NCBI GenBank assembly: GCA_028820845.1
Contig: JAPPII010000082.1
Location: 13,686-47,025, forward strand
DNA: 33,340 bases
Origin: Candidatus Poribacteria bacterium
GTDB taxonomy: Bacteria; Poribacteria; WGA-4E; WGA-3G
Direction of reading: 5' to 3'
Shown here: positions 1 to 33,340 of the stretch, one piece after another
Position numbering within the stretch: the first letter of the stretch is position 1
How the letters are laid out: each line of letters opens with the position of its first letter
Translations under genes and position numbers: made by a program
The notes under the pieces: model-generated
Told to the model about the DNA's origin: nothing
Seen by the model: only the letters and a program-made list of their open reading frames with translations
Database searches by the model: none

Positions 1-129
1 ATTGTGATAGGACTTACGCATTCCACTGGTAGGTGCGGTTTCTAACCGCACCGGCAAAAACACTGTGAATGTTAATTGTGATAGGACTTACGCATTCCAC
101 TGGTAGGTGCGGTTTCTAACCGCACCGGC
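1..129. repeat. Two direct copies of a 55-bp hairpin repeat
   Basis: Bases 1-55 recur without change at 75-129. Each copy begins with ATTGTGATAGGACTTACGCA and contains a perfect 9-bp inverted repeat, GGTGCGGTT-TCT-AACCGCACC (32-52 and 106-126). The GGACTTACGCA core is shared with the terminal inverted repeats of the MITE-like elements near 26.6 kb and 32.6 kb, so this is probably a variant or tandem remnant of the same family. The first copy starts at the window edge, so its left boundary is unknown. Confidence 0.9.
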
Positions 130-302
130 TCGTCGGAATGGGTGAATTTCTTTGATTCTACGTAAACCTGTTATGAATGTTAATTTTGTTTTGTCACTCT
201 ACTAAACGATTAATTTAAGTTTTCGTTTACTTCTTAGTCCGATTTAACCCAAAAAAGTTCGTTTTCTTCAATTAAGTTATCCGAATTCCGACGAAAAATC
301 AT

Positions 303-331
303 TTGACACAATCAAAAGGTTATGTGATAAT
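303..331 (+). promoter_or_regulatory. Sigma70-type promoter for the VOC/queE group
   Basis: TTGACA at 303-308, a 17-bp spacer, then GATAAT at 326-331, with an extended TGn just upstream of the -10. It lies 70 bp before the first gene, in an AT-rich stretch with no coding sequence. The predicted transcript starts near 338. Between 130 and 302 I see only AT-rich DNA with no gene. Confidence 0.75.
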
Positions 332-400
332 AGCATATCTTTATCACATTTCAGCGCGCGCTCGTTAGGCGCACTTCTTCTAAGGAAAGGAATTCTAAGA

Positions 401-772
401 ATGGCAGTTACATTTCACCACGTCCACGTTCGTTGTGAGGACTTGGACGGCGCAGTCAGTTATTATGAAAAGATGTTTGACGGAAAAGTTTTAGAAACAG
501 TCGATGTCCGCGGGCTAAAAATTGTCCGTATGGAGATCGGTGGGGAACGGATCTTCCTCTCGCCTAAATTAGGCGACATGGAAGTAGAAGGTACCAGTGG
601 TAATCCACGTTATGGGGTCTACCAACTCGCCTTCACTGTAGAAGACCTCGACGCAGCCGTTGCAGATCTCCAAGCCAAAGGCGCGGAACTCGAAGACCTG
701 AAACCCCAAGGACTCATGATGGCGTTCTTCAAGGGACCCGACAACGTTCAGATTGAACTCATTGAGGCGTAA
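401..772 (+). CDS. VOC-fold (glyoxalase/dioxygenase superfamily) protein
   Basis: A 123-residue single-domain protein of the vicinal oxygen chelate superfamily. It opens with the typical beta strand TFHHVHVRCEDL, followed by an alpha helix (AVSYYEKMF) and two beta-alpha-beta units. It ends with the usual NVQIELIE strand, whose Glu119 is the customary metal ligand; His near residues 6-9 is the likely partner. Such small proteins work as dimers and include glyoxalase I, fosfomycin/bleomycin resistance proteins and epimerases; the substrate cannot be told from sequence. The start is supported by AAGGAAAGG about 10 bases upstream and by the promoter at 303-331. It is the first gene of a plus-strand group leading to queE. 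Confidence 0.85.
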   Translation: MAVTFHHVHVRCEDLDGAVSYYEKMFDGKVLETVDVRGLKIVRMEIGGERIFLSPKLGDMEVEGTSGNPRYGVYQLAFTVEDLDAAVADLQAKGAELEDLKPQGLMMAFFKGPDNVQIELIEA

Positions 773-867
773 TCGTTCGCGGAAATCAATACCGCGTCTC
801 TACAAACCGTGTCGGGCAAGTCTCTGTGCCTCGCTTGTGGTAAACTGTGTTCGGCGAGGACAAAAAC

Positions 868-1548
868 ATGAAATTCAGCGAACTCTTCTATACAATTCAG
901 GGAGAAGGACAACTTATCGGTGTCCCCTCTGTCTTCTTCCGAACGAGCTATTGCAATCTGAGATGTGTTTGGTGTGATACACCTTACACATCTTGGAACC
1001 CCGAAAATCGGGACATCTCCGTCGCTGAAAGCGTCGCTGCTATTTCACAATACGGGTGTAAACACGTCGTCATCACAGGGGGCGAACCTTTTATCCAAGC
1101 GAAGGCATTGGTAGCACTCTGTAAGGAGTTGGATAAGCGAGGACACCATATCACAATCGAAACGAACGCTACGGTCTTCGCAGAGGTTGCGGCGCATCTC
1201 ATTTCGATGAGTCCTAAGTTGCGAAACTCTAATCCGCCGACAGACGATCGGTTCTTCAAACGGCATGAACGCGAACGTATCCGTCCCGACGTTATCCGAA
1301 AATTTTTAGATGCCTATCCCTGCCAAGTGAAATTCGTCGTGGATACCCCTGATGATTTAGCGGAGATCCAAGCACTACAGACAGACATTGGCATCCCCGC
1401 AGAGACAATCTTGCTAATGCCGCAAGGTGTAACACCTGCCGTGCTACAACAGAAACAGCAATGGCTCGTTGAACTCTGTAAAAACAACGGATATCGCTAT
1501 TCCCCTCGGACGCACGTGGATATATGGGGCGATAAACGCGGCGTCTGA
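868..1548 (+). CDS. queE: 7-carboxy-7-deazaguanine synthase (QueE)
   Basis: A radical SAM enzyme that turns 6-carboxy-tetrahydropterin into 7-carboxy-7-deazaguanine, the ring contraction step toward preQ0 and queuosine. The 226-residue protein starts MKFSELFYTIQGEG, the family N-terminus that includes the substrate loop. It carries the CxxxCxxC cluster motif CNLRCVWC (Cys29, Cys33, Cys36) followed by Asp37, and the SAM-binding TGGEP at 70-74. I prefer ATG 868 over an upstream in-frame GTG at 847 because GAGGA (856-860) sits 7 bases before it and the family begins there. No queC, queD or queF is in the window. The amidohydrolase follows after 25 bases, so the two may be cotranscribed. Confidence 0.93.
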   Translation: MKFSELFYTIQGEGQLIGVPSVFFRTSYCNLRCVWCDTPYTSWNPENRDISVAESVAAISQYGCKHVVITGGEPFIQAKALVALCKELDKRGHHITIETNATVFAEVAAHLISMSPKLRNSNPPTDDRFFKRHERERIRPDVIRKFLDAYPCQVKFVVDTPDDLAEIQALQTDIGIPAETILLMPQGVTPAVLQQKQQWLVELCKNNGYRYSPRTHVDIWGDKRGV

Positions 1549-1573
1549 AAACAACCGACAACCGAGGACGAAA

Positions 1574-2689
1574 ATGAAATATGACCTCCTCCTAAAAGGC
1601 GGCACTGTCATTGATGCCGCACAAGGCTTGAACGCTGTGCGCGATATCGCAATCGCTGACAGCACTATCGCAGCAATCGAACCCGATATTTCAGAGCATG
1701 CAGCGACACATACCATTTTTGTCAAAGACAAATACGTCACACCCGGACTCATAGACATACATACCCACGTCTATTACGGTGTAACCACATGGGGCATCAG
1801 AGCCGATGCAGTCTGCCCAACTGCCGGAACGACCACAGTTGTTGATGCTGGTAGTCCGGGTTGGGCGACCTTCCCCGGTTTCCGAGAATTCATCGCCGAA
1901 CCCGCACAAACCAATATCCTTACCTACATCCATATCTCCGGGATCGGACTCGTCTACGGACCCATAGGTGAGATGATTGACATAGCCTATGCCAACCCAG
2001 GACGCGTCGCTGACACCCTACAACAGCATCGCGATATTACCGTTGGGGTCAAGGTGCGTCAAGGCAAAATGCAGGTCGGCGATAACGGTGTCCAACCCTT
2101 GAAACTCGCCATTGAAGCCGCCGAACGCGCTGGAACGTCCGTTATGTGTCATATCGGGGCCGGGGTCCCGCTCCCTGAGATTTTAGGATTACTTCGTCCG
2201 GGCGACGTGATTACCCACTGCTTTCAAGGCAACGGCGATAACATCGTTGACGAGAAAGGCAGAATCATTCCTGAAGCGTGGAAAGCACGTGAAAACGGTA
2301 TTATCTTTGATGTCGGACACGGTGCTGGCAGCTTCCACTATGAGGTCGCACAACGCGCCATGGAGCAAGGGTTCATCTCCGATGTCATCAGCACAGACCT
2401 CCACACAGGAAACATCAACGGACCCGTTTACGATCTGCCGACAACGTTGTCGAAGTTGATGCACTTAGGTCTCCCACTCGCAGATGTGATTGAGAAAGCG
2501 ACATTTAGTGCTGCAAAAGCAATTCAGCGTGAAGATCAACTCGGAAACCTGAAAGTTGGTACAGGCGCCGATGTTGCCGTGTTTGACGTGCTCGAAGGTC
2601 AATTTGAATACTTCGACTCGCACGGCACAAAGTTTATAGGGGATAAAAAATTAAAGACCGAATTAACAATACGCAAAGGAAAGATCTAA
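1574..2689 (+). CDS. Amidohydrolase/deacetylase-family metallohydrolase
   Basis: A 371-residue TIM-barrel hydrolase of the dihydroorotase-like branch, closest in style to the Atu3266/EF0837 deacetylase group. The binuclear metal site is visible: His63 and His65 in DIHTHVYYG, Lys160 in VGVKVRQGK as the candidate carboxylated lysine, His193 in MCHIGAG, His215 in ITHCFQG and Asp275 in STDLHTG. The N-terminal MKYDLLLKGG and C-terminal ELTIRKGKI form the small beta domain of the superfamily. The reading frame is open upstream to 1469, but that stretch overlaps queE. ATG 1574 has GAGGA about 5 bases upstream and begins the conserved domain. The substrate is unknown: an N-acyl amino acid or acetyl ester is possible, and hydantoinase or dihydroorotase activity is less likely. 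Confidence 0.85.
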   Translation: MKYDLLLKGGTVIDAAQGLNAVRDIAIADSTIAAIEPDISEHAATHTIFVKDKYVTPGLIDIHTHVYYGVTTWGIRADAVCPTAGTTTVVDAGSPGWATFPGFREFIAEPAQTNILTYIHISGIGLVYGPIGEMIDIAYANPGRVADTLQQHRDITVGVKVRQGKMQVGDNGVQPLKLAIEAAERAGTSVMCHIGAGVPLPEILGLLRPGDVITHCFQGNGDNIVDEKGRIIPEAWKARENGIIFDVGHGAGSFHYEVAQRAMEQGFISDVISTDLHTGNINGPVYDLPTTLSKLMHLGLPLADVIEKATFSAAKAIQREDQLGNLKVGTGADVAVFDVLEGQFEYFDSHGTKFIGDKKLKTELTIRKGKI

Positions 2690-2713
2690 AACTTATAACC
2701 CAAAACCCAAAAC

Positions 2714-3118
2714 ATGCTAAACATAAACAAAAAACTGAGCGGCTGTTATAGGCGAGTTCTTATCTTTTTACTGGCAGTCGTGGGAGTTTCCTTAATCGCA
2801 GGAATTATCGTCTACCGTCAAATCGGCGGCGTTGAAGGGACTCGCTACTGGATGGCGGAGCGCGCACTCAACGGTGTCGAAAAACACCTTAAAAAGTCGG
2901 AAAATCGACCCGACGGTATCTCTGAGCAACAGATAGTCACAGTATTTATGAATGTGCGGGAGGCAAACCGAAATCGCCGAACCAATCTAACGGCACTTTA
3001 CGATGTCCTAAAATCCTATCAGACCGAATTCTATACGAAAAAACCGTCTACCCCGGAAGTAGAAACATTTCTCGAAAAACTTCGCCAGACGATTCTTAAG
3101 GATACTGTTAAGGAGTGA
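2714..3118 (+). CDS. Small membrane-anchored protein of unknown function
   Basis: I do not recognise this 134-residue protein. It has a positively charged start (NKKLSGCYRR), one hydrophobic segment at about residues 15-33 (ending IAGIIVY), then a hydrophilic, helix-prone domain rich in Lys, Arg and Glu that should lie outside the cytoplasm. It is probably a single-pass membrane protein with a short extracytoplasmic tail. It starts 24 bases after the amidohydrolase and has no clear Shine-Dalgarno sequence (upstream is repetitive AAACCCAAAAC). It ends 11 bases before the convergent kinase gene. Codon use looks like its neighbours, so I take it as a real gene. Confidence 0.6.
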   Translation: MLNINKKLSGCYRRVLIFLLAVVGVSLIAGIIVYRQIGGVEGTRYWMAERALNGVEKHLKKSENRPDGISEQQIVTVFMNVREANRNRRTNLTALYDVLKSYQTEFYTKKPSTPEVETFLEKLRQTILKDTVKE

Positions 3119-3129
3119 CACCCACGGCT

Positions 3130-4218
3130 TTAGGCGCGAAATTCGCCTATCATCGCACGAATCTCTGCAGTATCCGCATCGTCACTTAAATCTGTGTCAA
3201 TAATCTGCGTGAGGGCACACTGGAATCTCGGTTTGGCATCGCCCCAAGCTTCGAGTAGCATCTTGCTCTCAGTGATTTCGGGTTGTGCAATTGCTTGTAT
3301 CAGTTGATGGATAACTGACAGGTAAAAGAGCAGGTGGTGTGCATCAACCCGAGCGGCGATCTCCGCGGCTGAACTGGTTTCTCGATGTGTGCATACCCAC
3401 TCGGCGTAGGTGCTAACAAGTTCCGCGTCTAAAAGTGAAACGAAGTTGGCACTTTCACCCGCCGTTGACAAGAAGGCACCAATGCTGTTAAACAATTGCA
3501 CGAGTCGTATCTCTTGCCAATTCCAACCAATACTCGCGAAATCAATGAATATCGGCACATCTTCCGCAACGACGATATTCCGAGCATTGTTGTCCAGACC
3601 GCCAAGTGCTGTTGGCGCAAGTTGTAGTCGAACAGCGAGTGCGTTCCATTTCTCTATAAGCGCGTCTGCCTGTGCGGATGCCATCGGCTTTTCGCCGAGA
3701 TGAGAGAGATACCCGATAACCTTTACACCGCGTTCCAATAAATCTTTCAGGTGCTCGTGCGCGTTAAAAGGGAAAACATAAGGCGCGAAATGCTCGGAAC
3801 GCAGTGCAAAGCAAGACTCGATTTCGCAGAACTCTCGAAGAATCTTCTGAAGGAGGGGTTTAATATCCGCAGGAGGAGCCTCAGCACTTTGCGCGATAGC
3901 ATCGAGCGTCTGTTCCCCGCACCACTCTAACAACAAGGCATGTAGTTCCGCTGAACTCCAAACGACTGCTGGGACTTTGCAGCCATTACGGTGTAAAACC
4001 GATAGCACCTCGGTCTCAATTTGGCACGGTGTGTGCCCCGATGCAACAACAGCAGTTTTGATGTCGTGTTCTTTGAGCAAATATTTATCGGCATCAACAT
4101 TCACGGAACACACATTATGCCGTAACCGTGTCCCGTGCTGGATGGGTCCAAGTTGAACGGATTCCGGGTCTGTCTCAAAGTGAGTGGCAATAGGCGCAAT
4201 TAGATGTTGCAAGGTCAT
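3130..4218 (-). CDS. Aminoglycoside-phosphotransferase-like (APH-fold) kinase
   Basis: A 362-residue protein with the layout of the APH/choline-kinase superfamily. Key positions are an ATP-site lysine in KYLLKEHD (Lys49), a helix C glutamate (Glu70), a hinge-like ALLLEWCGEQTL (95-105), a catalytic loop GGLDNNARN with Asp209 and Asn214 in the normal D-x4-N spacing, and a metal-binding Asp226 in FIDFAS. The usual HxD histidine of the catalytic loop is replaced (GLD), but all main catalytic residues are kept. The substrate is unknown: small alcohols, sugars or amino-alcohols are all possible, and antibiotic resistance should not be assumed. AGGAGGAG lies directly before the ATG. The gene is convergent with the small membrane protein. 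Confidence 0.72.
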   Translation of the reverse strand: MTLQHLIAPIATHFETDPESVQLGPIQHGTRLRHNVCSVNVDADKYLLKEHDIKTAVVASGHTPCQIETEVLSVLHRNGCKVPAVVWSSAELHALLLEWCGEQTLDAIAQSAEAPPADIKPLLQKILREFCEIESCFALRSEHFAPYVFPFNAHEHLKDLLERGVKVIGYLSHLGEKPMASAQADALIEKWNALAVRLQLAPTALGGLDNNARNIVVAEDVPIFIDFASIGWNWQEIRLVQLFNSIGAFLSTAGESANFVSLLDAELVSTYAEWVCTHRETSSAAEIAARVDAHHLLFYLSVIHQLIQAIAQPEITESKMLLEAWGDAKPRFQCALTQIIDTDLSDDADTAEIRAMIGEFRA

Positions 4219-4299
4219 CTCCTCCTGCTATGTTATACCACAGATACCAATTGCGTTCTACTTAAAAATACTGCGAATCGCAATTCGCTTTATAGCCGT

Positions 4300-4490
4300 C
4301 AGCATGCTACGCTTTCAGCAGTCAGTAGTTAGCCATCAGCACTCTATGCTTTCGGTTCCCATCAGTTAAATCGTCTATCAGTTGCGGATGTTTGTCTATC
4401 CACAAAACCTCTTTGCTGACTGCTGAGAATGGCTTCGGCTTTTGGAGCGAAGCGGAACGGAACGCCCTGATCGCTAATTGCTATTTGCTA
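4300..4490. repeat. Degenerate spacer repeat (CAGCAGTCAG/GCTGAGAATGG type)
   Basis: The non-coding stretch between the kinase and the rpsB promoter is built of short degenerate motifs such as CAGCAGTCAGTAG and GACTGCTGAG. A block at 4416-4471 is repeated between rpsB and tsf (5799-5842): the 17-base core GCTGAGAATGGCTTCGG and the 12-base GAACGCCCTGAT match exactly, while the DNA between them differs in length. Similar motifs recur at other gene boundaries (8017-8079, 9262-9325, 26722-26785). No coding function is visible. Confidence 0.75.
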
Positions 4491-4498
4491 AATTGTTC

Positions 4499-4527
4499 TT
4501 GACACCTACAAAAACCTATGCTATAAA
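4499..4527 (+). promoter_or_regulatory. Strong sigma70-type promoter of the rpsB operon
   Basis: TTGACA (4499-4504), a 17-bp spacer and TATAAA (4522-4527) preceded by an extended-10 TGC. It should give a transcript from about 4534, leaving a leader of roughly 225 nucleotides before the rpsB start. A strong promoter fits a ribosomal protein operon. Confidence 0.85.
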
Positions 4528-4533
4528 ACTTAA

Positions 4534-4760
4534 ACTTGAAATTCAAGTGTTTCTGTGGTAATATATATGTATTAATCTGGTGAACAGGCGTTCATCTATA
4601 ATTTACCCTGCGTATAAAGCGTGATAAGAAAGAATACGACACATCTCCCGATTTGCACAGTGGGTTCTCTCATGTCGAGAGTCTGATGCAGATGTGAAGG
4701 AGATGGACGTGGAAACCCTGTAGAAGTACCAACACTTCTACAAACCTCAGGAGGTTTTCC
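4534..4760 (+). promoter_or_regulatory. Long structured rpsB 5' leader (possible S2 autoregulation site)
   Basis: No gene lies between the promoter and rpsB. The 3' end of the leader folds well. TGTAGAAGT (4719-4727) pairs with ACTTCTACA (4734-4742) around a 6-base loop. Directly after it, AAACCT/AGGTTT (4742-4747 with 4752-4757) forms a 6-bp stem with loop CAGG that holds the Shine-Dalgarno AGGAGG (4749-4754). GGAAA at 4711 can also pair with TTTCC just before the start. S2 leaders are known autoregulatory RNAs in several phyla, so binding of free S2 is a reasonable inference here. Confidence 0.5.
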
Positions 4761-5663
4761 TTGGCAGTTACAATGAAAGAACTCCTTGAATGCGGAGTTC
4801 ACTTTGGACATCAGACCCGTCGCTGGAATCCGAAGATGGCTGAATACATCTTCGCCGAGCGGAACGGGATTTATATAATCGATTTACAGAAGACGTTACG
4901 GATGCTTGAAACAGCGGTCGCCTACGTACAAGATGTTGCAGCAAAAGGCGGGACCGTCCTATTTGTCGGGACAAAACGGCAATCTCAGGAAGCCGTTCGC
5001 GCTGAAGCAATGCGATGCAGTATGTACTACGTCAATCATCGGTGGTTGGGGGGTATGCTGACCAACTTCCAGACAATCCGGCGCAGTATCAACCGACTCG
5101 ATAAATTGGACGCAGACGAAGCGAACGGGTTATTTGAACAGATGCCCAAGAAAGAGGTTATGTCCCTACGACGTGAAAAAGGTAAACTTGATAACAACCT
5201 CAGCGGCATCAGAGAAATGAAAAAAATACCCGAAGCCCTCGTGGTGACGGATACCCGTAAGGAACATACCGCTATTGCCGAAGCCAATAAGCTAAACATT
5301 CCAATTATCGCAATCGTTGATACCAACTGCGACCCCGATCCGGTTGATCTACCTGTTCCAGGCAACGACGACGCTATTCGTTCGATCCGTCTCATCTGTT
5401 CTGTTTTAGCTGAAGCCGTGATTGAAGGTCGCGGGACTGCCTTAGAAGGCGCAGAAACCGCAGACGACGCTGGGCAAGCCGATGGTAAACCACAGCAACT
5501 TGACGTGATGCTTGATGCTGAACGACGCGAGGAGCAAAGCGCGGCGATCCTCGAAGAAACCCAATTGTCCGCAGAGCCTGAAGCAATCGGGGATGGTGAG
5601 CAACGTCCGCGGCCACAGCGCCAACGCAGAAGAGGCAGATCACCTCGCCAACAATCTCAATAA
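4761..5663 (+). CDS. rpsB: 30S ribosomal protein S2
   Basis: Ribosomal protein S2 of the small subunit, 300 residues. The N-terminus has the family signature [19 protein letters not shown]; further markers are [19 protein letters not shown], the helical-hairpin region and [13 protein letters not shown]. It is longer than the roughly 240-residue E. coli protein because of an acidic then Arg/Gln-rich C-terminal tail (about residues 230-300, ending [19 protein letters not shown]), which may contact rRNA or be disordered. I assign a TTG start: AGGAGG at 4749-4754 is spaced 6 bases from TTG 4761, whereas the first ATG (4773) would be 18 bases away. It leads the long plus-strand operon. Confidence 0.97.
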
Positions 5664-5671
5664 AGACACGA

Positions 5672-5708
5672 CGGGCGCGCCTCCTTTTTTCCACAGATGG
5701 CGCGCCCG
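5672..5708 (+). terminator. GC-rich hairpin between rpsB and tsf (attenuator candidate)
   Basis: CGGGCGCGCC (5672-5681) pairs perfectly with GGCGCGCCCG (5699-5708) around a 17-base loop. There is no U-tract after it, so it is not a classical intrinsic terminator. It could reduce read-through, block 3' exonucleases or lower tsf expression relative to rpsB. The position just after rpsB is where other bacteria place a partial terminator. Confidence 0.55.
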
Positions 5709-5721
5709 CAATTCACCAGAA

Positions 5722-5855
5722 ATCGGCAGTCGGCAATCAACAGTTGATAGACAAGCAATGGAAATTTATTAACGTTTACAGTTTCCAGGCATGCCCTACT
5801 GACCGCTGAGAATGGCTTCGGTTTTCGTAGCGAACGCCCTGATGCCTGACTGCTC
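5722..5855. repeat. Second copy of the spacer repeat, between rpsB and tsf
   Basis: Contains AATCGGCAGTCGGCAATCAACAG-type motifs and, at 5799-5842, the same GCTGAGAATGGCTTCGG...GAACGCCCTGAT block found at 4416-4471. It ends about 5 bases before the tsf Shine-Dalgarno. It keeps an open frame in phase with tsf from 5812, which creates a false longer N-terminus. Confidence 0.75.
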
Positions 5856-5871
5856 ATTAAGAGGAAACGAA

Positions 5872-6465
5872 ATGGAAATCACAGCAAAAATGGTTAGCGA
5901 GCTCCGTTCTCGCACCGGTGCCGGCATTATGGACTGCAAAAAGGCACTTACAGAAACCAACGGGAATATCGACCAAGCAATTCAGAAATTGCGTGAAGAA
6001 GGCTTGAGGGCTTCCGAACTCAAAGGCAGTCGGGCAGCGAAAGAGGGGTTGATTATCTCTTATATTCACCCCGGCAGCCGGGTCGGCACGTTAGTCGAAC
6101 TGAATTGTGAAACCGATTTCGTCGCGCGGACGGAGCAATTTCAACAGTTGGGCAAAGACATCGCTATGCAGGTGGCAGCGGCTAAACCCAAGTATCTCAA
6201 CCCAGAAGACGTACCCACTGAAGATCTCGAAGCTGAAAAAGCGATTCTGCAGGCACAAGCAGAAAAAGAAGGCAAACCCGCACACATCGCTGAACGTATC
6301 GTCGAAGGGCGTATCTCTAAATTTTATTCTGAAACCTGCCTCCTACAGCAACCCTATATTCGCGATACAGACAAGACTGTCGAAACCCTTGTAAAAGACG
6401 CAATCGCCCAATTGGGTGAGAATATCGTCATTAAGCGTTTCGTGCTTTATGTCCTTGGACAGTAG
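5872..6465 (+). CDS. tsf: Elongation factor Ts (short form)
   Basis: Nucleotide exchange factor that recharges EF-Tu with GTP. The N-terminal domain has the signature MVSELRSRTGAGIMDCKKAL (UBA-like), followed by the core with CETDFVARTEQF. At 197 residues it is the short type, as in Thermus, with only part of the core and no long coiled-coil insertion of the 283-residue E. coli factor. ATG 5872 has GAGGA (5861-5865) at 6 bases. An in-frame ATG at 5812 is rejected because it reads through the spacer repeat and adds residues the family lacks. A 208-bp gap with a hairpin separates it from rpsB. Confidence 0.96.
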   Translation: MEITAKMVSELRSRTGAGIMDCKKALTETNGNIDQAIQKLREEGLRASELKGSRAAKEGLIISYIHPGSRVGTLVELNCETDFVARTEQFQQLGKDIAMQVAAAKPKYLNPEDVPTEDLEAEKAILQAQAEKEGKPAHIAERIVEGRISKFYSETCLLQQPYIRDTDKTVETLVKDAIAQLGENIVIKRFVLYVLGQ

Positions 6466-6524
6466 AGAGATAGCGTCGTGGAATCGGCTTTTTGAGCCTC
6501 GCAAACTCTTAAAGGAACATTCAG

Positions 6525-7118
6525 ATGCAAGAAATTATTAAACAGACTGAATCCCGGATGAAGAAAACTGTAGATGCAACTGCGACAAAACTGTCACATG
6601 TACAGACAGGACGCGCAACGCCAGCGCTCTTGGATCAGGTGAGCGTCAACTACTACGGGAGTAAAAACCCACTTAGCCAAGTCGGCACAATTACTACGCC
6701 TGAACCGAGACTCCTCGTCATCCAACCTTGGGATAAAACACTCATTACAGAAATTGAAAAGGCAATCGCCCTTTCCGATTTAGGTTTCTCGACAAGCAAT
6801 GACGGGAATGTAATCCGAATCCAAGTCCCCGAACTTACGCTTGAGCGACGGACTGAACTAACGAAAGTCGTCCGTAAATTAGCAGAAGAAGGCAAAGTCG
6901 CGATTCGGAACATTCGTCGCGATGCCAATGATGCCGTCAAAAAACTCGATGGCGGTGATTCATCTGGCGGCGGGGGCGGCGGTAAAAGCCGTGGACGCGG
7001 GGGCGATAGAAAACGCGGTAAATCAAACGCCGATCCGGTGCAGCAGCTCACGGATACCTATACTGACCAAATAGACGAACTCGTCGCAGCGAAAGAATCG
7101 GAATTGTTAGAAACTTAA
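6525..7118 (+). CDS. frr: Ribosome recycling factor with a Gly/Arg-rich insert
   Basis: RRF splits post-termination ribosomes together with EF-G. The 197-residue protein has normal landmarks: HVQTGRATPALLDQVSVNYYG (25-45), ITTPEPRLLVIQPWD (56-70), VPELTLERRTELTK (101-114), VAIRNIRRDAND (125-136) and the closing ELVAAKESELLE. Between helices of the long coiled-coil domain, where most RRFs have about 20 helical residues, this one has a low-complexity stretch at about 143-168 (GGDSSGGGGGGKSRGRGG and more basic residues). AAGGA at 6512-6516 precedes the ATG by 8 bases. It follows tsf directly; pyrH, which usually sits between them, is missing. Confidence 0.95.
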   Translation: MQEIIKQTESRMKKTVDATATKLSHVQTGRATPALLDQVSVNYYGSKNPLSQVGTITTPEPRLLVIQPWDKTLITEIEKAIALSDLGFSTSNDGNVIRIQVPELTLERRTELTKVVRKLAEEGKVAIRNIRRDANDAVKKLDGGDSSGGGGGGKSRGRGGDRKRGKSNADPVQQLTDTYTDQIDELVAAKESELLET

Positions 7119-7180
7119 TTCCTGTTCAGATCTATTCGGAGACCCAAGCGCGTCAACTAATTCAAGGAGGATACAGAACT

Positions 7181-8014
7181 ATGTTTTGGCGGCGAGCCTT
7201 GAGCGTCGTTGTCCTACTCCCGCTGGTCCTCCTCATTGTTTACCAAGGGGATTGGCTTTACCTACTCCTCATAGCCATCACCGTCCTGATGATGCAAGTT
7301 GAGTATTGTCGGCTGGCACAGCATTTCGCTGAAAAGTTGAATCTCGTGATGCCAACACTCCTTGCGGTGACATTTTGTCTGCTGGCGTATTTTTTACCAA
7401 CCCTGACCAAAACATTATCCGTCTCGACGGTGATGTTTAGTTTTTTTATCTTCGTGTTGATTTACATCTTCGCTGAGAGTGTCTTTAGAGGACAAGTCGC
7501 CGGTGAATTACTCACTGTCACATTGAAATTGACAGGCATCCTCACGATCGGTTGGGCATTGGGATACCATCTGATTTTGCTCCGAAATTCCGGAGCGATC
7601 GGTATGCATCTCTGTTTCTTGTTAGCTGGAACGATTTGGTGCGGGGACACGGGGGCCTATCTCGTTGGGAGGGCGATGGGCAAACACACTCTCGGCACAC
7701 CACTCAGTCCACGGAAAACCATCGAAGGGACTATCGGTGGGCTGGTTGTAGGCACGTTGGTCGGTTTTACACTCTGCGCAGTTCTCCTAAAAGGGACAAT
7801 CTCTTTAGTACACGCCGCAATCATCGGATTGTTGTTGACCCTCTTGGGACAACTTGGCGATCTCAGCGTATCACTTATGAAACGGACCGCTGGTGTTAAG
7901 GATTCCGGGGATGTAATTCCAGGGCATGGCGGATTCCTCGATAGATGTGACAGCCTGATTTTCAGCGCACCCGTCCTCTATTATTATCTAAAACTCACGG
8001 GACATTTGGCTTAA
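7181..8014 (+). CDS. cdsA: Phosphatidate cytidylyltransferase
   Basis: Integral membrane enzyme that makes CDP-diacylglycerol from phosphatidic acid and CTP, the entry point of phospholipid synthesis. The 277-residue protein has about seven or eight hydrophobic segments. The C-terminal family signature LSVSLMKRTAGVKDSGD..PGHGGFLDRCDSL is intact, including the Asp-rich metal-binding part; GDTGAYLVGRAMGKH and LSPRKTIEGTIGG are also typical. AAGGAGG (7164-7170) is 10 bases from the ATG. uppS, which often stands just upstream in this cluster, is absent. Confidence 0.95.
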   Translation: MFWRRALSVVVLLPLVLLIVYQGDWLYLLLIAITVLMMQVEYCRLAQHFAEKLNLVMPTLLAVTFCLLAYFLPTLTKTLSVSTVMFSFFIFVLIYIFAESVFRGQVAGELLTVTLKLTGILTIGWALGYHLILLRNSGAIGMHLCFLLAGTIWCGDTGAYLVGRAMGKHTLGTPLSPRKTIEGTIGGLVVGTLVGFTLCAVLLKGTISLVHAAIIGLLLTLLGQLGDLSVSLMKRTAGVKDSGDVIPGHGGFLDRCDSLIFSAPVLYYYLKLTGHLA

Positions 8015-8016
8015 GG

Positions 8017-8079
8017 GGTAATAGCAGGTAGCGAACCGCAAATAGCAAATCGCGAACTGCTAACAGCGATTAGCAAATC
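8017..8079. repeat. Spacer repeat between cdsA and dxr
   Basis: The 65-bp gap is made of degenerate AATAGCAAATCGCGAACTGC / CAGCGATTAGCAAATC units: TAGCAAATC occurs twice, and related GCTAATTGCTATTTGCTA is seen in opposite orientation near 4472-4491. It runs right up to the dxr ATG and leaves no Shine-Dalgarno sequence. Confidence 0.65.
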
Positions 8080-9276
8080 ATGAAGCAAATTGCCATACTC
8101 GGTAGCACGGGATCTATTGGGAAAAACGCCCTTCGCGTCGTTGATACACATCCTGATGAATTTAAAGTCGTCGGCCTCGCAGCGAACCGGGACATTGATA
8201 CGCTTGAACAGCAGATTCGGCACTACCACCCCGAATTAGCCGCACTCAACGAACCAACCGCAGCAGCACAGCTCCGCGAACGTATTCGGGATCTCAATCG
8301 GACACAGGTACTCGCCGGGACCCAAGGACTTCAAGCCGTAGCAACGATGGCACAAGCCGAACAAGTCTTAGATGGGATGGGCGGGAGTGCTGGCTTGCTA
8401 CCAACGCTGGCAGCGATCGACGCTGGTAAAGACATCGCTTTCGTCAATAAAGAGGTCATGGTGATGGCAGGTGCGCTCGTCAACGCCGCTGTCGAAGCAA
8501 ACGATGTTAACTTGATACCCATTGATGGCGAAATGAGTGCCATCTTCCAATGCTTGGAAGGGGCGCGGGAACGACAGGCAGAGATACATCGACTCTTAAT
8601 TACGGCATCAGGCGGACCCTTTCGCACAGCACCCAAGGAGACACTCTATTCTGTAACACCGCAACAGGCACTTCAACACCCAAATTGGAAAATGGGACAG
8701 AAGATCACTATCGATTCTGCAACGATGATGAATAAGGGACTGGAAGTCATCGAAGCGAAATGGTTGTTTGATATAGAACTCTCAAAAATTGAGGTCGTGG
8801 TCCATCCAGAGAGTATCGTTCATTCCATGGTCGAATGGACAGACGGCTCCACAATCGCACAACTCGGACCCACGGATATGCGGATTATGATTCAATATGC
8901 ACTCACCTATCCAAGGAGGCTCTCCGCACCCGTGCCACGCTTGGATTTACAGGAGAACCGAACGCTACATTTTGAACCCGTTGACTTCGAGAAATTTCCG
9001 TGCCTCTCTCTCGCATACAATGCCGCTGAAGTCGGCGGCACACTTCCCGTCGTATTGAGCAGTGCAGACGAAATCGTAGTTGAGGCTTTTCTTAACACGC
9101 ATATCGGTTTTATGGATATACCCGCAATCCTCGCACGTGTGATGGATAAACATACTGTCATCGCAAATCCAACGCTTTCGGACATCCTTGAGGTCGATCG
9201 TTGGGCAAAATCAACAGCAAACTCACTCATAAAAAATAACAGACAACCTAAAAAAACAACCGTCAGCCATCAGTAA
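8080..9276 (+). CDS. dxr: 1-deoxy-D-xylulose 5-phosphate reductoisomerase
   Basis: Second step of the MEP isoprenoid pathway: NADPH-dependent rearrangement and reduction of DXP to MEP. The 398-residue protein has the NADPH motif GSTGSIG (8-14), VNKEVMVMAG, TASGGPFR, HPNWKMGQKITIDSATMMNKGLE and HPESIVHSMVEW, all typical. The metal-site loop reads IDGEMSAIFQ (Asp149, Glu151) where most enzymes have VDSEHSAIFQ, so the conserved Ser and His are Gly150 and Met152. The last few residues (VSHQ) are encoded by the spacer repeat that begins inside the gene end. There is no clear Shine-Dalgarno before the ATG. Confidence 0.95.
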   Translation: MKQIAILGSTGSIGKNALRVVDTHPDEFKVVGLAANRDIDTLEQQIRHYHPELAALNEPTAAAQLRERIRDLNRTQVLAGTQGLQAVATMAQAEQVLDGMGGSAGLLPTLAAIDAGKDIAFVNKEVMVMAGALVNAAVEANDVNLIPIDGEMSAIFQCLEGARERQAEIHRLLITASGGPFRTAPKETLYSVTPQQALQHPNWKMGQKITIDSATMMNKGLEVIEAKWLFDIELSKIEVVVHPESIVHSMVEWTDGSTIAQLGPTDMRIMIQYALTYPRRLSAPVPRLDLQENRTLHFEPVDFEKFPCLSLAYNAAEVGGTLPVVLSSADEIVVEAFLNTHIGFMDIPAILARVMDKHTVIANPTLSDILEVDRWAKSTANSLIKNNRQPKKTTVSHQ

Positions 9277-9325
9277 TCAGCGATCAGCACAAGAAAGTTT
9301 CCTGACTGCTGACTGCTGACCGCTA
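9262..9325. repeat. Spacer repeat across the dxr stop codon
   Basis: CGTCAGCCATCAGTAATCAG and CTGACTGCTGACTGCTGACCG-type motifs lie here. The dxr stop codon TAA is part of the repeat, so the protein tail runs into it. It ends just before the rseP Shine-Dalgarno. Confidence 0.7.
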
Positions 9326-9344
9326 AAAAGGGGCAATAGACATT

Positions 9345-11027
9345 ATGCAATTCTTGATCGACCTTCTCTTTTCAATACTCCCATACATCAAAACGATCTT
9401 TCTTGCGATAATCCCACTCGGGTTCATCATTTTTATTCATGAACTCGGGCACTTCTATGCAGCGAAGCGGTGTGGGATTAAGGTCAATACCTTCTCCCTC
9501 GGCTTCGGTCCGAAACTCATCGGGATTCAACGCGGAGAGACAGAATACCGGATATCCTTGTTACCCTTCGGCGGCTACGTTCAGATGGAAGGCGAGAGCC
9601 CAACCGAACAAACCGGCGCGGAAGGTGAATTTGCAAGCGCGTCCCTCGGAGATCGGGCATTTGTTGTCGCTGCGGGACCAGCGGTTAACCTCATATTCGG
9701 CATACTCGTATACTGGCTCGTCTTTGCCACGGGAATCAACTCGGACTCCGCACGGCTGATCGGTGGGTTGACAGGACAAACGCTCGGGACAAAAGAACCC
9801 ATCCAGATCGGTGGAATCGCTCCTGAAGGCGCAGGTGCTAAAGCCGGGCTCATGCCCGGAGATACTGTTCTTGCTGTCAATGGCGATCCTATCACACATT
9901 GGGCAGTGTTTCATACCCGTATCTTGACGAGTGCTGATAGAGAACTGGAAGTCCTCGTGGAACGAGATGGCACCCATCGAACCCTTTACGTCACACCTGA
10001 AGCCGTGCCAAGTACAAGGGGCGACATAGGGATCATTAAGGTAAGTGCAAAAGATAAAACGGTCGTTCGAGACATCGCTGATGGAAGCCTCGCTGCGCAA
10101 GCCGGTGTCCAAGTCGGCGACCTCATTGAGACCATCAATGGCGAACCGATCCATAATGTTCCATACTTCGGCTACGGGATCTGGCACCCATCGGCAGACT
10201 GGAGCGCGGAAAAGCGTCAGGCACTTTATCAGCACATCAATGAAAACGAACAGTCTGTGATGCTCGGCATTCGCCGCGGTGATGAAGCACGCACAATCGA
10301 AATGCCGGTTCATTGGAGTACGATCGCAAGCGTTCAAGAGAATAGTATCGCTGCAAAAGCCGGGATTCAGAATGGAGACGTACTCGCCACTCTTAACGGT
10401 GAACCGATAGACAACACCACGCTCTATTCACAACTCAACACTATGACGAGAGAGCCGATTGTCCTGAATCTCATCCACGACGGAAACCTAATAGAGGTAT
10501 CCCTTGTAGATGAGTTTCAAATTTCAGACCCAGACGCACCACCCTTTGGATTGGCGTGGCAAACGGCTCTCAGTGGCATACAATTCACGGCGCAAACACC
10601 ACCACTGCCAGAATATGATTTTTTTGCATCACTCGGAAAAGGGGTCGAGGCAACGTGGCTGACCTTTACAACCGTAGGCAGAACACTGCAACAACTAATA
10701 GGCGGTGAAGTTTCACCGAAACACCTCGCCGGTCCGATCGGAATCGCGAACGCAACAAGCCGCATGTTTGAAAGAGTCGGTTTAAGCAGCGTTCTTTTCT
10801 TTATTGGGTTTATTAGCATCAACCTTTGCATCGTCAACCTCTTACCGATTCCAATCGCAGATGGTGGACAGCTCCTATTTTTCACCGTTGAGAAAATCTG
10901 TGGCAAACCGATGCCTCGCAAAGCACAAGAGATTGTCCAACAGGTTAGCATTGTGCTCCTGATTGCTCTTTTTCTCTATATCACTTGGTTTGATGGCATC
11001 TCTCTGATTCACGACCTGCAGAATTAA
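9345..11027 (+). CDS. rseP: Site-2 protease RseP family, with three PDZ domains
   Basis: Intramembrane zinc metalloprotease of the RseP/RasP type, which releases anti-sigma factors or clears signal peptides. The zinc motif HELGH is at 32-36 in the first membrane segment. The third ligand is in NLLPIPIADGG (about 498), where the usual LDG is ADG with the Asp kept. At 560 residues it is about 110 longer than E. coli RseP because three PDZ-like repeats can be seen: about 153-225 (AGLMPGDTVLAVNGDPI), 235-323 (AGVQVGDLIETINGEPI) and 324-390 (AGIQNGDVLATLNGEPI). The C-terminal membrane segments lie at about 480-555. AAGGGG lies 11 bases before the ATG. Confidence 0.93.
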   Translation: MQFLIDLLFSILPYIKTIFLAIIPLGFIIFIHELGHFYAAKRCGIKVNTFSLGFGPKLIGIQRGETEYRISLLPFGGYVQMEGESPTEQTGAEGEFASASLGDRAFVVAAGPAVNLIFGILVYWLVFATGINSDSARLIGGLTGQTLGTKEPIQIGGIAPEGAGAKAGLMPGDTVLAVNGDPITHWAVFHTRILTSADRELEVLVERDGTHRTLYVTPEAVPSTRGDIGIIKVSAKDKTVVRDIADGSLAAQAGVQVGDLIETINGEPIHNVPYFGYGIWHPSADWSAEKRQALYQHINENEQSVMLGIRRGDEARTIEMPVHWSTIASVQENSIAAKAGIQNGDVLATLNGEPIDNTTLYSQLNTMTREPIVLNLIHDGNLIEVSLVDEFQISDPDAPPFGLAWQTALSGIQFTAQTPPLPEYDFFASLGKGVEATWLTFTTVGRTLQQLIGGEVSPKHLAGPIGIANATSRMFERVGLSSVLFFIGFISINLCIVNLLPIPIADGGQLLFFTVEKICGKPMPRKAQEIVQQVSIVLLIALFLYITWFDGISLIHDLQN

Positions 11028-11041
11028 TTTATAGGCAAAAA

Positions 11042-11761
11042 ATGGATAGGGATGATCTCAGAAAAGATTACATACAACTCATTGCAAGTGTGAGGGAATA
11101 CGTGGAAGAACAACTTCAACTCGGTTTCACAGAATTAGAAGAAAACGAACCTGAACACGATTCGCCTTATGCAGACTTCGACCTATCGGCGTTGACTGCC
11201 GATGCCGAGAATTGCGTAAAGTGTCCGTTACACGAGACACGGACGAAGGTCGTTTTCGGGGTCGGAAACCCAAACGCCGATCTCATGTTCATCGGTGAAG
11301 CACCGGGAGCAGATGAAGACAGGCAGGGCGAGCCTTTTGTGGGTAGAGCCGGGCAACTATTGACCCAAATTATTGAGGCAGGCATGAAAATTAAACGCTC
11401 AGAGGTATACATCGCCAATGTGCTGAAGTGCCGTCCACCGGGGAACAGGAATCCGCAACCCGTTGAGGTCGAAACTTGTAGTCCTTATTTAATTCGCCAA
11501 ATAGAACTTGTTCAACCCAAGGTCATCGTCGCACTCGGTAGTTTCGCCGCACAGATGTTACTGGGTACAAAAACCGGTATTACCAGACTTCGCGGTGAAT
11601 TCCATGCCTGTAATGTTCCTGGATTGCGTGTTCCGCCACACAGAACGCCGCCAGTCATTATGCCGACTTACCATCCCGCGTACCTCCTCAGGAATCCGGG
11701 TGCCAAACGCGAGGTATGGGAAGACGTTCAAAAGGTAATGGCTCGTCTGGAAACGCCATAA
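11042..11761 (+). CDS. Uracil-DNA glycosylase, family 4 (Fe-S type)
   Basis: Removes uracil from DNA to start base-excision repair. The 239-residue protein has an N-terminal extension (about 1-50, acidic) and then the family 4 core: GEAPGADED (85-93) for uracil binding and catalysis, [23 protein letters not shown] and HPAYLLRNP (211-219). Four cysteines for a [4Fe-4S] cluster are at 58, 61, 130 and 146 in the expected CxxC...C...C arrangement. The N-terminal extension resembles that of phage SPO1 polymerase-related members. It starts 14 bases after rseP with only a weak ribosome binding site and is followed by priA. Confidence 0.93.
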
Positions 11762-11783
11762 AATCGAGGGTTCATCTAAAAAT

Positions 11784-14309
11784 ATGGACTACGTGAACGT
11801 TGCTTTTCCGTTATCAGTCAATCAGGTTTTTACCTACGGCGTGCCGTCTCAGCTCGATACAGTTTTGCAGCCCGGCGTCCGAGTCTTAGCACCGTTTCGT
11901 AGAACGCATGAGGAAGGAGTCGTCGTTGAACGTATCAAGGAAACAGATCTTGATCCGGACGTTATCAAAGACATCTCCGACTGCCTCGATGAGACCCCTA
12001 CATTTTCTTCTGAGATGCTCACGCTCACCAGGTGGATGGCGGATTACTACGTCTCCTCATGGGGAGCAGCCCTTTTTTCTGCCGTGCCAGCCGCAGTGCG
12101 TAGCCAAAGGCAGCAACGCGTACGCCTTATACCTGAAGCACCAAAACCGCGGGGTAAAATCCAAAAAGCACTCGTCTCTACTTTGGAAGCAGAGGGTGAG
12201 CTTTCACCCAATCAACTTGCCCGACGCATCGGTTTAAGCGAGCGAGAACTCCGTCCAAGGATTACTGCCCTCCGTGAAAAAGGTGTTGTAGATGTCCAGG
12301 TTACCCACAAACCGAAAGCGACCGCGCAGGTAACCCAAGTCGCGAGTTTAGCCTTACCAGACACCGATATTAAAGCAGAGATCGCCGAACTTAAAAGCCA
12401 CGCAAATACTGATAGCAGTGTATCTGCATCGTCTGCAAGTAGACCCCGTATCGCTGCCACGAAGCACGCTGCGATCCTGCAACTCTTGCTCAACGAAGCT
12501 GTTCCTTTAGCAACAGCAGAACTTATGAAACGGGTAAACACTGGTATTTCTATACTCCGCACGCTCGAAAGACGTGGATTTATCCATATTAAACCTGCGC
12601 AAGTCGTTCGTAATCCCCTAAATGCTGAACCGATTGCGCCGACCCAACCCCTGCTGCTGACTGCAGAACAGTTAAGGGCATTTTTGGAAATTCGACATGC
12701 ACTCGCGTCCCAAGCTCAGAACAAAGCCGAACACCCGCCGACTTTTCTCCTGCACGGCGTGACCGGTAGCGGAAAAACGGAGGTGTACATGCAGGCGATG
12801 GCGGATATCCTCAAAAACGGAAAATCGGTCATCGTCCTGGTCCCAGAAATCTCGCTGACACCGCAAACTGCGTCTCGGTTCGTCGGGCGTTTTGGCGAAC
12901 AGGTCGCTATCCTCCACAGTCGCTTGAGTAACGGCGAACGCTACGACCAATGGCACCGTATCCAGAGAGGCGAAGCCAGTATTGTAATTGGACCGCGCTC
13001 TGCTGTCTTCGCACCCGTCAAAAATCTCGGATTGTTGGTTATAGATGAGGAGCATTCGGACTCTTACAAATCCGATACCGCACCGCGTTATCACGCGCGA
13101 GAGGTAGCACAAAAACGGAGTGAACTCGCAAACTGTCCCGTCCTACTTGGAAGTGCAACCCCGGCACTTGAGAGTTTTCATCTCGCAAAAAATGGAAGTT
13201 ACCGACTCCTCAACTTACCGACGCGTGTTCTCGACAGAAAGATGCCCGAGGTCCATATCGTCGATATGCGACGCGAATTGAAGAAGGGCAACCGCACGAT
13301 CTTCTCCGATCTGCTCCGAAGCGCAATGGAGCAATGTCTTGTCCGGCGAGAACAGATTATCCTGTTTCTCAATCGGCGCGGACATTCTACCTACGTTTTC
13401 TGTCGAACCTGTGGGTATGTCGAACAGTGCAACAACTGCTCTATCTCAATGACGTTTCACTTTGAGAGCAAGCAACTTATCTGTCACCACTGCGGCGATA
13501 AACGTCCAAACCAGACAACGTGTCCACAGTGTGGCAGTCCTGCCATTCGCTATTTTGGACTCGGCACAGAATCTGTCGAGCAGGAGGTACGGAAAGCCTT
13601 TCCAAAAGCCAACATACAACGGTTTGATGCTGATTCGACGGCTCGGAAAAACGCACATCAGCAAATCTTAGAGGCATTTGAAGGTCAAAAAATAGACATT
13701 CTCATAGGCACACAGATGGTCTCGAAAGGATTAGACTTCCCAAACGTTACACTTGTCGGGGTCATTGCTGCTGATACCGCACTGAACTTGCCTGACTTCC
13801 GAGCCGGTGAACAGACCTTCAGTTTACTAACGCAGGTCGCAGGACGTTCTGGACGCGCCGAACTCGAAGGCAAAGTCGTCATACAGACCTATATGCCTGA
13901 GCATTACTGCATCGCAGCCGCACAGAAACATGATTACGACGGTTTTTATTCCCAAGAACTCGAAGCGCGGAATGCCTTCCGATACCCGCCATTTTCACAC
14001 GTCGCAACACTCTTACTCCGCGGTAAAAATGAGAAAGAGGTTATAGACACTGCGCACACCGTGCAGGAGCATCTCGAAACCTGGCAGACGGATCACGGAG
14101 CAAGCCCACATCCTGTGGAAATCCTCGGTCCCGCACCGGCACCGCTCTCGAAAATTGAGGGGAAATTTCGGTGGCATTTCTTGCTCCGAAGCAACGCCGT
14201 TGAAAAAATAAGTCAACTTCTTAGGTACCTAACGCACGAGCCACCCGTCACAATTAAATCAAACGCAGTTGAACTTGTGATTGACATCGATCCAACAAAT
14301 ACACTATGA
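11784..14309 (+). CDS. priA: Primosomal protein N' (replication restart helicase PriA)
   Basis: SF2 3'-5' helicase that recognises stalled forks and reloads the replisome. The 841-residue protein shows the N-terminal 3'-end-binding domain (MDYVNVAFPLSVNQVFTYGVP), a winged-helix region (about 115-290, longer and Ala/Thr-rich compared with the 732-residue E. coli protein), Walker A GVTGSGKT (325-332), DEEH (421-424) and GSATPALES. Eight zinc cysteines sit at 540, 543, 549, 552, 567, 570, 580 and 583, and helicase motifs GTQMVSKGLDFPNVTLV and QVAGRSGR follow. All catalytic and zinc positions are present. GAGGG is about 13 bases from the ATG. Confidence 0.96.
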   Translation: MDYVNVAFPLSVNQVFTYGVPSQLDTVLQPGVRVLAPFRRTHEEGVVVERIKETDLDPDVIKDISDCLDETPTFSSEMLTLTRWMADYYVSSWGAALFSAVPAAVRSQRQQRVRLIPEAPKPRGKIQKALVSTLEAEGELSPNQLARRIGLSERELRPRITALREKGVVDVQVTHKPKATAQVTQVASLALPDTDIKAEIAELKSHANTDSSVSASSASRPRIAATKHAAILQLLLNEAVPLATAELMKRVNTGISILRTLERRGFIHIKPAQVVRNPLNAEPIAPTQPLLLTAEQLRAFLEIRHALASQAQNKAEHPPTFLLHGVTGSGKTEVYMQAMADILKNGKSVIVLVPEISLTPQTASRFVGRFGEQVAILHSRLSNGERYDQWHRIQRGEASIVIGPRSAVFAPVKNLGLLVIDEEHSDSYKSDTAPRYHAREVAQKRSELANCPVLLGSATPALESFHLAKNGSYRLLNLPTRVLDRKMPEVHIVDMRRELKKGNRTIFSDLLRSAMEQCLVRREQIILFLNRRGHSTYVFCRTCGYVEQCNNCSISMTFHFESKQLICHHCGDKRPNQTTCPQCGSPAIRYFGLGTESVEQEVRKAFPKANIQRFDADSTARKNAHQQILEAFEGQKIDILIGTQMVSKGLDFPNVTLVGVIAADTALNLPDFRAGEQTFSLLTQVAGRSGRAELEGKVVIQTYMPEHYCIAAAQKHDYDGFYSQELEARNAFRYPPFSHVATLLLRGKNEKEVIDTAHTVQEHLETWQTDHGASPHPVEILGPAPAPLSKIEGKFRWHFLLRSNAVEKISQLLRYLTHEPPVTIKSNAVELVIDIDPTNTL

Positions 14310-14361
14310 TAGTTATCAGTCAACCAACAACTAACAACCATTAAAAAGGAATTAATTATAA

Positions 14362-15315
14362 ATGGGCAACCGGATATTTGATAAACTCGCCGACTCGGAG
14401 TTGCTTGCACGCAGCCCGATCCTCGTCTTCGCCGCGGACCCACTCGCATCCGCTGGGATTCAAGGACTCGGACAAGTGCAACACCCTAAACCTCACTACC
14501 GAACACACGCTGAGTTTTTGCAACTTCAACGCGACCTCGCCGCTGATGGACAGTTAGATGGACTCTTGATGACCCCGGCTGATGCAGAAACCCTCGCACT
14601 CGAAGAGAACCTGTTTGAAAGCACACCGATTACACCGATCGTCCGAATGAACTCAGAAACAGCCATCTGGAACCCACGGTTCGGGGTCTATACCTCGCGG
14701 CTGTCGATGCCATTTCAGACGGTCTTCCCTGAAGACATGCAACGCTATTGCGAGGCATTGATCGGGCCCGCACTTGAATGCCGAGTTAACCTGGGGTTGT
14801 ACTCCATCACACTCAACAACGACCCGATCGCTGATGAGCGGATGCTACAGGCATATATACAGTTTGCACACGTTGTTGGTGAGATTGAGGGTTTTGACCA
14901 TCTATTAGAGGTATTTTTACCAAACATTAAATTACCAGGAATGGACGATGAAAAACGGGGTATGTACGTCGCCGACTCCATTGTTCGCACGATGAGTTAC
15001 CTCCGCAAACACCAGCGTCCGCGCTTTATCAAAACCGCCTACACAGCATCAGAGGTCTGGAGTGAGTTATGCCAATTTGATACCACATTGGTCATCGGTG
15101 CCTTAGGTGGACCTCGACAAAACGCACGTAGCACATTTGCTTTGGCGCACAACGTTGTCAGCAATGGGGGACGCGCAATCCTATTTGGACGGACTATCTT
15201 CGGTGAGGACGCACCTGTCGGCTTCGTGCAATGTCTCCGACGGGTCCTTGATGGCGAATTGGAGCCGCAAGATGCCCATGCGGAATATCAAAAAATCCTC
15301 CGATCGCGGCTATAA
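14362..15315 (+). CDS. Class I aldolase-like TIM-barrel protein
   Basis: A 317-residue protein that looks like the DeoC/FbaB/LsrF class I aldolase superfamily. Evidence is the C-terminal half: FIKTAY with Lys224 at the Schiff-base position of that family, followed by VIGALGGPRQNARST and NGGRAILFGRTIFG, which match the phosphate-binding strands 7 and 8 of LsrF/DhnA-type aldolases. The N-terminal half (ILVFAADPLASAGIQGL, LDGLLMTPADAETL) is compatible but diverged. The substrate is unknown. AAGGA (14346-14350) supports the start. The ATP-grasp gene begins 15 bases after its stop, so the two are almost certainly cotranscribed and may share a pathway. Confidence 0.65.
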   Translation: MGNRIFDKLADSELLARSPILVFAADPLASAGIQGLGQVQHPKPHYRTHAEFLQLQRDLAADGQLDGLLMTPADAETLALEENLFESTPITPIVRMNSETAIWNPRFGVYTSRLSMPFQTVFPEDMQRYCEALIGPALECRVNLGLYSITLNNDPIADERMLQAYIQFAHVVGEIEGFDHLLEVFLPNIKLPGMDDEKRGMYVADSIVRTMSYLRKHQRPRFIKTAYTASEVWSELCQFDTTLVIGALGGPRQNARSTFALAHNVVSNGGRAILFGRTIFGEDAPVGFVQCLRRVLDGELEPQDAHAEYQKILRSRL

Positions 15316-15330
15316 CCCCGAGGTCTCTAA

Positions 15331-16590
15331 ATGCCAGAACGCGCCTCAGAGAAACCGCGTATCCTTCTTTTACTTCCGACGCGAACCTACCGAGCAACCG
15401 ATTTTCTCGCTGCCGCTATGAAACTCAATGTAGAGGTAGTCGTTGCCTCAGAGGAAGCCGCTACAACCGCAGATGTATCGCCTCGCGATTCGCTTGTGTT
15501 TGATTTCAGTACGCCAATCGCCGCAACACAGACGATCACCGAATTTGCTGAAACACATCCAATCACTGCCATCGTCGGCGTTGATGACGATACCACCTTG
15601 CTCGCTACAATTGCAGCAGCGACACTCGGACTTCCACACAACCCCATTGAATCTGCCAAAGCCACGCGCAATAAGTACCGCTTACGGCAGACACTTGCAA
15701 AAGGGGGTGTTTCATGTCCAAGGTTCAGACGTTTCTCAATCCATGACGATCTTATCAAAATCACTAACAACGTTGATTTTCCGTGTGTTATTAAACCGCT
15801 CTCTCTATCTGCAAGCCGCGGAGTCATTCGAGCGGACGCGCCGTGTGAATTTACTGATGCCTTCGAGCGCATCACAACACTTCTCCAAACTTTGGAAACG
15901 GAAGCAGACACAGACACTGCGTCTTCATATTCGGAGGTATTGGTCGAAGATTACATCCCCGGCATAGAGGTAGCACTTGAAGGCATTCTTTTGGATGGGG
16001 AACTCAAGACATTGGCACTGTTTGATAAACCTGACCCACTTGAAGGACCATTTTTTGAGGAGACGCTTTACATCACGCCTTCGCGTCTATCGTCCGAGGT
16101 TCAGAATGAACTACAAAGCGCGACCGCAGAAGCCGCCGCTGCATTAGGACTCCGCCATGGCCCCATCCACGCTGAATTACGTCATAATACAAAAGGCGCG
16201 CACCTCATTGAAATCGCTGCCCGGACGATTGGTGGGCTATGCGCACGCACGCTGCGATTTGGCACTGGCATGTCGTTGGAAGAACTTGTCATCCGACACG
16301 CAATTGGGCAGCACGTGGAAATGCTTCATCGGGAGCAACAGGCAGCGGGGGTGATGATGATACCTGTTCCGAAGGCGGGGATTCTTGGTGAAGTACGTGG
16401 CACGTCTGCAGCCCGCAAGGTAGACGGTGTTACGGAAGTCAACATCACAATCCCTATTGGTGGTGAAGTCGTCCCGTTGCCGGAAGGCGCACGGTATCTC
16501 GGTTTCATTTTCGCCCGCTCGGAAACACCAGAGGCAGTTGAGGCAGCACTCCGTGAGGCGCATTGTCGTTTGGAATTTGTGATAATGTAA
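15331..16590 (+). CDS. ATP-grasp domain carboxylate-amine ligase-like protein
   Basis: A 419-residue ATP-grasp enzyme. An N-terminal Rossmann-like part (RILLLLPTRTYRATDFLAAA) is followed by a central ATP-grasp fold: NKYRLRQTLAKGGVSCPRF, FPCVIKPLSLSASRGVI (ATP lysine), VLVEDYIPGIEVALEGIL, then GPIHAELRH...LIEIAARTIGG, where the Glu and the later acidic residues bind Mg-ATP. The C-terminal 90 residues (AAGVMMIPVPKAGIL onward) resemble the extra domain of L-amino-acid ligases. Such enzymes join a carboxylate to an amine through an acyl-phosphate, so dipeptide or amide synthesis is likely, with unknown substrates. It forms a tight pair with the aldolase-like gene. Confidence 0.8.
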   Translation: MPERASEKPRILLLLPTRTYRATDFLAAAMKLNVEVVVASEEAATTADVSPRDSLVFDFSTPIAATQTITEFAETHPITAIVGVDDDTTLLATIAAATLGLPHNPIESAKATRNKYRLRQTLAKGGVSCPRFRRFSIHDDLIKITNNVDFPCVIKPLSLSASRGVIRADAPCEFTDAFERITTLLQTLETEADTDTASSYSEVLVEDYIPGIEVALEGILLDGELKTLALFDKPDPLEGPFFEETLYITPSRLSSEVQNELQSATAEAAAALGLRHGPIHAELRHNTKGAHLIEIAARTIGGLCARTLRFGTGMSLEELVIRHAIGQHVEMLHREQQAAGVMMIPVPKAGILGEVRGTSAARKVDGVTEVNITIPIGGEVVPLPEGARYLGFIFARSETPEAVEAALREAHCRLEFVIM

Positions 16591-16691
16591 AGCAAAATTC
16601 TATTTTTTATGATTTTTTATCCCTTTTGTGTTATGGTAAAAAAATTGTAAGTAGCAACTTAGATTCGATTACGAAAAAAGGAGAAATTTTA

Positions 16692-19295
16692 ATGAAAAAA
16701 TTATTTTCATTCATCCGTTTCAAGTCTATATTTGGACTTTTTTTTATCTTCACCCTACTCACCACTTCGACTTTATACCTACCAAGCAGCTTCGCCCAAG
16801 ATTCCCCACAATGGCATCTACCTGAAGGTGCCACGGCACGACTTGGTAAGGGCTGGTTATATGACATCCAGTATTCGCCCGATGGCACCCGGCTCGCAGT
16901 CTCTGGCTCCCTCGGAATTTGGATATATGATACAGCAACCGATGAGCCCCTTGAACTCTTTACCGGAATTAAGTATGGTATTCCTTCCATCGCCTATACC
17001 CCAGATGGAACTATCCTCGCAGGCGGCGGCAACGATGCCACCATCCGCCTCTGGAATACAGCAACGGGAGAAATGTTGCACACCCTCACGGGCCATCAGC
17101 GAAGTGTCCGCAGCGTCGCTTTTAGTCCTGACGGCAGCATGCTTGCCAGCGGCAGTCGAGACAATGACGTTAGACTCTGGAATCCCGACACAGGCGAACT
17201 AATCAATACTTTAACAGGACATACAGAAGGTATTTCCAGCATCGCTTTCAGCCCAGATGGTAAGACGCTCATTAGTGGTAGTAATGACGATACCGTCCGG
17301 GTCTGGAATGTAGAAACAGGTGAACTTCAGCACACATTGATGGCGCATCAAGATGATGTCTACAGTGTGGCTTTCAGTCCAGACGGTAAGACATTGGCAA
17401 GTGGAGATTTGAGCGCGATCATCAACCTATGGGACCCTGCGACAGGCGTGCATAAGATAACACTCACAGGGCATACCTCAAGTATCTTCGATATAAACTT
17501 CAGTGATGACAGCAGTTTGCTTGCCAGCGCAAGTGAAGATGACACCGTGCGTTTGTGGCACGTCAACACAGGTGCCCATATAAACACCTTCGTCGGACAC
17601 ACAGCTGATGTGTATCGAGCTATTTTCGCACCAGATGGGCAGACACTCGCCACCGGTGCCTGGGATGCATCTATTCGCTTCTGGGACCTCCGTACCGGAA
17701 AACAACTCAAGACTATCAGTGGACACACGGATGTCGTTTTAAGCGTTACATTCAGCGCAGACGGCAGCACCTTAGCAACACGCAGCTGGGATAAAACCAT
17801 CCGCCTCTGGGATGCAAACACCGGGGAACTCAGACATACGCTTATCGGACATCAGGAAAATGTAGACGTCGTTGTGTTCAACCCCGACGGCAGCATCATT
17901 GCAAGTGGCAGTCAAGACAATACCGTCCGCCTCTGGAATGCCGAAACAGGGGCACTCCTGAGGACCCTGAGAGGGCACAGCTCTTACCTCATCAGTCTCG
18001 CCTTTAATGCTGATGGAAGCATGTTAGCCAGTGGCAGTGAAGATGATACAATAAGCATCTGGAATGTCACAGCAGGCACCCACATCACCACGCTTTTCGG
18101 ACACGAAGCCGGCGTTGAGACACTCGCCTTTAGTCCCGACAGCAGCAAACTTGTCAGCGGCAGTCGAGACGATACAATACGCATCTGGAATGTAGAAACC
18201 TACGAAATCTTGCACACCCTTACTGAACATGAAGACGACGTGGTGAGTGTCGCCTTGAGCCCAGACGGAAATACTTTCGCCAGTGCAGGCAGAGACAGGA
18301 CAATACGCTTCTGGAATATAGAAACCGGGGAACTTCAAGATACACTACTGGATGAAGAGAATCAAGCGACAAGTGTCGTTTTCACACCTGATGGTAGAGT
18401 CCTTGCCAGTGGAAGCAGTGACACCACCATCCGTTTGTGGGACGCGACCATGGGCACGGAACTGATCCTATTAGATGGACATACGTGGAATGTCACAACT
18501 GTGGCGGTCAACTCCGAAGGATCCCTACTGGCAAGTGGAAGCTTTGATGGCACAGTGCTATTGTGGAATCTAACACTTGCACGAGAAACCGGGGAACTCT
18601 TAGCAGCACTCGTGGATGACCTCTTAGGAGATTTAAACAATGATGGGACTGTCAATATCCTTGATCTTGTCCTCCTCGCATCGCGTTTCGATGAAACAGG
18701 GGAAAATGAGGCAGACCTAAACAAAGACGGGATCGTCAATATACGAGACCTCGTACTACTCGCAGATGCATTGGGCGGTGCTGGAGGGGCATTTCTGGCG
18801 AACGCATTGGAAGGCACCGGTGCCGCACCCGCACTGCAAGCCAGTTCAACCGAACTGTTGACTGCAGCTGAGGTCATGAACTGGTTGAGCCTTGCTAAAC
18901 AAGAAGGCTCCTTGGACGCTCTTGAAACCGGGCTCCCCAAAGGACTCTCCTATCAAAGAGGAATCCAGGTACTGGAACGGCTCTTGGAGCTGCTGGTACC
19001 GAAAACAACAGCACTCTTACCCAACTATCCCAACCCGTTCAATCCTGAAACGTGGATTCCCTACCAATTGGCAGCACCTGCAAATGTCGCCATAACCATC
19101 TATTCGACGAATGGACAGTTGGTCCGGACACTCCAATTGGGACATCAAGCAATGGGTGTATATGAAACCCGGAGCCGGGCGGCACACTGGGATGGTAGGA
19201 ATGAATTTGGCGAACAGGTCGCCAGTGGTGTCTATTTCTATGTGTTGACGGCAGGGGACTTCTCTGCTACGCGGAAAATGTTGATACGGAAGTAG
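16692..19295 (+). CDS. Secreted 14-repeat WD40 protein with dockerin and FlgD/Por-like C-terminal domain
   Basis: An 867-residue exported protein. Residues 1-36 are a signal peptide (MKKLFSFIRFKS, hydrophobic core, likely cleavage SFA^QD). From about 45 to 630 I count 14 WD40 repeats of about 42 residues, most with SPDG and IRLWN/IRFWN blade signatures; this fits two seven-bladed propellers. Residues 646-695 hold two calcium-loop repeats, GDLNNDGTVNILDLVLLA and DLNKDGIVNIRDLVLLA, the layout of a type I dockerin. The tail, about 777-867, starts NYPNPFNPETWIPYQL and ends FSATRKMLIRK, the FlgD-like/Por-secretion type sorting domain. AAGGAG is about 9 bases before ATG 16692; an in-frame extension to 16563 overlaps the ATP-grasp gene and lacks a signal peptide. 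Its partner and location are unknown. Confidence 0.9.
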   Translation: MKKLFSFIRFKSIFGLFFIFTLLTTSTLYLPSSFAQDSPQWHLPEGATARLGKGWLYDIQYSPDGTRLAVSGSLGIWIYDTATDEPLELFTGIKYGIPSIAYTPDGTILAGGGNDATIRLWNTATGEMLHTLTGHQRSVRSVAFSPDGSMLASGSRDNDVRLWNPDTGELINTLTGHTEGISSIAFSPDGKTLISGSNDDTVRVWNVETGELQHTLMAHQDDVYSVAFSPDGKTLASGDLSAIINLWDPATGVHKITLTGHTSSIFDINFSDDSSLLASASEDDTVRLWHVNTGAHINTFVGHTADVYRAIFAPDGQTLATGAWDASIRFWDLRTGKQLKTISGHTDVVLSVTFSADGSTLATRSWDKTIRLWDANTGELRHTLIGHQENVDVVVFNPDGSIIASGSQDNTVRLWNAETGALLRTLRGHSSYLISLAFNADGSMLASGSEDDTISIWNVTAGTHITTLFGHEAGVETLAFSPDSSKLVSGSRDDTIRIWNVETYEILHTLTEHEDDVVSVALSPDGNTFASAGRDRTIRFWNIETGELQDTLLDEENQATSVVFTPDGRVLASGSSDTTIRLWDATMGTELILLDGHTWNVTTVAVNSEGSLLASGSFDGTVLLWNLTLARETGELLAALVDDLLGDLNNDGTVNILDLVLLASRFDETGENEADLNKDGIVNIRDLVLLADALGGAGGAFLANALEGTGAAPALQASSTELLTAAEVMNWLSLAKQEGSLDALETGLPKGLSYQRGIQVLERLLELLVPKTTALLPNYPNPFNPETWIPYQLAAPANVAITIYSTNGQLVRTLQLGHQAMGVYETRSRAAHWDGRNEFGEQVASGVYFYVLTAGDFSATRKMLIRK

Positions 19296-19328
19296 AACAT
19301 CTCTGTAGAAAGCAAATTTCACTTATTT

Positions 19329-19366
19329 GGCGAGGTAGCAATGCAACGCTGCCTCGCCTTTCGTTT
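19329..19366 (+). terminator. Intrinsic terminator after the WD40 gene
   Basis: GGCGAGG (19329-19335) pairs with CCTCGCC (19352-19358); an inner AGC/GCT adds three pairs after one mismatch; then TTTCGTTT follows. It lies 34 bases after the WD40 stop and overlaps the last bases of the convergent trpS gene. Confidence 0.85.
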
Positions 19367-20360
19367 AAGGACTCACCCCAACGGCTTTACGCACCTTTGC
19401 TAAAATCGGGACTGCGATATCGCGTGCTTTTTTCCCACCCTCTTCAAGTACCTTATCCAATTCATCCGGATTGTCCATCAACGCATTATACCGGTCGCGC
19501 TTGTCAGAAAACGTAGCCTCTAACAACGCGAACAGCTCCTTCTTCATCTCACCGTATGCGAGTCCACCGTTGAGATAGAGTTCCCGTTTCGCAGCAACAG
19601 CGTCCGCATCAGCGAAATGCTGATAGATTGCGAAGACGTTACATTCATCCGGGTCTTTCGGATCCTCTGGCAGTTTGGAATCGGTTACAATACGCATAAC
19701 GGGTTTGCGCACTTGGTTCGACGGTGCGAAAATCGGGATGACGTTGTTATAACTTTTGCTCATCTTTCTGCCGTCGATACCAGGGATCGTCATCACCTCT
19801 TTCCGAATCACGGCTTCTGGAATCGTCAAGATATTGCCGTAATTCCCGTTGAAAGTGAGTGCAACATCGCGCGTAATTTCGAGATGTTGCTGCTGGTCGA
19901 GTCCGACAGGAACAATGTGGGTCCCGTAGAGCAGAATGTCTGCTGCCATCAAAACCGGATAAGTGAAAAGTCCAGCGTTGATGTTTTTATCCTCTTCGCG
20001 CCCCTCTGCGATGTTGTCATCAACGATCGCTTTATAGGCATGTGCGCGGTTGAGTAAACCCTTTGCTGTGAAACACGCCAACACCCACGACAACTCGAAC
20101 ACCTCTGGAATGTCCGATTGACGGTAGAAAATTACCTCATCCGGGTTCAACCCCAACGCCAACCACGTCGCTGTCGCTTGATGGGTTAGATATACTAACT
20201 CTTTCTTGTTCCGGACAGTCGTGAGTGCGTGATAGTCTGCGATAAAGTAGAGTGCCTGATATGTTTCGGCAAGTTCCAGTGCAGGTTTAATCATACCGAG
20301 GTAATTCCCGATATGCGGCTGTCCTGTCGGTTTAATACCTGTTAAAGTTATCTGTCTCAA
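19365..20360 (-). CDS. trpS: Tryptophanyl-tRNA synthetase
   Basis: Class I synthetase that charges tRNA-Trp. The 331-residue protein has the HIGH motif as PHIGNY (16-19), IADYHALTT, the tryptophan-site VLMAADILLYG, VPVGLDQQQHLEITRD and the KMSKS loop GRKMSKSYNN (199-203). The start must be TTG at 20360: the HIGH motif lies only 15 residues in, the next Met is beyond it, and no ATG or GTG lies upstream in frame. AGGAG is about 11 bases away. The Uma2 gene lies 39 bases upstream on the same strand, so read-through from its promoter is likely. Confidence 0.96.
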   Translation of the reverse strand: MRQITLTGIKPTGQPHIGNYLGMIKPALELAETYQALYFIADYHALTTVRNKKELVYLTHQATATWLALGLNPDEVIFYRQSDIPEVFELSWVLACFTAKGLLNRAHAYKAIVDDNIAEGREEDKNINAGLFTYPVLMAADILLYGTHIVPVGLDQQQHLEITRDVALTFNGNYGNILTIPEAVIRKEVMTIPGIDGRKMSKSYNNVIPIFAPSNQVRKPVMRIVTDSKLPEDPKDPDECNVFAIYQHFADADAVAAKRELYLNGGLAYGEMKKELFALLEATFSDKRDRYNALMDNPDELDKVLEEGGKKARDIAVPILAKVRKAVGVSP

Positions 20361-20399
20361 TTGATGAGGTGCTCCTTTTTAGGCTGCAGCTTGCTGCTG

Positions 20400-21104
20400 T
20401 TACGTGCCTTCTTTCAAGCGGGCGAGTTCTTCTTGGAGACGGGCAAGTTCGGTTTCAGCACGTTCAGCACGTTTTCTATCACGTGCAGCGCGTGCGTTCG
20501 CTGCCTCCTCTGGGGTCTGCAACCACTCCTCTGTTGTAGGGTTGTAAATGCCCAAACCATCGGCGAGAAAACAAAAATCCAACCCTAAAATCTCTGAGCG
20601 AATCCCACCGTCAGCGTTCGGTGAGATCTCAATATACTCGCCACCAACCAGCCGAAACCCAATTAACGGTGTCGGGAGATAACGTCTATCAACATCACAT
20701 AGGAAGTATTCCGGAATCCCAAGTTCAGCGTAGAGTTCCTTTTTTCGCACTAAGTCGGTCTGAACAGTGCCTTTGCTCGAAAACTCTATTACCAAATCCG
20801 GAGGCTTCCCTTCCTCCCATATCTTATAGGTGCGTCGGGGTTTCTTACCAACCCCGAAAGTGACGAGTATATCGGGTGAGACGGCTTTTGGCGGTCTCGA
20901 GTCTTCATAATACATCATGAGGTTACCGGAAATATAGACATCCGGCACCCCAGCGAAGTAGGCTCTGAGAATATGCCGCACGCGAATTATTGCATCAATA
21001 TGAAGATCGGTTTCAGCCATAGGTTTCCCATCCGATTCAGGGTAGAGATCCGACGCTTCGGTCGGCGCGTAAGGGGTTAAGAGTGTGTTTGGTCTGGTTT
21101 CCAT
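20400..21104 (-). CDS. Uma2 family (DUF820) putative endonuclease
   Basis: A 234-residue protein of the Uma2 family, a PD-(D/E)xK nuclease-like fold that is greatly expanded in cyanobacteria and some uncultured phyla. Conserved parts are VSPDILVTFG (Asp78), PPDLVIEFSSKGT (103-113; Glu107 and Lys111 as candidate catalytic residues) and RKKELYAELGIPEYFLCD (121-137). The C-terminus (about 200-234, RKRAERAETELARLQEELARL) is a coiled coil, common in this family. The biological role of Uma2 proteins is not settled. AAAGGAG is 8 bases from the ATG, and a strong promoter lies just upstream. Confidence 0.85.
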   Translation of the reverse strand: METRPNTLLTPYAPTEASDLYPESDGKPMAETDLHIDAIIRVRHILRAYFAGVPDVYISGNLMMYYEDSRPPKAVSPDILVTFGVGKKPRRTYKIWEEGKPPDLVIEFSSKGTVQTDLVRKKELYAELGIPEYFLCDVDRRYLPTPLIGFRLVGGEYIEISPNADGGIRSEILGLDFCFLADGLGIYNPTTEEWLQTPEEAANARAARDRKRAERAETELARLQEELARLKEGT

Positions 21105-21149
21105 CAGTACTTCTCCTTTCCCGAATGTCCCTGGTAGAGATATACGTTA

Positions 21150-21178
21150 AGTATACCCAAAAAATCTGCGAATGTCAA
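21150..21178 (-). promoter_or_regulatory. Sigma70-type promoter for Uma2-trpS
   Basis: Read on the minus strand: TTGACA (21178-21173), a 17-bp spacer, TATACT (21155-21150). The predicted transcript starts about 40 bases before the Uma2 ATG. It separates Uma2-trpS from the upstream DUF62 gene. Confidence 0.8.
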
Positions 21179-21229
21179 ACCATTCTATAGGCAGCAATTC
21201 CCAATCACACCACCTAAATGCACCAACAT

Positions 21230-22057
21230 TCAATGCCGATGAACGATAACAGAATCCTCACGTTTCAGTCCTAAACGTTCGGCGGCATCCCCACCATTTA
21301 CAGCAATCTCTAATAGTCCAAAGCTTCCGATAATTGCCAAAGGTTCACCGATGTCAGATTCAGCATAAGCACGGTTCAGCCGCTTCAGCTGCACATCTCC
21401 TATCCTAATTTCATAAACAGAAACTTCTGAGGTAGGACCGTTTTGCCAGTGATTCAGCACACCTTCTGAAATATTTGTGACTGCATTCCCAAATGCGTCG
21501 ATTTTGACAATTTGTCCGATTATCGTGTCTTTAGAAACTTGTGGTGTCGGAATCGGAAGGCGAACGAGATCTTGCACGGATGGACCGAAGTCCGCAAGAG
21601 GCACACCCAGCGATAAATGTGCAGCAACAGGAGCGAAAATATCCCGACCGTGGAATGTTTGGCTCACCTCTGGCAAAAAATAGTCTCGGTTTTGAATCGC
21701 CACTACATTTCCCGATTGCGCTTCTTCATTCTCAGTCCCTTGCAGCAGATAACTCAATATTCCATTATCAGGACAGACGAAAAATGCGCCGTCTGTTTGG
21801 CAGATTATCGCCCGTCGGTCACTCCCTACCCCCGGGTCAACGACGACAGTATGAATCGTGCCTTTCGGAAAGTAGCGAGGCACTGAATGGATTAAGAAGG
21901 CGGCTTCATGAATGTCCTGTGGTGGAACAGCATGTGTGATGTCAACGATCTGCACACTCGGGTTAATACCGAGGATGACACCTTTCATAACCCCAACATA
22001 AGCGTCACTCGTGCCGAAGTCGGTTGTTAAGGTAATGATACGAGGCGGGCTGTTCAT
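21230..22057 (-). CDS. SAM hydroxide adenosyltransferase (DUF62, SAM hydrolase)
   Basis: Member of the fluorinase/chlorinase-related family whose usual role is hydrolysis of S-adenosylmethionine to adenosine and methionine. The 275-residue protein has ITLTTDFGTSDAYVGVMKG (8-26), VDITHAVPPQDI, VVDPGVGSDRR (72-82), PDNGILSYLL and FHGRDIFAPVAAHL (135-148). The Asp-Arg-His triad that activates water is visible as Asp74, Arg81 and His136, so hydrolysis rather than halogenation is expected. I use ATG 22057: a longer frame to 22153 would overlap the upstream gene, while 22057 starts 4 bases after that gene's stop. The pair forms an operon. Confidence 0.9.
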   Translation of the reverse strand: MNSPPRIITLTTDFGTSDAYVGVMKGVILGINPSVQIVDITHAVPPQDIHEAAFLIHSVPRYFPKGTIHTVVVDPGVGSDRRAIICQTDGAFFVCPDNGILSYLLQGTENEEAQSGNVVAIQNRDYFLPEVSQTFHGRDIFAPVAAHLSLGVPLADFGPSVQDLVRLPIPTPQVSKDTIIGQIVKIDAFGNAVTNISEGVLNHWQNGPTSEVSVYEIRIGDVQLKRLNRAYAESDIGEPLAIIGSFGLLEIAVNGGDAAERLGLKREDSVIVHRH

Positions 22058-22061
22058 CGGA

Positions 22062-22862
22062 TTAGAGGTTTTCTTGCATCCAGGCAAAACTTTTCCGCTG
22101 ACCCGTTCCGTCGTTCTCTCTACCCTCGTATTCACAACACCAGACACCGTCATAACCGGCTTCTCTCAAACACCGAATTGCCTTTGCGAGATCTATCTCA
22201 CCTTCACCAAGTGCCTCGCCGCGATAGTCAGCGCGCGAACCCGTTCCATCTTTCAAATGCGTGTGGAGTGTGTAAGGTGCGACGATTTCATAATACCTGC
22301 CAACTGTCTCTAAATCGTGTCCTGCCCAGCGGTAGTTCATCGTGTCCATATTCGCACCGACATACTTGGAACCGACCCGCTCAAAGAGTTCCACCTGCAA
22401 ATCGCCGTCATTTGTAACAATGCCATGATTGTCCACCGCCAAATAAACCTCATCCCGTTCCGCGAATTCGAGGCATCGCGTGAGGCAACCCGCCATCGCT
22501 TCAACCCAACGGCTCTCTGGAACGGCATCCTTCGCTCTCCCACCTTCTGTACGCAGGATAGAAGTGCCAACGAGTTTCGCAAGTTTCCCAATGCGTTCCA
22601 TGCGCTCAACCTCAGCACAGATGGCATCTTCCTCAAGCAGGACGAAATCGTTCCCGGCAGCAAGGGCAGAGACTTGTAAGCCATAACCCTCAACCTGTGC
22701 TCTCACAGCTTCGGCATTTTTTTCAGGATCAGCGGTCTCCGAATTCCAGACAGTTCCTACCTGAAGTTCAACGTACCTGAATCCCGTCTCACTTGTGAAT
22801 TTCAGAAAATCGTCAAGTGATTTGCTTGCGTAATTATAGTGAATAAGCCCTAATTTTGACAT
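22062..22862 (-). CDS. Sugar phosphate isomerase/epimerase-like TIM barrel
   Basis: A 266-residue xylose-isomerase-like barrel (AP endonuclease family 2 fold). It opens with KLGLIHYNYASKSLDDFLKF. Candidate metal ligands sit at strand ends: VDNHG, GANMDTMN, THLKDG and WCCEYEG. Members isomerise or epimerise sugars, inositols or hydroxypyruvate; the substrate is not evident here. AAGGA lies 4 bases before the ATG. It is the first gene of a two-gene operon with the SAM hydrolase and is divergent from mqnE. Confidence 0.82.
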   Translation of the reverse strand: MSKLGLIHYNYASKSLDDFLKFTSETGFRYVELQVGTVWNSETADPEKNAEAVRAQVEGYGLQVSALAAGNDFVLLEEDAICAEVERMERIGKLAKLVGTSILRTEGGRAKDAVPESRWVEAMAGCLTRCLEFAERDEVYLAVDNHGIVTNDGDLQVELFERVGSKYVGANMDTMNYRWAGHDLETVGRYYEIVAPYTLHTHLKDGTGSRADYRGEALGEGEIDLAKAIRCLREAGYDGVWCCEYEGRENDGTGQRKSFAWMQENL

Positions 22863-22923
22863 AAATCCTTCTTCCTCTCTCTGAGAAAAGTTCTGGCGAA
22901 AATCGTAAGTCGTGTTAAAAGAC

Positions 22924-22953
22924 TTGCATTTTTTAAAGGTATTGTGCTATAAT
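22924..22953 (+). promoter_or_regulatory. Promoter of the mqnE-mqnA-fur operon
   Basis: TTGCAT (22924-22929), an 18-bp spacer, TATAAT (22948-22953) with an extended-10 TGC. Predicted start near 22960, giving a leader of about 80 nucleotides with a T-rich run (22980-22989). The leader contains the small inverted repeat GACA-AG-TGTC. Confidence 0.75.
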
Positions 22954-23041
22954 ACTTTCACTATGAGACAAGTGTCAAGATTTTTTTTCTTACCACGGAG
23001 CGAAGCAAAAAATATTGATGATCGATCAGGAATAAAAAGTA

Positions 23042-24178
23042 ATGGAGAACTATAGTCGTTTTACAGACCCCAAACTGCCTGCTATCTATGAAAAAGTCCA
23101 AGCAGAGCAGCGCCTCTCTTTTGAGGAAGGGGTTTCGCTTTATGAAAGTCCAGACATTACTGGCGTTGGATTTATTGCAAACTCTATGCGTGAACGCTTA
23201 AACGGGAACGTCGCCTACTACAACATCAACCAACACATCGATTATTCAAATGTCTGTATCCTCCACGCTCGATGCCACTTTTGTGCATTTGCCCGAAAAA
23301 ATATGCAGACCGAAGGGGCGTGGGAGATGAGCGTTGACGAATTTTTAGACAAGGCGATGTACTCTATAGAACAGGGATGTACCGAAATCCACAGTGTTGG
23401 TGGGTTACACCCGAAGCTGCCATTCGACTACTACCTCGACATCATCCGAGGTCTCAAAGAACGGATGCCACAGGTACACCTCAAATTTTTCACAGCCGTT
23501 GAAATTCATCACTTCTCACGCATCTTTAAGATGTCAATAGAAGAAGTCCTCACCCAATTACGGGAAGCAGGTTTGGATTCGCTGCCCGGAGGCGGTGCTG
23601 AAATCTTCGCAGAAGAGACCCGTGAGAAAATCTGTCCCGGCAAATTAAGTGCTGAAGGTTGGTTAGAAGTTCACGATATAGCACATCGCCTCGGAATTGC
23701 TACCAACGCAACAATGCTCTACGGACACCTTGAGACAAACGAGGACAGAGTTGACCATTTCATCAGGCTACGGGAGCAGCAGGATAAATCTGGTGGCTTT
23801 GTGACCTTCATTCCATTGGCGTTCCATCCGCTGAATACCCGAATGGCATACCTGCCCTCAACAACCGGGCTAACAGATATTCGGAACATCGCCGTTGCGC
23901 GCCTTATGCTCGATAACGTCCCCCATATCAAAGTTTACTGGATTATGACCGGTTTGAAGACCGCACAAGTCGCACTCCGCTTCGGTGCAGACGATATTGA
24001 TGGCACGGTAACCGAGGAGAAAATCACACACATGGCAGGCGCAGACACGCCAGAGGCTGTTTCTGTTTCCCAACTAACGCACCTCATTGAAGAAGCCGGC
24101 TTCGTGCCTGTCGAGCGCGATACACTTTACAACGAAATTATTCGAGAGGGGAATCAGTGGTACCGAAAAGCCGCATAA
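23042..24178 (+). CDS. mqnE: Aminofutalosine synthase (MqnE)
   Basis: Radical SAM enzyme of the futalosine menaquinone pathway, which joins the chorismate-derived enolpyruvyl benzoate to SAM. The 378-residue protein has the family blocks YNINQHIDYSNVC, CHFCAFARK, HSVGGLHPKLPFDYYLDII, LPGGGAEIFAEETREKICPGK and the C-terminal FGADDIDGTV. The cluster cysteines are Cys72, Cys78 and Cys81, giving Cx5CxxC instead of the usual CxxxCxxC; the surrounding sequence is otherwise well conserved. AGGA about 11 bases upstream supports ATG 23042. mqnA overlaps its last 22 bases. Confidence 0.92.
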   Translation: MENYSRFTDPKLPAIYEKVQAEQRLSFEEGVSLYESPDITGVGFIANSMRERLNGNVAYYNINQHIDYSNVCILHARCHFCAFARKNMQTEGAWEMSVDEFLDKAMYSIEQGCTEIHSVGGLHPKLPFDYYLDIIRGLKERMPQVHLKFFTAVEIHHFSRIFKMSIEEVLTQLREAGLDSLPGGGAEIFAEETREKICPGKLSAEGWLEVHDIAHRLGIATNATMLYGHLETNEDRVDHFIRLREQQDKSGGFVTFIPLAFHPLNTRMAYLPSTTGLTDIRNIAVARLMLDNVPHIKVYWIMTGLKTAQVALRFGADDIDGTVTEEKITHMAGADTPEAVSVSQLTHLIEEAGFVPVERDTLYNEIIREGNQWYRKAA

Positions 24179-24996
24179 GGGTAGGCGCAGTTTCGTTTCT
24201 GAATACCAAACCGCTTATTTACCCCCTTTTGAACAAAGAGATTAAAACGGATATTGCCCTCAGTGTTGATGTTCCGAGTCGTGTTTCAACACTTTTAAGT
24301 AAAGACGAATTGGATGTCGGACTGATTCCGATTGTCGAATATTATCGTGCGAATCCGTCGAATACACCTTACTGTATTCTACCAGATATATCAATCACAT
24401 CACACAGCAACGTCCGAAGTATCCAATTGTTTAGTCGTGTGCCAGTTCAGGAGATTCGACGCATTGCACTCGATACGAACTCGCGTTCCTCTGTCGCGCT
24501 GCTGAAAATTCTACTCGCTGAAAAGTATAAAATTTCACCAGCATTCATCCCGTGCGCGCCAACGGTAACGCCACGTGCGGCTCTTGAAAACCGTCAAGAC
24601 CCGCCTTTTGAGGCAGTCCTGCTCATCGGAGACGCAGCACTCAGGCATCTCGGTTCGACGGAGTATAGCATTGACCTCGGTGAAGTGTGGTATAAGTTTA
24701 CGGGGCTACCCTTTGTCTACGCCTGCTGGGTTGCAAGGCAAGAAGTGGATCTCGGTGACTTACCACAAGTGCTTCTTGAATCAAAGGAACGTGGGACGGC
24801 ACAAATACCCGAAATTGCACGGATTGAAGCGAAAAAATTGGGACTACCGGAAACGCTCTGTCTCGCCTATTTGCAAGATAGCATCAAATACGATCTGAAC
24901 GAAGATGCGATCGCAGGCATGGAACTCTTTTATAAATATGCGGTAAAAAATGATCTCGCACCGCCGTGCCGTAGTCTCTCTTTTCACGCCAACTGA
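24157..24996 (+). CDS. mqnA: Chorismate dehydratase (MqnA)
   Basis: First step of the futalosine pathway: dehydration of chorismate to 3-enolpyruvyl benzoate. The 279-residue protein has a periplasmic-binding-protein-like fold with the family start IRVGAVSFLNTKPLIYPL, then LSKDELDVGLIPIVEYY, DTNSRSSVALLKILL, AVLLIGDAALRH and DLGEVWYKFTGLPFVYACW. It begins with GTG at 24157 inside the mqnE end (22-base overlap), preceded by GAGGGG at about 6 bases, so translation is coupled. Together with mqnE it shows that this organism makes menaquinone without the MenFDHCEBA route; mqnB, mqnC and mqnD lie elsewhere. Confidence 0.94.
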   Translation: MVPKSRIRVGAVSFLNTKPLIYPLLNKEIKTDIALSVDVPSRVSTLLSKDELDVGLIPIVEYYRANPSNTPYCILPDISITSHSNVRSIQLFSRVPVQEIRRIALDTNSRSSVALLKILLAEKYKISPAFIPCAPTVTPRAALENRQDPPFEAVLLIGDAALRHLGSTEYSIDLGEVWYKFTGLPFVYACWVARQEVDLGDLPQVLLESKERGTAQIPEIARIEAKKLGLPETLCLAYLQDSIKYDLNEDAIAGMELFYKYAVKNDLAPPCRSLSFHAN

Positions 24997-25009
24997 AAGG
25001 GGACGGAAA

Positions 25010-25513
25010 ATGCAGCCTGCCAACGACAAATCTACGCTTGATCCTGAGTTCATAACGCAGTTTGAAGACTACCTTAAAAGTTGCGGACTCCGTTTGACGC
25101 AAAAGCGATTGGATATTTTAAACCAAGTTTTTGACTATCCAGGCCACTTTCAAACAGAGGACCTCTTGGTTCAGATGCGCCGAAACGGATACTTGGTGTC
25201 CCGTCCAACGATTTATCGGACACTGCCCTTACTTGTAAAAAGTGGATTATTGACTGAATTCATTGACGCACAGAAGAACACTCGCTACGAAAGTATCCAT
25301 TCTCTCCAAGAACACGCCCATCTCATCTGTCTGCGGTGCAATCAGATTGTTGAGTTTAAAGAACCACGAATTGACGCATTGCAAAAATCGGTGTGCGAGG
25401 CACATCAATTTAAGCCAGTGCGCTTCCGTAATGAGATCATCGGTCACTGCGCCGAATGCCAAGCCGAGTTAGAATCAAAAACAACAGACACGGACCAGGA
25501 AACTACTGTTTAA
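25010..25513 (+). CDS. Fur family metal-responsive (or peroxide) regulator
   Basis: A 167-residue DNA-binding repressor of the Fur/Zur/PerR family. Winged helix: LRLTQKRLDILNQV and SRPTIYRTLPLLVKSGLL (64-81). The dimer domain has the structural zinc site made by two CxxC pairs, LICLRC (107, 110) and GHCAEC (147, 150), and a His-rich sensing region (EHAHL, 101-105). Which metal or signal it senses is not evident. The start at 25010 has GGGGACGG directly upstream and lies 13 bases after mqnA; a longer frame into mqnA is rejected. It is the third gene of the mqn operon, and the Fe-S genes follow downstream. Confidence 0.9.
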   Translation: MQPANDKSTLDPEFITQFEDYLKSCGLRLTQKRLDILNQVFDYPGHFQTEDLLVQMRRNGYLVSRPTIYRTLPLLVKSGLLTEFIDAQKNTRYESIHSLQEHAHLICLRCNQIVEFKEPRIDALQKSVCEAHQFKPVRFRNEIIGHCAECQAELESKTTDTDQETTV

Positions 25514-25753
25514 GTCGCCCCCACGTTGTTGTCAGTAACCCTTCCGGTTGGACTGGTAACTTCTTTGCCTCCGCCTTTTCATAATCATCATCGGTAGGTT
25601 GATACTCTAAGTCGCTTGACCAGCAGAAAACGTCGTATCACCTTTTCCATTTTTAGAGACCTTGAATTCCTCCACGGCAAAACTTGTAAATGGGTACATC
25701 AGCAGAAAACAGACGGCTAAACCGAATGGTAAGTGATATTTCTGAAGCATCAT
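25503..25753 (-). pseudogene. Internally deleted remnant of a secreted-protein gene
   Basis: The minus strand holds two coding fragments. The first starts at ATG 25753, with GGAGGG before it, and encodes a signal peptide (LQKYHLPFGLAVCFLLMYPF, likely cleavage after SFA) plus VEEFKVSKNGKG. At about 25638-25641 the frame breaks. The second, in another frame from 25637, reads YDVFCWSSDLEYQPTDDDYE...LLTTTWGRLKQ and stops at TAG 25503. Together they look like the two ends of a larger exported protein (mature N-terminus and C-terminal WDVF...TTWG part) with the middle lost; this resemblance is from memory of similar secreted proteins in this kind of genome. Its end overlaps the fur stop region by 11 bases. 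As a short reading alone, the first part would give a 48-residue peptide. Confidence 0.55.
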
Positions 25754-25820
25754 GGATCCCTCCATATTTTCTTTTACTATCAGTGTAAAAGAATTAGGAT
25801 GGAATTGCAATCATAAAAAT

Positions 25821-25849
25821 TTGACAAGCGTCTGAAAATGTTGTATAAT
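25821..25849 (+). promoter_or_regulatory. Perfect-consensus promoter of the Fe-S gene pair
   Basis: TTGACA (25821-25826), a 17-bp spacer, TATAAT (25844-25849). Both hexamers match the sigma70 consensus exactly. Transcription should start near 25856, giving a very short leader (about 16 nucleotides to ATG 25872, about 37 to ATG 25893). No clear Fur-box palindrome overlaps it. Confidence 0.9.
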
Positions 25850-25892
25850 TGCAAAAACAGACTTTTTCCGAATGGCTTATGGGCTATGTCCA

Positions 25893-26264
25893 ATGTATAC
25901 GCCACAGGTAATTGAACACTACGAAAATCCGCGCAACGTTGGGACGATTACCGATGCCGACGGCGCAGCTACTGTCGGTTCTCCTGCCAACGGTGAGATG
26001 CTAAAGCTAACACTTAAAGTAGCCAACAACGTGATTGTTGCGGCAAAGTTCCGCGCCTTCGGATGTCCGACTGCTATCGCAAGTACTTCTGTCCTTACCG
26101 AAATGGTTATGGGTAGCAAGGTTTCAGAGGCACTTCAAATTACTGCCATCCAGATTTCCGAGGCATTGGGTGGGCTGCCAGAAGATAAACAACGTTACGC
26201 GGGAGCTGCTGAGGAAGTCCTAAAAACAGCAATCGCCGATTTTATGTCTAAAACGGAGGTATAA
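25893..26264 (+). CDS. IscU/NifU-N-like Fe-S scaffold homologue with one cysteine
   Basis: A 123-residue member of the IscU fold: MYTPQVIEHYENPRNVGTI is the family N-terminus, followed by VGSPANGEMLKLTLKV, FRAFGCPTAIASTSVLTEM and LGGLPEDKQRYAGAAEEVL. Canonical IscU uses three cysteines. Here the first (PACGD) is Asn33 (PANGE), the second is kept as Cys58, and the third (KxHC) is Tyr102, while the Lys of that motif is kept (Lys99). It may therefore bind clusters differently, or act as a partner or decoy. The start is uncertain: ATG 25872 adds MAYGLCP, with one more Cys, and neither ATG has a Shine-Dalgarno. I prefer 25893 from family alignment. The A-type carrier follows after 5 bases. Confidence 0.85.
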   Translation: MYTPQVIEHYENPRNVGTITDADGAATVGSPANGEMLKLTLKVANNVIVAAKFRAFGCPTAIASTSVLTEMVMGSKVSEALQITAIQISEALGGLPEDKQRYAGAAEEVLKTAIADFMSKTEV

Positions 26265-26269
26265 GTACC

Positions 26270-26593
26270 ATGATTAACGTCACAGAGTCTGCCGCAGAAA
26301 AAGCCATCGCACTTATTAATAACAATGATACCGAATCCGACCTCGGTTTACGCATGCAAGTCGTCGGTGGTGGTTGCTCTGGTTTCCAATACAACCTTGA
26401 ATTCGGCACAGCAAAAGACACCGACAAGGTGTTTGAATTTCACGGCTTGAAGGTCTTTATCGACCCCAGGAGCACGCTCTATCTCGCCGGGTCGGTGCTT
26501 GACTATAACGACGGTTTGATGGATTCAGGGTTCAAGATTACGAACCCGAACGCACAGAATACGTGCGGTTGCGGTGAGTCATTTAGCGTTTAA
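26270..26593 (+). CDS. erpA: A-type Fe-S carrier (ErpA/IscA family)
   Basis: A 107-residue HesB/IscA-type protein that receives or delivers Fe-S clusters. The three ligand cysteines are all present: Cys36 in VVGGGCSGFQYNL, and Cys99 and Cys101 in NTCGCGESF. VTESAAEKAI and VFIDPRSTLYLAGSVLDY are typical. GGAGGT overlaps the end of the upstream IscU-like gene, about 10 bases before the ATG, so the two genes are one operon. ErpA rather than IscA is suggested by the NTCGCGESF ending, but the distinction is not firm. No cysteine desulfurase gene is in the window. Confidence 0.92.
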   Translation: MINVTESAAEKAIALINNNDTESDLGLRMQVVGGGCSGFQYNLEFGTAKDTDKVFEFHGLKVFIDPRSTLYLAGSVLDYNDGLMDSGFKITNPNAQNTCGCGESFSV

Positions 26594-26594
26594 T

Positions 26595-26717
26595 AGGACT
26601 TACGCAGAATGCTTTTTTGTAGCATAACCTGTTAGGTTGTGCATTCCAAAGGAAACCGTGTTCGTCCAAGCATTTCCATCTAACAGAATGCCTTACGGTC
26701 AAAATTGCGTAAGTCCT
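26595..26717. mobile_element. MITE-like element, copy 1
   Basis: A 123-bp non-coding element bounded by a perfect 12-bp inverted repeat, AGGACTTACGCA (26595-26606) and TGCGTAAGTCCT (26706-26717). Inside is a nested hairpin: GAATGC (26607-26612) with GCATTC (26641-26646), and within it AACCT-GTT-AGGTT (26626-26638). It begins two bases after the erpA stop codon. Ends, AACCTGTTAGGTTGTG and the TACGGT(C/T)AAAATT subterminal part are shared with the element at 32572. It has no gene, so it would need a transposase from elsewhere. Confidence 0.85.
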
Positions 26718-26721
26718 GGTT

Positions 26722-26785
26722 TAATAGCAGTCAACAATCAGCAGTTAGCGGTCAGGAAGAGAATCTGAAAGCCGACTGCTGATAG
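26722..26785. repeat. Spacer repeat between MITE copy 1 and the TIM-barrel gene
   Basis: ATAGCAGTCAACAATCAGCA, GTTAGCGGTCAGGAAG and GCCGACTGCTGATAGCCG belong to the same degenerate CAGCAGTCAG spacer family seen around rpsB, tsf and dxr. It lies between two convergent genes. Confidence 0.65.
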
Positions 26786-26790
26786 CCGTT

Positions 26791-27549
26791 TTACAATGTT
26801 TTGTATAATTCCGCATGCCGTTGGAGCACAGCATCCGAATCCGGCGGATTGATAACCTCAATAGAAACGTACCCGTCATATCCATCTTGTGCAAGGAGCG
26901 TCAACGAATCCCTTTCCGTGTCTGGCAGCGGTCCACTGTCCCCGAAATTGACGTGTGCGTGTCGCACCTTACCGCGTAGATGCACATAAGCGACACTTAT
27001 AGGTTCTCCGTGGCGAACGTGATGCGCTGCGTGCCAATTCACAAAAGTATTTTTCGCTGCTGCTCGGTGTATAGTTTCCGCAACCCAACTCCCAATCAGG
27101 TTGCCGTGTGTTTCCAAACAGAGCGCAACTCCAGCATCACCTGCCAAACCATCACACGCGCGAATCCCTTCTGCTTCCCAATCCAGTGTCTGAGACACCT
27201 CAACCGGGGTTTCCGGCACCCGATCCCCAAAAATACGGATATTCTTTGCCCCCATCTTCTCGGATAAATCAATATACCGCTTGAGCAAATCCACTTGTTC
27301 GGCGCGTTTACTGGCATCTGGATCAATGAACCGACACCCCGTAGCGATACAAGAGAGATCAATGCCGCTATCAGCAAGCCGAGCGCGTGCTTCTTGCAAC
27401 TGCTGTGCGGTCGAATCTAATTCCACACCGTGTCCATGATCCCACTCCACGCGGAGTTCCAAGTGTTCATAGTTGTAGTGTTTCGCTTTGTCAATCAGTT
27501 CCGCCATCGTCAACGGCGGACACACAGACGACATAAAACCAAATTTCAT
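26791..27549 (-). CDS. Sugar phosphate isomerase/epimerase-like TIM barrel
   Basis: A 252-residue xylose-isomerase-like barrel, distinct in sequence from the one at 22062. Metal-site candidates are LCLETHGN (Glu), FVNWHAAHH, VAYVHLRG and YVSIEVINP (Glu). It starts with KFGFMSSVCPPLTMAELIDKA; GGAGG is about 8 bases before the ATG. It lies 26 bases after sbcC on the same strand and probably shares its transcript, though no functional link is known. The substrate cannot be named. Confidence 0.82.
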   Translation of the reverse strand: MKFGFMSSVCPPLTMAELIDKAKHYNYEHLELRVEWDHGHGVELDSTAQQLQEARARLADSGIDLSCIATGCRFIDPDASKRAEQVDLLKRYIDLSEKMGAKNIRIFGDRVPETPVEVSQTLDWEAEGIRACDGLAGDAGVALCLETHGNLIGSWVAETIHRAAAKNTFVNWHAAHHVRHGEPISVAYVHLRGKVRHAHVNFGDSGPLPDTERDSLTLLAQDGYDGYVSIEVINPPDSDAVLQRHAELYKTL

Positions 27550-27575
27550 TATGAAACCTCCAATTTTGTTATAAA

Positions 27576-30500
27576 TTAACCTTGAACCTGCACAGACGAA
27601 CTACCGTCCCCACGTTTCCTAACATTAATTTTGACAGGTATCCGTCTTGTCAACTCCTGAACATGGCTGATGAGAAAGATGCTGCGTCCCTGCATGCGGA
27701 GTCCCTCCAGTGCAGAGATAGCAACGTCGAGCGTCTCTCTGTCAAGCGTGCCAAAACCTTCATCAAGAAACAGCGAGTTGAGCTGCGCACGCCCGCGACT
27801 CAGATCCGCTAAGGCAAGTGCCAAAGCGAGACTCGTCAGGAATGATTCTCCACCAGAGAGGGTCTCAACAGGACGTTCTTCGTTGGCATTCCAGCGATCA
27901 ATGACACTCAAATCGCCGATAGTCTCAACTTTAAGTTGGTAGCGCTCTGAAGTAAGATATTTTAACTGCTCGTTTGCCAAACTGCCCATCTGCCGAAACA
28001 TAATCTCCAAAGCAAAATCGCGTAGATCGTTTCTGGGGATTGTTTCTTGTAATCTTTTCCAACGCATCAATTCTGCTTCAGCCGCCGCTATTTCACCACC
28101 AAGAGCCTCTCGTTTTTCAAGTGCATCTTTCAAGTCATCAATTCTCTGCTGTTGCGCCCCAACTTCTTGCTGCTTTATCTGAAGATGTTCCCCAATTTCT
28201 TTCGCTTCGGCCTCAATCCGCGCCAACGCTTTCGGATCAAAGGGTGTTTCCTCAAATCGTCCTTTCAAGTCGGCGATTGTTAACTGGAGTTGTTGTTTTT
28301 CATCCTCATGATCAGTAATATAAGCGGTTATTTCTTGCAATTGCACATCGTCTCGGAAGGCGTTGTCTTGCGCTTCCGGTGAATCAAATCCTGCCATCTC
28401 TAACTTATCGAAGTAAGTCTTTTGTGCCCTTTCAAGTTTTTCAGCGGCTTCTTTATGCTGCCTTTCGGAAATCCCGTGAGCAGTCTGCTTTTGAGTGGAT
28501 AGATTGATACTCTCCTGTAATTGCTGTTGCGCCTCATCGCGTTCATCTTCTTTCGCCTGCAGTTCCACTTCTAACTTATCAATAGCGGCATCAATCTCAG
28601 CTTCCGTTTCCAAACCACCCGTCTTCCCACGAACGGTGTCTAAAAGCCTTTTCCCTTCGCGTCGGTATTCGTCTATTTCATCTTGTAAGTTTTCGCGGTT
28701 ATCGGACAAACTTTTCAGATCACGTCGATCTGTTTCAATGTTAGCGTTAAGCAGCTTAAGGTCGGTCTCTGCAGTATCCAGTTTATCCTTGCGCGTCTCA
28801 ACTTCCTCAATTTTTTTGTCAAACTGATCCACCGCCACATCTGGCGTAACACCGTGGAAAGTCTCCGGCAGGAATTCCCAAAAACGCTCCTCAATAGAAT
28901 CAACGTCAACTTGCAAATTGGAAACGGTATTTTTCACATCTTGCAACTGTTTTTCGGCTTGGTTCAGAGATTTCTCCTCACGGGCAATGTCAGTTTCACA
29001 GGTCTCAAGTTGCTGTGCTACCATATTGTAAGCATGCGATGCTGTTGTCTGGGCTTTCTCGGCTGTTCCGAGAGCTGCAATAGCGGCATCCGCACTTTCA
29101 ATCTGTTCAGCTGTCCAGTGGGATGAAATATCTTCATCCGGGTAAATCCCCTGCCACTCCGCGAGGCGTTCTACCTTATCGTCCTGCAGCGTCTCTATTT
29201 TGAATTCGCAATCCTTAATTTGCTGATTAGTATTATGTCTATTTTGTTGCGTTTGCCCCTGTTTCACCTTCAAAGCCTGCATCTGATCTTGGGCAGTTTT
29301 AGCCTCGGCCCTCGCGCCTTTTAAGGCATTCTCAGCATTCTGCAGTAGGTTATCGTCTTCAGATTCCGCAATATGAACAAAGGAATGATCTGTTGATCCA
29401 CATACCTGACACGGTTCTCCCGGTTGAAGGCGTTGTCGAAGTTTATTGATAGGATTTGCCAAAAGTGCCAACTCTCGTTTTTCTTCACAGCGTTGGACTG
29501 CTTCTGCCGCGCGTTGATATATTCCCTCGCGTTCCGCCAACTTTCCATCAATCTGCTCAAGCTCTGCGTCTAAATCTGCCTTTGCTTCCTTCAGTTGACG
29601 CAAACGGCCTTCAGCATCCACCAAATCATTTTCCGCCGTTTCATATTTCTGCGCGACCGGCAATGCTTCGCTCGCTTGCTGTTTCTGAGTGATCCATTCC
29701 TCGCGGGTCCCAACTGCCAGAAGTTTGTTCAATTCAGCGGTAGCCGTTTCCAATATAGACTTCGCATTGGTCTTTTCTGCAAGTCGCTCTTCACGAATTT
29801 CGGACAATTCTTTAATTTCATGTTTCAGTGACACGATTTTCTTACCGTGATCTACTTCGTTTGCCAATGCCGTTTCCAACTGCTTCTGTTGTGAATCGAG
29901 TTGTGTGGAAAGAACATTTGCTTGAGTGAGACGGTGCTGCCTGTCTGATGGAAGTGGATTCTCATCCAAAAAGGTTTGCGCGTCTTTAATCTGTTTCTGT
30001 AACCCGGTTTGCTCAGTTTCTTTGTTGGCTAACTCGTCCGAAAGCGTGTCAATCTCATCATTCAAATCCGACAATTTTGGAGTCCGATTCTCCGCTTCAG
30101 CAAACTGATTGGTGGCCCGTCCTACATCTAATTTAGCATCAGCATAAACATCGGTTTTCTTGATATGTGCGGTTGCTGCTATCTGATACGCTTCTTCTTT
30201 TCTGTCAAAATTGGCTTTGTCTGTTTCAACTTGCTTTTCCGCATCCGTTTTCTCAGCCGTTGCTGTATCGAGTGCTTCCTTTGCTTTTTGAAGATCGGAT
30301 TTTGCAGCATCATACATCTGTTTCTCAGGACGGAGACGTTCAGCACGTTGGGCATTTTCCAATTCTGCTTGGAGGGCATCAATTCCTTGCTGCTGACCTG
30401 AGAGTTCTACTTGACGCTCTTCTGAAAATTGGAGTTTCTCATAGTCCTCTTTACGCTTTGTTTCCCGAATCTTCTCCTGTTGAATTTCCCGGCTTTGTGT

Positions 30501-31220
30501 CTCTAAGAGATTGGCTTCGTTTTTCAATCCGTCAAGTTCTGTCTCTGCTGCCCCAAGTTGATCAGGAGAGGCTTCCGGGATTTTTTCTATTTCCGCAACG
30601 ACATCGGCATTTGCCGCCTCAACCTCGGCAACCTTTTCATTTAACCTATCTTTCAATATCTCATAGATATCAATCCCCGCCGTTGCTTCCAAGATCGTGC
30701 GTCTATTTTCCCTACTCGCTTTCAAGAAGGCGGCGAACTCACCTTGTGCTAACATGACAGAACGTCTGAAAGCACCAAAATCAAGTCCCAAGAGAGATTC
30801 AACCTCCTCGCTCACTGTCCTTTGGCTTGGACCGAGTGCCTTCCCTTTACCACTCAGTCTATCGCTGATGACTTTACCATCCTCCGCATAAGACAATCGC
30901 ACCTCTGCAGCACCTCTACGCCTAATGGACCAAGAGGCGATATAAACTGTTCCCTTTGCTATAAAATGTACTTCAGCAAATCCTTCCTTTTCACCATGGC
31001 TGATAAGATGCCTCGGATGCTGACTCCCCGTTCCACTCAAGCGCGGTGTTTTTCCATAGAGTGCGACGCAAATCGCGTCTAACAACGTCGTTTTCCCCGC
31101 ACCCGTTGGACCGGTAATCGCCACAAGGGACGTATCGCCTAATAACGGACCTTCAAAATCAATATCTATTTCTTCACGAAAGCTGTTTAGGTTCTTAAGC
31201 TTGAGTCTACATATTTTCAT
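27576..31220 (-). CDS. sbcC: SbcC/Rad50-type nuclease ATPase subunit
   Basis: ATPase of the SbcCD complex, which cleaves hairpins and blocked DNA ends. The 1214-residue protein has a Walker A ITGPTGAGKTTLLDAI (35-50), two long coiled-coil arms (about 190-560 and 640-1040), a zinc hook CQVCGS at 604-609 close to the middle, the ABC signature TLSGGESFLTSLALALAL (about 1115-1132) and Walker B LFLDEGFGTLDRE with Asp1153 and Glu1154. All motifs are complete and the length is normal for the family. Its ATG overlaps the sbcD stop as ATGA, so translation is coupled. Confidence 0.97.
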   Translation of the reverse strand: MKICRLKLKNLNSFREEIDIDFEGPLLGDTSLVAITGPTGAGKTTLLDAICVALYGKTPRLSGTGSQHPRHLISHGEKEGFAEVHFIAKGTVYIASWSIRRRGAAEVRLSYAEDGKVISDRLSGKGKALGPSQRTVSEEVESLLGLDFGAFRRSVMLAQGEFAAFLKASRENRRTILEATAGIDIYEILKDRLNEKVAEVEAANADVVAEIEKIPEASPDQLGAAETELDGLKNEANLLETQSREIQQEKIRETKRKEDYEKLQFSEERQVELSGQQQGIDALQAELENAQRAERLRPEKQMYDAAKSDLQKAKEALDTATAEKTDAEKQVETDKANFDRKEEAYQIAATAHIKKTDVYADAKLDVGRATNQFAEAENRTPKLSDLNDEIDTLSDELANKETEQTGLQKQIKDAQTFLDENPLPSDRQHRLTQANVLSTQLDSQQKQLETALANEVDHGKKIVSLKHEIKELSEIREERLAEKTNAKSILETATAELNKLLAVGTREEWITQKQQASEALPVAQKYETAENDLVDAEGRLRQLKEAKADLDAELEQIDGKLAEREGIYQRAAEAVQRCEEKRELALLANPINKLRQRLQPGEPCQVCGSTDHSFVHIAESEDDNLLQNAENALKGARAEAKTAQDQMQALKVKQGQTQQNRHNTNQQIKDCEFKIETLQDDKVERLAEWQGIYPDEDISSHWTAEQIESADAAIAALGTAEKAQTTASHAYNMVAQQLETCETDIAREEKSLNQAEKQLQDVKNTVSNLQVDVDSIEERFWEFLPETFHGVTPDVAVDQFDKKIEEVETRKDKLDTAETDLKLLNANIETDRRDLKSLSDNRENLQDEIDEYRREGKRLLDTVRGKTGGLETEAEIDAAIDKLEVELQAKEDERDEAQQQLQESINLSTQKQTAHGISERQHKEAAEKLERAQKTYFDKLEMAGFDSPEAQDNAFRDDVQLQEITAYITDHEDEKQQLQLTIADLKGRFEETPFDPKALARIEAEAKEIGEHLQIKQQEVGAQQQRIDDLKDALEKREALGGEIAAAEAELMRWKRLQETIPRNDLRDFALEIMFRQMGSLANEQLKYLTSERYQLKVETIGDLSVIDRWNANEERPVETLSGGESFLTSLALALALADLSRGRAQLNSLFLDEGFGTLDRETLDVAISALEGLRMQGRSIFLISHVQELTRRIPVKINVRKRGDGSSSVQVQG

Positions 31221-32389
31221 TCAGTACCCTCAACCATCTGGATTAATTCACGAAAAGTTTGTGTCAAGGTTTTATCAGGCGGCTCCCCATCAAATTTCCT
31301 TTTGTGAAATTGTTTAAAGATTTCTTCGGGACGTTTCATATCTTCAATAGGGATTTCCAATCCGCGTGTCATTTCCGCTGATTCAATCTCAACACTCAGG
31401 ACTTCCCCGCCTTGCTCACTGAACGCTTGGCGCACTTTATCATTAATCCCCGTTTGCGGTTTGTTTAATTTCAGTTTAACTTGGATATACTTCCCATCCC
31501 AAGCCTGTGTCCGTGCGTCCCAGAGAACAGAGTCTTCATCTCCCTTGACTATACACAATTCCTTGAAGACAGGAATCTCAATAGCCTCATCTCGCACCAA
31601 TGTTCCGTTATCAGATAACTCCAGCAGCCGCACCGCTTTAGAATAACCCGTTTCGTTGAATCTCAGTGGAATCGGTGAGCCTGAATATCGGATTGGGTAA
31701 TCAGTGCCGTTAATTGTTTGTGGTCTATGGAGGTGCCCCAAAGCAACATAATTCACATCTTCAGGAAAATCGGGGGCATGGATAGCGGTCGCGCCACCAA
31801 TCTGGACATTTCGCTCAGAATCGGTTATTGTTCCACCTTGAACGAAGAGATGTCCCATCAAAATCTTTGGAAGCTCCGCTGGCATAGCCGAAACACAATC
31901 AGCATAGAACGATTTGAGCCGTTCTCGATACCGTTCATTCCTTTCTATCTCTGTCTCATAGGAAACATGTGGAAGGTCTGTTTCGGTCAGATAAGGGACA
32001 GCCGCAACCATTACGCGCGGATTGTCGGGTGGAAAGGGTAACACACATTTGGGAACCTCATTTGCCAGACCGATGACGTGAATCCTGCCCATTTCCAGAA
32101 ACTCGCGTGGAGCCTCCAAGTGTCTTGCAGAATCGTGATTGCCTGCGGTGATGACCGTATAGGTATCGGTTTTATTAAAAAGACGGTAGAGGAATCGATA
32201 GTAGAGGTTGGTTGCCTCTGCTGATGGGAGGGCAGTGTCAAAAATATCTCCTGAAACGAGGAGAAGATCAACACCACGTTGCTGAATTGTTTCAAGGAGC
32301 CAGTCGAGGAATTGTTTGTGTTCGTCAAGTCGGGAACGTTCGTGAAGTCGTTGTCCAATATGCCAATCGGCTGTGTGTATAATTTTCAT
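31217..32389 (-). CDS. sbcD: SbcD/Mre11-type nuclease subunit
   Basis: Mn-dependent nuclease partner of SbcC. The calcineurin-like phosphoesterase motifs are intact: MKIIHTADWHIGQ (Asp and His ligands), LLVSGDIFD, ITAGNHDSARH, ILMGHLFVQGG and VALGHLHRPQ. A C-terminal capping domain follows. From ATG 32389 the protein has 390 residues and begins exactly as the family does. An alternative ATG at 32437 has an AGGA at 8 bases and would add 16 residues (KSTENSVKSGKQTAT and Met), so the start is not certain. The upstream region to 32571 is AT-rich and non-coding, with no clear promoter. Confidence 0.95.
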   Translation of the reverse strand: MKIIHTADWHIGQRLHERSRLDEHKQFLDWLLETIQQRGVDLLLVSGDIFDTALPSAEATNLYYRFLYRLFNKTDTYTVITAGNHDSARHLEAPREFLEMGRIHVIGLANEVPKCVLPFPPDNPRVMVAAVPYLTETDLPHVSYETEIERNERYRERLKSFYADCVSAMPAELPKILMGHLFVQGGTITDSERNVQIGGATAIHAPDFPEDVNYVALGHLHRPQTINGTDYPIRYSGSPIPLRFNETGYSKAVRLLELSDNGTLVRDEAIEIPVFKELCIVKGDEDSVLWDARTQAWDGKYIQVKLKLNKPQTGINDKVRQAFSEQGGEVLSVEIESAEMTRGLEIPIEDMKRPEEIFKQFHKRKFDGEPPDKTLTQTFRELIQMVEGTE

Positions 32390-32571
32390 AGTTGCTGTCT
32401 GTTTACCACTCTTTACGGAGTTTTCGGTAGATTTCATAGATATTATCCTAACAGATTTTAAATCTATTTTCAAGCAGATTCACATAAACACATAAAATTT
32501 TTGGCTCATGTAAATAAGGTATGTCCAATATTTTATACGTTGTAGTAAACTATGCTCATGGTAATATCCTT

Positions 32572-32758
32572 AGGACTTACGCAGAATGTTCTTTTGTAGC
32601 ATGATGCACGTCGCATGAATCAACGGTATGAATGCCTTATTGGCATTCACCGGGGCGAGTACGCCGCAAACCTGTTAGGTTGTGCCACCAGAATGCTTGT
32701 GTTTTTTCAAGTATCTCTATATCACAGATCGGTCTACGGTTAAAATTACGTAAGTCCT
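32572..32758. mobile_element. MITE-like element, copy 2
   Basis: 187 bp bounded by AGGACTTACGCA (32572-32583) and TACGTAAGTCCT (32747-32758), which match as inverted repeats except for one base. It shares with the 26595 element the left end (CAGAATG, then TTTTGTAGCAT), the internal AACCTGTTAGGTTGTG (32669-32684) and the right end (TACGGTTAAAATT). It is about 64 bp longer, with an extra segment around 32605-32668. Its right end joins directly to the truncated transposase gene. Confidence 0.85.
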
Positions 32759-33282
32759 AATCCGTAGAACGTTACGAGGTTTTTCGTTGCACAATGTCCA
32801 TAAGCGGCAAGCGTCCCCGAACCGTCGGTTTCCCATTTCAAGTCAGACTTTGACGCTTCCGCCCGGTTGCTATCGCACATCGGTATCGGAAAAGAATCTA
32901 CAATAAACACGTCTGACTTGGGTAAAAACTGCGTCAACGTCTGACGGATACCTTCACTGGCTTCCCAGAGATTGCGGCTGCGTCTATTGAAACGCGACCT
33001 TTCGGGTAAGCACGGGAAAACGGTTTTCAATTCAGTTTTCAACCGAGGATACCCCGCGTGTTCGCTATCCGCACCGATGTATTCAAGCAGCCATGCGATC
33101 GTGAGAATATCGGCATCCGGACAGTCGGGGGTGGGCCCGGGGCTACGGGTCTCGGCATTTGGAAAGTGTGCATCATAAAGCGTTTTCATCACTGGCTGAA
33201 CGACCCCCGCAACCTTTAGGAGCGTGCGGGATCCATTTTTCAGTTGCAACGCATAGCGTTCTAAAGTATACTGTAATTTCAT
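32746..33282 (-). pseudogene. Truncated IS982-like transposase
   Basis: The minus strand encodes 178 residues of a DDE transposase of the IS982 type: ILTIAWLLEYIG, RSRFNRRSRNLWEA (96-109), then VDSFPIPMCDSNRA with the first catalytic Asp129, and GTLAAYGHCATKNLVTFYG. The frame then runs into the right end of the MITE (codons LGLT and TAA come from its inverted repeat), so the C-terminal half with the other catalytic acids is lost. No continuation is found beyond the MITE. It cannot be an active transposase. Confidence 0.85.
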
Positions 33283-33290
33283 CCTTATTA

Positions 33291-33340
33291 GGACTTACGC
33301 AAAATTAGAAAATGAGTTGATATATTCTCAGTCGTCGCTT
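33291..33340. mobile_element. Left end of a third AGGACTTACGCA element (cut by the window edge)
   Basis: TAGGACTTACGCAAAATTAG at 33291-33310 has the same terminal sequence and orientation as the left ends at 32572 and 26595. The rest of this element lies outside the window. It begins 9 bases from the transposase start codon, so the transposase remnant is sandwiched between two repeats. Confidence 0.6.

Follow-up and report, generated by a model that had tools for sequence, protein, structure and literature searches.

It is quite probable that the two neighbouring genes considered here encode two independent enzymes, a class I aldolase-like protein and an ATP-grasp ligase, and that in one sub-lineage of the Poribacteria (genomes G069, G077 and G079) the codon for Cys304 of the ligase has become a TGA that is decoded as selenocysteine (Sec). 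The genes lie within a 33,340-nucleotide stretch of a Candidatus Poribacteria genome (assembly GCA_028820845.1, contig JAPPII010000082.1, positions 13,686 to 47,025 of the forward strand), referred to below as the window. The relatives surveyed are 84 genomes of the phylum Poribacteria, including the window's own (G000, where the window lies on contig C82).

Both genes are read from the plus strand of the window: the aldolase-like gene at 14362–15315 (317 amino acids, P0001) is followed, after a gap of 15 bases, by the ATP-grasp gene at 15331–16590 (419 amino acids, P0002), which carries the cysteine form. They come after the run rpsB-tsf-frr-cdsA-dxr-rseP-UDG-priA (UDG being uracil-DNA glycosylase), so the sequence-only reading was right to set the pair, with its 15-base spacing, at the end of a housekeeping run. 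It had also recognised an aldolase beside a carboxylate-amine-type ligase, and that description stands.

The second gene product is a predicted enzyme of the L-amino acid ligase type. P0002 exceeds the Pfam cut-offs of ATP-grasp_4 (112.6 bits against 27), LAL_C2 (58.6 against 29.4) and ATPgrasp_N (30 against 27), and among solved L-amino acid ligases it matches BL00235 over residues 76–416 (E 1.4e-34) and BacD (2e-17). Three residues that align with their counterparts in BL00235 and BacD are invariant in 12/12 aligned copies: Glu282 (16174–16176), which we take to be a metal ligand, and both E294 and R298 of the stretch E294-I-A-A-R298 (16210–16224), presumably a metal/phosphate-binding E-x-x-x-R motif. 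By homology, such an enzyme would activate a carboxylate with ATP to give an acyl phosphate, then pass the acyl group to an amine. Matches to the ligase occur in 57 of the 84 genomes, and 54 are treated as orthologues, three having been set aside (G003 and G025, which are weak, and G066, a 39-residue remnant). The hosts of this ligase are sponge-associated Poribacteria.

With TGA taken as cysteine, two cysteines are invariant throughout the 54 poribacterial copies: C152 (15784–15786), three residues before Lys155, and C304 (16240–16242; TGC in the window). Both are kept by the four full-length planctomycete homologues, at 47–54% identity. Where residue 304 can be aligned in remoter ATP-grasp proteins (about 25%), the position is taken by V, F, I or N and in one case by C. 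C304 stands six residues past R298, and a Trp of BacD aligns with G302, two residues before C304. In BacD, Trp332 is named as a key residue of the pocket (PMC6920838). The BacD Trp position holds Ala in the 3wo1 chain, evidently the W332A variant to judge from its sequence. Cys304 would thus sit on a loop just past E294-x-x-x-R298, two residues beyond the BacD Trp332 position; a Cys or Sec at this place is a trait of this family's own. The structure model has a pLDDT below 50 over residues 274–311; a structure-based placing of C304 was dropped as the model is too poor there, and it is sequence alignment that assigns residue 304 its place in the pocket.

At codon 304, the 54 copies hold cysteine in 51 cases (TGT or TGC), TGA in three and nothing else. 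The ligase genes of G069, G077 and G079 are full length save for one TGA, which falls exactly at this codon, and across the aligned part none of the 54 copies has a further in-frame stop. Each TGA genome has a single ATP-grasp match. The three come from separate deposits, one of them the closed chromosome OX638316.1. Their copies form one clade (support 100/94), whose sister, with weak support (93/64), is the cysteine-bearing copy of G083. The three TGA copies stem from one event and are for that reason not independent observations. A second Sec origin was looked for in the four full-length planctomycete homologues, which have no TGA at 304.

The sequence beyond the TGA evolves as coding sequence. 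Over these 115 codons, the three pairwise comparisons give dS of 0.12–0.57, dN of 0.008–0.034 and dN/dS of 0.059–0.066, with Fisher p values for downstream constraint of 4e-5, 5e-17 and 1e-15; upstream of the TGA, dN/dS is higher, at 0.117–0.157. Because this downstream constraint is so strong, the C-terminal 115 residues of the TGA copies are evidently translated and selected. The TGA could in principle be an ordinary nonsense mutation that leaves a decaying gene, or a 303-residue protein, in G069, G077 and G079. It lies one substitution away from TGT or TGC, and the gene is absent from 17 genomes that keep the aldolase, one of which, G066, retains the 39-residue remnant. Yet 118 stops could arise by single substitutions in the G000 gene (123 in that of G083), only one of them being a TGA at this place, and that is the one found; the 54 copies are otherwise free of in-frame stops, and dN/dS stays at about 0.06 past the TGA while dS reaches 0.57. 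A nonsense mutation is accordingly very improbable.

A gene split at the TGA, with a downstream restart and assembly of the two pieces, has in its favour a mechanical open reading frame of about 107 codons that starts shortly past the TGA at L245 and L246, two of the three TGA loci. A split would have no need to break the gene exactly on an invariant cysteine, however, and the codons around the TGA remain conserved, which makes this arrangement hard to credit. The TGA at 304 is best read as a replacement of cysteine by selenocysteine in a single event. The corresponding proteins of G069, G077 and G079 have probably been misannotated in the records as ending at residue 303, we assume, because standard gene callers would stop at the TGA.

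The means of decoding UGA as Sec are widespread in the phylum. Matches over the cut-off are found for selB in 75 of the 84 genomes (2/14 controls) and for selA in 71 (1/14 controls), in both cases including G069, G077, G079 and G000. For selD, 75/84 genomes score above the cut-off, the TGA trio included, and each of these 75 matches contains one in-frame TGA, so that the poribacterial selD itself looks like a selenoprotein gene. A tRNA-Sec scores over the gathering threshold in 74/84 genomes and 5/14 controls, counts in which matches near the threshold (for example in G003 and G004) may be other tRNAs. A strong tRNA-Sec (about 78 bits), with a TCA anticodon according to ARAGORN, adjoins selB in G069, G079, G000 and G083. 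In G077, no tRNA-Sec exceeds the threshold, which is uninformative because selB ends only 71 bases from the contig end. Given the spread of selA, selB, selD and tRNA-Sec, and the in-frame TGA of selD, the phylum very probably decodes UGA as Sec. In a sponge metagenome, SelA and SelB have been described in most symbiont bins (PMC5649159).

The same evidence bears on a reading of the TGA as some other residue, such as Trp or Cys, through suppression or an altered genetic code. On the side of this reading, TAA or TAG is the stop of the genes inspected in G069 and G079. But TGA is the stop codon of the ligase gene itself in G077 and of priA in the window, the tRNA-Sec that adjoins selB has a TCA anticodon, and residue 304 is Cys in the 51 other copies. 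Recoding to another amino acid is thus very improbable, and selenocysteine is the reading adopted in what follows.

A bacterial SECIS element, as modelled in PMC13188914, has a loop of 3–9 nt with a G in the first two positions, a stem of 4–16 bp, a spacing of 16–37 nt and a folding energy of at most -7.5 kcal/mol. All three TGA copies carry the hairpin CGGCA[CGGGAA]UG(U/C)CG (loop in brackets), with a 5 bp stem, 22 nt past the UGA, and in all three it obeys the loop, stem and spacing rules. The energies of the fold around it are -4.6 in G069, -7.5 in G077 and -7.2 in G079, so that only G077 reaches the cut-off. The equivalent position in the window is 16260–16275, which reads UGGCA[CUGGCA]UGUCG and counts as weak evidence. 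Hairpins of this kind are common: by the loose rules they follow 197–244 of 395 codons (50–62%) in each of five genes tested, and with the energy rule 31–63 of 395 (8–16%). A loose-rule hairpin is also present in 45 of the 51 Cys copies. Among the 54 copies there are 17 full stems and 14 CGGG loops; the two occur together in four, the three TGA copies and the Cys copy of G083, which equals the expectation under independence, and these four share ancestry. The selD genes of these or near genomes have hairpins with G-rich loops as well, for instance GGCUC[CGGGU]GAGCU in G000 and GGCUCC[AGG]GGAGCU in G069 and G079. The SECIS-like hairpin is compatible with Sec and is no proof of it; its use as proof was rejected, such hairpins being too common to discriminate. 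The G083 hairpin could have been left behind by an earlier Sec form or be a structure that was already there. Sec-to-Cys reversals are described that left SECIS-like structures as remnants (PMC1794560).

In the G069, G077 and G079 sub-lineage, then, the Cys304 codon would have changed to TGA and be read as selenocysteine. From the sequence evidence, we infer Sec insertion at 304 and, beyond it, a reactive thiolate or selenolate that takes part directly in catalysis or in redox control. Sec is usually retained where Cys does real chemistry, so the exchange likely marks residue 304 as a reactive site. To our knowledge, the ATP-grasp superfamily is not known for thiol catalysis. Most rare Sec proteins evolved out of Cys proteins (PMC1794560), and a selenol surpasses a thiol as a nucleophile and has a lower pKa (PMC13188914); together these point to a reactive thiolate at C304. 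The residue could serve in any of three ways: as a covalent acyl carrier, as a redox switch (perhaps with C152), or in the binding of a thiol substrate or a metal. A direct catalytic or redox role, the two taken jointly, is somewhat better than an even bet. The specific proposal that the acyl phosphate is captured at Cys/Sec304, forming a thioester or selenoester on the enzyme from which the acyl group then passes to the acceptor, is speculative and rather unlikely; were it true, the ligase would be an ATP-grasp enzyme that works through a covalent acyl intermediate, improved by selenium in one lineage. The Cys/Sec exchange offers a directly testable way into a ligase family of sponge symbionts that is still uncharacterised.

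In Pfam, the first gene product matches nothing at E 0.01. Its C-terminal third resembles the models of ADH synthase (29.8 bits against a curated cut-off of 241), the LsrF type (24.1 against 297) and archaeal class I FBP aldolase (21.6 against 430), all far below the cut-offs; ADH stands for 2-amino-3,7-dideoxy-D-threo-hept-6-ulosonate. A profile built from 12 relatives finds MJ0400 at 7e-6 and LsrF at 2e-5. The AlphaFold2 model (pLDDT 88.7) has MJ0400 as its nearest fold (2qjg; Z 24.1, rmsd 2.9, 255 aligned residues, 14% identity), with LsrF and archaeal class I FBP aldolases also close, and the barrel aldolase fold spans the whole chain (model residues 3–313). Lys224 (15031–15033), on the late barrel strand as in DhnA-type class I aldolases, matches the position of the lysine within IVKTSYTG of MJ0400, which we take to be the Schiff-base lysine of that enzyme. 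All 32 aligned sequences, which include the window's and reach down to 32% identity, have lysine here, so the presence of Lys224 in homologues, which the sequence-only reading had set as a check, was confirmed.

The aldolase is present in 63 of the 84 genomes of the phylum. In a GTDB scan, the best 80 matches listed gave 78 loci, of which 58 are titled Poribacteria; ten belong to Armatimonadetes, Abditibacteriaceae, Fimbriimonadaceae and Latescibacterota (52–65%), and ten are more remote (32–38%), nine of these being planctomycete-type. The low-scoring family matches, the MJ0400-like fold, the conserved Lys224 and the wide spread of homologues together make the protein a new, separate and widespread branch of the class I (DhnA/LsrF/ADH-synthase-like) aldolases. 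Lys224 is likely to be its catalytic Schiff-base lysine, as the alignment predicts. The conserved GG and GR motifs close to the C-terminus presumably resemble the phosphate site of the DhnA/LsrF-type family, and on that analogy a phosphorylated substrate is likely. The enzyme would thus be a Schiff-base aldolase of the phosphosugar type.

Two more specific assignments were rejected. One was that this protein is the sole FBP aldolase of the lineage. Class II FBA (PF01116) matches 0/58 genomes of the window's family; G000 has a gene of the tagatose-1,6-diphosphate-aldolase type elsewhere (contig C124; 348.2 against a cut-off of 184), and in six g8 genomes (G018–G023) neither this aldolase nor PF01116 nor PF01791 was found, so there is no clean pattern of replacement. 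The other was a link to sugar kinases: remote homologues at L158 and L159 (33–36%) adjoin a PfkB kinase, and the neighbours checked beside closer relatives differ.

The sequence-only reading had proposed that the aldolase and the ligase form a dedicated module, sharing a pathway to an amide or dipeptide-like product. Both genes occur in 46 of the 84 genomes, and in 39 of these they are adjacent on one strand, all within the window's family f1. The two do not always co-occur: the aldolase is found alone in 17 genomes and the ligase alone in eight. Between the aligned stretches of adjacent pairs the distance is 18–338 bases, the value of 18, in which the stop codon is counted with the 15-base gap, being confined to G000, G067 and G072, and the value of 84 in G063 being taken from the first piece of a split match. 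Of the pairs that are not counted as adjacent, five have the ligase inside a contig and the aldolase not beside it (G013, G014, G015, G029 and G045), and in G040 and G068 the two genes each run up to a contig end, so that adjacency is undecided. Where the aldolase does not adjoin, conserved neighbours of the ligase were sought and set aside, being common only to near relatives within a genus.

Outside the phylum, the ligase was not found at 1e-10 in nine aldolase-bearing genomes. The same query finds full-length homologues in 4/392 planctomycete genomes, and in a fifth a 50-residue fragment at 71% identity. In 49 of the 78 listed loci, priA is found no more than 400 bases upstream of the aldolase; seven of the 78 end short on that side, and three more have priA at about 400–520 bases. 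Judged by these counts, priA is the stabler neighbour of the aldolase, and the ligase is often found beside it, though not of necessity, in one family. The same-strand adjacency in 39 of the 46 genomes with both genes is what speaks for a shared pathway; the 17 aldolase-only and eight ligase-only genomes, the nine non-poribacterial genomes with the aldolase homologue and no ligase match, and the regular position of the aldolase behind priA speak against it. The dedicated two-gene module was not upheld and is improbable, and the two proteins are treated here as independent enzymes.

Each enzyme can be set beside known systems. The aldolase has its fold and the position of its lysine in common with ADH synthase MJ0400 of M. 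jannaschii (2qjg/2qjh/2qji), LsrF of E. coli and the archaeal class I FBP aldolase. It differs from them in sequence, at 13–16% identity in the ten best structure-match rows, and the conserved stretches GLYSITLNN and HxLEVFxPN are the branch's own. The ligase shares with BL00235 (PDB 3vot) and BacD (3vmm, 3wnz) the ATP-grasp_4 and LAL_C2 domains and the residues E282, E294 and R298. It falls far below the equivalog cut-offs of BacD (65.1 against 850) and DdaF (55.2 against 840), and BacD, the alanine-anticapsin ligase, has Met at the position of Cys/Sec304 and Trp at that of Gly302.

Among selenoproteins, Table 1 of a 2026 catalogue (PMC13188914) names 119 prokaryotic families and subfamilies, none of which is an ATP-grasp enzyme or an amino-acid ligase; open-licence PubMed Central full-text searches likewise returned no title on ATP-grasp or amino-acid-ligase selenoproteins. 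The ligase differs from the families of that table in its ATP-grasp fold and in the absence of a UxxC or CxxU motif at residue 304. It resembles the known prokaryotic families described there in its Cys/TGA pair, its Sec machinery and the rarity of its Sec form. The ligase family is on this comparison a candidate ATP-grasp selenoprotein family, of a kind absent from the catalogue's table, with the Cys form in the window; if Sec is indeed inserted, it would bring into the selenoproteome a new enzyme class that is not one of the usual thioredoxin-like redox folds.

The class II FBP aldolase family (PF01116) is matched in none of the 58 genomes of family f1, the window's own genome included, and in 16 of the 26 surveyed genomes outside that family. 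The window's genome does carry a tagatose-1,6-diphosphate-aldolase-type gene. In all six genomes G018-G023 (family f3, genus g8), a search that covered the class I aldolase-like gene, PF01116 and PF01791 returned no match to any of the three.

Upstream of the aldolase-like gene, priA lies within 400 bases at 49 of 78 loci among the matches listed, 7 of the 78 being incomplete there. The adjacency of priA and the aldolase (11784-15315) reaches wider than that of the aldolase and the ATP-grasp ligase.

At locus L065 (genome G024), the aldolase homologue is interrupted by a single in-frame TAA, reflecting either decay or a sequencing error. In genome G066 (L010; G066:C17:246358-246474), the ATP-grasp protein behind the aldolase is reduced to a remnant of 39 residues, which suggests that the ligase was lost recently. 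The ATP-grasp gene of genome G083 (L035) encodes Cys at codon 304 and shares its SECIS-like hairpin with the TGA copies; a Sec-to-Cys reversal is possible.

Beyond the pair, the window encodes a WD40-repeat protein (16563-19295). Judged by reading its sequence, this protein also has a putative dockerin-like stretch and, at the C-terminus, a putative sorting-like tail, PNPFNPETWIPYQL. At 23042-24996, a radical SAM protein whose C-terminal region is of the CofH/MqnC type adjoins a VitK2_biosynth protein; these neighbours suggest the futalosine menaquinone route. On the minus strand (27576-32473), an SbcC-like ATPase and an adjoining calcineurin-like phosphoesterase form an SbcD-like pair.
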